From an uncultured Oscillospiraceae bacterium (GTDB taxonomy: Bacteria; Bacillota; Clostridia; Oscillospirales; Oscillospiraceae): a DNA stretch of 64,000 bases. The notes beneath the pieces are model-generated. The model saw nothing but the letters and a program-made list of their open reading frames with translations, searched no databases and had not been told where the DNA came from. The stretch spans positions 1 to 64,000 of the forward strand of contig CALWON010000001.1 in NCBI GenBank assembly GCA_944383165.1, given 5' to 3'. The position numbers and the translations under genes were made by a program. This document shows positions 1-64,000 of the stretch, piece by piece. Every line of letters begins with the position of its first letter. Position 1 is the first letter of the stretch.

Positions 1-9248: not shown

Positions 9249-9650
9249 ATGGCTGCAAATACCAAAGGTAAGAGAGTGGTGCGTAAGCGCCGCGAGCGTA
9301 AGAACGTGGAGAAGGGCCAGGTGCATATCCGCTCTTCCTTCAATAACACCATGGTAACCGTTACCGATTTGCAGGGCAATGCCCTGTCCTGGGCTTCCTC
9401 TGGTGGTCTGGGCTTCCGCGGTTCCCGTAAGAGCACTCCTTTTGCTGCCCAGACTGCTGCAGAGACTGCTGCTAAGGCTGCAATGGAGTATGGACTCAAG
9501 ACTGTTGAGGTCTACGTAAAGGGTCCTGGTGCTGGTCGTGAGGCTGCCATTCGTGCACTTCAAGCTGTGGGTCTGGAAGTTACTCTGATTAAGGATGTAA
9601 CTCCTGTTCCTCACAATGGCTGCCGTCCACCCAAGCGCCGCCGCGTGTAA
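9249..9650 (+). CDS. rpsK: 30S ribosomal protein S11
   Basis: 133 residues. The family core is [20 protein letters not shown] (about 28-47), [19 protein letters not shown] and the C-terminal [19 protein letters not shown]11 lines the mRNA exit on the platform. It follows rpsM by 13 bases with AAGGAGGG as ribosome-binding site. Confidence 0.98.
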
Positions 9651-9674
9651 TTCGGAAGAAGGAGGTTTTGACAC

Positions 9675-10277
9675 ATGGCTAGAAATATGCAGCCCATTGC
9701 AAAGCGTTGTAAGGCTCTGAACCTGTCTCCTGCCGCTATGGGCTATGCCAAGAAGACAACCAACCGCAATCCCAAGGGTCAGATGCGCAAGAAGCAGTCT
9801 GAGTACGCTATGCAGCTGACTGAGAAGCAGAAGGTCAAATTTGTGTATGGAATCATGGAGAAGCAGTTCCGTATGTACTACGAGAAGGCTTCCCGTATGC
9901 AGGGTAAGACTGGTGAGAACCTGCTCACCCTGATTGAGCGCCGTTTGGATAACGTAGTGTATCGTATGGGCTTTGCTATGACCCGCCGTGAGGCTCGTCA
10001 GCTGGTGACCCATGGGCACTTCACTGTCAACGGTCAGCGCGTTGACATCCCTTCCTTCCTGGTGAAGGTAGGCGATGTGATTGAGGTTCGCGAGAAGAGC
10101 CGTTCTTCCGTGAAGTTCAAGCGTCTGCTGGGCGAGGATGCAGTGGTTGTAAACGTTCCCAAGTGGCTGGAGCATGCTAAGAATACCCTGGAGGGTAAGG
10201 TTGTAGCTCTGCCTGTTCGTGATGACATTGACTTCCCTGTGGAGGAGCACCTCATCGTCGAGCTGTACTCCAAGTAA
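9675..10277 (+). CDS. rpsD: 30S ribosomal protein S4
   Basis: 200 residues. The N-terminal domain is of the zinc-free form: the usual Cys cluster is absent, and [17 protein letters not shown] takes its place. An S4 RNA-binding domain follows at about 90-150 ([38 protein letters not shown]). S4 nucleates 30S assembly. In Bacillus rpsD stands alone with its own leader; here it is inside the alpha operon, with a hairpin-rich spacer after it. Confidence 0.98.
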
Positions 10278-10292
10278 GAAACAAGTCCTCAG

Positions 10293-10426
10293 GGTCTCCG
10301 GTATACCGGAGACCTGGAAGGGCTTTGTCCTTCTCTATTGGGAGAAGGACAGAGGTTCTGTTTGGAAAGAATTAGACAACCCTCAGATATTGGTGAGCTG
10401 AATCAGACGGCTTAATTTTAGACCGT
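10293..10426 (+). promoter_or_regulatory. Triple-hairpin spacer between rpsD and rpoA
   Basis: A perfect 22-base palindrome fills 10293-10314 (half site GGTCTCCGGTA). A second stem pairs GTCCTTCTC (10327-10335) with GAGAAGGAC (10342-10350) around a 6-base loop. A third pairs GACGG with CCGTC around 10408-10425, just before the rpoA ribosome-binding site. No T run follows, so attenuation, processing or translational control is more likely than termination. Confidence 0.55.
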
Positions 10427-10451
10427 CGAGAAAAGGAGGGTATCATAGCAT

Positions 10452-11402
10452 ATGGTAGAAATCAAAAAGCCCCGCATTGATTGTGTGGAAAATCCAAATG
10501 ACGCATCCTATGGAAAGTATGTGGTAGAACCTCTGGAGAGAGGCTATGGAACCACTTTGGGCAACTCAATGCGTCGCATTTTGCTGTCCTCTTTGCCTGG
10601 TACTGCGGTTACTTCGATTAAAATTGCTGGAGTACAGCATGAATTTTCCACCATTCCAGGCGTGAAGGAAGATGTGACTGAAATTGTCCTCAATGTGAAG
10701 AGCATTATTGCAAAGCTCCACTGTGAGGAGACAAAGACAGTACACATTGAGGCAGCAGATGAGTGTGTTGTAACTGCTGGTGACATCAAATGTGATGCAG
10801 ATGTTGAGATTCTCAATCCAGACCTGCATATTGCCACCTTGGGAGCTGGTGCAACATTGAGCATGGAGCTGACCATTTCCCACGGCCGAGGCTATGTTCC
10901 CGCTGATCGGAACAAGCCCGCCCAGACTATCATTGGTCTGATTCCTGTGGATTCTATTTATACCCCAGTGCGCAAGGTCAACTATACCGTGGAGAATACC
11001 CGTGTGGGTGATGCCACTGACTATGACAAGCTGACACTGGAAATTTGGACAGATGGCACCATTGACGCAAGAGATGCAGTATCTCTTGGTGCTCGTATTC
11101 TGTGTGATCACTTTACACTGTTCACTGACCTGTCCGAGACAATGGGTAGCCGTTCCACTGTTGTGGAGCAGGCAGAAACCCAGAGGGACAAGGTGATGGA
11201 AATGACCATCGACGACATGGATCTCTCTGTCCGTTCCTATAACTGCTTGAAGCGTGCCAACATTAACACTGTGGAGGATTTGATTTCCAAGACAGAGGAA
11301 GAAATGATGAAGGTACGCAATTTGGGACGTAAGTCTCTGGAAGAAGTCATCAATAAGCTGTCAACCATGGGACTGTCCCTGGCCAGCGATGACAATGTGT
11401 AA
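10452..11402 (+). CDS. rpoA: RNA polymerase alpha subunit
   Basis: 316 residues. The N-terminal dimerisation domain ([20 protein letters not shown], about 24-43) and the C-terminal helix-hairpin domain ([20 protein letters not shown], then [14 protein letters not shown]) are complete. Alpha assembles beta and beta' and contacts UP elements and activators. ATG 10452 lies 11 bases after AGGAGGG. It is in the alpha operon between rpsD and rplQ, as usual. Confidence 0.98.
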
Positions 11403-11408
11403 CAAAGA

Positions 11409-11475
11409 GGTTTTACCTCATTGGGCAGCATGAAAGGTATGTAACGTTCCGCTTTCTGCACAGGCTGGAGCCTGT
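11409..11475 (+). other. Small hairpins between rpoA and rplQ
   Basis: The 156-bp spacer holds GAGG-TTTTA-CCTC soon after the rpoA stop and ACAGGC-TGGA-GCCTGT at 11460-11475. Neither is followed by a T tract. They are probably mRNA processing or stability elements; no separate promoter is obvious. Confidence 0.4.
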
Positions 11476-11558
11476 CTCATTAGGAGTGCTCAAGTCGAAA
11501 GACAAATTGAACGAATTTAACTGGATCTCGCCACGTCGAGGTCGAAGGAGTGTTTATC

Positions 11559-11903
11559 ATGTCTCTGAAGAATCGTAAGCTGGGACGTACCAGCGATCAG
11601 CGTAAGGCTATGCTCCGTGCAATGGTAACCTACCTGCTGGAGAATGGTCAGATTAAGACCACAGTTACCCGTGCCAAGGAAGTAGCTCCCGTGGCTGAGA
11701 AGATGGTGACTCTGGCGAAGAAGAATACCCTGGCTTCTTACCGTCAGGCTCTGGGCTTCATCACTAAAGAGGATGTGGCTAAGAAGCTGTTTGATGAGAT
11801 TGGACCTAAGTATGCTGAGCGCAACGGTGGTTATACCCGTATTGTCCGCATTGGTCCACGCCGCGGTGATGCCGCTGAGATGGCCATTATCCAGCTGGTG
11901 TAA
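11559..11903 (+). CDS. rplQ: 50S ribosomal protein L17
   Basis: 114 residues from ATG 11559 ([20 protein letters not shown]), with GAAGGAG 9 bases upstream. A GTG three codons earlier is an alternative but lacks spacing. L17 sits near the exit tunnel. Conserved stretches are [24 protein letters not shown] and the C-terminal [25 protein letters not shown]. It is the last gene of the ribosomal block. Confidence 0.98.
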
Positions 11904-11929
11904 TCCTTCCCTAGTTGTGGTATTTCAGT

Positions 11930-11968
11930 GCCCTGTAGAGTATTTGATGTGCTCTACAGGGCATTTTC
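11930..11968 (+). terminator. Intrinsic terminator of the alpha operon
   Basis: GCCCTGTAGAG (11930-11940) pairs with CTCTACAGGGC (11952-11962) around an 11-base loop and is followed by ATTTTC. It lies 26 bases after rplQ and only 13 bases before the ribosome-binding site of the next gene, so some read-through into that gene is possible. Confidence 0.85.
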
Positions 11969-11981
11969 TATGGAGGAATTT

Positions 11982-12515
11982 ATGAAGCAGCATCTGTTTT
12001 TGACAGGAGAAAAAGGGATTGGAAAAAGCACATTGATTCAAACATGGCTTTCCCAGTATCAAGGTCAGATAGGAGGGTTCCTCACATGTAAGCAAGGGGG
12101 GATACAAGAGGGGAAAATCTCCGTGCATCTCCTGACATTGGGACGGGATATGGTCCCATCAGCCAGCAATTTATTGTTTGTATGTGGGGAGCAAAATCAA
12201 CCGGAAACAATCAAGCGATTTCATACTGTGGGATGTCAGGCGCTGGAGTTTACAAAAAAGCCAGACCTCATTGTAATGGATGAACTGGGACCTCATGAAG
12301 AACATGCAGTGTATTTTACAGGCAAAGTCCTAAATATTTTAAATAGTTCCATTCCGGTGATTGGCGTTGTGCAAAAGACAAACTCAGATTTCCTACTGCG
12401 GGTGGCAGAGCATCCAAGGGTGAGGATGCAAGAGGTTACCATTGAAAATCGAAACCATTTGGCACGCCAGACCATTGGGCAACTGCTCCATTTATCAAAA
12501 GAAAATGAACGATAA
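11982..12515 (+). CDS. Nucleoside-triphosphatase, THEP1-like P-loop NTPase
   Basis: 177 residues from ATG 11982 (MKQHLFLTGEKGIGKSTLIQ), with GGAGG 5 bases upstream. The Walker A motif is GEKGIGKST (about 9-17) and the Walker B-like motif is DLIVMDELGPHE. This matches the THEP1 (NTPase_1) family, which hydrolyses NTPs in vitro and whose biological role is unclear. It lacks a promoter of its own in the short gap after the alpha terminator, so it may depend on read-through. lexA follows from its own promoter. Confidence 0.8.
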   Translation: MKQHLFLTGEKGIGKSTLIQTWLSQYQGQIGGFLTCKQGGIQEGKISVHLLTLGRDMVPSASNLLFVCGEQNQPETIKRFHTVGCQALEFTKKPDLIVMDELGPHEEHAVYFTGKVLNILNSSIPVIGVVQKTNSDFLLRVAEHPRVRMQEVTIENRNHLARQTIGQLLHLSKENER

Positions 12516-12531
12516 AAAGTAAAACTTCATG

Positions 12532-12543
12532 GAACATTAGTTT
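12532..12543 (+). promoter_or_regulatory. LexA operator candidate 1
   Basis: GAAC-ATTA-GTTT at 12532-12543 differs in one position from the Gram-positive SOS-box core GAAC-N4-GTTC. It overlaps the -35 box of the lexA promoter, where a bound repressor would block polymerase. Confidence 0.5.
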
Positions 12544-12570
12544 GACGAAATAGAAATTCTGTGGTATAAT
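12542..12570 (+). promoter_or_regulatory. lexA promoter
   Basis: TTGACG (12542-12547), a 17-base spacer, then a perfect TATAAT (12565-12570). Transcription would start near 12577. The promoter is flanked by two GAAC-N4-GTT(T/A) palindromes, as expected of an autoregulated lexA. Confidence 0.85.
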
Positions 12571-12585
12571 AGGGGCAGGTCAATG

Positions 12586-12597
12586 GAACCATGGTTA
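12586..12597 (+). promoter_or_regulatory. LexA operator candidate 2
   Basis: GAAC-CATG-GTTA at 12586-12597, with a perfect inner palindrome AACCATGGTT, lies just downstream of the predicted lexA transcription start. It has one mismatch from the GAAC-N4-GTTC core. Confidence 0.45.
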
Positions 12598-12639
12598 TAA
12601 AATAAATTATAATATACGCATACAGAAAGGAGACTTTTT

Positions 12640-13257
12640 ATGGCACAATTAACAGCGAAACAACAGCGTATTTATGAATACATTCAGGCATTTGCTGTTG
12701 AGCATGGATATCCACCCTCTGTGCGTGAAATTGGGGCAGCAGTGGGCTTAAAATCCCCATCCACGGTGCATTTTCACCTAAAAGGACTGGAAGAGGCAGG
12801 AGTTATTATTAAGGCAGAGGGCAAGACAAGAGCCATCACACTTCCAGGGGCTTCATTCCATCTGGCAACCGAACAGACCACCAATGCAAACCGGATCCCA
12901 GTATTGGGCAATGTGGCAGCAGGTACCCCAATTTTGGCGGAGGAGTGTATTGAGGAATACATTACCTTTGATACACAGGGGAGAGGGAACGAATATTTTG
13001 CCCTGAAAGTAAGAGGGGAGTCTATGCTCAATGCTGGGATTTTGCCTGGAGATTTGGTGGTGGTTCACCGCCAGCCAGAGGCAAACAGCGGAGAAATTGT
13101 AGTGGCACTGTTTGAGAATGAAGCCACAGTAAAGACCCTGAGACGAAAAGAGGACCATATATGGCTGATGCCTGAAAACGACAGCTATGATCCCATTGAT
13201 GGTACCTATGCAGAGATTATTGGTAAGGTGATTGCAGTGGTACGGCGTTACAAATAG
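12640..13257 (+). CDS. lexA: LexA repressor / self-cleaving SOS regulator
   Basis: 205 residues. An N-terminal winged helix (about 1-65, with a recognition region near SVREIGAAVGLKSPSTVHFH) is followed by the S24 peptidase-like domain. The autocleavage site is Ala94-Gly95 in NVAAGTP. The catalytic dyad is Ser128 (RGESM) and Lys165 (EATVKTL). It represses DNA-damage genes until RecA filaments trigger cleavage. The ribosome-binding site GAAAGGAG lies upstream, and a bidirectional terminator follows the stop. Confidence 0.97.
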   Translation: MAQLTAKQQRIYEYIQAFAVEHGYPPSVREIGAAVGLKSPSTVHFHLKGLEEAGVIIKAEGKTRAITLPGASFHLATEQTTNANRIPVLGNVAAGTPILAEECIEEYITFDTQGRGNEYFALKVRGESMLNAGILPGDLVVVHRQPEANSGEIVVALFENEATVKTLRRKEDHIWLMPENDSYDPIDGTYAEIIGKVIAVVRRYK

Positions 13258-13299
13258 AAATAACTGTAGCAAGCATATTTGTGCTTGCTACAGTTATTT
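13258..13299. terminator. Bidirectional terminator between lexA and the convergent gene
   Basis: An uninterrupted 18-bp stem (13258-13275 with 13282-13299) closes a 6-base loop. The arms start with AAATAAC and end with GTTATTT, so both strands give a T-rich tail. It separates lexA (+) from the minus-strand gene ending at 13306. Confidence 0.85.
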
Positions 13300-13305
13300 C
13301 TATTG

Positions 13306-13767
13306 TTATGGGTTAATTTTGGGCAGTTGTGTTTTTAACTCCTCCAGATGCTGCATCATACGATTTAAAGTGGCATCCATTTCATCCAATGTGGGCTTGT
13401 CCACATTGTAGTTGAGAAACAGTTGCTCTACTTCTTGTGCCAACTGAACACTTTTACGGGAAATTCCAACAAACTCATCAAAATTGGAACTACCTTCTGC
13501 CACTCGAAATTGTTTTAAATCCTCTTTGATAAATTGTGTAATTTCTTTTGTGTTTGCGTATTTCCCTTGAACCATGGCATAGGGACGCATACGCTGTAAA
13601 AAGTATTTATCATGTTTGGTAATATTAAAGACATAGGAAATCAGGAGACCATGTTCCAACTGAAAATCCACAATATACATATTGCTTCTCAATTTGGTAA
13701 TCTGTTTGGCACCCATTTGCCCTAGTTTTAGATCTACAATGTCACCGCTGACCGTATTTTTGTTCAT
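13306..13767 (-). CDS. Uncharacterised soluble protein
   Basis: 153 residues, no signal peptide or membrane segment. The N-terminal half is beta-rich (KLGQMGAKQITKLRSNMYIV, FQLEHGLLISYVFNITK). The C-terminal half is helical and coiled-coil-like (LAQEVEQLFLNYNVDKPTLD, NRMMQHLEELKTQL). I do not recognise the family. It lies just downstream of the ArsB/NhaD transporter gene on the same strand, separated by 55 bases, so it may be co-transcribed. Confidence 0.75.
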   Translation of the reverse strand: MNKNTVSGDIVDLKLGQMGAKQITKLRSNMYIVDFQLEHGLLISYVFNITKHDKYFLQRMRPYAMVQGKYANTKEITQFIKEDLKQFRVAEGSSNFDEFVGISRKSVQLAQEVEQLFLNYNVDKPTLDEMDATLNRMMQHLEELKTQLPKINP

Positions 13768-13822
13768 GATGAACCTCCATAATTGATACCATGCTGTATT
13801 GTGTTACAGATGGTAGATTGCT

Positions 13823-15091
13823 CTATGCAAATCGGATAAGCAGATAGACTGTACTGATCACTATGGTTAAAATCATGATAGGGAATCCTGTTTTCAAGTA
13901 GCTCATAAAGGTAATGGGGTAGCCATTTTTTGCGCTGACCCCAGCCAGAACCACATTGGCACTGGCACCAATCAAGCTGCCGTTTCCGCCTAAGCAGACA
14001 CCCAGGGATAGTGCCCACCAAAGGGGGGTTACATCCATGCCACCATGTTCCATTGTAAGCAGCATGGGGATCAGGGTAGCAACAAAAGGAATGTTATCCA
14101 AGAAAGCGGAAATGATAGCGGAAGCCCAGAGGATTAAAATAATGGCAAATACTTGATTGTTCCCCACAAAAGTGAGCATCCAGTTGGCAAGAGCGGCAAT
14201 GACACCAGTTTCGTTCATACCACCAACAACAACAAATAGCCCCACGAAAAACAGGATGGTAGACCACTCTACACCTAAAATGATTTCCTCTGCATCCTGA
14301 CCGCCAATCAACAGCATAATGGCAGCGGCAGCCAAAGCTACAGTTGCAGACTCAATACCAAGTTGTGAATGAAAAATGAAGCCTAAAACCACCAGCACAA
14401 TCATTATAACACTTTTAATCAAAAGTGGCTTACTTTTTATGGCTAAATTTTCATCCAATCCCACAACTTTTTTCATGTTTTCAGGGGCAACGGACAAAGA
14501 GCCACGATAAAGCAGATAAAAAAGGATTGCCAACAGCAACAGGATAAGAACTACAACAGGAGCAGTATTCTGGATAAAATCCAGGAAACTAAGCCCCGCT
14601 GAGCTGCCAATCATGATATTGGGGGGATCGCCTATGAGGGTTGCAGTGCCACCAATATTAGAGGCCATAATCTGTGTGAGAAGATAGGGGACAGGATTGA
14701 CCTCCAAAATCTGAGTAATGGCGATGGTCATAGGACCAATTAGAAGAACTGTAGTTACGTTGTCTAGAAAAGCGGATAGGACAGCCGTAATGATCATAAA
14801 TACGGTTAGGATAGCCATAGGTTGCCCTTGGGTCAGTTTTGCGGATTTGACGGCAATATACTCAAATAAGCCTGAGTTTTTTACCACAGACACAAAGAGC
14901 ATCATACCAACCAAAACGCCAATGGTATTCATATCTACATAGGTCACAGCGCTTTCAATGGTAAGCACATGGGTGAGTAATAACAGAATTGCGCCAGCCA
15001 TTGCAGCCACACTGCGGTGTACCCGTTCTGAAATGATGGCAACCATCACCAGAAGAAACACTACAACCGATATGATTTGCTCCATACTCAT
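13823..15091 (-). CDS. ArsB/NhaD-family ion transporter (SLC13-like)
   Basis: 422 residues and about ten to eleven membrane helices. Two inverted-repeat signature loops are visible: GGTATLIGDPPNIMIGSSAG near the middle and GGNGSLIGASANVVLAG near the C-terminus. These mark the ion-transporter superfamily that includes NhaD Na+/H+ antiporters and ArsB. No arsenic genes are nearby, so a Na+/H+ or anion role is more likely than arsenite export, but the substrate cannot be told from sequence. The start ATG is preceded by AAGGAAG. Confidence 0.9.
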   Translation of the reverse strand: MSMEQIISVVVFLLVMVAIISERVHRSVAAMAGAILLLLTHVLTIESAVTYVDMNTIGVLVGMMLFVSVVKNSGLFEYIAVKSAKLTQGQPMAILTVFMIITAVLSAFLDNVTTVLLIGPMTIAITQILEVNPVPYLLTQIMASNIGGTATLIGDPPNIMIGSSAGLSFLDFIQNTAPVVVLILLLLAILFYLLYRGSLSVAPENMKKVVGLDENLAIKSKPLLIKSVIMIVLVVLGFIFHSQLGIESATVALAAAAIMLLIGGQDAEEIILGVEWSTILFFVGLFVVVGGMNETGVIAALANWMLTFVGNNQVFAIILILWASAIISAFLDNIPFVATLIPMLLTMEHGGMDVTPLWWALSLGVCLGGNGSLIGASANVVLAGVSAKNGYPITFMSYLKTGFPIMILTIVISTVYLLIRFA

Positions 15092-15314
15092 ATTGAATCA
15101 CTTCCTTCACAAGCGGACATTCTACTCCCATTTGCAAAGGATGTAAAGGGTAAAGTTGCAAGATTTACGTCATTTTAACACACATTTTTTTGGATGGGGT
15201 TGTTCTAAAATTAAGAAATCAAAAGAAAGAAAGAAAGGTGAAAAAGGGAAAAATCAAAAAGAAATAAAAGAAAATTACCATGTATACATAAAAAAGAAAC
15301 AGGTATAGCCAACA

Positions 15315-15548
15315 TTAGAGCATATACTCTGGATTTCTTCGGAATTGCTTGTCATAGTAATGTTCGGTAAGGCTTGATAGGGCTTTGGCTTCATAGTACA
15401 TTTGAGAGAGGAGTTGTATACGTTCGTAGAGATGTTGACGACGAGTGGGATTGGATTCTGTTTGATAGCGTAATTGTAATTCCGCTATACGATGCTTTAG
15501 TGTTTGCGCATGTTGTTGATATTCCTTTGAAAGTTCCTGTAGTGTCAT
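15315..15548 (-). CDS. Small helical protein of unknown function
   Basis: 77 residues from ATG 15548 (MTLQELSKEYQQHAQTLKHR), with AAGGAG 8 bases upstream. It is almost entirely amphipathic helix with heptad-like spacing (LKHRIAELQLRYQTESNP, LYERIQLLSQMYYEAKALSS). No known domain is recognised. Its start lies two bases after the stop of the zinc-ribbon reading frame at 15551, so the two are likely coupled. Confidence 0.75.
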   Translation of the reverse strand: MTLQELSKEYQQHAQTLKHRIAELQLRYQTESNPTRRQHLYERIQLLSQMYYEAKALSSLTEHYYDKQFRRNPEYML

Positions 15549-15550
15549 AT

Positions 15551-15742
15551 TTATGACTCCTTCCGTCTGTGACCAGATGTAAAGCAACACGGGCATTTCA
15601 TGCGTCCGTTATGGGTGGGTAGGATTTCCCAGGCATAGAGTTCCATACCACATTTAGGGCAAATATAAATGGGGGCGGATAACTGAGTATCTCGCAATGG
15701 TGGTCGCAGACCAAAGGGACATAGTGGTTTCGTAGTAAACAC
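15551..15742 (-). CDS. Small zinc-ribbon protein (start uncertain)
   Basis: Up to 63 residues if GTG 15742 is used. The C-terminal half has a clear zinc ribbon, CPKC (about 28-31) and CPCC (about 50-53), ending GHRRKES. The GTG directly abuts AAAAGAG, which is poor spacing, and no ATG is available upstream of residue 33, so the true start is unsure. The larger open frame extending through the tRNA genes is not real. Close coupling to the helical gene downstream supports a genuine two-gene unit. Confidence 0.5.
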   Translation of the reverse strand: MFTTKPLCPFGLRPPLRDTQLSAPIYICPKCGMELYAWEILPTHNGRMKCPCCFTSGHRRKES

Positions 15743-15780
15743 CTCTTTTAAAAAATTTTTGATTTTTTTCAAAAATAGTA

Positions 15781-15809
15781 TTGACAATCTATATATAGTC
15801 TGGTAGAAT
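15781..15809 (+). promoter_or_regulatory. Promoter of tRNA-Thr / tRNA-Tyr
   Basis: TTGACA (15781-15786), 17-base spacer, TAGAAT (15804-15809). The boxes are near consensus and end 28 bases before the first tRNA. Confidence 0.85.
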
Positions 15810-15837
15810 AGGTTCTGCTGTTGGGCGAGTAAGACAC

Positions 15838-15913
15838 GCTGGTGTAGCTCAGCCGGTAGAGCAGCTGATTTGTAATCAGCAGGTCGGGGGTTCGAATCCG
15901 TCCACCAGCTCCA
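15838..15913 (+). tRNA. tRNA-Thr (anticodon TGT)
   Basis: A complete cloverleaf of 76 bases. Acceptor arms are GCTGGTG and CACCAGC. The anticodon stem GCTGA/TCAGC encloses the loop TTTGTAA, and the T-loop is TTCGAAT. The 3' CCA is encoded. Confidence 0.97.
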
Positions 15914-15924
15914 CAATTCCATAT

Positions 15925-16009
15925 GGAGGAGTTCCCGAGTGGCCAAAGGGGGCAGACTGTAAATCTGTTGCGTTTCGCTTCGGTGGTTCGAATCCACCCT
16001 CCTCCACCA
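15925..16009 (+). tRNA. tRNA-Tyr (anticodon GTA)
   Basis: 85 bases with acceptor arms GGAGGAG and CTCCTCC. The anticodon loop is CTGTAAA. A long variable arm (class II tRNA) is present, and CCA is encoded. It follows tRNA-Thr by 11 bases and shares its promoter. Confidence 0.97.
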
Positions 16010-16010
16010 G

Positions 16011-16040
16011 AACCGATAACCTTATGGTTATCGGTTTTTT
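16011..16040 (+). terminator. Terminator after the tRNA pair
   Basis: AACCGATAACC (16011-16021), TTAT loop, GGTTATCGGTT (16026-16036), then TTTT. This is a textbook intrinsic terminator. Confidence 0.93.
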
Positions 16041-16170
16041 GTCAAGCAAAGTAAAACTTTTGTTTGATGTCTGGAACAGTATACTACCATTTTTGTTCGA
16101 TGTCAATAGGTAAACAAAAAATAAAATAATCAATCCTCTGAGATGGATGATTGTTTTGAGAAGATAGGAT

Positions 16171-16205
16171 AAAAAATCCCCCTGCACAAAGCAGAGGGAT
16201 TTTTT
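16171..16205 (-). terminator. Terminator of the P-loop protein gene
   Basis: AAAAAATCCC-CTGC pairs with GCAG-GGGATTTTTT around ACAAA, with one mismatch. A/T runs on both sides let it act on either strand. It lies just downstream of the minus-strand gene at 16208. Confidence 0.8.
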
Positions 16206-16207
16206 CA

Positions 16208-16618
16208 TTAGAAGTATTGACGGATGCCTTCAGGAGCCAGATCAGGCTCATCGCTGATGGCGATGGTAAACTTAATGCCATGCTTGTCGCTGAAGTTGCT
16301 CAGCCACTTCAGGAAAGCTTCTGTCTCCACATAGCCTTCTGTGGGGACAATCTTGGTCAGGCTGTCAATAAAGACATGGGTAATATCAAAGTTACCTGCA
16401 TACAGACCAGAAATAAAGCCCTTCATGGCGGGGAAAGTGTCAATATCATAGTCACTGGCCTCTACCAGACGGATCTGATAGTGGACATCAAAGGTCATTT
16501 TGCTACCCTTTTCAATGCAGACCACGTTTCCGTGCTCACTCTGCACAGTCTCGTTAATCATGTCGATCATCTGCTTGGTTTTACCAGTTCCTTTGTTACC
16601 CATGATGACTCGAATCAT
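16208..16618 (-). CDS. Small P-loop NTPase of unknown role
   Basis: 136 residues from ATG 16618 (MIRVIMGNKGTGKTKQMIDM), with AAGGAG 8 bases upstream. A Walker A motif, GNKGTGKT, is at about 7-14. A Walker B-like strand THVFIDSLTKI is at about 82-92, followed by a helix-rich end with TIAISDEPDLAPEGI. The size and layout resemble stripped-down RecA/thymidine-kinase-type folds, but I do not recognise a named family. It is separated from pgi by about 120 bases. Confidence 0.7.
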   Translation of the reverse strand: MIRVIMGNKGTGKTKQMIDMINETVQSEHGNVVCIEKGSKMTFDVHYQIRLVEASDYDIDTFPAMKGFISGLYAGNFDITHVFIDSLTKIVPTEGYVETEAFLKWLSNFSDKHGIKFTIAISDEPDLAPEGIRQYF

Positions 16619-16739
16619 GTGAATCACTCCTTAATGGATATTACCAGGGGACGATCCCTCGTGTTACTACCACTTTACCATATTACAGTCTATTTTTCAA
16701 CTGGTTTTTTCTCTTTTTCTTGTGCAATATGGCAGAGGC

Positions 16740-18065
16740 TTAAAGGCGGGCTTCCAATTTTGCTTTTTGTTCCTCATAGCCTGGTTTGCCAAGCAGGGCA
16801 TACATATTTACTTTATATGCCTCTACACCTGGCTGGTTAAATGGATTGACCCCCAAAAGGTAGCCAGAGAGACCACAGACATACTCAAAGAAGTAAATGA
16901 GGTAGCCGGCAGACAGGGCAGAAATCTGAGGCATTTGGATCAGTACATTGGGAACGCCACCATCTACATGGGCAAGAATGACTGCCTTCAGGGCTTGTTC
17001 TGCCACAAAGGACAGGTTCTTGCCAGAGAGGAAGTTCAGCCCATCTACATTGGCAGGGTCATTTGGAATCTGGAAGGTGCCCTGAGGAGCAAACTGTACC
17101 ACAGTTTCAAACATGATACGCTCGCCTTCCTGAATATACTGTCCCATAGAATGCAGGTCAGCGGTAAACTCTACGCTGGCAGGGAAGATGCCCTTGCCAT
17201 CCTTGCCTTCACTCTCACCATAGAGCTGTTTCCACCACTCGGAGAAGAAGCGGAAGCAAGGCTCATAGCAAGCCAGCAATTCAATCTTTTTTCCACTCTC
17301 ATAAAGTGCATGACGGGCTGCTGCATACTGCCAGGCGGGATTGTCCAAACTGGGGACAGCTAGTGCAGTCATAGCCTGTGCAGCACCATCCATCAATGCC
17401 TGGATGTCAATACCAGCCACAGCGATGGGCAACAGACCAACAGCAGTCAGAACAGAGTAGCGACCACCCACATCATCTGGCACCACAAATTCCTCATAGC
17501 CTTCGGTATCTGCAAGCCCTTTCAGAGCACCACGAGCCTTATCTGTGGTGGCATAGATGCGTTCCTTTGCGCCTTCTTTTCCATATTTCTCTTCCAGCAT
17601 GGTTTTAAAAATACGGAATGCGACAGCAGGCTCTGTGGTAGTGCCAGATTTGGAAATGACATTGACAGAGAAATCACGGTCCCCAATGAGTGCAATGGTC
17701 TCCAAAAGAGCATCTGTGGACAGTCCATTGCCTGCATACAAAATGTCAGGGGTATCTTTCTTTTTCAGGTTGTAGTTGGGAGAAGCCAGCAGGTCAATGA
17801 CTGCCCGAGCTCCCAGATAAGAACCGCCAATACCAATGACCACAAGTACCTGAGACTGTTGCTGAATTTTTTTGGCAGCAGCCTGAATGCGTGCAAATTC
17901 CTCTTTGTCATAATCACGAGGCAGAGAAACCCAGCCTGTAAAATCACCACCTGGTCCATTGTGATGAGCCAGCATGGAAGCGGCTTCTGTCAGACGGGCT
18001 TCACGAGTGGTAAGGTAGTCAGCGGGAATAAAATCAGTTACTTTGGATAAATCAAGGGTAAGCAT
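16740..18065 (-). CDS. pgi: Glucose-6-phosphate isomerase
   Basis: 441 residues from ATG 18065 ([20 protein letters not shown]), preceded by GGAGGTC. It interconverts glucose-6-phosphate and fructose-6-phosphate in glycolysis and gluconeogenesis. Signatures seen are [25 protein letters not shown] and the GPI signature [17 protein letters not shown]. The length matches the Firmicutes form. It is monocistronic, with a TATACT -10-like box upstream on the minus strand. Confidence 0.97.
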
Positions 18066-18177
18066 AAAAAGACCTCCTTTGTACAATGAAAATTTACCAC
18101 AGACAGTATAGCACAAATCATGTCTTTTTTCATGGCAGAAATAAGAAATATTAAAAAAAGAAAATACAAGAAAAGGA

Positions 18178-18206
18178 TTGACATATCCTTGTGAATCGGT
18201 TATAAT
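18178..18206 (+). promoter_or_regulatory. Consensus promoter of tRNA-Val
   Basis: A perfect sigma-A promoter: TTGACA (18178-18183), 17-base spacer, TATAAT (18201-18206), ending 14 bases before the tRNA. Confidence 0.93.
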
Positions 18207-18220
18207 AACCTACGTTGTTC

Positions 18221-18296
18221 GGACGATTAGCTCAGCTGGTAGAGCATCCGCTTGACGTGCGGGAGGTCACAGGTTCAAGTCCTGTATCGTCCACCA
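18221..18296 (+). tRNA. tRNA-Val (anticodon GAC)
   Basis: 76 bases with acceptor arms GGACGAT and ATCGTCC and anticodon loop TTGACGT, giving GAC. CCA is encoded. Confidence 0.96.
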
Positions 18297-18301
18297 GATA
18301 G

Positions 18302-18337
18302 AACCCCCTGGGACCATTAGGTTTCAGGGGGTTTTTT
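18302..18337 (+). terminator. Terminator after tRNA-Val
   Basis: AACCCCCTG (18302-18310) pairs with CAGGGGGTT (18325-18333), followed by TTTT. It sits five bases after the tRNA. Confidence 0.92.
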
Positions 18338-19949
18338 GTATGCTCTTGCTTTTCAACTGGGCAAGGGCTACAATAGGGGACAGGGGTATAGAGGTAATGT
18401 GTTGACGGCTAGAGTGATGTTCTGTTTCAGATAAAAAGAGCGGTTAGATAAGAAATAGACGCTCTAAAACCGGTCAACTCAGCCACTATCAAATATGGTC
18501 ACTAGAAAAGGGGAGGAAGAATATGAAGAAGCGACTGTCAAGCTTTATACTGGTTTTGGTGTTGGTCTTGGGCATGATTCCAGCCATAACCTCAGGGGCG
18601 CAGGCATATACCACGCCTGTGATTGGTGCTGCCCATTCTGACCGGGGAAATACATTGAATGTCAATTCTAGCGGCAACTATGAAATTTTTATGGTGGATG
18701 GATATCTGATCCAAATGCAGGATGGCAGTTTGAAAGATGATCGGCACTTGATGGTACGTACATACAGCCCGGATTTTCAGTTCCTGTCTGAAAAAGAGTT
18801 AGAAATTGAGTTGCAGGAACTGGGTGGTGTATTTTTCGGGCAGGATTACAATTTCGTTGTGTTTGGTCAGGATAACTGGGAAGAACGGGATGATGTGGAG
18901 GTGCTGCGGGTTGTCAAATACTAAAAAAACTGGGAGCGATTGGGCGCAGCAGGGCTTTATAGCAATACTGTGACAGATGTCATTGGTCAGTGGGGCAATT
19001 TTGCCTATGCTGAATACAATGGGATGCTGTACATCCATTCTGGACGGTCTACCAATACGCTGTATGATGGAGAGCAACACCAGACTAATATGACCTTCTG
19101 TGTGCGCCAGTCAGATATGGTGGTCACAGATACCCGTCTGGGCATTACACCACTGGGAACTGGATATGTATCCCATAGCCTCACACAAGATATGCTGGTA
19201 GATTCTCAGGGGCGTCTGATTACAGTAGATACTGGAGATGCAACTCCACGGGGAGCCTATCTGTTCCGCTATGACCAACCTGCAGGAGGCAATACATTTT
19301 ATAATGGGAAGGGAGAGGGGGTTACCTTTGCTACATGACCTGGAAAAGGGGGACATGTGACCGAGTACCCCACCAATGCACAGGTGACAGCCCTTGTGGA
19401 AACAGAACAAGGGTATCTGGTAGCCTATATTGACACAGGAAGGGGTTCTCTAGGGGGAACAGGCTATCCATATAGTGCATATTTGACCCTAATCGACAAA
19501 AATGACCTTTCAAAGTATACCACACGCACATTACAAAGTTGGTCTCAGTATGCTCCAGAATGTGCATGGGGTGTTCAGCTTGTTCCCATCAATAGTACAT
19601 CGGGTTATGTACTATGGTATACCACAGCACCAAATGAAAATGGGACCTATCCAGCGGCATCTTCTGAGGATTATCACTATTATTATACCATGTACTCTGC
19701 CGATGGTTCTTTTACAGAACCTGTGGATTTAGGTGTTGTGCCTGGGACCTATACTGGTCCTATTTACCACAATGGAAAACTGGTTTGGGCAGACATTACA
19801 AAGGGAGCAGACAAAATCCGGTTCTGTACGTTAGACTCCGCTGGTGTGAAGGTTTATACAGTGAATGAAAGTGCATCACAACCAGAACCAGATCCAACAC
19901 CTGCACCTGGAGCAACAACTTCTTTTCAGGATGTGCCATCCAGCCATTG

Positions 19950-19978
19950 GTCCTATCCCTATGTGACCCGGGCAGCAG
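19950..19978 (+). repeat. Direct repeat, copy 1 (29 bp)
   Basis: A 29-base stretch (starting GTCCTATCCCTATGTGACCC) occurs here and again at 20012-20040, separated by 33 bases. It lies within the first SLH module of the broken gene. Removing one repeat plus the spacer (62 bases) restores the SLH reading frame. Confidence 0.95.
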
Positions 19979-20011
19979 GGACCCTCCGTTCCTGGCTTCA
20001 CCCAAATTTCA

Positions 20012-20040
20012 GTCCTATCCCTATGTGACCCGGGCAGCAG
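20012..20040 (+). repeat. Direct repeat, copy 2 (29 bp)
   Basis: Identical to 19950-19978. From here on the SLH frame continues correctly into AENGWVTGVGDGKFAPDD. Copy 1 plus the spacer is therefore the probable insertion. Confidence 0.95.
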
Positions 20041-20667
20041 AAAATGGATGGGTCACTGGGGTAGGGGATGGAAAGTTTGCCCCAGATGATACACTGACCT
20101 ATGCTCAATTTTATGCAATGGTTACCCCTATTTTTAGGGCAGATGATCTGGCAGAGTACCAACCAGATGCAGGTGCTCCTTGGTGGCAAAAGTATATGTG
20201 GGTTGGTGGAAAAACACTGATGGCAAATTCCATTTGGGTAGATACACAGCCAGTTATGGGAAAAGAACTCACATTACAGGAGTCCATCAATCAGTGTGCA
20301 GACAAGGCGATTTCCCGTACCGATGCCATTTCCATTATGTGGAGAGTGTTAGGTGAGTGGAAAGCCAATGAAATCATTCCTGGTGTGGATGCAGCACGGG
20401 AAAAACTGCAAGCAGCAGGGGTATCCTTGAATGTAATGGAATGGGATACTGTGCCCGTCTGTTATGCCGCCGGTCTGGTCTCTGGAGACGAGAATGGGAA
20501 TTTGAACCTCAATGGTACCTTAACCCGTGCGGAGGGATGTGTCATGCTATGCAATCTGGTGGACTATGCAAGTAGCCATGGCATTAGTATGGGCAGAAAA
20601 GGAGCCTGAGAGAGGTATGTAAGGTTTCATTTTTGCAGAAGGAGAGAAATATATAAAAAAACGGTTT

Positions 20668-21849
20668 GTGTACCAAATACTTTCCCTCATGTTGTGCCTT
20701 GGATTAGTAGTCCCGGCATCTGCTGCCCATACCACATTTGAAGATGTTTCACCTACACACTGGGCGTATGATGCCGTTGAATTTGTTGTGGATCAAGGGT
20801 TATTCAATGGAACTGGGGCTACAACCTTTTCGCCGGATGCGACCATGACCCGAGCTATGTTAATACAAGTTTTGTACCACTATGCTGGTTCCCCTGCTGT
20901 TTCTGGGACAGTAAGGACAGAAACCACCTTTACAGATGTACCAGATAATGCCTACTATGCCAATGCGTTGGTGTGGGCTTGCCAGAATAAACTCCTGCCC
21001 AACTGGTTTTTGTACGACACATCTTATTATAATGTAGATTCAAAAGAACAGCATGTTTTACATCAGTTCCAACCAGAAAAAGTGATGGTACGCCTTGATT
21101 TTGCCATTATGTTAAACAGATTTATGTCCACAGTACTGAATCAACCACTGAGTTGGGACTTCTATGATTCACTAGAGTTTGATGCTTATAACTGCCCTCT
21201 GGTTGATATGCGGGAGTCAGGAATCAATACAGCATTTATTACAGCATACCCAGAATACAATAGGAGTGCCGATGATACCATTGTGGCTTACTATGCACTG
21301 GTATGGGCATATAAGATGGGAATTATGAGTGGAACCAGTGCCACAACGATGTCTCCTACTTCTGACATCACCCGGGCACAGGTGGCAGTCATGTTGAAAA
21401 GTTTTTCTGAGAACTATGATACAGAACAGAGTCCACAAGTTCCAGAAACCCAACCAGAGGAACCAAACAATCCTGAACCGGTTTCCCCTACACTGGCCAA
21501 TGGAAAAGAAATCAATGACGATAACATCCGGGAAATTATATATGGATTGCAGGGCAGCTATCCAGAAGGTATGCGCTGGACCAATGACAACTATTGTAGT
21601 TCGGATGCTCTCTATCGTGGGGGCTATGGCTGCGAGGGGTTTGGATTAATTTGCAGTGATGCTGTATTTGGAGATCTTCCACTGAGTGGGGAACATTCTG
21701 ATTTTGATGAGATTCGAGTGGGCGATTTGGTTCGTATCAACCATGATACTCACACAGTTGTGGTTTTGGAGAAACATGAGGATAGTATTGTTGTGGTAGA
21801 AGGAAATTTTAACTCATCTATTCATTGGGGAAGAGAAACTACCTATTAG
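20668..21849 (+). CDS. SLH-domain protein with C-terminal NlpC/P60-like domain, damaged at both ends
   Basis: 393 residues are open from GTG 20668. The natural start appears to be codon 20653, which reads ATA instead of ATG, gives IKKRFVYQILSLMLCLGLVV as a signal peptide and has AAGGAG 8 bases upstream. Three SLH modules (FEDVSPTHWAYDAVEF, FTDVPDNAYYANALVW, YALVWAYKMGIMSGTSAT) precede a cysteine-peptidase-like domain with GYGCEGFG, DTHTVVVLE and VVEGNFNSSIHWGR. TAG at 21847 ends the frame, but it would continue in register (SLIDGGFSVRTRYP) to a TAA at 21892, as related proteins do. It may be a decaying gene. Confidence 0.6.
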   Translation: MYQILSLMLCLGLVVPASAAHTTFEDVSPTHWAYDAVEFVVDQGLFNGTGATTFSPDATMTRAMLIQVLYHYAGSPAVSGTVRTETTFTDVPDNAYYANALVWACQNKLLPNWFLYDTSYYNVDSKEQHVLHQFQPEKVMVRLDFAIMLNRFMSTVLNQPLSWDFYDSLEFDAYNCPLVDMRESGINTAFITAYPEYNRSADDTIVAYYALVWAYKMGIMSGTSATTMSPTSDITRAQVAVMLKSFSENYDTEQSPQVPETQPEEPNNPEPVSPTLANGKEINDDNIREIIYGLQGSYPEGMRWTNDNYCSSDALYRGGYGCEGFGLICSDAVFGDLPLSGEHSDFDEIRVGDLVRINHDTHTVVVLEKHEDSIVVVEGNFNSSIHWGRETTY

Positions 21850-21952
21850 TCTTTGATAGATGGAGGGTTCTCTGTGCGCACACGTTATCCATAAAAGGGT
21901 TTTGCCATTTAAAACACCCATAAGGATATAAAATAGAAGGAACATACATAAA

Positions 21953-21997
21953 AAATCCCAGCAAAAAGGATGAAACCATCACTTTTTGCTGGGATTT
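21953..21997. terminator. Bidirectional terminator between SLH gene and chemoreceptor
   Basis: AAATCCCAGCAAAAAG (21953-21968) pairs with CTTTTTGCTGGGATTT (21982-21997), a perfect 16-bp stem with A/T-rich ends. It serves both converging genes. Confidence 0.88.
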
Positions 21998-22032
21998 CTT
22001 TCATAATTTGTAGAGGGCTGTTAGGTTCTATT

Positions 22033-24108
22033 TTATTTTTGATTTAATTGGAATTTACCAATGAGATCACGAAGGTTTTGTGCCTTTCTGGATAATTCCT
22101 GGCTGGTGGCATCCGTCTCCTCAGAAGCGGCAGAGTTTGTTTGAACCACAGAAGCAACCTGTTCCACACCAATGTTAATCTGGGAGATGGATTGAGACTG
22201 TTTCATGGAAGAGGATGCAATCTCTTGAATCAATTTGGAAGTATCTTGGCTGAAAGATACAATTTCCTTCAAACTATCTGCGGTTTCATTTGCAATTTTT
22301 CGTCCCTGTTCCACTGCTTTAGAAGATTTTTCAATCAACAGGGATGTGTGATGGGCAGCTTCCGCAGATCTCTGTGCCAAAGTGCGTACCTCATCTGCAA
22401 CAACAGCAAAGCCCTTGCCAGCTGTGCCGGCTCTGGCAGCTTCGATGGCTGCATTGAGGGCAAGAATATTGGTCTGGAAAGCGATGTCATCAATGGTTTT
22501 AATAATCTGATTGATTTCAATGGAGCTTTGAGAAATTTCTTCCATTGCCTCTACCATTGACTGCATCTGGGCATCACCTTCCATAATTTTGGATTCTGAG
22601 GTGGTAGCAATGGACTGTGCATGTTCTGCATGTGAGGCGGTTTTTTGGACATGTTCAGAGATCTCGCTGATAGATGCAGAGAGTTCCTGTAGGGTGGATG
22701 CCTGTAATGTGCTGCCGGATGCAAGGGAATGGGCACTTTCAGAGAGGACTTGGGAACTGGCGTTTACATCTTCTGCCACATCTTGGATTTTATACAGCGT
22801 TTGGCTGAGTGTTTGGCGGATGGCAAAAAGAGCCTGCTTAATTTTGGAAAATTCCCCTACATAGTCCTGTTTTAAATAGAAGTTCAAATTCCCATCAGCA
22901 ATTTTGTTCAGGGCATTTGTGATTTCTGCAATATAGGTGATGTAAGAGTTTAAACGGACTACCGTGTGAGAAAGGGCGGTTGCCACCTCACCAGTTTCCC
23001 CTTTGGTATCGCAACGAATCTCCACATCTAATTTACCATTGGCAATTTGTTCTGCACAACGCGCCAGGGTTTTCAGAGGGTGTACAATGCGGAGTGCAAC
23101 CACAACTGCAATGGCAATGGAAATGATTCCAACAATCAGGGAAAAAAGAGCAGTGGAAGAGATAATGGAGGTGGTGCTAGAAAAGGCAGCAGACTTTAGC
23201 TGTACTGTAATCACACCCCAGGGGTCCGAAGAACCGGGAATCTCAATGGGCTGATAGGCATAAATGGCATCTTCACCGGTTTCTGTCTTTAATTCCACGG
23301 TTCCGGTGTTACCCTGTAACAGCGCATCTGTCATAGCCTGAAAGCCGTCTGGTAAAGAAATAGGGACTTCCTCTGTGGTCTCATTTCCAGAGGAATCTTT
23401 GGTAGACAGTGTTTTGGTTGCTGTCTTATAATTATAGAGCTGGGCTACATAGTCCTGATTTGGGTGGGCAATGAGATTCCCTTCCCCATCTACCAAAATA
23501 GAGTAGATATCATCAGTATTGTAAGTATCAATGAGTTCCTGCAACTTCCCAAGGTTCAGGTCAGCAGCCAGCATACTGGTCATGGCACCAGAAGCATTAT
23601 AGACAGGAAATACAATTGTAGTCACCGGTTCGCCTGTAGTTATGGTATAATAGGACTTGGAAACATAGGGTTCCCGCAGTTCCATTTCACGGACAAACCA
23701 CCAACGGTCAGCCCGGTTGCCCAAGGTGCCAGAGCTGCGGGCAGTTTGATTGCCATCTAGGTTTTGTTGGTAGAGTACAGAAAAAGAGGGGTTGTTTTCC
23801 ACTGTTTTGACCAAAATGTTGCGTTGCATGGTTGGGTCAAGAGAGGTAATGTCATAGCTAGAGGATACACTTTCCACTACAGAGTAAGCAGTCTGAATGT
23901 AGGCGGTTACTTGGCTGGAAATACTTTGGGTGCGTTCTTTGATGCTTTCATAGGCATCGGTTTTACCAAGAGAAAACGAGATCTGTGAGCTGAGGAGACA
24001 GGAAATAAGAAGAGGGATCATAGAAATGCAGACAGAAAGTGCAATGATCCGAAAGTGGATGCTATGCGTGGGGCAGTTGAAGTGTAATGTGTGTTTTTTC
24101 TTTGACAT
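22033..24108 (-). CDS. Methyl-accepting chemotaxis protein, dCache type
   Basis: 691 residues. TM1 (about 22-45, [19 protein letters not shown]) and TM2 (about 310-335, [20 protein letters not shown]) flank a large extracellular dCache sensor domain ([40 protein letters not shown]). A HAMP domain follows, then the coiled-coil signalling domain with the hairpin tip [20 protein letters not shown]. Small organic ligands such as amino acids are usual for dCache. No che or flagellar genes are in the window. The gene stands alone. Confidence 0.95.
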
Positions 24109-24314
24109 AGTCGTACTCCTTTGTACCCAACAAAATACAACACAAAATAGAGGCTCAGTATGAACCAGGATGGGCTACCCTGTCATTGTACCATATCATA
24201 GTACAAAATTCACTGCAATTATCAACAAAATTTTCATTTATCACACATTCTGGAATGCAATGGAACATATGAGATTATGTGTAAAATCGAATTGAGAATG
24301 AGAGGCGAGAGGTT

Positions 24315-27300
24315 ATGCAAGAAAGACAAGTGCAGCGTTTGACCCTTATGGTAGCAGAAAGAATGGAGCAGGAACAGCTATCCTGTGCCTCTACCAGACG
24401 GGAAGCAATGGAGTTATTGCGTACACCGGGCTGGATGGAAGAATTAAGTGCCCTGCTGCCTTTGCGCAGACGGTTGGAATGTGGTGAGGTGTTGGGGGTT
24501 TGTGCCCCTATTTTAGCAAAACTAGCACCAGTACCAGAGGATGGTTGGCTCTCCTTTTGTTACCGGTATGTACGCTCTATTTTATACCCCCAAGGCGGAT
24601 TTGCCCCTGATGCGGAGGAGTATGAGGTAGGGGCAAAGTTTTTTCTCCTTGTATTGCAGGTACTGCTGGACTATGAGAGGACGGTATTGCCCTTTGACCC
24701 TTTGATGGATTTGGCGTTTCTCACAGAAGAGGAGTACCGGGGATGCGAATTGGAGGGGGAGTACCGCCAATTATTATACTATTACCGGAAAGAGTATGTA
24801 TATGAATTGATGAGATTGGGGCAGGAAGTGACCCCATTCCGTACACTGGGGCATATTGGTGGGGTACACCATATTGCCATGACAATGGCACGGGGGTTAC
24901 AGGCGGCTGGTGTAGAAATTGACCTATCTCTCATATCAGGAGCTGCAGCAGCCCATGATATTGGAAAATATGGGTGTAGACCAGGGGAGAGGGTGCCTTA
25001 TCTCCACTACTACTACACAGACCAGTGGTTGCTGGAACGTGGGATGGAGGGCATTAGCCATATTGCAGCCAACCATTCTACATGGGATTTGGAGTTGGAA
25101 TCCCTATCTGTAGAATCCCTGTGCCTGATCTATGCAGATTTCCGTTCTAAACAGGACCGGGACGAAAATGGAAATGAAATTACTGTGTTATACCCACTGG
25201 ATGAGTCCTTTCAGGTGATTCTGTCAAAATTGGATCATGTAGATGCCAGCAAACGGCGCAGGTATGAACTTGTGTATGGAAAACTACACGATTTTGAGGA
25301 CTATATGCGTACACTGGGGGTTGATATTGGGCTGACGGGGCAAATGCAAGAACCCAAAGCACACAAAGACCCTGCACTGATGGGACCAGAGGAGACTGTA
25401 GAGAAACTAACGTTATTATCAGTGGAACATAACTTAAAATTGATGCACCTCCTGTCAAACGAAAGGAAATTTGGAAATATTATTGAGTCTGCCCGTTCCA
25501 CAAAAGACTGGAAACAGCTAAGAGCCTATCTGAATATTTTTGGGGAATATTTTACCTATCTGTCAGTCAAACAAAAGAGGCAAGCATTGGCATTCCTTTA
25601 TGAACTTTTGGTCCACCGTGAGGGAGACATCCGCAGGCAGGCAGCTGCATTGATGGGGCAAATCATTGCACGGTTCCACTTGGTCTATCGGAAAGAGCTG
25701 CCTGTAGACGCACCAGAAGACCCAGCAGAGGCAGTTCCCTTTACGCTATGGGAGCAGTATTTGAATATGATCCTGTATCCCGACCACAAAACAACCCAAC
25801 AACAGAGGGCGCATATCAGTTATACATTGAAACTGGTATTGACTGCACTGCTGGATTATGCAAGACCCAGCGATATTCCCCATTTTTTAGGGGCATTGCT
25901 GCGCTATTATGAAAATGCCTATAATATGGATGCAGATACCGCCTTTACCTTACTGGATGCAGCCAGATATATCCCTTCCAAATACTGTGACGATAGTGTA
26001 CGTGGCACACTGATCGAATTTGCAGCCCAATGGGCAGGGTCAAAGGATTTGAGAATGGAGACGGCTACCCTGCAATTCCTGAGACGGGCAGAACGTTCCC
26101 TATCACGACAGCACCCACAATTGAAGCGGATTGTGGAAATTGCCAAAACCGTGCAACCAAACAGTTTGCCAGTTACGTTTTTACAATACCGTATTTTGAA
26201 ACGGGCTGGGCAAGATGTCAGTAGCCACAAACATATTTTGTACGAACAGGATGTGACCAGTGAAGTTTTTCTGGACAACTTAAAAACGGCAACCCCATGG
26301 ATTGTGAAATCCGTGGGTGTGGAATTACTGCAAGACCAAATAGAACATGGAATGATGGAGCATATTCTGCATATCTGTACACACTACTCCAATTTGATTA
26401 AGGTTTCAGAACGGGTTGTAGTGCGACATGATGCAGGTGCTGCACTGGTGCGGATTTTGCCGCTTTTACGCCGTGACCAGCGCAATGAAGTGGTTGTGGA
26501 GCTTGGAAAAGGACTGGAGATGGGGCAATATTCCATCTCAAAGTACATCCCTGAGTATTTGGGACAGGCTGCCCTCTTTTTACATCCCAGTGAATTGGAT
26601 GAACAGGTGTTGTGGCTGAAAACGCTGTTAGGTTCCCCAAATGATTCTGCGGTTTCTGGTGCACTCAATACCATAGGCGTTCTGTTGCAGTACTACCCCA
26701 CCTACCGTACACGATTCACCCAGTCAGAACTTTCCTACGAAAACCGTCGACAGGATTTGCTGGGACTGCTTTTGCAGGGGCTTGCCCACTATCGCACCCC
26801 AGTACGACAAGAGGCTCTGCTGGTGGTTGGAAAATTGCTTTTTGAAAGCCGAATCCTTCCTATGGAAGAAAAAGCACATATTTTTAGATTAAGCTACCAT
26901 AAACTGCTCTTTTTAATTCAGGAATCTGGGAACCACGCTGATGATCTCACCTTTTTTTATCGTGCCTCTGCACTGGCATACATCAACCGCTTTATTTCCC
27001 TTTGGCGGCTGGATCATGGAACCTTTGCCCTGTCAGCTCCCCGGAAAATTGCATTTTTTCCCGGTACCTTTGACCCCTTTACCCTGTCTCATAAGGGCAT
27101 TGTGTGTGCCATCCGGGATTTGGGATTTGAGGTCTACCTTGCCATAGATGAATTTTCTTGGTCGAAAAAAGCCCAGCCGCATTTGATCCGCAGACAGATT
27201 GTAAACCTGTCTGTAGCAGGGGATTTTCACGTCCACCTGTTTCCAGACGATATCCCTGTGAATATTGCAAACCCAAGTGACCTGAAGCGATTACAGGAGC

Positions 27301-29117
27301 TATTCCCCACACAACAGGTCTATCTGGTGGTGGGAAGTGATGTGGTTGCACATGCTTCCTCCTATCAAAATGCCCCTCAGCCGTGGTCTGTCCACTCTAT
27401 GAACCATATCATTTTCCATCGAGCAGGAGAGGAGCCACTGCCAAAAGGGGAGAAACTGCCCATTACTGGTTCTGTGATTCAGCTTCAATTACCACCCCAT
27501 TTAGAGGACATCAGTTCCACACGTATTCGTGAAAATGTGGATTTGAACCGAGATATTTCTAATTTAATTGATCCGGTCATTCAGGATTTTATCTACCGAA
27601 ATGGTCTTTATCTGAGAGACAGTCAAAATAAACCTGTATTGGGGCGTAGAGATGTCCAATTCCAGTGGGTTTCAGAGCCAGACGCCTATATGATTGCCGA
27701 CCTGACCGCTGGACGGGGAGACCGAGAGGCAATACGGACTGGGGTATTGCAGGGGAAAGACCAGTTGTTGCTCTTCCGCAGAGGTGGGCAGTTAATGGGG
27801 TTTGCCAGTTTCCGATATTTGACAGCAACCCAATTATTTGGTGCATTGAAAGATACTGAACTAGCCAATCGGATTCGGCTGCGTTCTGCGGGTACTACAT
27901 TGATGATTACCTCCATCGGTGCAGATTGTTCTGACCCATTGTGTGACAATTTACAGTTAATTTTAACAGAAGTTTTGGCAAAGGCTCTGGCAGATGACTG
28001 TATTTATGGTCTCTATTTCCCATATGGAACTCCACCAGATGAAACGTTAGAGGACACACTCCAACGACAAGGATTTTTGAGGCAGGAGGGCACCACACCC
28101 CTGTGGGAAGTGGACATGAGTGCTCCATCTGTGCTGTTCCAGAACTTAGAGACTGCCATTCAAGAGCCACTGAGCCAGAATGTGCAGGTTTTAACTGCCA
28201 TACAGGAAGGACATAAACAACTACAACGGGCATTGACAAAACTGTACCCTCGATTCCTACTTTTGACTATCTCGTCAGAGGTGATGCACCAAAGGCTGTT
28301 AGAGATGATTACAAGCTACAATGAGGTACCATCTGAGCCCACAACCCCAAGAAAACTGGGAAAAAATATGTGTGTACCCTATGGCAAGCTGTTGCGTGGA
28401 AAAATAGTCCCCAATACGGTGACAAAAACCATTCATACAGACCGTGTCTATACGCCGGATTTGTCAGAAAGCACTATGGAGGCATTCCCATACTATGCCC
28501 CCATTCCAAGTCAAATCCGAACCATTAAATCCTTCCAGCGTCCTGTGATTCTGGTAGACGACCTGATGCACCCGGGATTTCGGATTCAATCTCTTGACCC
28601 AATTTTGCGTCAGGAAAATGTAGATATTCGTATGGTTTTGGTGGGATTGCTGTCAGGACACGGACGGGATTTGATGGAATCTCTGGGATGGCCGGTGGAT
28701 AGTGTGTATTATCTGCCCAGACTGCGAGATTGGTTTATTGAATCCACTCTATATCCCTTTGTGGGTGGCAATACAGTGCAACGAGATACCTCTCCAGTGC
28801 CTGGATTGTTGCCAGGAATCAACCACATTTTACCCTATGCGTCCCCTGCATTCCGAGGACAGTGCAGTGAGGAGGCAGTTTTTGAGGTGTCCCGCTGCTG
28901 TCTGGAGTCTGCCTACAACTTGATTTTTACATTGGAGCAAGAGTACAGAACCCTGTATGGAAAAAATTTAACATTAAGTCGATTACCAGAGGCGATTATA
29001 TTGCCTCTATGCCCAGATAAGGGGACCTGTTTGCGGTATGACCCATCATTGGCAGCCTCTGAGTATTTGGAAAATGATTTGGAGCAGTTGTTGCGAACCC
29101 ATATTCAGTGGGGATAA
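24315..29117 (+). CDS. Giant fusion: HD hydrolase, helical repeats, NMN-adenylyltransferase-like, GNAT-like, PRTase-like
   Basis: 1600 residues, soluble. Residues about 175-330 hold an HD-hydrolase pattern (GHIGGVHHIAM, then AAAHDIGKYG at 211-220, and LSKLDHVDASKRRR). About 360-905 are tandem helical, HEAT-like. About 911-1100 match nicotinamide/nicotinate-mononucleotide adenylyltransferases, with GTFDPFTLSHKG and a perfect ISSTRIR (1066-1072). About 1113-1265 resemble a GNAT acetyltransferase. About 1409-1423 contain PVILVDDLMHPGFR, a PRPP-binding-like phosphoribosyltransferase motif. In many Firmicutes NadD is followed by the HD protein YqeK, so linking these two activities has a precedent. 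Start ATG 24315 has GAGAGG upstream. The combined activity is unknown. Confidence 0.85.
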   Translation: MQERQVQRLTLMVAERMEQEQLSCASTRREAMELLRTPGWMEELSALLPLRRRLECGEVLGVCAPILAKLAPVPEDGWLSFCYRYVRSILYPQGGFAPDAEEYEVGAKFFLLVLQVLLDYERTVLPFDPLMDLAFLTEEEYRGCELEGEYRQLLYYYRKEYVYELMRLGQEVTPFRTLGHIGGVHHIAMTMARGLQAAGVEIDLSLISGAAAAHDIGKYGCRPGERVPYLHYYYTDQWLLERGMEGISHIAANHSTWDLELESLSVESLCLIYADFRSKQDRDENGNEITVLYPLDESFQVILSKLDHVDASKRRRYELVYGKLHDFEDYMRTLGVDIGLTGQMQEPKAHKDPALMGPEETVEKLTLLSVEHNLKLMHLLSNERKFGNIIESARSTKDWKQLRAYLNIFGEYFTYLSVKQKRQALAFLYELLVHREGDIRRQAAALMGQIIARFHLVYRKELPVDAPEDPAEAVPFTLWEQYLNMILYPDHKTTQQQRAHISYTLKLVLTALLDYARPSDIPHFLGALLRYYENAYNMDADTAFTLLDAARYIPSKYCDDSVRGTLIEFAAQWAGSKDLRMETATLQFLRRAERSLSRQHPQLKRIVEIAKTVQPNSLPVTFLQYRILKRAGQDVSSHKHILYEQDVTSEVFLDNLKTATPWIVKSVGVELLQDQIEHGMMEHILHICTHYSNLIKVSERVVVRHDAGAALVRILPLLRRDQRNEVVVELGKGLEMGQYSISKYIPEYLGQAALFLHPSELDEQVLWLKTLLGSPNDSAVSGALNTIGVLLQYYPTYRTRFTQSELSYENRRQDLLGLLLQGLAHYRTPVRQEALLVVGKLLFESRILPMEEKAHIFRLSYHKLLFLIQESGNHADDLTFFYRASALAYINRFISLWRLDHGTFALSAPRKIAFFPGTFDPFTLSHKGIVCAIRDLGFEVYLAIDEFSWSKKAQPHLIRRQIVNLSVAGDFHVHLFPDDIPVNIANPSDLKRLQELFPTQQVYLVVGSDVVAHASSYQNAPQPWSVHSMNHIIFHRAGEEPLPKGEKLPITGSVIQLQLPPHLEDISSTRIRENVDLNRDISNLIDPVIQDFIYRNGLYLRDSQNKPVLGRRDVQFQWVSEPDAYMIADLTAGRGDREAIRTGVLQGKDQLLLFRRGGQLMGFASFRYLTATQLFGALKDTELANRIRLRSAGTTLMITSIGADCSDPLCDNLQLILTEVLAKALADDCIYGLYFPYGTPPDETLEDTLQRQGFLRQEGTTPLWEVDMSAPSVLFQNLETAIQEPLSQNVQVLTAIQEGHKQLQRALTKLYPRFLLLTISSEVMHQRLLEMITSYNEVPSEPTTPRKLGKNMCVPYGKLLRGKIVPNTVTKTIHTDRVYTPDLSESTMEAFPYYAPIPSQIRTIKSFQRPVILVDDLMHPGFRIQSLDPILRQENVDIRMVLVGLLSGHGRDLMESLGWPVDSVYYLPRLRDWFIESTLYPFVGGNTVQRDTSPVPGLLPGINHILPYASPAFRGQCSEEAVFEVSRCCLESAYNLIFTLEQEYRTLYGKNLTLSRLPEAIILPLCPDKGTCLRYDPSLAASEYLENDLEQLLRTHIQWG

Positions 29118-29143
29118 TATACATCTTATATGAGGTGAGAACT

Positions 29144-30382
29144 ATGTATTACTACTATGAGAAAGCCGGCAAAGTATTGGTATCCAATCAGGGAAACCTG
29201 CCCTATCCAGCCACAACACCCACAGGAACAGAGCATATCTACTATTTGGTAGATGGTGATCCTGTACTGGGGCGGGGGATGTTCAAAGTAAATCACGCCG
29301 GGCAGCTGGCGTGTCCCCATGATTTGTGTGTTTTGGATGCCTCCCGACTGCCTCAAGTGCAGTTGGATGAAACTTTGACCCATGCACTGGAACATGGCAC
29401 CCTAACAGCGGTCAACACTGGTCGAAAGAACTGGGAGTCTTGTTTGGAAGTGCAGCCCAAAACGGGGAAAAAGAGAGTGCACATTCTGGCCATTGGAGAC
29501 GTGGGCTCTACATTATTGACTGGTCTGAAACTGCTGGGGGGAGATGTCATTTCCACCATTGGTATTTGCGATGTCAGCCAGCAGACCACAGCCAGATGGG
29601 AGTTTGAAATGGGACAAATCAATCTTCCTTGGGAGTATGATGCCTTTCCTGAGGTGGAGATTGTGCCAAAAGAGAACTTATTTGATTGTGATTTGTTTGT
29701 GTTTGTGGCATCCAGAGGCATTCCCCCTGTTGGCTCTCAAGTAAAAGATGTGAGAATGGCACAGTTTGAAACCAATGCCGCCATTGTAAAAGAATATGCA
29801 AAGATGGCAAGAGAGGCAAAGTTTCAGGGGTTATGGTGTGCAGTGTCTGACCCTGTGGACCCACTGGCAAAGACCGCCTATTTGGAGAGCAACCGAGATG
29901 AAAATGGACAATGGGATGGAAAGGGACTAAGACCAGAGCAGGTACAGGGGTTTGGTCTGGGTGTCATGAATGCAAGAGCGGCTTATTTTGCAAAGAGAGA
30001 TGAGCGGTTGGCATCCTTTTTGAAGGAAGGTCGCTCCTTTGGTCCCCACGGAACAGGGTTGTTTATTGCCAATTCCCTGGAACACTATGATGAACAGCTC
30101 TCCCAAGAGCTGACACAGCTTACTGTAACAGCCAACCTGAAAATGCGTGAAATTGGATTTAAACCCTATGTCGCACCTGCTCTGTCCTCTGGTGCTCTGT
30201 CTCTCCTGTTGACTATGAGAGGAGAGTGGCATTGTGGTTCTGTCTTTTTGGATGGTATTTATATGGGCGTCAAAAACCGCTACACCCCAGCAGGTGTGGA
30301 GACAGAACTACTTCCCCAGATACCTGATCCACTATTTGCCCATATTCAAGAGGCAGCGGACCATCTAAAAAGCATTTTGTAA
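29144..30382 (+). CDS. Malate/lactate dehydrogenase-like Rossmann protein
   Basis: 412 residues from ATG 29144 (MYYYYEKAGKVLVSNQGNLP), with GAGGTGAG 5 bases upstream. An N-terminal extension of about 110 residues precedes a Rossmann fold (VHILAIGDVGSTLLTGLKLL, about 115-134, then ICDVSQQ). GLWCAVSDPVDPLAKTAYL resembles the VSNPVD motif of LDH/MDH enzymes. The usual catalytic GEHGDS loop is not visible; SFGPHGTGLFIANSLEHY lies in that region. It is therefore probably an NAD(P)-dependent dehydrogenase of unusual substrate. It follows the giant gene by 26 bases. Confidence 0.8.
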   Translation: MYYYYEKAGKVLVSNQGNLPYPATTPTGTEHIYYLVDGDPVLGRGMFKVNHAGQLACPHDLCVLDASRLPQVQLDETLTHALEHGTLTAVNTGRKNWESCLEVQPKTGKKRVHILAIGDVGSTLLTGLKLLGGDVISTIGICDVSQQTTARWEFEMGQINLPWEYDAFPEVEIVPKENLFDCDLFVFVASRGIPPVGSQVKDVRMAQFETNAAIVKEYAKMAREAKFQGLWCAVSDPVDPLAKTAYLESNRDENGQWDGKGLRPEQVQGFGLGVMNARAAYFAKRDERLASFLKEGRSFGPHGTGLFIANSLEHYDEQLSQELTQLTVTANLKMREIGFKPYVAPALSSGALSLLLTMRGEWHCGSVFLDGIYMGVKNRYTPAGVETELLPQIPDPLFAHIQEAADHLKSIL

Positions 30383-30409
30383 GGCAGACCGTAGTGAGAA
30401 GGTGAAGAA

Positions 30410-31468
30410 ATGGCACTGGTGGTTATTTGTCCAAAACAGGAGGGTGTCACACACCAGAGCAGAATGGAAGGGGTATTACATAGGGTACTGGCAAAAGAAC
30501 ATGTGCGATGGATTACCCATACACAGCAGCTAGAAGCCCTAAAGGGTCAGACAATTCTGTTTGCAGTTCAATTAAATGAGACAGGGTTGAATTTGAAGTA
30601 TTATGCCATGTTATCCCGTTTGAGAGGAGAAACAGACCTACTGCATGGATGTACAGGTGGAATTTTGGTGGATGGAACAGGAGAATTATACACAAAATCC
30701 ACTGCAGCAGAACTGGCACTGGCATTGAGTGGAGCGGGCTGTCATCTCATTGGCAGACCATTGGTGGAGGCAACAGGCTCCCTTTTTAATTTTCGGATAC
30801 AGGCAAACAATTTAAACTGTACTGTGGAACAGGCATATGAGACCGCAGTGGCAGAACTGGTCACACGGTTACAGACAGAACAATTTCCAAAGCGGGAAAA
30901 TCCCAATCTTTTGGCACTTCACGCCTCCAGCTATCATGCTTCAAATACCATGACACTGTGGCAGAAAACAAAAAATCAACTGCCCAAATCCTTTCAAATT
31001 ACAGAAATAGGGCTGCGCAATGGCACCATCTATGACTGTGCAGCCTGTCCCTATACCACTTGTCTCCATTTTGGAGAAAGAGGTGGCTGTTTCTATGGTG
31101 GGGTCATGTCAGAAGAAGTTTACCCAGCCATTCGGCAGGCAGATGGGCTGATTTTAATGTGCCCAAACTACAATGATGCCATTTCTGCAAACTTAACCGC
31201 CTTTATTAACCGTTTAACCGCACTGTTTCGACAGACACGGTTTTATGATAAAGCAGTGTTTGCTATTGTGGCATCTGGATATTCTGGCAGTGATACTGTG
31301 GCTCGGCAGATTATTTCTGCACTCAACATGAATAAATCGTTTTATCTGCCAGCTCACAGTATCTGGATGGAAACAGCCAATGCACCAGGAGAAGTGCTGC
31401 ATAATCAGGGGTTGCCCCAGCGGTTAGATCAGTTTGTCCATGTCATTACAAAAACATTACAGGGATAA
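30410..31468 (+). CDS. Flavodoxin-fold NAD(P)H-dependent oxidoreductase-like protein
   Basis: 352 residues. The C-terminal part (about 155-350) resembles NADPH-dependent FMN reductases: LLALHASSYHASNTMTLWQK, CAACPYTTCLHFGERGGCFY with four Cys, then IRQADGLILMCPNYNDAIS and FAIVASGYSGSDTVARQI. The N-terminal 150 residues look like a second alpha/beta unit (ILFAVQLNETGLNLKYYAML, GGILVDGTGELYTK) without a motif I can name. The Cys cluster could hold a metal or Fe-S centre. It is the third gene of the operon, 27 bases after the dehydrogenase, and is followed by a terminator. Confidence 0.75.
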   Translation: MALVVICPKQEGVTHQSRMEGVLHRVLAKEHVRWITHTQQLEALKGQTILFAVQLNETGLNLKYYAMLSRLRGETDLLHGCTGGILVDGTGELYTKSTAAELALALSGAGCHLIGRPLVEATGSLFNFRIQANNLNCTVEQAYETAVAELVTRLQTEQFPKRENPNLLALHASSYHASNTMTLWQKTKNQLPKSFQITEIGLRNGTIYDCAACPYTTCLHFGERGGCFYGGVMSEEVYPAIRQADGLILMCPNYNDAISANLTAFINRLTALFRQTRFYDKAVFAIVASGYSGSDTVARQIISALNMNKSFYLPAHSIWMETANAPGEVLHNQGLPQRLDQFVHVITKTLQG

Positions 31469-31475
31469 AAATTAC

Positions 31476-31507
31476 AACCCTTCCACATACCAGTGTGGAA
31501 GGGTTTT
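31476..31507. terminator. Terminator of the 24.3-31.5 kb operon
   Basis: AACCCTTCCACA (31476-31487), loop, TGTGGAAGGGTT (31494-31505), then TT. A-rich sequence on the other side makes it usable for the convergent BrkB gene too. Confidence 0.88.
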
Positions 31508-31511
31508 GAAT

Positions 31512-32369
31512 TTATTCGTCATACTTTGACCATACACGACCGATGATGGCACCAAAAACAAAAATATTCCCACAAAAATAGAGCCAAGCAAGTAGAATCA
31601 TAAGAGATGCCAAGGAACCATATACAAGGGAATAACGGGTGGACATGTCAATAAACCAGGAAAAGAGAGCGGAGCATGCCACCATAGCTAGAGCGGACAG
31701 ACAGGCAGTGGCACGCAAAATACCACGGTGTTGGCGTCGAATTGAAGTTGGCGTTCCTGCACGGTAGACCATGAGAACCAAAAGAAACACAAATGAAAAC
31801 AGTAAAAGATAGCGCAGCCACTGCCAAATAGAGGAGAAAGACGGCAATGGAATAGAAGGAGGGATAAACTGTTCTAAGACAAGAAAAAACCACTCCCCTG
31901 TAAAAATGACGATAATGGAGAGATATACTGTCAGCAGAAACAGGAGCGAGAGGGAGAAACTGAAGAAAATACGGTGCAGGGAATGGGAAAGGGGTACTTC
32001 ATAGAGGTCATCCATCGTTTGTAACAGTGTGCGCATGCCAGCAGAGGCAGATAGAAGAATGGTGAATAGACTTGCCAGAAGTAGCGGTGTCGTCTGCGCC
32101 TTGGGAATGGATGAGACATAGGCGAGATAGTCCAACATAATTTGAATGCTGTCTTGTGGCAAAAAGGGATCTAGACCATCCAAAAGTTGGGGAGGGCTAA
32201 TGGGCAGCAATCCAATCAAAAAGTTAATACACATCAAAAGGGGAAATAAGGTCAGGACAAGAAAATAGGAGAGCGCAGCGGCAGCACGGGAGCCACCAAT
32301 TCGACCGTGAGTTTCAGCAATTTCTAGTATCCATGTAATAGGCAGTGGAATTTTCCAGTTTTTTCTCAT
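31512..32369 (-). CDS. YihY/BrkB family inner-membrane protein
   Basis: 285 residues from ATG 32369. About six membrane helices are seen, with the family N-terminal segment RIGGSRAAAALSYFLVLTLFP (about 25-45) and GMRTLLQTMDDLYEV. Function is unproven in this family; the old RNase BN label is wrong. It is monocistronic between two terminators. The ribosome-binding site is weak (GGGATGTGATG). Confidence 0.9.
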   Translation of the reverse strand: MRKNWKIPLPITWILEIAETHGRIGGSRAAAALSYFLVLTLFPLLMCINFLIGLLPISPPQLLDGLDPFLPQDSIQIMLDYLAYVSSIPKAQTTPLLLASLFTILLSASAGMRTLLQTMDDLYEVPLSHSLHRIFFSFSLSLLFLLTVYLSIIVIFTGEWFFLVLEQFIPPSIPLPSFSSIWQWLRYLLLFSFVFLLVLMVYRAGTPTSIRRQHRGILRATACLSALAMVACSALFSWFIDMSTRYSLVYGSLASLMILLAWLYFCGNIFVFGAIIGRVWSKYDE

Positions 32370-32431
32370 CACATCACATCCCAGTGTGGTTATGTAGTGA
32401 GTGTAACAGAAATAAGAAGAAAAGGAAATAG

Positions 32432-32460
32432 AAAAAAGCCGTCTGCATAGCAGACGGCTT
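32432..32460 (-). terminator. Terminator of rpsT
   Basis: On the minus strand AAGCCGTCTG pairs with CAGACGGCTT around a 5-base loop and is followed by TTTT. It is 27 bases past the rpsT stop. Confidence 0.88.
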
Positions 32461-32486
32461 GTTCAGTGCCAGAAAAGAACAGACAA

Positions 32487-32750
32487 TTAAGCCAGCTTGT
32501 TCAGCTTAATGGTCATGCTGCTCTTCTTATGTGCAGCGTTGTTCTTGTGCAGAAGTCCCTTGACAACAGCCTTGTCAACAGCCTTAACAGCGACCTTATA
32601 AGCTACATCGGCCTCGCTGCGGTTGCCTTCGGCTACAGCGGCCTCAAACTTCTTAATGTCGGTCTTCAGTGCAGACTTAGCGGCCTTGTTCTGCATAGCC
32701 TTGGTCTGAGAAACCAGAACACGCTTCTTAGCAGACTTAATATTTGGCAA
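32487..32750 (-). CDS. rpsT: 30S ribosomal protein S20
   Basis: 87 residues, starting with TTG at 32750 (MPNIKSAKKRVLVSQTKAMQ), with GGAGGAGGTG upstream. No ATG is available nearby in a sensible place. S20 is a three-helix bundle that binds 16S rRNA early. E. coli rpsT also starts with UUG, which takes part in its autoregulation, so the rare start here is notable. The 5' leader has a GCACAG/CTGTGC hairpin. Confidence 0.96.
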   Translation of the reverse strand: MPNIKSAKKRVLVSQTKAMQNKAAKSALKTDIKKFEAAVAEGNRSEADVAYKVAVKAVDKAVVKGLLHKNNAAHKKSSMTIKLNKLA

Positions 32751-32789
32751 ACCAAACACCTCCTCCGATTCTACCATCGTCAAATTTAG

Positions 32790-32806
32790 GCACAGAATCC
32801 CTGTGC
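32790..32806 (-). promoter_or_regulatory. Hairpin in the rpsT leader
   Basis: GCACAG-N5-CTGTGC forms a 6-bp stem in the roughly 60-base leader between the promoter and the TTG start. It may take part in autoregulation by S20. Confidence 0.4.
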
Positions 32807-32814
32807 AGATACAT

Positions 32815-32843
32815 ATTATACCACCATGTTTTTTAAAATGCAA
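32815..32843 (-). promoter_or_regulatory. rpsT promoter
   Basis: On the minus strand: TTGCAT, 17-base spacer, TATAAT. The -10 box is perfect, and it is about 65 bases upstream of the TTG start. Confidence 0.8.
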
Positions 32844-32883
32844 CTATAAATTTTGAAAAAGGAGAAATTTTTTTGAGGAGAAA

Positions 32884-33372
32884 TTAGTCCTTCTTCATAA
32901 TGACAAACTTCATCATAGGGTAGTTGATCACAACCTGCAAGAAGATATTGATGACGTTGGCTACTGTGGCAGCAAAGCTCCCTACATACTGGCTGAGAAT
33001 GGGGGTAATGTAGCCAGGCAGTGCAATGCTGATGAGACCAGCCACAGTCACAGTGAGGATGTACCAGCCGATGGTTTTGGAAATGTCCACAGTGGCACCA
33101 AACACCAATTTGCGCTGCACAATGTAGTTCACAATCTGAGCGCAGATATAGGCAACCAGGAAGCCCAGAAAACCACCTAGACCGCCTGAGCCTTCTGCAC
33201 TGTAATCAAAAATAAACCACTGGAAGGGTTCGTTTAAGTTGGCAAACAGAATGCCAGTGGTCAACCAGAGAACCACAAAGTTTGTAACGGTGGCACAGTT
33301 GGACAAGATATTAAACAGGATAAACTCCCATAGATCAGGGTGTGCCGTTTTCCAGCGTCGAATGGCTTCCAT
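32884..33372 (-). CDS. GtrA-family membrane protein
   Basis: 162 residues and four membrane helices (LFNILSNCATVTNFVVLWLT, LGGFLGFLVAYICAQIVNYI, IGWYILTVTVAGLISIALPG, AATVANVINIFLQVVINYPM). The layout and basic C-terminus (FVIMKKD) fit the GtrA family, which flips or supports polyprenyl-linked sugars in cell-surface glycosylation. Its ATG overlaps the stop of the upstream GH3 gene (TAATG), so they are translationally coupled. The association with glycosidases suggests a role in surface glycan metabolism. Confidence 0.8.
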   Translation of the reverse strand: MEAIRRWKTAHPDLWEFILFNILSNCATVTNFVVLWLTTGILFANLNEPFQWFIFDYSAEGSGGLGGFLGFLVAYICAQIVNYIVQRKLVFGATVDISKTIGWYILTVTVAGLISIALPGYITPILSQYVGSFAATVANVINIFLQVVINYPMMKFVIMKKD

Positions 33373-35792
33373 TAAATGCGCTCCTTTCGAGCTTTCAGCT
33401 CTTTTTGGTTTTTAAAGTGTGCTTTGATCAACCGATGGCAACCACCAAAGAAGTGACCATTGGCCATATATTGCATGGCTTGAGCCATTTCAGTGGAAAT
33501 CATACCACCTGTCATCTTAGCAAGACCACGGAAGGGCATATTGTAAATAAACAATACATTTAAATCAGGGGCACCATTTGCCTCGCTCTTTTTCTGCATG
33601 TTTTGCAGAATTTTATACCCCATACGGGCCAGTGGACTGCGGGCGTACTGCATTTGAGACAGGCTATCATTAAAGCCTAGGGGTGCAGTACGGTCCCACT
33701 TTGACTCTGGCAAAGGACGCCCCAGTAGAATGGTGAATTCCTGGTCAGAAACAGACTGCACTTTGGCGGAGTAGTAGGAGGGCATCAGAGAAGCATCATA
33801 GGGAATGGGGGCATCTGTACCAGTGACAGAGAGTGTACCAGTCAACAGGATGTCCTGACAGCTTGCTCCAATTTCAATTTGATAAGTACCACCTTCAATT
33901 TCCCACTGGTCTGTCTGTACATTGAAATAACGGAATGCCTTGTCATCCAGAGGAATGGTCACACGGGTAGAAGCACCTGGTTCCAGATAAGTTTTAGCAA
34001 ATCCCTTTAATTCCCGTACAGGACGGAACAGTTTACTGTTGGGACAGGAGATATAGAGCTGGGAAATTTCAGAGCCTGCCATATCTCCTGTGTTGGTCAG
34101 TGTAAATTGCACCTGTCCTGGTGTAATGGTCAGGTCAGTATAGGAGAATGTAGTATAGCTCAAACCATACCCAAAGGGGAAACGGACAGGTTTTTGGACT
34201 GTTTCATAGTAGCGATAGCCTACATACAGGCTTTCTCGGTATTCAGCTGTTTCCTCTTTGCCGGGGAAATAGTGGTAGTTTGGGGTGTCTGTGTAAGAGA
34301 TGGGATAGGTTTCTGCCAGCTTACCAGAGGGAGAGACCACACCAGTCAGCAGGTCAACCATAGCACCAGCCCCTGCTTGCCCACCCAAATAACCATGAAT
34401 CAGCCCCTTACAATGGTCAATCCAAGGCAATTCCACAGGAGAACCACCAGATAAAATAACCACAAGATTTGGATTGACCTGATAAAGTTCTTCCACAAGG
34501 GCATTCTGGTTGGAGGGAAGTGCCATATGGGTGCGGTCAATGCCCTCACTTTCAAAGATCTCAGGCAAACCTAAGTAGAGCAAGACCACATCAGCCTGTT
34601 TTGCCAGTGCAACAGCGGCTTGAGAGAGTGAGGGATCTGTCTTGCCATTGCGTAAATATCCCTGGGCATGTCCTACAATATTCAGGCTGCTTTTGCTCAG
34701 ACAGTCAATGGGGCGGTCGAGCTGGGTTGGGTTGACCACAGAGGAGCCAGCACCCTGGTAGCGTGGTTCCAGTGCCATATCACCAATCACTGCCACACGG
34801 GTTTCCTTGGAGAGAGGTAAGATATGATCCTGGTTTTTCAGTAAGACAGCAGTTTCCAGTGCAGTCTGCCGGGCAACGGCGTGATGTGCTTCTTTGTCAA
34901 AAGAACCAGAATGATTGGCTGTAGCGGCATGGGTGGAGAGAATGACATCAATCAATTCATCTACCCGCTGGTCAATCACAGACTCCTGAATGGAGCCATC
35001 TTTCAGTGCAGCCAACAGTTCCCGGTCACTGTCCCCACCAGTACCAGGCATTTCCAAGTTGCTGCCAGCCAATGTGCCAGCCACATGGTCATTAGAGCCG
35101 CCCCAGTCTGTCACCACAAAGCCATCAAAGCCCCACTCATTGCGGAGAATCTCTGTTAACAGGTGGGCATCCTCATTGGCATAAGTGCCATTGATACGAT
35201 TGTAGGAGGACATAATAGACTTGGGCTGTCCCTCTTTGACAGCAATTTCAAAGCCGGTCAGGTAAAGCTCACGCAAGGTGCGTTCATCTACCACACTGTC
35301 ACTGGTCATACGCAGATGTTCTTGGCTGTTTGCCGCAAAATGCTTTGGACATGCAGAAATCCCATTGGATTGAACACCTCGAATAAAAGCGGCAGCCATT
35401 TTTCCAGCCAAATAGGGGTCCTCAGAATAGTATTCAAAGTTTCGTCCACCCAAGGGGCTGCGTTTGATATTCAGACCAGGTCCCAGCAGAACATTGACCT
35501 GCTGGCTGGCAGCTTCTGCCCCAATGGTTTGCCCGGCTTGTTCTGCCAGGGTAGGGTTCCAACTGTTCGCAACCCCAGCTGCGGTTGGGAAACAGGTGGC
35601 TGGTTGGCTGGCATTTAATCCCAGGTGATCGCCTTCGCCCACTTGACGACGTACACCGTGGGGACCATCAGAGAGAAACATAGCAGGCAACCCCGCTTGT
35701 TCAAATGGATAGGTGCTCCAAATATCTCGACCGGAGAGAAGGGCAACCTTTTGCTCCAGCGTTAATTTGCTTAAAATAGATTGATGTTTCAC
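33372..35792 (-). CDS. Family 3 glycoside hydrolase (beta-glucosidase-like), cytoplasmic
   Basis: 806 residues from GTG 35792, with AAGGAG 7 bases upstream. The TIM-barrel domain comes first (about 1-290) with the nucleophile Asp229 in FVVTDWGGSNDH and substrate-site motifs LSDGPHGVR and PLGGRNFEYYSEDP. Then comes the alpha/beta sandwich (LPLSKETRVAVIGDMALEPR) and a fibronectin-III-like domain (GYGLSYTTFSYTDL onward). A basic helical tail of about 150 residues follows that is not part of standard GH3. There is no signal peptide, so it probably acts on imported oligosaccharides. Confidence 0.93.
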   Translation of the reverse strand: MKHQSILSKLTLEQKVALLSGRDIWSTYPFEQAGLPAMFLSDGPHGVRRQVGEGDHLGLNASQPATCFPTAAGVANSWNPTLAEQAGQTIGAEAASQQVNVLLGPGLNIKRSPLGGRNFEYYSEDPYLAGKMAAAFIRGVQSNGISACPKHFAANSQEHLRMTSDSVVDERTLRELYLTGFEIAVKEGQPKSIMSSYNRINGTYANEDAHLLTEILRNEWGFDGFVVTDWGGSNDHVAGTLAGSNLEMPGTGGDSDRELLAALKDGSIQESVIDQRVDELIDVILSTHAATANHSGSFDKEAHHAVARQTALETAVLLKNQDHILPLSKETRVAVIGDMALEPRYQGAGSSVVNPTQLDRPIDCLSKSSLNIVGHAQGYLRNGKTDPSLSQAAVALAKQADVVLLYLGLPEIFESEGIDRTHMALPSNQNALVEELYQVNPNLVVILSGGSPVELPWIDHCKGLIHGYLGGQAGAGAMVDLLTGVVSPSGKLAETYPISYTDTPNYHYFPGKEETAEYRESLYVGYRYYETVQKPVRFPFGYGLSYTTFSYTDLTITPGQVQFTLTNTGDMAGSEISQLYISCPNSKLFRPVRELKGFAKTYLEPGASTRVTIPLDDKAFRYFNVQTDQWEIEGGTYQIEIGASCQDILLTGTLSVTGTDAPIPYDASLMPSYYSAKVQSVSDQEFTILLGRPLPESKWDRTAPLGFNDSLSQMQYARSPLARMGYKILQNMQKKSEANGAPDLNVLFIYNMPFRGLAKMTGGMISTEMAQAMQYMANGHFFGGCHRLIKAHFKNQKELKARKERI

Positions 35793-35821
35793 AGGCAATC
35801 TCCTTCCCAGAAATAAGGGGT

Positions 35822-35851
35822 ACGGTCTCCCTGTTGTAACAGGGAGACCGT
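35822..35851 (-). other. Strong hairpin between the two GH3 genes
   Basis: A 14-bp perfect inverted repeat (ACGGTCTCCCTGTT and its complement) with a 2-base centre lies between the stop of the upstream GH3 gene and the ribosome-binding site of the next. No T run follows, so it is more likely a processing or stability element giving unequal expression. Confidence 0.55.
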
Positions 35852-35857
35852 GTGAGG

Positions 35858-38761
35858 TTAAACCGCAATTTTTTTAGATTTTTTGTAAATGCCAGCTGCA
35901 CCAGCAATGACTGCAACACCGATGATGACATCAGCAGCAATCAGCATTATCTGCCAGCTCTGCATACCAGGATTCAGGTTTTCCTCAGCATAGGCACGGG
36001 AGTTGACCACAGTGTAGAGGATGTTCTTGGCAGCCTGGCGCATAGCAAGAACGGAAGTTGCACTCTCGGTATCCTTGATGTGGTTGGTTTCTGTGTCATA
36101 GTTCACAAGGCAGAAGTCAGTACCATTGCGGATTGCCTGGTCTGCGTTCATGTAGCCATAGACACCAAAGTAGTCAGTCAGGACCATACCCACAAAGCCC
36201 CACTCGTCGCGCAGGACAATGTTACACAGTTCGTTGTTGCCGCCAGTCCACTCGGTTCCAATGTAGTTGAAAGAGGACATAACAGCATCGGCACCGCCCT
36301 CTTTTACAGCGATTTCAAAGGGCTTTAGATAAATCTCACGGATTGCCTGCTCATTGGACCAAGTACACAGCATACTGTTGCGATTGCCTTCCTGGTCGTT
36401 GAGTGCATAGTGCTTAATATAGGCATATACGCCATACTCCTCAGCACCCTGGCTGGCCTTAGCAGCCATCTTACCAGAAATCAGGCTGTCCTCGGAGAAA
36501 TATTCAAAGTTACGACCAGAGAAAGCAGAGCGGTGAATGTTCATAGCGGGAGCATACCAGCCAGAAGTATCCATCTCATCTGCCATCTTACCAATGCTGC
36601 GTCCAAACTCGGTAGCCAGATCCTGATTCCAAGTGGCAGCAATCATCACACCAGCGGGGAAGCCAACAGAACCCTGACCAGTAAAGTTGTTGTTGATGGA
36701 TGCAGGACCATCGCAGTCATAAGTCTGTACCTTGCCAATGCTGCTGACAGGTGCAGTCTGATAACCACCATAGGCAATGAGGGAATCCATCTCATCAATG
36801 GTAAGCTGGTCTAAGAGCTGATCCCACTTTGCATCTGTGTACTCCACACCACGCAGGTCAACCAACTGCAAGCCATTCTTTGCGCCGGTGGTTGGCATCA
36901 CATCATCAGGATTGTTGTACTGAGTGGGATCATAGTTTGCATTGAAAATAAAGGATGCCTTCTGCTCATCACTCATAGAGAAATTGGTGGGAGCAGCAGT
37001 AGCTTCAGCATAGTTAGCAAAGCCATTAGCACGGGAAAGATAGGTTGCATTCCCTTCTGCAAAGCCAAACTGATTGGTAGCAGGGGTAACATCAGTGCTG
37101 CGACCATCTGCATAGGAGATTGTCTCTGCCACAGTGTAGACCTGGGAGTCCAAGACAGTATGGGAATCTGCATTGACAGAAATCACATAGTCTCCAGCTT
37201 CCAGCACATAGGCACCAACACCATAGGTATCATAAGATGCCAAATCTTCCACATTGAAGGAGATGGTGATGGTCTCAGAAGCACCAGGCTCCAGTACATC
37301 GGTTTTGTCAAATGCAATCAGGTTTGCGGATGCCTTTTCAATACCACCGTTGGTGTAGGGGGGATTGAAGTAGACTTCCACTACATCCTTACCAGCCACA
37401 GAGCCAGTATTGGTGACGGTAACGTCAAAGGTAATCACGCCATTTGTCTCAGAAATAGCACCCATCTCCTGGGTAAAGGAGGAGTAGCTCAAACCATAAC
37501 CGAAGGGATACTGTACAGTTGCATCGTAATCAATAAGACCTTCCGCAGCAGCTGTTTCATAGAATTTGTAGCCTACATAGATGCCTTCCACATAGTTGAC
37601 GAAGGCAGGGGTTGCGTTCTTGTTAAAGGAACCCTCAGCAAAGAACTCCTCTGCATTGTCATAATAAAATGCACCAAAGTTGTTCCAGGTGGGGGTGGTA
37701 GTCAGGTCATACACAAAGGTGTCAATCAAGCGACCAGAGGGGTTGACAGTACCATTGAGAATATTGCCAAGACCGTTGAAGCCGCCTTGACCGGTACCAG
37801 CACACCAGATCACAGACTGAATCTGCTCATAATCCTCTACAAAACCCAGCTCAAAGGGGTTGGCGCCATTGTAAAGTACAATAACCTTGTCAAAGTTTGC
37901 ACAGACCAGATCAAGCAGCTCTTCCTCACGGTTGGACAACTGGAGGAAGTGGTCTCCCTCGTCCCAGTCGTTGCCCTCGTTCAGGCTATCATCATAAGTA
38001 CCACGGAAGTAAGCGGAATCGCCGCCAATGGATTGCTCACTGTTCCATGTGCCATTGGCTACCGCGACCATATCAGTTGGTAGGTCAGCACCTTCGCCAC
38101 CGACACGACCAATGACTACCATAGCTGTATCAGAAAATGCCTTTGCATTCTCCATCATCTCATCGGTGTAGAGGTTGACATTGGGCTCAGGAAGGGTCCA
38201 GTCCTGGCTGCTCATTCCAACAGCAGGGCGGTCAGCCTTATAGTTTACATAAAACTGGCTCAATTCCTCATTGGTAGAAATGCCTGCATTGGCAAGCCCC
38301 TCCAACAGGGTGGTGGTGTGATAGGCATCGTTCAGAGAACCAGAACCAGTACCACCATAGACAGGGTTCGTAGAAGCCCAACCAAACAGGTTCAAAGAGC
38401 TGCCAGAAGCCAAAGGCAGCAGTTGGTTCTTATTCTCCAAGAGGACAATACCTTCCTCTGCAATATCTTCCACCAGACCAGCGGCCTCAGCAGAGGTTTC
38501 CTCACTGATCTTTCCACCGCCAGTGGCGAGGGAAATCATGGTAAACATTGGACCAGTACAGACCAAGTTAATAATGACAGTAATGGCAAGGATCATTGCC
38601 ATGCCAGCCTCTCCTCTGGCAAAAAAACGCTTGTTTTTGGGCAGGTTGCGCACAGCGACCATAAACGCAATGCCCAGCACCAGTACGACAGCAAGTGCAA
38701 TCAAGTGAAACTTGACAGAATCAAGCACTTTGAATACGTCGTCCATGTTGATACTTAACAT
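35858..38761 (-). CDS. Membrane-anchored GH3 glycosidase with inverted domain order
   Basis: 967 residues from ATG 38761 (MLSINMDDVFKVLDSVKFHL), 9 bases after AAGGAGG. Two N-terminal membrane helices (HLIALAVVLVLGIAFMVAV; MAMILAITVIINLVCTGPMF) precede the alpha/beta sandwich (EEGIVLLENKNQLLPLASGS). A fibronectin-III-like domain follows (GYGLSYSSFTQEM). Then comes the TIM-barrel half (DGPASINNNFTGQG, FSGRNFEYFSEDS, MVLTDYFGVYGYMN with the putative nucleophile Asp). A C-terminal membrane helix (MLIAADVIIGVAVIAGAAGI) ends with a basic tail. In most GH3 enzymes the barrel comes first, so this is the reversed arrangement known from a few ruminal bacteria. Confidence 0.9.
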   Translation of the reverse strand: MLSINMDDVFKVLDSVKFHLIALAVVLVLGIAFMVAVRNLPKNKRFFARGEAGMAMILAITVIINLVCTGPMFTMISLATGGGKISEETSAEAAGLVEDIAEEGIVLLENKNQLLPLASGSSLNLFGWASTNPVYGGTGSGSLNDAYHTTTLLEGLANAGISTNEELSQFYVNYKADRPAVGMSSQDWTLPEPNVNLYTDEMMENAKAFSDTAMVVIGRVGGEGADLPTDMVAVANGTWNSEQSIGGDSAYFRGTYDDSLNEGNDWDEGDHFLQLSNREEELLDLVCANFDKVIVLYNGANPFELGFVEDYEQIQSVIWCAGTGQGGFNGLGNILNGTVNPSGRLIDTFVYDLTTTPTWNNFGAFYYDNAEEFFAEGSFNKNATPAFVNYVEGIYVGYKFYETAAAEGLIDYDATVQYPFGYGLSYSSFTQEMGAISETNGVITFDVTVTNTGSVAGKDVVEVYFNPPYTNGGIEKASANLIAFDKTDVLEPGASETITISFNVEDLASYDTYGVGAYVLEAGDYVISVNADSHTVLDSQVYTVAETISYADGRSTDVTPATNQFGFAEGNATYLSRANGFANYAEATAAPTNFSMSDEQKASFIFNANYDPTQYNNPDDVMPTTGAKNGLQLVDLRGVEYTDAKWDQLLDQLTIDEMDSLIAYGGYQTAPVSSIGKVQTYDCDGPASINNNFTGQGSVGFPAGVMIAATWNQDLATEFGRSIGKMADEMDTSGWYAPAMNIHRSAFSGRNFEYFSEDSLISGKMAAKASQGAEEYGVYAYIKHYALNDQEGNRNSMLCTWSNEQAIREIYLKPFEIAVKEGGADAVMSSFNYIGTEWTGGNNELCNIVLRDEWGFVGMVLTDYFGVYGYMNADQAIRNGTDFCLVNYDTETNHIKDTESATSVLAMRQAAKNILYTVVNSRAYAEENLNPGMQSWQIMLIAADVIIGVAVIAGAAGIYKKSKKIAV

Positions 38762-38947
38762 CTCATTCATCCTCCTTACTTTGCTGCGACACAATGGGGT
38801 GTGTCTTATGGTGGAGACAGCATAACATATTTTTTACATAGAGGGAGGACACTTTCACAAAATGCTCGATTTTTTGCACAAACAGTTTTTCTTATTGTGT
38901 AAATCAACAAAAGATGAAAAATGTATTTGTAAAAAAAATCAAAAGAA

Positions 38948-38990
38948 AGAAGTTGGCATATCTCCCAGTTAATGAGATTTGCCAACTTCT
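38948..38990 (-). terminator. Terminator of the two-component operon
   Basis: AGAAGTTGGCA (38948-38958) pairs with TGCCAACTTCT (38980-38990), with extra pairing inside. On the minus strand it runs into TTTCTTTTGATTTTTTTT. It includes the histidine-kinase stop codon and separates this operon from the GH3 genes. Confidence 0.8.
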
Positions 38991-40297
38991 GGATCTGTCT
39001 GCAAAGGAATTAAAATATTCAAAACGAACCAGTTATCATTCAAAGATACACTAAGGCTTCCACCATACTTTTGGGCAGTATATCGGATGCTTTTGATCCC
39101 ATAGCCGTGATAATCCTGGTCCTGCTTGGTTGTGACAGGGACACCGTCTTCAAAGAAAAGGGCATCTTGGCAATAATTTTCACAGTGAATGATCAGAAAG
39201 TTTTTTTGAGAAAAGACTTCCAAATGGATTAAGCGGAGTTCTTTTTCGGCAATTTTTAGCTCACATTCGATGGCATTATCAAGTGCATTGCCAAACAGGG
39301 TACAGATGTCCATCACATCCATAAAATCGAGGAGATGACCATTTGCTACACAGGTTAATTTAATTTTATGTTTAGCACAGTAGAGGCTTTTTCCGGTTAA
39401 TACAGTGTCGAGAACGGGGTTTCCAGTTTTGTTTTGGGCTTCGTAGTGCTGGATTTCCTGTTCCATCTGGTCCAAAAAGGCAGCCCGTTTGGTTGGGTCT
39501 TTCTCTGCACGGAGGATGGCAATCTGGTGTTTTAAATCATGATATTTTCGGTTGATGAGGTCAATACTCTCCCGGGATTGGCGGTATTGGACATATTGGT
39601 TTTGAAGGATGCTCTTAATCGCATCCAATTCCCGTTTTGTATGGAGTTCGGCACGTTGTACATGGTAAGCATACAGAATGACCACACCAGATAAGTCAAC
39701 CAGAGTCCGTATGGTAAAGATTTCCCGGATAAACGGGCTGCTAAATGGGGTATTGGTGGTAATAAAACTTAGGTTGCTAATGAGAAAAACAGCAGCCCCC
39801 ATTACCACAGCCGACCATAGCTCATTCTGGGAGATCACCAGCCTGGTTTGATAGGAAGTGACATGCTTTTCCAATCGGTACATCCCATAAAATACAATCC
39901 CATATACAAAAAATAGGTAAAGCAGGGAGAGGGCAGGATTATCCTGTTCCACCTGATAGGCAGTGTAAAAATAGAGCTGCCACTCTAAAGAGGCGGCAAA
40001 TTCTGCTAGAAGGAAGGCGCGGACAGTACAGTAAGCAGCACTTTTCCAATCCAGTTGGGAGCAAAGCAGGATGAGGGCAAACATGCCTGCGATGGCAATA
40101 CCCATGGCAGGCATCCAGAATACAATGGAAAGGGCATCTGTGGCAATGAGCCAAATACTCTGAAGTAGGAGGGACAACACCAAGACAACCCAAAGTTGGA
40201 TTCCATGTAACCGTCTACGATATTGGAATAGATAGACAAGACAGGCAATCCACTCAGCCAATGCAGTAAAAAGGCGGGGGATATTTTCATACATCAT
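38969..40297 (-). CDS. AgrC-type sensor histidine kinase
   Basis: 442 residues. About six N-terminal membrane helices occupy roughly 1-215. A coiled linker leads to the phospho-acceptor His in YHDLKHQIAILRA (about 252-264), then a GHKL ATPase domain with the N-box LFGNALDNAIECELK and the G-box YGIKSIRYTAQKYGG. This is the HPK10/AgrC class that often senses cyclic or short peptides. No agrB/agrD is nearby. It overlaps the response-regulator gene by 4 bases (ATGA). Confidence 0.93.
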   Translation of the reverse strand: MMYENIPRLFTALAEWIACLVYLFQYRRRLHGIQLWVVLVLSLLLQSIWLIATDALSIVFWMPAMGIAIAGMFALILLCSQLDWKSAAYCTVRAFLLAEFAASLEWQLYFYTAYQVEQDNPALSLLYLFFVYGIVFYGMYRLEKHVTSYQTRLVISQNELWSAVVMGAAVFLISNLSFITTNTPFSSPFIREIFTIRTLVDLSGVVILYAYHVQRAELHTKRELDAIKSILQNQYVQYRQSRESIDLINRKYHDLKHQIAILRAEKDPTKRAAFLDQMEQEIQHYEAQNKTGNPVLDTVLTGKSLYCAKHKIKLTCVANGHLLDFMDVMDICTLFGNALDNAIECELKIAEKELRLIHLEVFSQKNFLIIHCENYCQDALFFEDGVPVTTKQDQDYHGYGIKSIRYTAQKYGGSLSVSLNDNWFVLNILIPLQTDPEVGKSH

Positions 40298-41001
40298 AAA
40301 ACACCACCAATGTGCCGGGTCAGTGCATCCAAAAAAGCAGCTTTACGGCTCCGGCTGATTTGAAGCTTTTGACCATTGATGATGGCACAGTTATCCTGGA
40401 TGCCATCCACACACTCTAAATTGAGCAGATAGCCCTTATTGCTCCGGAAAAAGTGCATCCCCTCCAACGTGCGTTCTGCCTCTGTGATGGTGCCAGAGCT
40501 GGTGTAACTTCCATTTTTGGTGTGATAAATCAAACGATGTCCCTGGCTCTCCACATAGTAGATATCATCTACTGCCAACTTCATAGCTCCACCTTTGATA
40601 GGCACTGTAATAAAATGTTTCACACGCTGTTTCAGACGGCTTAACACCCGCCCCATACGCTGACAGAATGTGGTATAGCTGACAGGTTTCAGCATATAAT
40701 CCATTGCATCAACTTCATAGCCCCGGATAGCATACTGTGCCATATTGGTAATAAACAAAATTGCCACTTCAGAGTCCTGTTGACGGATCAGTTTGGCAGT
40801 GGTCATACCATCTAAAAAGCGCATTTGTACATCCAAAAAAATAATGTCATATTGAGCATGGTAGTTTTGAAGGAGATCTTCACCATCCTGAAATAGGGAG
40901 ACAGAAAAATGATATTGGTTGGAGGAGCCATAGGTGTCAATATAGCTTTGTAGCTGCTGCCCCCAGGTGAGGTCATCTTCCACAATGGCAATGTGTATCA
41001 T
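40294..41001 (-). CDS. LytTR-family response regulator
   Basis: 235 residues from ATG 41001 (MIHIAIVEDDLTWGQQLQSY), with GAGGTGG 6 bases upstream. The receiver domain has the acidic pair EDD (8-10), the phospho-acceptor Asp in DIIFLDVQMRFLDG and a conserved Lys in MLKPVSY. A LytTR DNA-binding domain follows at about 130-235 (HFITVPIKGGAMKLAVDDIY, FFRSNKGYLLNLECVDGI). It forms an operon with the AgrC-like kinase. The adjacent GH3 operon is a possible target, by proximity only. Confidence 0.95.
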   Translation of the reverse strand: MIHIAIVEDDLTWGQQLQSYIDTYGSSNQYHFSVSLFQDGEDLLQNYHAQYDIIFLDVQMRFLDGMTTAKLIRQQDSEVAILFITNMAQYAIRGYEVDAMDYMLKPVSYTTFCQRMGRVLSRLKQRVKHFITVPIKGGAMKLAVDDIYYVESQGHRLIYHTKNGSYTSSGTITEAERTLEGMHFFRSNKGYLLNLECVDGIQDNCAIINGQKLQISRSRKAAFLDALTRHIGGVL

Positions 41002-41077
41002 AGAGAGCCACCTCATATTTATGCATCAGAATTTTGGAAAAGCGAACCTGCCTAGGGACAAGTCCGCTTTTGTAATC

Positions 41078-41659
41078 TTATATGGGTCCAAAATGAGAAA
41101 AGGGGAAGAAGGAAAAGATAGCCTCTCCCAAAATATATCCCTCATCAATAAAGCCAATCCGGCTGTCACGGCTGTCATCTGAGTTGTTGCGGTTATCACC
41201 CATGACAAAAATAGAGCCTTTTGGTACCTCAAAATGGGTTTGAGAACGGTAAGGGTCCGCCAATGAGACATCATACATAGGTTCCTTGATGTAAGATTCA
41301 TCCAAAGCAACCCCATCGACATAAACTGTGTTGGTACCATAATCAATATCAACGGTTTGCCCACCCGTAGCAATGACACGCTTTACAATGGCATCCCCAT
41401 TTAGATGCTCTACGGTGGTCTTATTGACAACAACAATATCACCCTGTTGTGGCTGGTAGCCCAAGGACCATACCAATAAGATTTGACCATCTTCCAGCGT
41501 ATGTTCCATTGAGGAGCCAGATACACGGGTCAGGCGACCGAAAAAAGTAAAAACAAGTACCATACAGACCAAAGACAGGGTTAATGCCCGCAGCCAATAA
41601 AAAAGGTCATTGGAGATAGGTTCTTCCTGTTCAACCTCTTGGTTCCATGATTCGGACAT
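41078..41659 (-). CDS. lepB: Signal peptidase I
   Basis: 193 residues from ATG 41659 (MSESWNQEVEQEEPISNDLF), preceded by GGGAGG. One N-terminal membrane anchor (about 22-40) precedes the catalytic Ser50 (SGSSMEHTL) and Lys93 (AIVKRVIATGG). The box-E motif VPKGSIFVMGDNRNNSDDSR is complete. It removes signal peptides from secreted proteins at the outer face of the membrane. Confidence 0.97.
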   Translation of the reverse strand: MSESWNQEVEQEEPISNDLFYWLRALTLSLVCMVLVFTFFGRLTRVSGSSMEHTLEDGQILLVWSLGYQPQQGDIVVVNKTTVEHLNGDAIVKRVIATGGQTVDIDYGTNTVYVDGVALDESYIKEPMYDVSLADPYRSQTHFEVPKGSIFVMGDNRNNSDDSRDSRIGFIDEGYILGEAIFSFFPFSHFGPI

Positions 41660-41744
41660 GTGTACCTCCCAAATGTAGTTTTCACGGTTACGACTTATTA
41701 TTATACTGGTTTTTGCAGGAAAAAGCAACCAGAGCAGAAAAAAA

Positions 41745-41770
41745 GACAGGATACCTTTTGGCATCCTGTC
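41745..41770 (-). terminator. Terminator of rny
   Basis: On the minus strand GACAGGAT and ATCCTGTC form an 8-bp stem followed by TTTTTTTCT. It separates rny from lepB. Confidence 0.85.
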
Positions 41771-41790
41771 TGAATCCTGTATACAGGCAA

Positions 41791-43347
41791 TTACTTTGCA
41801 TACTCAATGGCTTTGGTTTCACGCAGTAGGTTGATCTTAATCTGACCTGGATATTCCAATTCATCCTCGATCTTTTTGGCAATATCCCGGGCAAGAATGA
41901 CCATTTGATCTTCGCTGACCTGTTCAGGCTTAACCATAATACGCACTTCACGTCCAGCCTGAATGGCAAAAGACTTATCCACACCGGGGAAAGAGGAAGT
42001 AATTTCTTCCAGCATTTCAAGACGTTTAATATAGTTTTCCAGATTTTCGCGGCGAGCACCAGGACGGGCAGCAGAAATGGCATCCGCAGCCTGTACCAAG
42101 CAGGCAACCACAGTTTGAGGTTCTACATCATTGTGATGTGCATGGATGGCATGAATGACGCCTTCACTTTCACGATACTTACGGGCAAGTTCCACACCAA
42201 TTGAGACGTGGGACCCCTCTACTTCGTGGTCAATGGATTTCCCTAAATCATGAAGCAGACCAGCACGTTTAGCCTCTGCCACATTGGCACCAATTTCTGC
42301 GGCCAAAAGACCAGCAATATGGGAGACTTCAATGGAATGGTTTAGGACATTCTGACCGTAGCTAGTGCGATAACGCATACGACCTAGGAGCTTGACCAGT
42401 TCAGGGTGGAGACCATGTACATTCGTCTCAAAAATAGCACGCTCGCCCTCTGATTTGATGGTACTGTCCACCTCACGTTTCGCCTTCTCCACCATCTCTT
42501 CAATACGAGTGGGATGAATGCGCCCATCCAAAATCAATTTTTCCAGAGCAAGGCGGGCAATTTCACGGCGGACTGGGTCAAAACAGGATACCGTAATGGC
42601 TTCTGGTGTGTCGTCAATAATCAAATCCACCCCAGTGAGGGTTTCCAGAGTGCGGATATTGCGACCTTCACGACCAATAATGCGCCCCTTCATTTCATCG
42701 TTGGGGAGGGCAACCACAGAGACAGTAGCCTCTGCCACATGGTCAGCGGCACAGCGTTGGATAGCAAGGGAAATAATTTCGCGGGCTTTCGTGTCCGCCT
42801 CATCCTTAAAGCGTGCCTCAATCTCTTTGATTTTCATGGCAGATTCATGGGTAACATCGGCTTCTAGCTGATTGAGCAGATAAGTCTTGGCCTCATCGGC
42901 AGTAAAGCCAGAAATGCGCTCCAGTACTTCCAGATGTTGATGCTTAATCTGGTCCGCTTCTGCCTGTGTTGCTTCCAACTTAGCAAGGCGATGGGAAAGA
43001 TGTTCTTCTTTCTTTTCCATATTTTCTGTCTTGCGGTCTAAATTTTCTTCTTTTTGTTGCAGTCTGCGCTCCTGCTTTTGCAGGTCTGCACGACGCTCCT
43101 TTTCTTCACGCTCATATTCGTTGCGGGCCTTTAAAATTTCTTCTTTTGCCTCTACCAACGCTTCACGTTTTTTGCTTTCGGCACTTTTATAGGCCTCGTT
43201 GACAATCCGAGTGGCCTCTTCTTCAGCGGAGTCAATTTCGTGCTCGGCCACCCGTTTGCGTCGATTCCATCCCAGATACATGCCAACTGCAATACCAATG
43301 GCAAGGGCAAAAATGGCAGCAACAGCCACCAAAATTTCAGGGGTCAT
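41791..43347 (-). CDS. rny: Ribonuclease Y
   Basis: 518 residues, the standard RNase Y size. One N-terminal membrane anchor ([20 protein letters not shown]) leads into a long coiled coil (about 30-200). Then come a KH domain ([20 protein letters not shown]) and an HD domain ([29 protein letters not shown]). RNase Y is the main endonuclease starting mRNA decay in many Firmicutes. The ribosome-binding site GGAGGTG lies upstream of ATG 43347. It may be transcribed from a strong promoter at 43532-43560. Confidence 0.98.
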
Positions 43348-43516
43348 TGCGTAGATACACCTCCATCAAACAAAATTTTTTCTTTGTCAACACACGCTGC
43401 TTCATGTAGGAAGCAGAGACAGTTTCTGACATAAAAGGAGCCGCAAGGCACATGACCCATCCCCAAATGAGCCACAAACCCTGCGACAATAGAAAAACAA
43501 CCCTCTCGTTTTTCAT
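43337..43516 (-). CDS. Possible small membrane protein ahead of rny
   Basis: A 59-codon frame ([20 protein letters not shown]...) starts 16 bases after the -10 box of the rny promoter, with AAAGGAC upstream. It ends 11 bases inside rny. A hydrophobic, Trp-rich stretch at about 6-29 would span the membrane, followed by a basic end. The overlap would allow coupling to rny, itself a membrane protein. There is no recognised family, and chance cannot be excluded. Confidence 0.4.
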
Positions 43517-43531
43517 ATTTGTCCTTTTTGT

Positions 43532-43560
43532 ATTGTAAAGGCAAGTGGATTCTATGTCAA
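43532..43560 (-). promoter_or_regulatory. Promoter upstream of rny
   Basis: On the minus strand: a perfect TTGACA, 17-base spacer, TACAAT. This would give an unusually long leader of about 180 bases before rny. Confidence 0.85.
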
Positions 43561-43634
43561 GAATTATTCATACTAATCCCTAGCACTTTCAAAATTTTCT
43601 TGCGAATTTGAAAATAATTTGGCATGCTTACAGG

Positions 43635-44120
43635 TTAGTCAAGCCCATCGGGCAAAGAATCATCCTGTTCAATCCATTCTTCCACCAATACAGTTTTATA
43701 TTCTGTTGGTGTGGTCCGGATCACAACCTTAGAAATACCAGCGTTGATAATGAGGCGTCTACACATGGAACAGGAGGTCGCATGTTCCAAGAGTGCCCCA
43801 GTTTTTGCATCCCGACCGGCAAGGTATAAAGTGGAATCCAGAGAGTCCCGACGGGCAGCAGAAATAATGGCATTCATCTCTGCATGCACAGAGCGGCACA
43901 GTTCATACCGCTCACCACTGGGAACATTCATGGCATCCCTGGTACAATACCCCAAGTCCATACAGTTTTTTCGTCCCCTAGGGGCACCATTGTATCCAGT
44001 GGAAACAATTTCATCATGCTTGACCAGAATGGCACCATACTGCCGGCGCAGGCAGGTGGAACGCTCTAAAACGGTCTCTGCAATATCCAAGTAATAATTT
44101 TCTTTATCGATCCGTTTCAT
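43635..44120 (-). CDS. dCMP deaminase (ComEB-like)
   Basis: 161 residues from ATG 44120 (MKRIDKENYYLDIAETVLER). It deaminates dCMP to dUMP for thymidylate synthesis. The zinc-site motifs are HAEMNAI (catalytic His/Glu) and SCSMCRRLI (the usual PCxxC with Ser for Pro). An extra Cys cluster at CTRDAMNVPSGERYELC matches the second zinc/allosteric region of the family. Ribosome-binding site GGAGG is 11 bases upstream. Confidence 0.93.
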   Translation of the reverse strand: MKRIDKENYYLDIAETVLERSTCLRRQYGAILVKHDEIVSTGYNGAPRGRKNCMDLGYCTRDAMNVPSGERYELCRSVHAEMNAIISAARRDSLDSTLYLAGRDAKTGALLEHATSCSMCRRLIINAGISKVVIRTTPTEYKTVLVEEWIEQDDSLPDGLD

Positions 44121-44294
44121 AACAACAATTTCCTCCAAAAGTGGTGGTATTATTGTATCAGTATAACCGATTTTGAAATGTGTCGCAAGTAGGAGGATGA
44201 GGGGTTTTACCCAATCAATCTATGGTCGTCAGACAAAATGTGACAATCTGTCAGTGTGTGGGGCACAATTTACATTTTGTTTACGATTGATTCC

Positions 44295-44323
44295 TTGACG
44301 AGTTCACACTATTTCGATATGAT
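44295..44323 (+). promoter_or_regulatory. Promoter of the gene at 44440
   Basis: TTGACG (44295-44300), 17-base spacer, TATGAT (44318-44323). It is in the 319-base gap between the divergent dCMP deaminase and the zinc-ribbon membrane protein. The rest of that gap shows no other feature I can support. Confidence 0.75.
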
Positions 44324-44439
44324 ATGATACACAATGGGTTTGAAATTGTGTAGTAAATTGGAAAATCCATTGTGAGGAACAATTCATCTGGGAAAAGGGT
44401 CTCATTGTGCAAGACCCCGCACAGATAAGGAGGCACCTT

Positions 44440-44835
44440 ATGATCCGGAATGCAATACAAAGGTTGATGTATGGGAGGTATGGGAACGACCAGCTTAATA
44501 TTTGTCTGGTGGCAGCTTATCTCATTCTATATCTCCTCTACATGGTAACCGGGTTGGACTTGCTATATTGGGTTTCCCTTGTGGTAATCCTTGTGGCTAT
44601 TTTTCGGCTGTTTTCCCGCAACCATACAAAGCGGAGAGCAGAGAACAGTAAATTTTTGCAGGTGGTAGAACCGGTTGTAAAATGGTACCGGCTTAAGAAA
44701 ACCATTATGAAGGATAAGGAACACTGTTACTTCAAATGCCCCAGTTGTGGGCAGCAGTTGCGAGTGCCCAAAGGAAAGGGGCGTATCACCGTTACCTGTC
44801 GTGGCTGTGGGGCGTCATTTGAAGAAAAAAGTTGA
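44440..44835 (+). CDS. Small membrane protein with C-terminal zinc ribbon
   Basis: 131 residues from ATG 44440 (MIRNAIQRLMYGRYGNDQLN), with AAGGAGG 7 bases upstream. Two membrane helices (LNICLVAAYLILYLLYMVTG; LLYWVSLVVILVAIFRLF) are followed by a basic linker and a zinc ribbon, CPSC (about 103-106) and CRGC (about 122-125). I do not recognise a named family. A role in sensing or nucleic-acid or protein binding at the membrane is possible but is only a guess. It is monocistronic with its own promoter and terminator. Confidence 0.85.
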   Translation: MIRNAIQRLMYGRYGNDQLNICLVAAYLILYLLYMVTGLDLLYWVSLVVILVAIFRLFSRNHTKRRAENSKFLQVVEPVVKWYRLKKTIMKDKEHCYFKCPSCGQQLRVPKGKGRITVTCRGCGASFEEKS

Positions 44836-44868
44836 CCACAGGATGCAAGATTCCCTGGTATGTAATGG

Positions 44869-44910
44869 AAAAATCCTAGCAATCGTCTTTGACGGTTGCT
44901 AGGATTTTTT
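44869..44910. terminator. Bidirectional terminator at the end of the aromatic operon
   Basis: AAAATCCTAGCAA pairs with TTGCTAGGATTTT, and A/T runs on both sides serve the + gene at 44440 and the minus-strand aro operon. Confidence 0.9.
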
Positions 44911-44915
44911 GTTGT

Positions 44916-45344
44916 TTAGCCCTTTTTTGTAAAATGTTGGATGGCTTTCCGATACCCTTCAAACCCAAGACCAATGAAAGAAGTTTCACATGCCATACCA
45001 GCATAAGAAACTTGGCGGAATGGCTCACGTTGTCTGACATCCGAGAGATGTACCTCCACACAGGGCAGTGAAACTGCCTTCAAGGCATCTAAAATTGCAA
45101 TACTGGTGTGGGTATAGGCAGCCGGGTTGATAATAATACCATCCATTTTGCCATATGCCCACTGGATTTTGTCCACAATATCACCTTCGTGATTGGACTG
45201 AAATACTTCCACCTGGATTCCACATTCTACAGCAGCATGGTGGATAAATCCTTCCAAATCAGCATAGGTCTGACTGCCATAAATGTCTGGTTCACGGATA
45301 CCTAACATATTTAAGTTAGGACCATTAATGACAAGAAGTTTCAT
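44916..45344 (-). CDS. aroQ: 3-dehydroquinate dehydratase, type II
   Basis: 142 residues. It converts 3-dehydroquinate to 3-dehydroshikimate. The N-terminal MKLLVINGPNLNMLGIREPD with the catalytic Tyr region (IYGSQTYADLE), INPAAYTHTSIAI and VEVHLSDVRQREPFR with the His are all type II signatures. It is the last gene of the operon and overlaps the end of aroE/K by 4 bases (ATGA). Confidence 0.97.
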   Translation of the reverse strand: MKLLVINGPNLNMLGIREPDIYGSQTYADLEGFIHHAAVECGIQVEVFQSNHEGDIVDKIQWAYGKMDGIIINPAAYTHTSIAILDALKAVSLPCVEVHLSDVRQREPFRQVSYAGMACETSFIGLGFEGYRKAIQHFTKKG

Positions 45345-46570
45345 GGATGGAGCCTCCCAACAATTTTGGCAGCCACATAGAGTGGCTTGGTGTTGTTCTC
45401 TATGGTGAGCTGTGCCAGGGACTCATAGAGGGGGGCACGCTGGGCATACAGCTTTTCCAAAGGGACAGACTGGGAGATGGGGCGGTCTTCTGTAGCGAGC
45501 TGTGAAAGGTCACGTTTTAGATAGACTACAAAGGAATTTTGCAAAATAGGGTCGTGGTTTTCTGGTTTTGTTACAATGCCACCACCGCAGGCAATAATCT
45601 GCCCAGAACGTTTGGCAATGTCACAAAGCACCTGATGTTCGTATTCACGAAATGCTTCTTCGCCTTTTTGTTCAAAAATTTCAGGAATGGAACAGCCACA
45701 CATTTCCTCTATTTTTTTGTCTAAATCCACAAAGGGACGGTGGAGAAAGTCAGCTACCGCCTCGCCCACCGCACTTTTTCCACAGCCAGGCATTCCAATC
45801 AGAATAATATTTTTGGTTTCCCATTCGATGAGACGTGTAATTTCATCAATTCTCTGGGGAGGATAGGCAACATTTAAAAAACGCTCAGAAGCAGCTTTGG
45901 CCTGTGCAACCAACATGGGCAGCCCATTGATATAGGGAATCCCCATTTTTTTTGCATCCAGTAAAAGTTGTGTGGCAGCAGGGTTGTAGATGATGTCAAT
46001 AACCCCTTCACAGGCGGGGAATTGGGCCAGACAAATGGGGGCAACGCCTACATTTGGGTACATACCCACTGGTGTTGTGTTCACAATCACCTGTGCGTCG
46101 GCATGTAGATGTAAATTTTCATAGTTGTCTTTTCCGGTACGGGAAATCACCACAATTTCTCCTGCCTGTAAATCGGTCAATACCGTTTTTACGGTGAGGG
46201 AAGAGCCACCACTGCCCAGAATCAACACTTTTTTTCCTGCCACAGAAATCTGGGATTTTTGTACCAGATACAAAAATCCATCATAATCTGTGTTGTCTCC
46301 ATATAGGGAGCCATCTGGACGGCGAAGGATGGTGTTGACACTGCCAATACGTTCTGCAATGGGGGAGAGCTGGGTACAGTAGGGAATGACTGTTTTTTTG
46401 TAGGGGACCGTTACATTGATGCCTTGAAAAGTGCCATTGGATAGAAAATTGCCTACTTCATCTGGTGGGAGAGGGATGAGCTGATAGTTGGGGTTGTCCA
46501 ACAGGCGGTGGATGAGAGGGGAAAAACTGTGAGACAGTTTTTCTCCCAGCAGTCCATAGCTTACATTCAT
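45341..46570 (-). CDS. Fused shikimate dehydrogenase / shikimate kinase
   Basis: 409 residues from ATG 46570, with GAGGTG 6 bases upstream. Residues about 1-245 are AroE (EKLSHSFSPLIHRLLD, GINVTVPYKKTVIP with the catalytic Lys, LILGSGGSSLTVKTVL, VGMYPN, NGLPMLVAQA). Residues about 250-409 are AroK (NIILIGMPGCGKSAVGEAVA Walker A, PFVDLDKKIEE, ACGGGIVTK). It carries out reduction of 3-dehydroshikimate and phosphorylation of shikimate in one polypeptide. The two halves are joined by the short linker RIDEITRLIEWETK. Confidence 0.95.
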   Translation of the reverse strand: MNVSYGLLGEKLSHSFSPLIHRLLDNPNYQLIPLPPDEVGNFLSNGTFQGINVTVPYKKTVIPYCTQLSPIAERIGSVNTILRRPDGSLYGDNTDYDGFLYLVQKSQISVAGKKVLILGSGGSSLTVKTVLTDLQAGEIVVISRTGKDNYENLHLHADAQVIVNTTPVGMYPNVGVAPICLAQFPACEGVIDIIYNPAATQLLLDAKKMGIPYINGLPMLVAQAKAASERFLNVAYPPQRIDEITRLIEWETKNIILIGMPGCGKSAVGEAVADFLHRPFVDLDKKIEEMCGCSIPEIFEQKGEEAFREYEHQVLCDIAKRSGQIIACGGGIVTKPENHDPILQNSFVVYLKRDLSQLATEDRPISQSVPLEKLYAQRAPLYESLAQLTIENNTKPLYVAAKIVGRLHP

Positions 46571-46586
46571 TGTAATCACCTCAAAA

Positions 46587-47738
46587 TTAACAAATCATCT
46601 CACTATAGCTGCCCAAATATCTGAAGTGTTCACTTTCTGCCTCTAAATCTCGGAACAAAGCCTGCAATTCTGGAGCATAGACAGGGCATTCCAAATCAAA
46701 GTAGAAACGGAATTCAAACTCCTGATCAGGAATGGGACGGCTCTCCAATTTGCGCAGGTTGATGCCAAGAACATAGAATTTGGAGAGAATGTGGTAGAGG
46801 GCACCAGGCTTATGCGGCAGGGTCATCATGAGGGAAGTGCGGTCTGCGCCTGGATAGATTTCGGGTTGCTTGGAAATACAGATGAATCGGGTGTAGTTGT
46901 TGTCCTGATCCTGTACATTTGCTTCCAAAATATTCAGACCATACAGTTCACCACAGAAGTGGGAAGAAAGAGCAGCCAGATCGGTGCGGTCAGACTCAGC
47001 CACCATGCGGGCAGCCACAGCAGTGTTTTCTACAACTGTAATTTTAACATCTTTTAATCCAGATAGATAGTAGGAACTTTGTCTCAAAGCCTGCTCATGA
47101 GAATAAATTTCACGGATGTCTTCTTTTTTCACACCGTGGTGTGCCAGAAGATTGTGGTTTACTTTCAAACGGGCAGAACGTACAATATAAAAATTGTGCT
47201 TTGCCATCAGGTCATAAATCACATTTACAGAACCAGCGGAGCTGTTTTCCACAGGAAGTACACCGTATTGACACATACCCGTTTCTACTGCACGAAATAC
47301 ATGCTCAAAGGTGCTGAAATACAGGATATTTGGGGACTTGAACATGCTGTCGCAGGCAATCTGGGAATAGGCACCCTCAATGCCCTGACAGGCCACTGAG
47401 GCACGTTGTGGAAACAGGTTTTGTGTGTTGGTCACAGCCTGAGAAATGACATCCCAAATAGGCGATGGGGTCTGGTTACAAAAATTTTGATAGGAGCGAC
47501 CAGCCGCAAAAATGCTGCGGTAAACAGATTGAACGTAGTCAGAAAATTCATCCCCAGCCTGCTGAGCCACACGGGAAAGAAGGGCGCGTTCACGCCCAGC
47601 ATCTAAGGTGGGCATCTGGTGTGCTTTTTTAAAGGCAGCAATATCTTTTGATACCCCCATACGCTCTACAAACAGGTCAACCATCTGCTTGTCAATGGAG
47701 TCAATGTGTTCACGCAGGCGATTTAGTTCTTCATTCAT
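46587..47738 (-). CDS. pheA: Chorismate mutase / prephenate dehydratase
   Basis: 383 residues. An AroQ-type chorismate mutase domain is at about 1-90 (LNRLREHIDSIDKQMVDLFV, RMGVSKDIAAFK). The prephenate dehydratase domain is at about 110-290 (VACQGIEGAYSQIACDSMF, GVLPVENSSAGSVN, DLAALSSHFCGELYGL). A C-terminal ACT domain (SLMMTLPHKPGALYHILSKF, LRKLESRPIPDQEFEFRFY) contains the ESRP motif that binds phenylalanine. It makes phenylpyruvate and is probably feedback-inhibited by Phe. Confidence 0.96.
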   Translation of the reverse strand: MNEELNRLREHIDSIDKQMVDLFVERMGVSKDIAAFKKAHQMPTLDAGRERALLSRVAQQAGDEFSDYVQSVYRSIFAAGRSYQNFCNQTPSPIWDVISQAVTNTQNLFPQRASVACQGIEGAYSQIACDSMFKSPNILYFSTFEHVFRAVETGMCQYGVLPVENSSAGSVNVIYDLMAKHNFYIVRSARLKVNHNLLAHHGVKKEDIREIYSHEQALRQSSYYLSGLKDVKITVVENTAVAARMVAESDRTDLAALSSHFCGELYGLNILEANVQDQDNNYTRFICISKQPEIYPGADRTSLMMTLPHKPGALYHILSKFYVLGINLRKLESRPIPDQEFEFRFYFDLECPVYAPELQALFRDLEAESEHFRYLGSYSEMIC

Positions 47739-47756
47739 GGGAATTACCTCCTAAAG

Positions 47757-48863
47757 TCAATTTGTTTTGTTGATTTGGTCTGTATTGCGGTCAAGCAGGG
47801 CATCCAGCAGCACAATGGCCACAGCTGCTTCTACCACAGGAACTGCACGAGGCACAATACAGGGGTCGTGACGTCCCACAATATTCAATGGAATGTTCTT
47901 TTGTTGGGACAGGCTGATGCTCTGTTGTTCTTTGGAAATAGATGGGGTTGGCTTAAAAGCTGCACGCAACAGAAGGGGCATTCCATTGGAAATTCCACCC
48001 AAAATACCGCCACTGTGATTGGTGCGGGTGCGAACTGTAGAACCGTCCAGATAGAATGGGTCGTTGTTTTGAGAACCAAACAATGTGGCACTTTCAAAGC
48101 CTGCCCCAAACTCTACACCCTTTACCGCTGGAATAGAAAACAGCATAGAGGCAAGGCGGCTTTCCAAGCCTTCAAACATGGGATTTCCAAGCCCCACAGG
48201 TAGCCCCATTGCCATACACTCTACCACGCCGCCCACAGAATCCCCTTGATTGCGGGCAGTCTCAATGACAGCCTTCATGTCAGTTCCTGTTTTTTCGTCC
48301 ATGACAGGGAAAGAGGATGATTTAAGTTGTGCAAAGGTATCTTCAGTTTCTCCCAGAGGAGAAAAGGGGGTATCAAACACAGAACCAACAGAGGCGATGT
48401 GTGCCCCGATTTCGATTCCATAGCGGGACAGAATTTGCAGACAAATACCACCTGCAATACACAGTGGAGCAGTCAATCTGCCGGAAAAATGACCGCCACC
48501 AGCTACATCCTGATAGCCTCTATATTTCATGTGAGCAGTGTAATCTGCATGGGCAGGTCTGGGACAGTCCTTTAATTTGGAGTAATCCTGAGAGCGTGTA
48601 TTTGTGTTGTGAATCATTGCGGTCAGTGGTGCCCCACAGGTAATATCATTCACCATACCACACAAAAACTCAGGGAAGTCAGCCTCTTTACGAGGGGTGG
48701 AGAAAGAGCTGTTGCCGGGGGCTCGACGTTTCAGAAAGAAAGAGAGGGCATCCAAATCAATGGATTCGCCAGCAGGCAAACCATCTATGGTAACACCAAT
48801 GGCAGTAGAATGGGATTGCCCAAAAATAGAAATGTGAATGTGTTTACCCCAATAAGAAGCCAT
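47757..48863 (-). CDS. aroC: Chorismate synthase
   Basis: 368 residues from ATG 48863 (MASYWGKHIHISIFGQSHST), with GGGAGGGG upstream. It converts EPSP to chorismate using reduced FMN. Signatures are GQSHSTAIGVTIDGLPAG, RPAHADYTAHMKY and VGRHDPCIVPRAVPVVEAA. The start lies about 20 bases inside the end of aroA, so coupling is likely. Confidence 0.97.
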   Translation of the reverse strand: MASYWGKHIHISIFGQSHSTAIGVTIDGLPAGESIDLDALSFFLKRRAPGNSSFSTPRKEADFPEFLCGMVNDITCGAPLTAMIHNTNTRSQDYSKLKDCPRPAHADYTAHMKYRGYQDVAGGGHFSGRLTAPLCIAGGICLQILSRYGIEIGAHIASVGSVFDTPFSPLGETEDTFAQLKSSSFPVMDEKTGTDMKAVIETARNQGDSVGGVVECMAMGLPVGLGNPMFEGLESRLASMLFSIPAVKGVEFGAGFESATLFGSQNNDPFYLDGSTVRTRTNHSGGILGGISNGMPLLLRAAFKPTPSISKEQQSISLSQQKNIPLNIVGRHDPCIVPRAVPVVEAAVAIVLLDALLDRNTDQINKTN

Positions 48864-50070
48864 CCAAAACCCCTCCCAGTTGTTGATAATGTGCCCAGAA
48901 ATTTGGATAAGATTTCTTGACACAGTCTGCCCCTGTTAAGGTAATGGGCTGTTGGCATACTGTAGCAGCAATGGCAGCCATCATAGCAATCCGGTGGTCA
49001 TTGCAACAATCTATGGTGACACCACCAGAAAAATGACTGACACCTTGAATGGTCAACGAATCTGTCTGTTCCTCTACATGCCCACCAAGAGCATTTAAAG
49101 TAATCGCAACGGTATGGAGACGGTCACTTTCTTTCATGCGCAATCTGGCTGCATTGACAAGATGGGTGGTACCGGAGCGCAATGCAGCCATCAGTGCCAG
49201 AGGTGGAACAAGGTCGGGGCATTGGGATACATCCAGATCTACGGTGGAGTTTGGTCTTGCCAGTGTCCAATAGTGCTGTGCCACCTGTCTGTCTCCCTGT
49301 TTGGAGGTGGTATTCAGACCCTGTAAGGTCACTTGATTGTCTAAAAAATTGGCTGCATACCAGAATCCAGCCTGAGACCAATCCCCTTCTACGGTCTGAT
49401 TCTGTGCCTGATAGGTTTGATTGCCTTTGATTTTAAAATGACCAGTGGAAGATTCCTCAATCTCAATCCCAAAGGTAGAAAGGGTGTCCAAGGTCAAATC
49501 TACATAGCCACGGGACTCCAATGCACTGGTCAAAATCAGTTCAGAATCTCCATCCAACAGGGGAAGCGCATACAAAAGACCAGTGACAAATTGACTGGAT
49601 ACATCCCCAGGCAGCGAGTAGGAACCAGAGGTTAATTGCCCCTGTAGTGTAAGTATGTCCTGTTCCTGCTGCCACAAGATTCCCTGGTTTTCAAATAGGG
49701 TTTGATAGGGGGTCTGTGGACGTTTCATCAACCGTCCACGCCCTGTAAAGGTACCACCACCGCACAGAGCCAGTGCAATGGGAATGAAAAAACGCAGCGT
49801 GGAACCAGATTCCCCACAGTCAAAGTGCGGTTTGGAAGTGTAGCTTTGATGGGGAGACAGTGTGACATAGTCAGAACCCTGTTGGAATGGAATGCCCATA
49901 GCACGCAAACAGGAGAGAGTAGCAGAAATGTCCTCAGAAAAAGACAAATTGGAAATGGTACAGATTTTTTGAGACAACCCTGCTGCTAAAAGAAGACGGT
50001 GCGCCTGACTTTTGCTGGGTGGGATGGTAAGAGTACCAGACAATTTGTGGGGATGGATGGTCAAATCCAA
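48844..50070 (-). CDS. aroA: 3-phosphoshikimate 1-carboxyvinyltransferase (EPSP synthase)
   Basis: 408 residues from TTG 50070, which has AGGAGG 8 bases upstream. GTG 50079 overlaps the aroB stop (GTGA) but has no room for a ribosome-binding site. Motifs: PPSKSQAHRLLLAAGLS, CGESGSTLRFFIPIALALCG (the PEP/glyphosate region), GDVSSQFVTGLLYAL, RMKESDRLHTVA and CNDHRIAMMAAIA. The motif spacing does not let me assign a glyphosate-sensitivity class with confidence. Confidence 0.95.
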   Translation of the reverse strand: MDLTIHPHKLSGTLTIPPSKSQAHRLLLAAGLSQKICTISNLSFSEDISATLSCLRAMGIPFQQGSDYVTLSPHQSYTSKPHFDCGESGSTLRFFIPIALALCGGGTFTGRGRLMKRPQTPYQTLFENQGILWQQEQDILTLQGQLTSGSYSLPGDVSSQFVTGLLYALPLLDGDSELILTSALESRGYVDLTLDTLSTFGIEIEESSTGHFKIKGNQTYQAQNQTVEGDWSQAGFWYAANFLDNQVTLQGLNTTSKQGDRQVAQHYWTLARPNSTVDLDVSQCPDLVPPLALMAALRSGTTHLVNAARLRMKESDRLHTVAITLNALGGHVEEQTDSLTIQGVSHFSGGVTIDCCNDHRIAMMAAIAATVCQQPITLTGADCVKKSYPNFWAHYQQLGGVLDGFLLG

Positions 50071-50075
50071 AGGGC

Positions 50076-51158
50076 TCACCTCCTGAATGTTGGAGCCAAA
50101 AGCTCCAGAAGTTGTTCTTTTTTCATAGAGTAGGGAATTGCATGACCCAACTGCTCTAATAAAATTAAAGTAATCTGATTGCCAGAACGCTTTTTATCCA
50201 GTCCAACTGCTTCTTCTAAAATAGACCAGGAACAGGGAATTTGTGTGGGCAGATGGTACTGCTCCAAAATATAAGTGACCATCGGTTTGATTTCCTTTGG
50301 AGTAATACCCAACGCAATGCCTAAATCAATGGCACAGCACATACCCGCTGCAACCCCTTGACCGTGGGTGTAGGTCACATAGTGACCAGCCAGCTCAAAG
50401 GCGTGACCAATGGTGTGCCCAAAATTTAAGGTCATACGCAGTCCAGTATCTCGCTCATCCTGTAAAACCACCTGTCTTTTTTGGTCACAACAGGTATAAA
50501 TTACTTCCTCAATGTGAGCCATCACACCAGAACGACCGCCACACTGAGCCAAAAAAGAAAAGAAATCTGCATTTCCAATGCACCCATATTTAATCACTTC
50601 TGCCATGCCGTCGGAGAATGTGGCATCTGACAGGGTTTGCAATACATTGGGGTCGATAAATACTGATTTAGGCTGCCAGAATGCGCCAGCCAGATTTTTG
50701 CCAGCCTGTAAGTCCACCGCCACCTTGCCGCCAACAGAGGAATCTACTTGGGAGAGCAGTGTAGTGGGAATTTGAACATAGGCAACGCCACGTAAAATGG
50801 TGGCGGCTGCAAAACCTGCCAAATCCCCCACAACACCACCGCCCAACGCAATGACAGCGTCAGTGCGGGTGAGTCCAAAAGACATCATTTCTTCCCACAA
50901 TGATACCAGATGTTCTGTGGATTTGGAGGACTCTCCAGCAGGAACAACTGAGATATGGACAGCAAAGCCTGCATTTTGGAGAGATGTGTTGACCTGTGCG
51001 CCATAGAGGTCATAGACAGTCTGGTCGGTAACAACAAACAGCCGCTGTGCTTTGGGTAGCAGCTTTTTACAGTGTAAACCAACAGAAGACAGTAAGCCAC
51101 GCTCTATTTCAATCTCATAGGAGCGACCAGGCAAGTCAACCATCAATGTCTTTTTCAT
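50076..51158 (-). CDS. aroB: 3-dehydroquinate synthase
   Basis: 360 residues from ATG 51158 (MKKTLMVDLPGRSYEIEIER), with AAGGTGG upstream. It is an NAD- and metal-dependent cyclisation of DAHP. Motifs: ALGGGVVGDLAGFAAATILRG, QIPTTLLSQVDSSVGGKVAV, EVIKYGCIG, and LNFGHTIGHAFE, which carries a metal-ligand His. The ATG overlaps the tyrA stop by 4 bases. Confidence 0.97.
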   Translation of the reverse strand: MKKTLMVDLPGRSYEIEIERGLLSSVGLHCKKLLPKAQRLFVVTDQTVYDLYGAQVNTSLQNAGFAVHISVVPAGESSKSTEHLVSLWEEMMSFGLTRTDAVIALGGGVVGDLAGFAAATILRGVAYVQIPTTLLSQVDSSVGGKVAVDLQAGKNLAGAFWQPKSVFIDPNVLQTLSDATFSDGMAEVIKYGCIGNADFFSFLAQCGGRSGVMAHIEEVIYTCCDQKRQVVLQDERDTGLRMTLNFGHTIGHAFELAGHYVTYTHGQGVAAGMCCAIDLGIALGITPKEIKPMVTYILEQYHLPTQIPCSWSILEEAVGLDKKRSGNQITLILLEQLGHAIPYSMKKEQLLELLAPTFRR

Positions 51159-51988
51159 TCTGCATCCACCTTTTCTTTGCAAATTCGACCCTCAGCCAAC
51201 AGGGTACACAGCCGGTCCCCATTGCCCTGTTCCAGCGCAGTGCGATATTCCTGCAAAGCACCAATCACCTGATCCAACTCTGTCAGAAGATAGTCCCGAT
51301 TCTCCAAAAACAGGTCTGTCCACATGTGTTCATTGAGCCATGCCACTCTGGTTAAGTCCAAGTAACTGCCAGCGGAGTATCCCTTGTGCATTTGTGCACG
51401 GGGGCTTTTGACATAGGCATTGGATAGAATGTGGCACATCTGGGAGGTATAAGCAATCATCTCATCGTGATGTTCTGCTGTCGTCACAGTCAGATGGGCA
51501 AAACCGGCAGGAGCTAACATTTTTTTCACCCGATCCAGCAGCATAATGTCATCCCGATTTTGGGGGACAATGACCATAGGTGCCCCCTGAAATAGGTCTG
51601 CCTTACTGTTGGCAAAGCCAGAATATTGTGTGCCTGCCATGGGATGACCGCCTACAAATGTGAAACCATACTGTTCCGCAAGAGAAAAACCAACACGGCA
51701 AATCTCACGTTTGACACCACAACAGTCCATGACTAAAGTGGTGGGGGAGATGTAGGGGGCAATTCGTTCCAGATAATCCACAGAAATTTCTGGATAAAGG
51801 GCAATCAACAGCAAGTCACAGGTGGAAATAGTGTTTTCATCCAAATCTCCACTGAGTGTGCCTTGCAGTTTAGCAAAATCCTGCACCACACGGTTGCCAT
51901 CGTAGCCATATACCGTTGCACCGCTTTTTTCATAGGCTTTTGCAAGGGAGCCGCCAATCAGACCAAGTCCAGCTACACCAACAATCAT
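51155..51988 (-). CDS. tyrA: Prephenate dehydrogenase
   Basis: 277 residues from ATG 51988 (MIVGVAGLGLIGGSLAKAYE), with AAGGAGG upstream. A Rossmann NAD(P) site (GLGLIGGSLA) is at the N-terminus. The substrate region is FVGGHPMAGTQYSGFANS, with the catalytic His in GGHPMAG. There is no fused chorismate mutase or ACT domain; PheA supplies the mutase step. It makes 4-hydroxyphenylpyruvate for Tyr. Confidence 0.96.
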   Translation of the reverse strand: MIVGVAGLGLIGGSLAKAYEKSGATVYGYDGNRVVQDFAKLQGTLSGDLDENTISTCDLLLIALYPEISVDYLERIAPYISPTTLVMDCCGVKREICRVGFSLAEQYGFTFVGGHPMAGTQYSGFANSKADLFQGAPMVIVPQNRDDIMLLDRVKKMLAPAGFAHLTVTTAEHHDEMIAYTSQMCHILSNAYVKSPRAQMHKGYSAGSYLDLTRVAWLNEHMWTDLFLENRDYLLTELDQVIGALQEYRTALEQGNGDRLCTLLAEGRICKEKVDAE

Positions 51989-51999
51989 GGGATACCTCC

Positions 52000-53010
52000 T
52001 TACTGCTGAGGGCAAACAATGGTGCGGATTTGACGAACTGCCTCTGCCACATCTTCAAATTGTTCCGGGCGCAGAGACTGAGGACCATCACACAGGGCAC
52101 GGGCAGGGTCGTTGTGTACCTCAATAATCAGACCATCTGCTCCACAGGCAGCGGCAGCCAGTGCCATAGGCTTTACATACCGGGCTACTCCTGTGGCGTG
52201 ACTGGGGTCAACTACAACAGGAAGGTGAGTCAGTTCATGGAGCACAGTAACTGCGGACAGATCCAAGGTGTTGCGTGTGGCAGTTTCAAAGGTACGAATG
52301 CCACGCTCACAGAGAATCACATTACTATTGCCACCAGCCATTACATATTCTGCACTCATCAGCAGTTCCTTAATGGTATTGGCAAGACCACGCTTAATCA
52401 GAATGGGTTTTTGTGTTTTGCCCAGTTCCTTCAAAAGCTCAAAGTTCTGCATATTGCGTGCTCCAACCTGAATCACATCCACGTCTTCAAAAAGGGGCAA
52501 ATGGTTGGCGTTCATGATTTCTGTTACAATGGGAAGTCCAGTTTCACGCTTTGCTTCCAACAGCAAATCAATGCCATCTGCCTTCAGTCCCTGGAAGTCG
52601 TAGGGAGAAGTGCGGGGCTTGAATGCACCGCCACGCAGCATGGTAGCACCAGCAGCCTTTACACTTTTGGCAACAGTAATAATTTGCTCACGACTCTCCA
52701 CAGAGCAAGGACCAGCAATCATGGCAAAATGACCGCCGCCAATTTTTTCCTCACCGACTTCAATGATAGAATCCATAGGATGGAATTTGCGGTTACTGCT
52801 TTTGTATGGCTCAGATACTCGCTTGACGCCATCTACAATATCCAGACTGGACAACAGCTCCTCATCCAGACGGCTGGTATCACCAATGATGCCAATGATG
52901 GTGGCATAGTCACCAGAGGAAATATGGGTACGAAGATTTTGAGATTCAATCCACTGAATCAAGTCACGAATGCGAGCCTCACTGGCACTTTGTTTTAAAA
53001 TGATAACCAT
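52000..53010 (-). CDS. aroF: 3-deoxy-7-phosphoheptulonate (DAHP) synthase
   Basis: 336 residues from ATG 53010 (MVIILKQSASEARIRDLIQW), with AAAGGAC upstream. It is the first committed step, PEP + erythrose-4-phosphate to DAHP. An N-terminal ferredoxin-like regulatory domain (about 1-70) precedes the KDO8PS/DAHPS-type barrel (MIAGPCSVESREQIITVAKS, LRGGAFKPRTSPYDFQGL, GARNMQNFELL, VDPSHATG). This is the Thermotoga/Bacillus-type enzyme with N-terminal control rather than the E. coli type. It is the first structural gene of the operon, behind an attenuator. Confidence 0.96.
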   Translation of the reverse strand: MVIILKQSASEARIRDLIQWIESQNLRTHISSGDYATIIGIIGDTSRLDEELLSSLDIVDGVKRVSEPYKSSNRKFHPMDSIIEVGEEKIGGGHFAMIAGPCSVESREQIITVAKSVKAAGATMLRGGAFKPRTSPYDFQGLKADGIDLLLEAKRETGLPIVTEIMNANHLPLFEDVDVIQVGARNMQNFELLKELGKTQKPILIKRGLANTIKELLMSAEYVMAGGNSNVILCERGIRTFETATRNTLDLSAVTVLHELTHLPVVVDPSHATGVARYVKPMALAAAACGADGLIIEVHNDPARALCDGPQSLRPEQFEDVAEAVRQIRTIVCPQQ

Positions 53011-53038
53011 AGAAAACGTCCTTTCTGGGAACTCCCAA

Positions 53039-53092
53039 TGAATAAAAATACAAAAGAGCCTGTGGTGAAGTGCTTCTTCACCACAGGCTCTT
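53039..53092 (-). terminator. Attenuator terminator of the aromatic operon
   Basis: On the minus strand a perfect 17-bp stem (AAGAGCCTGTGGTGAAG and its complement, 5-base loop) is followed by TTTTGTATTTTTATT. It lies in the 5' leader, 21 bases after the leader-peptide stop and about 30 bases before aroF. It can end transcription before the structural genes. Confidence 0.92.
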
Positions 53093-53112
53093 AACATCCC
53101 GTATCATTCCAG

Positions 53113-53223
53113 TTACACTGGGGAGGGAAGCCGATTCTGTGCAGCAGAAAACACTTCTACCTGTTTGACACTGAAGCCAAAAAAGTAAAAGTAGCTAAAA
53201 AAGAATGCTGCAAACAGATACAT
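53113..53223 (-). CDS. Phe/Tyr-rich leader peptide of the aromatic operon
   Basis: 36 codons from ATG 53223, with GAGAGGAG 8 bases upstream. It starts MYLFAAFFFSYFYFFGFSVK; 8 of codons 4-17 are Phe and 2 are Tyr, with another Tyr at codon 2. Such enrichment is the hallmark of attenuation leader peptides. Codons 28-32 contain CACAG-N5-GCTT (53141-53128), which is complementary to the 5' arm of the terminator (AGAGC-CTGTG). A ribosome stalled at the Phe/Tyr run would leave this segment free to form an antiterminator, while one reaching the stop would cover it. The peptide itself needs no function. Confidence 0.88.
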   Translation of the reverse strand: MYLFAAFFFSYFYFFGFSVKQVEVFSAAQNRLPSPV

Positions 53224-53265
53224 AATCGGAACTCCTCTCTTTACAGGAATAAAGTCTACACCCCT

Positions 53266-53295
53266 ATGTTAGCACCAGAAAAGCCGTTCTGTCAA
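53266..53295 (-). promoter_or_regulatory. Promoter of the aromatic operon
   Basis: On the minus strand: perfect TTGACA (53295-53290), 18-base spacer, TAACAT (53271-53266). Transcription would begin about 35 bases upstream of the leader-peptide ATG. Confidence 0.7.
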
Positions 53296-53361
53296 TGAAA
53301 AATCAAGATTATATTTGATAAAATCTACAAGATGATATGTTTATTTTTATACAAAAATTAC

Positions 53362-53396
53362 AAAACTGGGCACTGCCGGAGGCAGTGCCCAGTTTT
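53362..53396 (-). terminator. Terminator of rnj
   Basis: A 16-bp stem (AAAACTGGGCACTGCC and its complement) with a 3-base loop starts immediately after the RNase J stop. A/T ends make it usable on either strand. Confidence 0.9.
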
Positions 53397-53397
53397 C

Positions 53398-55056
53398 TTA
53401 CACTTCCATAATAACCGGTAAAATCATGGGGGAACGCTTGGTTTTCTTATAGAGATAGCTGGAGAGCTCATTTTTGACAGACTGTTTGATGGCTGACCAA
53501 TCAGTAGCATAGCGGGCATCTACATTCATAATCCCATCCAATGCCACCTGACGCAGTTCTTCCATCAGACCTTCCGATTCCTTTACATACACAAAGCCAC
53601 GGGTGATAATATCAGGACCGGAAACCAGTGCACCATCTTCACCAGACATGGATACTACAACAACAACCATGCCGTCCTGCGCCAGATGCCTGCGGTCACG
53701 CAGCACAACACTGCCCACATCTCCCACACCGGAGCCATCCACAAATACCTTGCCTGCGGTGACAGTGCCGGCCAGTTTACAGCCCTTGGCAGTGATTTCG
53801 ATGACCCGACCAATGTCAGAAATAATGACATTGTTGGCAGGCATCCCCATGTCACGGGCGAGTTTGGCATGAATTTGCAGCATACGCTGTTCACCGTGAA
53901 TGGGAATAAAGTATTTGGGTTTAATGAGGGCATGGATAATTTTCAGCTCATCCTGACAGGCGTGACCGGACACATGCAGGGCACGTTCCCGTTCATTGAG
54001 CACCTCGGCTCCTTTGCGGTACAGTTCATTGATCACATTGCCAATGGAATTTTCATTGCCAGGAATGGCAGAGGCAGACATAATAATGCGGTCACCGGGC
54101 AGAATTTCCACCTGACGATGGGTAGAAAACGCCATACGGGACAGGGCAGACATAGTTTCCCCCTGGCTGCCAGTAGTAATAATACAGACTTTATGCTTGG
54201 GCAGGGATTTAATTTGGTTTAGGTCCATCAAAATGCCATCTGGAATATTCATATAGCCCAGTTCTGTGGACACTTTCATAGCGTTTTCCATAGAGCGACC
54301 AGTGACGGCCACCCGTCTGCCGTAGCGGGCAGCCACATCAATAATTTGCTGAAGGCGGTCTACATTGGAGGCAAAGGTAGTGACAATGATGCGCTCCTGA
54401 CACCCCTTAAACAGTGCATCAAAAGAGGCTCCCACACTTCGTTCTGTGCGTGTGAAGCCAGGACGTTCCACATTGGTGGAGTCTGCCAGCAGAGCAAGAA
54501 CTCCCTCATTTCCCAGTGCACCCAGACGGGCAAGGTCAATCATACCACCCTGAATGGGGGTTGCATCAATTTTGAAATCGCCTGTATGAATACACACACC
54601 CAATGGGCAGCGAATGGCAAATCCAACTGCATCTGCAATGGAGTGGTTTACATGGATGAATTCAATGGAGAATTTTCCTACTTTTACTACATCGCCAGCT
54701 TCACATGTAATCAATTTGGTTTTGGAGAGCAGACGATGTTCCTCCAATTTCAGTTGAATGAGACCTGCACTCATTCGTGTGGCATAAATGGGTGCATTGA
54801 TGGAGCGCAGAACGTAGGGAAGTGCGCCAATATGGTCTTCATGCCCATGGGTAATAAAAATGCCACGGATTTTACTCTGATTCTTGATGAGGTAACTTAC
54901 ATCTGGAATCACCACATCAATACCATACATATCATCATCTGGAAATCCCATACCGCAGTCAATCACTACAATATCATTTCCATATTCAAAGACGGTGAGA
55001 TTTTTGCCAATTTCATTCAATCCACCCAAGGATATAATTTTTAGTTTTTCAGCCAT
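53398..55056 (-). CDS. rnj: Ribonuclease J
   Basis: 552 residues from ATG 55056 (MAEKLKIISLGGLNEIGKNL). It is a metallo-beta-lactamase/beta-CASP nuclease with GHEDHIGALPYVL as the HxHxDH metal motif (FITHGHEDH), VNHSIADAVG, HTGDFKID, and the beta-CASP parts ADSTNVERPG and HVSGHACQDELK. It has 5'-to-3' exo- and endonuclease activity in RNA maturation and decay. AAGGAG is 13 bases from ATG; TTG 55068 is closer to it and could be the real start. The upstream 465 bases are structured and described separately. Confidence 0.96.
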   Translation of the reverse strand: MAEKLKIISLGGLNEIGKNLTVFEYGNDIVVIDCGMGFPDDDMYGIDVVIPDVSYLIKNQSKIRGIFITHGHEDHIGALPYVLRSINAPIYATRMSAGLIQLKLEEHRLLSKTKLITCEAGDVVKVGKFSIEFIHVNHSIADAVGFAIRCPLGVCIHTGDFKIDATPIQGGMIDLARLGALGNEGVLALLADSTNVERPGFTRTERSVGASFDALFKGCQERIIVTTFASNVDRLQQIIDVAARYGRRVAVTGRSMENAMKVSTELGYMNIPDGILMDLNQIKSLPKHKVCIITTGSQGETMSALSRMAFSTHRQVEILPGDRIIMSASAIPGNENSIGNVINELYRKGAEVLNERERALHVSGHACQDELKIIHALIKPKYFIPIHGEQRMLQIHAKLARDMGMPANNVIISDIGRVIEITAKGCKLAGTVTAGKVFVDGSGVGDVGSVVLRDRRHLAQDGMVVVVVSMSGEDGALVSGPDIITRGFVYVKESEGLMEELRQVALDGIMNVDARYATDWSAIKQSVKNELSSYLYKKTKRSPMILPVIMEV

Positions 55057-55128
55057 AATACCATTCAAACTCCTTTTTTATCATTTTTAAGAGAGAACAG
55101 CCCTGTTAAGAAAACAGCACGCAAACCG

Positions 55129-55337
55129 GACGAAGAACACAGCTTCTCCTAGACCCTGCCTCGTCTGGAGAATGTTGTGTTTTCTTCGTCTTTCTAAAAG
55201 GGAGCTGTGTCATAAGGACACCAGATTGGTCATACTACCAACAGGGAAGTCCTCTGTGTGATTTAAACGCAATGGGCAACTAAGTATTTAACCCACGCGT
55301 ATAAATAAAACTTTATGTGCCCACCTCAACTGTGGGC
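55129..55337. other. Structured intergenic region upstream of rnj
   Basis: The 478-base gap between rnj and the DUF1653 gene has no convincing coding frame but several helices. A 62-base near-perfect hairpin occupies 55129-55190 (GACGAAGAA arms). AGGAC/GTCCT (55215-55253) encloses TTGGT-N6-ACCAA. GCCCAC/GTGGGC pairs at 55319-55337. TGGGCA near 55273 could pair instead with GTGCCCA at 55317-55323, so two alternative folds are possible. On the minus strand TATACA-N17-TATACT near 55360-55390 could be its promoter. It could be an rnj 5' leader or a separate small RNA; strand and class are unresolved. Confidence 0.45.
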
Positions 55338-55534
55338 AAATCTCAGGAAGTAATCTGTAACAGTATACCATACTTTTGGGATTCTGTATACCACAAAGAT
55401 GGTTGAGATAGAATGGGGAGAAAAAGTGTTAGTTATAGTTTCCTATTTGACTGAATTTCAGCTGGAACACTTGTGATGAATACACAAATATGATATACTT
55501 CCTATGAGAATACATACAGGAAAGAGGGGGCAAT

Positions 55535-55756
55535 ATGGATAAAATTCCATTGGGTCGATACCGCCACTTCAAAGGGGGGCTCTATCAGGTCATTGGGATC
55601 GCATCCCACTCAGAGACGAAGGAACCTATGGTGGTGTATCAGGCATTGTATGGAGAGAAGGGTCTCTGGGTGCGGCCAGCCACCATGTGGAATGCGTGGG
55701 TAGAGCGGGATGGTTACCAAGGTCCTCGCTTTTCTCTTGTGGAGGATGAGGAATGA
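55535..55756 (+). CDS. DUF1653 domain protein
   Basis: 73 residues. LGRYRHFKGGLYQVIGIASHSETKEPMVVYQALYGEKGLWVRP is the typical DUF1653 sequence, a small beta-barrel domain of unknown function. The ribosome-binding site is AAAGAGGGGG. Its stop overlaps the next ATG by 4 bases (ATGA). Confidence 0.92.
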   Translation: MDKIPLGRYRHFKGGLYQVIGIASHSETKEPMVVYQALYGEKGLWVRPATMWNAWVERDGYQGPRFSLVEDEE

Positions 55757-56085
55757 ACATTCAGATTTTCGGGACATCAAAAAGTTTTGACACAAAAAAG
55801 GCAGAGCGATGGTTTAAGGAGAGACGCATTCGGGTACAGATGGTAGACCTGAAAAAATATGGGATGAGCCGTGGGGAATTGAATAGTGTAAAACAGGCAG
55901 TTGGATTGGAGGCAATGCTGGACCCTACACATCCAGACTATACATTGGTACAATATTTGGCGTCAGAACAGGCAAAAATGGAGAAACTGTTTGAAGATCC
56001 TTCCCTGCTCAATACCCCTATTGTTCGCAACGGGAAGCAGGCAACGGTAGGTTACTGTCCACAGGTGTGGGAGAATTGGTCTTAG
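55753..56085 (+). CDS. ArsC/Spx-family protein lacking the catalytic Cys
   Basis: 110 residues with the thioredoxin-like ArsC fold (MNIQIFGTSKSFDTKKAERW, FKERRIRVQMVDLKKYGMSR, LLNTPIVRNGKQATVGYCPQ). The loop that holds the redox Cys in arsenate reductases and Spx reads GTSKSFDT, with Ser in place of Cys. Arsenate reduction is therefore unlikely; a binding or regulatory role is more plausible. It is translationally coupled to the DUF1653 gene. Confidence 0.88.
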   Translation: MNIQIFGTSKSFDTKKAERWFKERRIRVQMVDLKKYGMSRGELNSVKQAVGLEAMLDPTHPDYTLVQYLASEQAKMEKLFEDPSLLNTPIVRNGKQATVGYCPQVWENWS

Positions 56086-56157
56086 ATAACTTGTGTGTAT
56101 GATGCTTTCTGAACAATTTGTGAGATGGGGTATCGCCTGGAACAGGAGGTACTATAG

Positions 56158-56847
56158 ATGAAACATATCCTGATTGCAGACTGTGATATGGCTGTACGCA
56201 GTGAGGTGGGACGGTGCGCCCGTCTGGAGGGATATGAGGTTGCAGAAACAGGGGATGGTCACACTGCAATCGCCCTCTGTAGGCAGACAGGGTTTGATTT
56301 TGTCATTTTGTCCACAGTGCTATATGGAGTGGACGGTTATTCAGTCTGTCAGACTGTACGCAGCTTTTCACAGGTTCCAATTCTGATTCTAACAGAAGGC
56401 GCAGATGAATCTGCTCGAATACGGGGACTAGAATTAGGTGCAGATGACTGTATGGATAAGCCCCTCAACAGTCGAGAATTGATGCTGAGAATTGCAGCAA
56501 TTTTAAGAAGGGGCACACTTTCCTGTGTACAATGTCCAAGACAAATTGAACGGGATGGGATTCTCATTGATTTGCCATCAAGACAGGTGACAGTCAATGG
56601 TACTCTGGCAAATTTAACCCCAAAAGAATTCGATTTACTGGTACTATTGGCAGCACAACCCAATGTAGTGTTTTCAAGAAAAAAACTTTTGGATGCAGTG
56701 TGGGGAGGCTCCTTGCCAGAAGACACACGCACCTTAGATACCCATATTAAGCAGATTAGACGGGCGATTTTCCCTTACAATGACCGCATCGTTACATTGA
56801 GGGGGATTGGCTATCGGTTTGAATTGGAAAAACAACCTGTATCTTAG
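56158..56847 (+). CDS. OmpR-type response regulator with degenerate receiver
   Basis: 229 residues. The receiver domain keeps the N-terminal acidic site (IADCD) and the Lys (CMDKPLN), but the phospho-acceptor position reads FVILSTVLYGVDG, with Ser where Asp is expected. A complete winged-helix DNA-binding domain follows (about 130-225; LTPKEFDLLVLLAAQPNVVF, DTHIKQIRRAI, TLRGIGYRFE). No histidine kinase gene is nearby. It is probably an orphan, phosphorylation-independent regulator. An AGGAGG lies 9 bases before ATG. Confidence 0.9.
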   Translation: MKHILIADCDMAVRSEVGRCARLEGYEVAETGDGHTAIALCRQTGFDFVILSTVLYGVDGYSVCQTVRSFSQVPILILTEGADESARIRGLELGADDCMDKPLNSRELMLRIAAILRRGTLSCVQCPRQIERDGILIDLPSRQVTVNGTLANLTPKEFDLLVLLAAQPNVVFSRKKLLDAVWGGSLPEDTRTLDTHIKQIRRAIFPYNDRIVTLRGIGYRFELEKQPVS

Positions 56848-56853
56848 CAATAT

Positions 56854-56889
56854 GACAAAAGACCTCGGTTTACACCGAGGTCTTTTGTC
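56854..56889 (+). terminator. Terminator after the response regulator
   Basis: A 16-bp perfect inverted repeat (GACAAAAGACCTCGGT and its complement, 4-base loop) immediately follows the stop; the 3' arm ends in CTTTTGTC. Confidence 0.85.
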
Positions 56890-57059
56890 TGTGTGTGTTG
56901 TAAAAGGAGAGAGAAATGGGAGATAATGTATGATTACTGGGTACGCACATATCATACCCAAAAATTAAGACGAAATCATGAAGTTAATGTGAATATTTTG
57001 CAAATAATCCAAGAAGTTTTATGAACAAATCAAGAACAGAGGACAAAATGCACAAAAAT

Positions 57060-57935
57060 TCACACTCCAGTTAGGTCAAAAGGGGGAGTGTACTCCTCTT
57101 TGGCACTGGTCCTCTCCTGATAGAAGCCATCCAGCCCTAAATTCTGCATGTAAGAGATAGCACTGTTGATTTCACCATGCCTCAGACGGCGGTTCAGCTC
57201 AGGAATGGTGTCCAAATTGTTCCAAGGTGTATACTGGCTCATGAGGGAAAAGAGGACAGTGTGAGGGGGAAATGTGTCTGCAACCCAATCCATCACCCGT
57301 TTTGCCTGTGATACCTGACCTGGTAAAATGAGGTGGCGAATGATGACACCCTGTGTCAACAGCCCATTTCCATCCAGTTGATAGGGTCCTGTCTGATGTA
57401 CCATCTCTTGAATGGCAGCCATAGCAACAGATGGGTAGGTGTGGGCATTGGAGTAGCGTAAAGAGGTGGAAGCATCCACATATTTTAGATCTGGTAAATA
57501 AATTTGAACAGAACCGGAGAGAGCTTGCAGGGTTTCCACGCTGTCAAAACCACCAGAGTTCCACACAACGGGGACAGGCAGAGGGGTTTGCAACAATTCC
57601 AAAATCACATGGGCATAGTGGGTTGGATTGACAAAATTGATGTTGTGTGCCCCTTGTGCCACCAGTGCAAGACAAATTTCATGCAATCGCTCCACTGAAA
57701 TCTGTTTTCCATAGTCCTGGTGACTGATTTTTTCATTTTGACAGAAAATACAGTCCAAAGAGCAACCAGAAAAAAAGATGGTGCCTGAGCCTGTGGTGCC
57801 AGAAATGGGTGGTTCTTCCCAATGGTGAAGGGCAGCCCGTGCAACCACTGGCACACTGGGCATACGACAGTGCCCATGCCCTGTATCGCTGTTGCGCAAA
57901 GCATGGCATTGTCTGGGACACATGGCGCAAATCAT
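57060..57935 (-). CDS. Radical SAM protein, PflA-like
   Basis: 291 residues. The radical SAM 4Fe-4S motif CSLDCIFC is within SGTIFFSGCSLDCIFCQN (about 51-68). An N-terminal Cys-rich stretch (CAMCPRQCHALRN...GHC) precedes it. This is the pyruvate-formate-lyase-activase-like group seen in many bacteria, often called YgkA/PflX-like; the substrate is not known here. It overlaps the mutY stop by 4 bases (ATGA). Confidence 0.9.
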   Translation of the reverse strand: MICAMCPRQCHALRNSDTGHGHCRMPSVPVVARAALHHWEEPPISGTTGSGTIFFSGCSLDCIFCQNEKISHQDYGKQISVERLHEICLALVAQGAHNINFVNPTHYAHVILELLQTPLPVPVVWNSGGFDSVETLQALSGSVQIYLPDLKYVDASTSLRYSNAHTYPSVAMAAIQEMVHQTGPYQLDGNGLLTQGVIIRHLILPGQVSQAKRVMDWVADTFPPHTVLFSLMSQYTPWNNLDTIPELNRRLRHGEINSAISYMQNLGLDGFYQERTSAKEEYTPPFDLTGV

Positions 57936-58981
57936 AGTGGATGCACCTCCATAGAGAGTAGATGGGAGGTAATGAAGTTTTGGAAGTCCTGAAATGCATT
58001 GGGAATGGCATAGGAGTGGGCAAGCCCTTCCAAGTCAGCCCACACCCAGCCAGATGGAAGGGCAGGAGAGTTGGTATCTGCCCAAAAGGCGGACATGTGC
58101 CACTCAATATGGGTGAAAATATGCTTTCCAGCGCCTGCTTCATGCCAGTATGGCTGTAATGTGTTCAGGTCTGACTGTGTATCCAGTTCATTGGGATACT
58201 CCCAAAGCCCAGCCAACAGTCCTTTTTTGGGACGCTGCCGGATTGCCACATGCCCATTCCAAAAGAGAAGATAGACCTGTCTATGCTCAATTTTTCTAGG
58301 TTTTTTGGGGGCTTTTACAGGTAGTTTGTGTGTCAGGTTCTTTTGTCTTGCAATACAAAAGGAAAAGGCAGGGCATTCATCACAGAGAGGAGCACCATTG
58401 GGCAGACAGACGGTAGCACCCAGTTCCATCATAGCTTGGTTAAAATTTCCGGGATTGTCCAGTGGTATGATGGTTTGCAGGGCAGTTGTGACCTTTTTTT
58501 TCATGGCAGCGGTAGAAATATCTCCTTCATCCCCTGTGATACGGGCAACCACACGCAAAACATTACCGTCTACGGCTGGTGTAGGCAAATGAAAGGCAAT
58601 AGAACAAATAGCTCCAGCAGTATAATCACCAATACCAGGGAGATTGTGAATTTTGTCATAACTATTTGGGAATACTCCACCGTATTCTGACATGAGAATT
58701 TGAGCCGCTTTTTGCATATTGCGGGCACGATTGTAGTATCCCAATCCCTGCCACAATTTCATTAGCTCATCTTCTGGAAGCTGTGCCAGTGCTTCAATGG
58801 TAGGAACCGCGGATAAAAATCGCTGATAATAGCCCAAAACTGCTGCAACTCTAGTCTGTTGCAACATTATTTCGGAAATCCAGACATGGTAGGGGGTGGG
58901 GGAGGTACGCCAAGGCAAATTTCGAGCCTGTTTTTGGTACCAGAGTAAAAGCGGTGTGGAAAGTTGTTGTAAAGGATTCAT
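57932..58981 (-). CDS. mutY: A/G-specific adenine DNA glycosylase
   Basis: 349 residues from ATG 58981 (MNPLQQLSTPLLLWYQKQAR), with AGGAG upstream. It removes adenine opposite 8-oxoguanine. A helix-hairpin-helix is in NLPGIGDYTAGAICSIAF with catalytic Asp in PAVDGNVLRVVAR. The Fe-S cluster Cys are in CLPNGAPLCDECPAFSFC. The C-terminal NUDIX-like MutT domain (about 225-345; QVYLLFWNGHVAIRQRPKKG) recognises oxoG. Confidence 0.96.
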   Translation of the reverse strand: MNPLQQLSTPLLLWYQKQARNLPWRTSPTPYHVWISEIMLQQTRVAAVLGYYQRFLSAVPTIEALAQLPEDELMKLWQGLGYYNRARNMQKAAQILMSEYGGVFPNSYDKIHNLPGIGDYTAGAICSIAFHLPTPAVDGNVLRVVARITGDEGDISTAAMKKKVTTALQTIIPLDNPGNFNQAMMELGATVCLPNGAPLCDECPAFSFCIARQKNLTHKLPVKAPKKPRKIEHRQVYLLFWNGHVAIRQRPKKGLLAGLWEYPNELDTQSDLNTLQPYWHEAGAGKHIFTHIEWHMSAFWADTNSPALPSGWVWADLEGLAHSYAIPNAFQDFQNFITSHLLSMEVHPL

Positions 58982-59132
58982 GAATAAACTCCTATTTTTA
59001 TACAGATTCACAAAACAGAAGAACTAGACCAAAACTATAATAAAATAGTTATGTTTCATATAATGAATTTGGGAATAGTATTTTATCAGAAATGGTGGTA
59101 AAGTTCTACTTGTCCAAAGGTTAAAAAATTAA

Positions 59133-59168
59133 CGAACCTGTCGAATGCCGCTCTTATCGGCATGTTCG
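59133..59168. other. Hairpin in the gap upstream of mutY
   Basis: ATGCCG (59145-59150) pairs with CGGCAT (59158-59163), and CGAAC (59133-59137) with GTTCG (59164-59168), leaving a 7-base one-sided bulge. The 283-base gap shows no gene. Confidence 0.35.
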
Positions 59169-59211
59169 TGAAAAACCTTTGTAACTCGATTTTCCATTCC
59201 TTCCTTCTCAC

Positions 59212-59262
59212 AAAACAGTCAAAAGCGGAAGTCCGGCGGGACTTCCGCTTTTGACTGTTTTT
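59212..59262 (-). terminator. Long terminator of the C_GCAxxG_C_C gene
   Basis: A 23-bp perfect stem (59212-59234 with 59239-59261) with a 4-base loop and T-rich flanks lies directly after the minus-strand stop at 59265. It is among the longest perfect stems in the window. Confidence 0.9.
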
Positions 59263-59264
59263 AT

Positions 59265-59654
59265 TTAGTTCTGTGTAAAGAGGGTCTCCAGTTGCTCTGC
59301 CATTTCCAGCACCAAATCATCACAGTGCTGTTTTTTGGGGACATTTTCTTCTTTTGCAAAGGTGAGCAGAGTGGTACAGTCAGTGGCACGATGGGCATTC
59401 CGGAAATTTTGAATGAGAGTGGTGGCAGTTTTGGTGTCATATCCTTTCATGCCTGCTAGCATCAAAGCGGCACTTAAGGCACCACAGGCAGAGCCATGTA
59501 ACATACCAGAACCGAAGCAGGAACCTAGTGCGTGTGCCTGCTCTTTGGTCAATCCAACTTCCTGAGCAAAAGGAATGAGCAGGGATTGGGCACAGTTGTA
59601 ATGTACACCATCAGGATTACTGCGTAAATACTGGACTTCTTCTAAATGGGTCAT
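59265..59654 (-). CDS. C_GCAxxG_C_C family protein
   Basis: 129 residues with the family Cys pattern: HYNCAQSLL, GSCFGSGMLHGSACGALSAA, ATDCTTLL and KKQHCDDLV. The spaced Cys residues suggest a redox or metal role. These proteins often occur near radical-SAM or oxidoreductase genes in anaerobes and are poorly characterised. It follows recG by 39 bases on the same strand. Confidence 0.93.
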   Translation of the reverse strand: MTHLEEVQYLRSNPDGVHYNCAQSLLIPFAQEVGLTKEQAHALGSCFGSGMLHGSACGALSAALMLAGMKGYDTKTATTLIQNFRNAHRATDCTTLLTFAKEENVPKKQHCDDLVLEMAEQLETLFTQN

Positions 59655-59693
59655 GGGTTAGCATCCTTTCTTTTTGGGCAGATTTTCTGCCGA

Positions 59694-61787
59694 TCAATTA
59701 AATATATCTGGTGTATCAGCAAAAAGCCGACGAACCCCTTGTAAAACAGGTAGATTGTCTGGTTGGCTGAGGGAGGGATCTGTGGACAGAAGGGAGCGGG
59801 CAGCATCCTGAGCCTGACGCAAAAGCCGCATATCACCGGTCAAATCAGCCAGTGCCATCTGTGGAAGCCCATGTTGCCGTTGCCCAAAAAAGTCACCTGG
59901 TCCCCGTAGTTTTAAATCTTCCTCTGAAATATGGAATCCATCTGTGGAACCTGCCAGAATTTTCAGACGTGTCATGGTGTCAGAATTGCGTGTATTGGTC
60001 ATCAAAATACAATAAGAGGCATATTGACCACGTCCTACACGACCACGAAGCTGATGGAGCTGACTTAGCCCAAAACATTCCGCGTTTTCTATGATAATGA
60101 GAGAGGCATTGGGTACATCCACACCTACTTCTACCACAGTGGTAGACACCAGCACGTCAATTTCTCCCATAGCAAAGGAGTGCATAATTTGTTCTTTTTC
60201 CTTGGGTTTCATTTTACCATGTAGATAGGAAATACGCAAATCAGGAAACCACTCTGTCTGTAGTGTGGTAGAAAATGTGGTGACAGCCTTTCGTTCCACA
60301 GATGCAGATTGAGCAAAAGGGGCAGAGGATGGCTCCTGTTCTTCCACAGAGGGGCAGATAATATATACCTGTCTGCCCTCTTGTACTTGTTTGCGAATGA
60401 AACCATACATGCGTACACGCTTATCTTCACCCACCACATAGGTGGAAATGGGAGTGCGCCCCGGTGGCAGTTGGTCAATCACAGAAATATCCAAATCGCC
60501 ATAGACAATCAGTGCCAATGTTCTGGGAATGGGGGTAGCAGACATCACTAGAACATGTGGGGACAGAGTTTCTGTGTTGCTTGCCTTTCCTGCCAAAGTG
60601 GCACGTTGGGCAACGCCAAAGCGGTGCTGCTCATCCGCTACAATCAGAGCAAGCCGTTGAAAGGAAACTTTGGGAGAAATCAGGGCATGTGTGCCAATGA
60701 CAAAGTCAATTTCACCATTTGCCAAAGCAGTTTGCAGCTTCTTTTTGTTGGCAGGCGTAAGAGAACCAGTGAGCAGTCCCAGACGAATTCCAGTAGAGGA
60801 CAACAAACTGGACAAGGAGTGATAGTGCTGTTCAGCCAGTACCTCTGTGGGAACCATAAGGGCAGCCTGAAAGCCGCTTTTACAGGCAAGCCAGGCAGCA
60901 AAGGCGGCAATTACCGTTTTTCCAGAGCCTACATCCCCTTGCACCAACCGATTCATAGACTTTTTAGAAGTCACATCCTGCAAAATTTCTTCCATCACCC
61001 GTAGTTGGGCGTCAGTGGGTGGAAAGGGCAGCAGAGAGAGAAACTCCTCAATCAGTTGTGGAGAGAGTGGATAGCCAGAAGTTTCAGTTCGTCGCCCCTT
61101 TAGCATGGTCAGACCAGCAGACAGAAAAAACAGCTCCTCAAAACTCAGACGTCGCCGGGCAAGTTCCATTGCCTCAAAGGATTCAGGAAAATGAATATTG
61201 CGACAGGCAAATTCCATCTGTGCCAGTTGGTGGTCAAGTCGAACCTGTCTTGGCAATGTCTCTGGTAAATCTTTGGCACAGGGCATGGCATGACGCACAA
61301 GAGAACAGAGAAAATGATTGGTAATGCCTGCGGTGAGAGCATATTTTGGAATGATACAGCCAGTAAAAGAGGTTTTGTGGACTGGTTCAAAAATGGGATT
61401 GGTCATTGTAAAACGACCGTTGGACAGGTCTACTACTCCATAAAAAATATAGTCCTGCCCAGGGTGGAGGGACTGTGCCACATAGTATTGATTAAAAAAA
61501 GTGAGATAGAGACGGGAATTTTCGTTGATAACTGTAACTTTCACAAGGTCAAGCCCTTTGCGTAGCATAGTATACACAGGGCGATCTGCCACAGTGGCGC
61601 AAATACATACTTTTTCTCCCAAAGGTGCATCGGTTAGGTTATATAATTTACTGCGGTCTTCATAATCTCTGGGATAATATTTGAGTAAATCAACACATTT
61701 TGACAATCCCAACTTCTCCAGTTTTTTTGCCTTTACCTCACCCACACCGGGAAACTCCAGCAATGGGGTTTGAAGGGTAATGTCCAA
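59694..61787 (-). CDS. recG: ATP-dependent DNA helicase RecG
   Basis: 697 residues from TTG 61787, with GGAGG 8 bases upstream. An N-terminal wedge (OB) domain (about 50-150; GEKVCICATVADRPVYTML) precedes the helicase core: Walker A GDVGSGKTVIA, DEQHRFGVAQRA, SATPIPRTLALI and QLRGRVGRGQYASYC. A C-terminal RecG lid follows. It remodels stalled forks and Holliday junctions. It lies downstream of the P-ATPase gene. Confidence 0.97.
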   Translation of the reverse strand: MDITLQTPLLEFPGVGEVKAKKLEKLGLSKCVDLLKYYPRDYEDRSKLYNLTDAPLGEKVCICATVADRPVYTMLRKGLDLVKVTVINENSRLYLTFFNQYYVAQSLHPGQDYIFYGVVDLSNGRFTMTNPIFEPVHKTSFTGCIIPKYALTAGITNHFLCSLVRHAMPCAKDLPETLPRQVRLDHQLAQMEFACRNIHFPESFEAMELARRRLSFEELFFLSAGLTMLKGRRTETSGYPLSPQLIEEFLSLLPFPPTDAQLRVMEEILQDVTSKKSMNRLVQGDVGSGKTVIAAFAAWLACKSGFQAALMVPTEVLAEQHYHSLSSLLSSTGIRLGLLTGSLTPANKKKLQTALANGEIDFVIGTHALISPKVSFQRLALIVADEQHRFGVAQRATLAGKASNTETLSPHVLVMSATPIPRTLALIVYGDLDISVIDQLPPGRTPISTYVVGEDKRVRMYGFIRKQVQEGRQVYIICPSVEEQEPSSAPFAQSASVERKAVTTFSTTLQTEWFPDLRISYLHGKMKPKEKEQIMHSFAMGEIDVLVSTTVVEVGVDVPNASLIIIENAECFGLSQLHQLRGRVGRGQYASYCILMTNTRNSDTMTRLKILAGSTDGFHISEEDLKLRGPGDFFGQRQHGLPQMALADLTGDMRLLRQAQDAARSLLSTDPSLSQPDNLPVLQGVRRLFADTPDIFN

Positions 61788-61854
61788 CAACCACACCTCC
61801 AATACATGGGAATTGCATCATTCTATCACAAATTTGCCATTCCGTAAAGGCGAA

Positions 61855-61891
61855 TAACAGATGGGAGAATGTCTCCCATCTGTTATTTTTT
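61855..61891. terminator. Hairpin at the end of the P-ATPase gene
   Basis: TAACAGATGGGAGA (61855-61868) pairs with TCTCCCATCTGTTA (61872-61885), a 14-bp stem that includes the P-ATPase stop. The T7 run is on the plus side; on the minus strand only TTATT follows, so minus-strand termination may be partial. Confidence 0.65.
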
Positions 61892-63766
61892 TGACGATTG
61901 ATAGAGCAATCTTGCAGAATTTAAGATAGCAAGGATGGATACCCCCACATCTGCAAAAACAGCCAACCACAAATTGGCATGACCAAAAATAGAAAGAGCC
62001 AGTACCAGTAACTTGATACCCAAAGCAAAGACAATATTCTGTCTTACAATTCTCATGGTCTTTTTGGCAATGGCGAGGGCTTTTGGCAGTGCTGACAGGC
62101 TGTCATCCATCAATACAACATCTGCCGCTTCAATGGCAGCATCCGAGCCCATAGCACCCATAGCAATTCCCACATCGGAGCGGGAGAGAACCGGAGCATC
62201 GTTAATTCCATCCCCCACAAAAGCAAGTAACTGCCCATCCTGTTTGGCATGGAGCAGAGTTTCTACACAGGAGACCTTATCCTGAGGCAACAGTTGGCTG
62301 TGTACCTCATCAAAACCCAGATAGGAACTGACTTTATTTGCAATGGAAGCACCATCACCTGTCAGCATCACCAGTTTGGAAATGCCTTGTTCCTTTAATT
62401 GCCTGAGATCCTCTTTTGCCTGTGGCTTGATTTGGTCTTCTACCACAAGAGAACCAAGGAATTGACCATCCTTTGCAACATAGACACCACTGCCTAAGGG
62501 ATTTTCCAAAGGAATTGCCTCAATCTGGTGTTGCTGCATCAGGGAGACATTGCCCACCAGCACCGATTTCCCGTCTACAATTGCCTGTATTCCCAGCCCT
62601 GCTAGTTCCTGCACATGGGAGACACGGTTTGCATCAGGAGTTTTTCCATATTTCTGTAAAATAGCCTGTGCAATGGGGTGGGGACTAAACTGTTCAGCCA
62701 AAGCAGTAAGTTCCACCAATTCCTCAGAGGAACAGGCGGAGGGGTATAGTTGGGAAACAGAAAAATGCCCCAGAGTTAATGTGCCTGTTTTGTCAAATAC
62801 CATGGTTTTTACATGGGATAACGCCTCTAAATAGTTGCCGCCTTTGATTAAAATACCATTTCTGGATGCACCACCAATTCCACCAAAAAAAGCTAGGGGC
62901 ACAGAGATGACAAGGGCACAGGGACAGGACACTACCAAAAAATTCAGGCTGCGTTGTATCCACATCAAAACAGGACCTAAGCCCAACAGTGGGGGTAAAA
63001 AAGCGAGGAAAAGTGCAGAGATGACTACAACTGGAGTATAATATCGGGCAAACTTTGTGATAAACTGTTCTGTCTTTGCCTTTTTGGAGCTGGCGTTTTC
63101 CACAAGCTCTAAGATTTTGGATACAGTAGAGGTCTCATAGGAATTAGTAACCTGTATGTGTAAGACACCGGTGAGATTGATACAGCCGCTGACAATTTCC
63201 TGACCGGGCTGGACATTGCGTTGATAACTTTCACCAGTCAAAGCGGAGGTGTCTAATTGGGAAGAACCATCCAACACAATTCCATCCAGAGGGACACGTT
63301 CGCCAGGTTTTACCACAATTTGTTCACCAGGTGACACTTGAGAGGGGTCTACTTCAATCAAAATGCCATCTCGTTCCACATTGGCGTGGTCGGGACGAAT
63401 ATCCATCAGAGCAGCGATGGAAGACCGGCTTCTATGCACTGCAACACTTTGAAACAATTCACCAATTTGATAGAACAGCATCACTGCCACTGCCTCAGCA
63501 GTTTCCCCACATCCAAATGCACCAACCGTGGCAAGAGCCATCAGAAAGTTCTCATCAAAAACTTGCCCCTGTTTGATATTAAGTGCCGCTTTTTTCAACA
63601 CATCCCAACCAATGATACCATATGGAATCAGATACAGAAAAAATTTCAGCCATCCATACAGGGGAAGCAGGGCAAACAGCAAAAATAAACTGCCTGCAAT
63701 CACAATGCGGTTTCTCGCTTTTTTCTGCTTTTTGGTTAGTTTGTAAGTCTGTTCTGTTTTACTCAT
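61883..63766 (-). CDS. Zn/Cd/Pb-type P1B ATPase
   Basis: 627 residues from ATG 63766 (MSKTEQTYKLTKKQKKARNR). Eight membrane helices are expected. The ion-site motif is SCPCALVIS (CPC), the phosphorylation site is FDKTGTLT, and the motifs SPHP, MLTGDG and VGDGINDAPVL are present. There is no N-terminal metal-binding domain; the separate HMA protein encoded just upstream supplies one. It overlaps that gene by 4 bases (ATGA) and has no clear ribosome-binding site of its own. Export of Zn, Cd or Pb is the likely role. Confidence 0.94.
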   Translation of the reverse strand: MSKTEQTYKLTKKQKKARNRIVIAGSLFLLFALLPLYGWLKFFLYLIPYGIIGWDVLKKAALNIKQGQVFDENFLMALATVGAFGCGETAEAVAVMLFYQIGELFQSVAVHRSRSSIAALMDIRPDHANVERDGILIEVDPSQVSPGEQIVVKPGERVPLDGIVLDGSSQLDTSALTGESYQRNVQPGQEIVSGCINLTGVLHIQVTNSYETSTVSKILELVENASSKKAKTEQFITKFARYYTPVVVISALFLAFLPPLLGLGPVLMWIQRSLNFLVVSCPCALVISVPLAFFGGIGGASRNGILIKGGNYLEALSHVKTMVFDKTGTLTLGHFSVSQLYPSACSSEELVELTALAEQFSPHPIAQAILQKYGKTPDANRVSHVQELAGLGIQAIVDGKSVLVGNVSLMQQHQIEAIPLENPLGSGVYVAKDGQFLGSLVVEDQIKPQAKEDLRQLKEQGISKLVMLTGDGASIANKVSSYLGFDEVHSQLLPQDKVSCVETLLHAKQDGQLLAFVGDGINDAPVLSRSDVGIAMGAMGSDAAIEAADVVLMDDSLSALPKALAIAKKTMRIVRQNIVFALGIKLLVLALSIFGHANLWLAVFADVGVSILAILNSARLLYQSSKK

Positions 63767-63984
63767 TTTGTTACAATACAGCAGTCTGGCTCGTACTTTT
63801 TGCAGATTTTTTGTGCCTGCTTTAAAATTTGATCCAACTGGCTGTCCTCCGCCTCTAGTGTCATTTTTTGGGTCAGAAAATTCACAGAAACCTTGTGAAC
63901 TCCAGGTAAAACGCTGATGTCCCGCTCCATCTTTGCGGCACAGTTGGCACATTCCAAATCTTCCATTTCAAATACATATTTCAT
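63763..63984 (-). CDS. Heavy-metal-associated (HMA) domain protein
   Basis: 73 residues from ATG 63984, with GGGAG upstream. It has a single ferredoxin-like HMA domain with the metal site LECANCAAKM (CxxC), and a C-terminal CC pair (EPDCCIVTK) that may give extra metal ligands. It is coupled to the P-ATPase gene and is presumably its metallochaperone or a detached regulatory domain. Any metal regulator gene would lie outside the window. Confidence 0.92.
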   Translation of the reverse strand: MKYVFEMEDLECANCAAKMERDISVLPGVHKVSVNFLTQKMTLEAEDSQLDQILKQAQKICKKYEPDCCIVTK

Positions 63985-64000
63985 GCCTAACACTCCCTTT

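Follow-up and report, generated by a model that had tools for sequence, protein, structure and literature searches.

Ribosome-mediated transcription attenuation by a leader peptide rich in Phe and Tyr is the best explanation, and very probably the correct one, for the sequence in front of aroF in the window, as we call the whole stretch of 64,000 nt of Oscillospiraceae DNA that was analyzed. This reading is supported by the anatomy of the locus, by the recurrence and codon bias of similar leaders in other genomes, and by a modelled switch. We infer that the leader frame is translated, that uncharged tRNA stalls the ribosome on it, that the antiterminator is captured kinetically, and that the whole operon is controlled in this way.

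The leader region

All the elements of the leader are found on the minus strand. A motif scan places a promoter, TTGACA-18 bp-TG-n-TAACAT with an extended -10 box, at 53266-53295. Four sites between 44500 and 55200 reach 10 of 12 matches, and among them this site alone has the TG; the scan as a whole is near chance, with 19 sites for 15.2 expected. The ribosome-binding site of the leader peptide, AGAGAGGAG, is found at 53232-53240 and is partly paired in the predicted ribosome-free fold. A frame of 36 codons follows, from the ATG at 53223 to 53113, coding for MYLFAAFFFSYFYFFGFSVKQVEVFSAAQNRLPSPV; similar peptides are found in related genomes. The frame has nine Phe codons, three Tyr codons and no Trp codons. 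Eight of the Phe and two of the Tyr are in codons 4-17 (53173-53214), the putative control codons, which also belong to the 5' side of a 1:2 hairpin. The paired bases of region 2, in codons 23-32 (53127-53158), have two possible partners, region 1 (protector) or region 3 (antiterminator). Region 3 (53066-53091) comprises the 5' arm of a terminator, its loop and the start of its 3' arm. The terminator itself (53054-53092), terminator-like by its sequence, has a 17 bp stem and a 5-base loop, and a T-rich stretch comes after it. The aroF ATG is at 53010, preceded by AGAAAGGA, about 100 nt from the leader stop codon.

The promoter, ribosome-binding site, Phe/Tyr frame and terminator claimed by the sequence-only reading were all located, and their order and distances from each other suit an attenuator. 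Upstream of the leader there is an RNase J gene, with its own terminator-like stem at 53396-53362. The leader RNA is predicted to fold more strongly than shuffled sequences (z = -7.1, none of 200 as good).

T-box leaders sense uncharged tRNA directly through RNA and have no open reading frame. An unrecognized T-box or metabolite riboswitch that overlaps the leader should be considered, as a covariance model puts a T-box just before the DAHP synthase gene in two genomes of the same order, G048 (G048:C4) and G038 (G038:C65). We find this reading barely credible for the window. The leader has no match at the gathering score among 4227 Rfam covariance models, and a relaxed search (E up to 10) gives weak matches far under gathering, none of them a T-box or an amino acid operon leader. 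In addition, there are only about 35-40 nt of inferred transcript ahead of the frame. The T-box or riboswitch reading was rejected for the window leader, and the absence of a T-box motif claimed from the sequence holds at both levels of search.

The operon and its genome

Eight genes follow the leader on the minus strand. The first is aroF, DAHP synthase (52000-53010; NCBIfam NF006421 and TIGR01361), followed by tyrA, prephenate dehydrogenase (51155-52015, the whole open frame from a TTG, best NCBIfam models under their cut-offs). Three genes identified by NCBIfam come next: aroB, 3-dehydroquinate synthase (50076-51158); aroA, 3-phosphoshikimate 1-carboxyvinyltransferase (48844-50079); and aroC, chorismate synthase (47757-48866). 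For pheA, chorismate mutase / prephenate dehydratase (46587-47738), the best models are just below or below their cut-offs. An aroE-aroK fusion (45341-46573, models under cut-offs) has an N-terminal shikimate dehydrogenase and a C-terminal shikimate kinase. The last gene is aroQ, type II 3-dehydroquinate dehydratase (44916-45344, NCBIfam). The content of a complete shikimate-Phe-Tyr operon, as had been proposed, was confirmed with NCBIfam models, with aroE and aroK fused. The control codons, Phe and Tyr, fit the end products of the operon, Phe and Tyr.

The genome of the window has 11 T-box matches. Six of the 11, among the matches listed, precede valS, ileS, ilvB, asnB, glyS and leuA. As judged from these matches, this genome employs T-boxes for other amino acid genes and not for this operon. 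No Rfam match was found for pheS inside the fetched locus. Neither trpE nor trpA has a match in this genome, whose assembly is rated 98% complete, and all 14 controls were found. Trp synthesis is therefore probably absent, so that the operon would serve Phe and Tyr: The source organism, probably auxotrophic for Trp, has a Phe/Tyr operon of its own. A search for hisG also gave no match in the genome, but one of its 14 controls, B. subtilis, was missed as well, so that the negative result carries no weight.

Proposed mechanism

RNA polymerase would start at the promoter at 53266-53295 and make the leader, and a ribosome would begin the 36-codon frame. A shortage of charged tRNA-Phe or tRNA-Tyr would make the ribosome stall in codons 4-17, where it covers region 1. 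Region 2, thus freed, would pair with the emerging 5' arm and loop of the terminator to form the antiterminator, and transcription would read through into aroF-tyrA-aroB-aroA-aroC-pheA-aroEK-aroQ. When Phe and Tyr are plentiful, the ribosome would reach the end of the frame, regions 1 and 2 would pair again and the 17 bp terminator would form. As a leader and a stop precede the operon here, and similar arrangements are found before the DAHP synthase gene in many relatives, these bacteria probably detect a lack of aromatic amino acids through a stalled ribosome, in the manner of E. coli, and not through the T-box that would be expected in this group. Since the 1:2 hairpin is also predicted without translation, the default state of the window would be off; in the model, the ribosome-free default is on in group C, a different type of leader described below. 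The polymerase of B. subtilis reportedly runs ahead of the ribosome (PMC9226507).

The modelled switch in the window

With a ribosome held at codon 14, 53157-53130 is predicted to pair with 53067-53095. In this structure, codons 23-32 are bound to the 5' arm of the terminator, the loop and the start of the 3' arm; in the constrained fold, GAAGUGUUU pairs with GAAGCACUUC, followed by CACAG with CUGUG. As this pairing takes the 5' arm, the loop and the first 3'-arm bases, it could form before the terminator is complete. The segment CACAG-N5-GCTT, which the sequence-only reading had presented as the antiterminator, is indeed found at 53141-53128, but it is only a part of a longer structure. The CACAG segment is present both in the duplex and in the constrained fold, the GCTT segment in the duplex only. 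The short segment as the entire antiterminator has been replaced by the longer pairing of codons 23-32.

The switch was modelled with nascent RNA reaching 5 nt of the terminator 3' arm and a ribosome footprint of 29 nt; every pair that joins the terminator segment to the leader upstream of it was counted. In the window, the model gives 0.1 pairs without a ribosome, a mean of 17.7 with the ribosome at Phe/Tyr codons, and 0.0 with the ribosome at the last codons and the stop. The original suggestion that stalling allows an antiterminator, and that completed translation does not, is thus borne out in the model. None of 200 synonymous recodings of the window matches its switch score (mean -0.3, sd 4.1). 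Recodings still pair with the terminator (11.1 pairs stalled, 6.9 at the stop, 11.1 free): In the model, the peculiarity of the window is its switching, not pairing itself. Its duplex energy is unexceptional: 29 shuffles and 48 recodings, out of 300 each, are as good. When terminators of other groups are swapped in, none of 28 gives an equal or better duplex.

These results depend on how much of the terminator is exposed. With 8 nt of the 3' arm, the stall value of the window drops to 2.6 pairs, and only four of 15 leaders keep a mean of at least 6 pairs at Phe/Tyr codons; the exposures of 2 and 5 nt were picked after this outcome had been seen, and 5 nt was used in the controls. At equilibrium the complete transcript favors the terminator, even when a ribosome is placed at codon 14. 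Since the switch fades at 8 nt and the terminator wins at equilibrium, antitermination must be kinetic.

The distance of some 100 nt between the leader stop and the aroF start would suit a leader that works mainly on translation or mRNA stability, by reinitiation for example, and not on termination. This is very unlikely in our opinion: A strong terminator-like stem is found between these two points, and the predicted antiterminator leaves the aroF start site uninvolved.

Leaders in related genomes

The search for DAHP synthase was positive in 45 of 60 genomes, that of the window among them. In most of the 48 upstream regions of these relatives, a short frame rich in aromatic codons is found together with a terminator-like stem. 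Group A has 14 loci, including the window, with DAHP synthases at least 82% identical to that of the window, and a single leader type, present at all 14 (13 aligned, and L004). Its peptides have the pattern FAAFFYGYFYFFGF...KVKVFFAAN. In L004 a distance of about 475 nt separates the leader core from the gene, roughly 290 nt more than usual. Peptides of group B contain ...RYFSFTFFWGKACFGLAE..., while group C is formed by L040, L041 and L044. By their sequences, groups B and C look like unrelated types. A promoter-like site is found at threshold before 40 of 41 leaders in relatives and before 73 of 80 others, with a score that had no shuffle control.

Two side observations concern the gene and its surroundings. 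Two near relatives, L003 and L004/L241 (G010, G027), have about 110 and about 290 nt of additional sequence between attenuator and aroF. These stretches resemble each other in part, and it looks as though small elements had been inserted there, with the leader retained. Under a single genus label (G001-G036), leaders of unrelated types are found, and their DAHP synthases share only about 60% identity with that of the window. This suggests that the gene was replaced together with its leader within this label. An Rfam search of 20 other loci gave a single match, a TPP riboswitch on the other strand, found in L041 (436-543, minus strand) near the DAHP synthase upstream region.

The sequence-only reading had asked for an alignment of relatives with conserved Phe/Tyr codons and covarying pairs. 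The aromatic-rich leaders and terminators do recur, but covarying pairs are nearly absent, with no double compensatory changes for the 2:3 pairing in group A and one in group B. Within-group covariation has been discarded as main evidence for this reason. The 2:3 pairs are kept in 92.8% of cells in group A (35-55% when slid) and 95.8% in group B (10-54% when slid), and the 1:2 hairpin of group A in 96.1% (42-54% when slid); these structures were read off group members, which gives them an advantage over the slid controls. The pairing of group A is no better than a letter shuffle. The 2:3 strands are AAGUGYUUUUUGCUGCA with UGCGGUGAAAAACACUU in group A, and CGGUUUGGCUG with CGGCCGAACCG in group B, whose segments differ from those of group A. 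In group C the pairing spans the stop codon. In all three groups, the predicted antiterminator pairing continues through the terminator loop.

The switch model was applied to 41 leaders of relatives: 36 strict leaders (defined in the next section) plus L017, L039, L040, L041 and L044. Seven of the 48 regions are outside this set (L004, L016, L038 and L045-L048), and the start of L018 was placed six codons late. In most of the 41, the 5' arm of the terminator has a possible partner within the frame or around the stop codon. Stalling exceeds the stop state by 6.4 pairs, compared to 2.1 for synonymous recodings (Wilcoxon p 2.8e-5, leaders being treated as independent despite their kinship). Stall is over stop in 32 of 41 leaders with 2 nt exposed and in 31 with 5 nt, and under it in 7 and 6, respectively. 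There is no gain in eight of the 41 (L003, L007, L008, L009, L017, L036, L037, L043), the first four of which are in the window's own group A of 13, and five more gain at most 1.0 pair. A further set contains 80 of the other 82 strict leaders, two having been dropped. It gives an excess of 6.2 pairs, compared to 3.05 for recodings (p 3.7e-6, kinship ignored), with 64 positive and 7 negative leaders. One leader of this set that switches in the model, L063, comes from a cultured species, Angelakisella massiliensis (14.3 pairs against 0.8).

Duplex energies of the 41 leaders are only mildly better than those of shuffles, with a median z of -1.9 against shuffles and -1.3 against recodings. When terminators are swapped, nine of the 13 leaders of group B have no equal or better duplex; equal or better duplexes are found in 12-17 of 28 swaps for L010, L012 and L014, and in 17-18 of 38 for two of the three leaders of group C.

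Clostridium-type leaders (L120, L168, L164, L161, L189, L195) are long; their core resembles SWGYFYFSAGYFFCKK, and several contain a Trp codon. For the three whose model values were inspected (L120, L164, L168), stalling produces hardly any antiterminator, and the geometry or mechanism of this type may differ. Trp codons are weakly associated with trpA: Genomes with trpA provide 14 of 28 leaders with Trp codons and 14 of 52 without them (Fisher p 0.035, 80 genomes, kinship ignored).

The comparison of relatives also bears on other functions for the peptide. An aromatic-rich peptide might itself stall the ribosome in response to free Phe, Tyr or another ligand, as TnaC does in response to Trp, and the conservation of the group A peptide, including the stretch after the aromatic run, would be expected in such a case. 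Such conservation may also be explained by the RNA pairing of region 2. By eye, the different lineages share aromatic richness and no common motif, and a high aromatic pool should shut a biosynthetic operon, the opposite of the logic of TnaC. We consider arrest by the nascent chain unlikely. Even less likely is a small functional protein, with a terminator which merely sets the level of the operon. The peptide is hydrophobic and conserved in close relatives, as such a protein might be, but that of the window has no match in Pfam or NCBIfam. Across lineages the peptide sequence varies, while aromatic codons and terminator are kept, and the modelled switch is weaker, on average, after synonymous recoding. 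Attenuation by stalling at Phe/Tyr codons is the reading that we prefer.

Distribution of the leaders

In order to count these leaders, we have used a strict classifier: a frame 10-60 codons long, preceded by a ribosome-binding site; six or more Phe/Tyr within 12 codons; and a terminator-like stem before the gene. It accepts 118 of the 229 DAHP synthase upstream regions, the window being one of the 229. They are distributed as follows: 36 of 48 regions in the relatives (window included), 39 of 79 in named genomes (from the best 80 loci), and 43 of 102 in a sample of the class, among the matches listed. A mean of 0.05 regions pass in 20 dinucleotide-preserving shuffled sets (maximum 1), and one passes on the reverse strand. 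With ten other residue pairs, 0-13 regions pass. Some failing regions, group C among them, hold leader-like arrangements short of one criterion.

The 229 regions exclude L118, a partial gene, and L129, which is the window again; duplicates are kept (L156 = L039, L087 = L022), and some rows of the named and class sets may share a genome. The class set has 110 of 147 genomes with a match, among the matches listed; partial matches and, mostly, second copies were left out. The named set includes bins labelled Treponema, Planctomycetaceae, Verrucomicrobia and others. Clostridia-like DAHP synthases are found in such bins (L069, L089, L100, L111 and L127, labelled Treponema, Verrucomicrobia or Planctomycetaceae), through transfer or mis-binning, and two of these, L089 and L111, carry strict leaders.

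T-boxes are found at the same place in 17 of the 229 regions: two in relatives, two in named genomes and 13 in the class sample (11 by motif and two by covariance model). The short motif was searched in all 229 regions; of the 48 class rows where neither device had been found, 40 were also searched with the covariance model. No region has both a leader and a T-box by motif. A peptide attenuator had been considered unusual for this lineage, which does not agree with these numbers: Strict leaders outnumber T-boxes by 36 to 2, 39 to 2 and 43 to 13 in the three sets. Only in comparison with textbook accounts is the device unusual.

In a tree of 137 DAHP synthases, the label "leader" requires 30 changes, compared to a mean of 45 when shuffled; the 37 rows labelled "none" include missed leaders such as L004, and 22 "probable" leaders, outside the 118, were chosen by eye. 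Judging from this tree, leaders are found on many branches, in clusters, and do not appear to have one origin.

Comparison with known systems

Proteobacterial leaders such as pheA, pheST and trp of E. coli have an open reading frame with control codons and exclusive 1:2, 2:3 and 3:4 pairings, and are off when untranslated. The window leader would share all three features: a frame with control codons, exclusive pairings and an off state without translation. It has no match to the leaders in Rfam, and so no detectable sequence relation to them, although it would work alike. Unlike the proteobacterial attenuators, the head gene is aroF, with an entire shikimate-Phe-Tyr operon behind it, and the predicted antiterminator passes through the terminator loop. 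Since several codons separate the end of region 2 from the stop in the window, completion of translation should form the 1:2 hairpin again, and not cover region 2. Some relatives have T-boxes (RF00230) in front of DAHP synthase, and in this genome they precede six amino acid genes; the window leader has no T-box match.

A close case is the uORFC-13-1 motif in front of aroF in Acholeplasma, with a Phe-codon uORF and a terminator, proposed as an attenuator (PMC8632094). As described there, it resembles the window in having such a uORF and a terminator before a DAHP synthase gene; its 24 sequences are reported from Acholeplasma and environmental samples only (PMC8632094). Leader attenuators for His have been predicted for a hisS paralogue and hisZ in bacilli (PMC2965389), and for his operons in the B. 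cereus group, Eubacteriales/Peptostreptococcaceae and Erysipelotrichales, in 17 genomes (PMC9413887). As reported, they likewise have a leader peptide in place of a T-box, for histidine and not for aromatic amino acids. The leucine-rich ilv attenuator of S. aureus (PMC5794164) and the leader-peptide attenuation of Rli60 in Listeria (PMC5864092) are described as experimentally supported. They are the same device in Gram-positive bacteria, for branched-chain amino acids and in Bacilli. Our search of the open-access literature found no aromatic leader-peptide attenuator in Clostridia; most subscription papers were outside its scope.

With His and branched-chain attenuators of Firmicutes and the Acholeplasma aroF candidate already in print, this kind of device is itself known. 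What would be new is an aromatic peptide attenuator in Clostridia, apparently widespread, of a kind already published for other amino acids.

Significance

In these samples, peptide attenuation shifts from scattered Gram-positive cases to the commonest device detected before DAHP synthase, with 43 leaders and 13 T-boxes in the 102 regions of the class sample, among the matches listed. The peptide leader coexists in one cell with T-boxes for other amino acids. Homologous genes with a peptide, a T-box or neither offer material for studying how one sensor replaces another. The leaders also hint at small genes which Pfam and NCBIfam models do not recognize, four peptides having been tried.

In a wider sense, there is perhaps an even chance that, across Clostridia, entry into the shikimate pathway is controlled chiefly by ribosome-mediated attenuation instead of T-boxes, and that such attenuation has been rebuilt repeatedly from unrelated sequences to one design: aromatic codons, and a region 2 which invades the terminator via its loop. 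These leaders provide a natural test for the coupling of transcription and translation in Clostridia. If the proposal is true, polymerase and ribosome would be functionally coupled over the first 150-200 nt in these bacteria, unlike the runaway transcription of B. subtilis.
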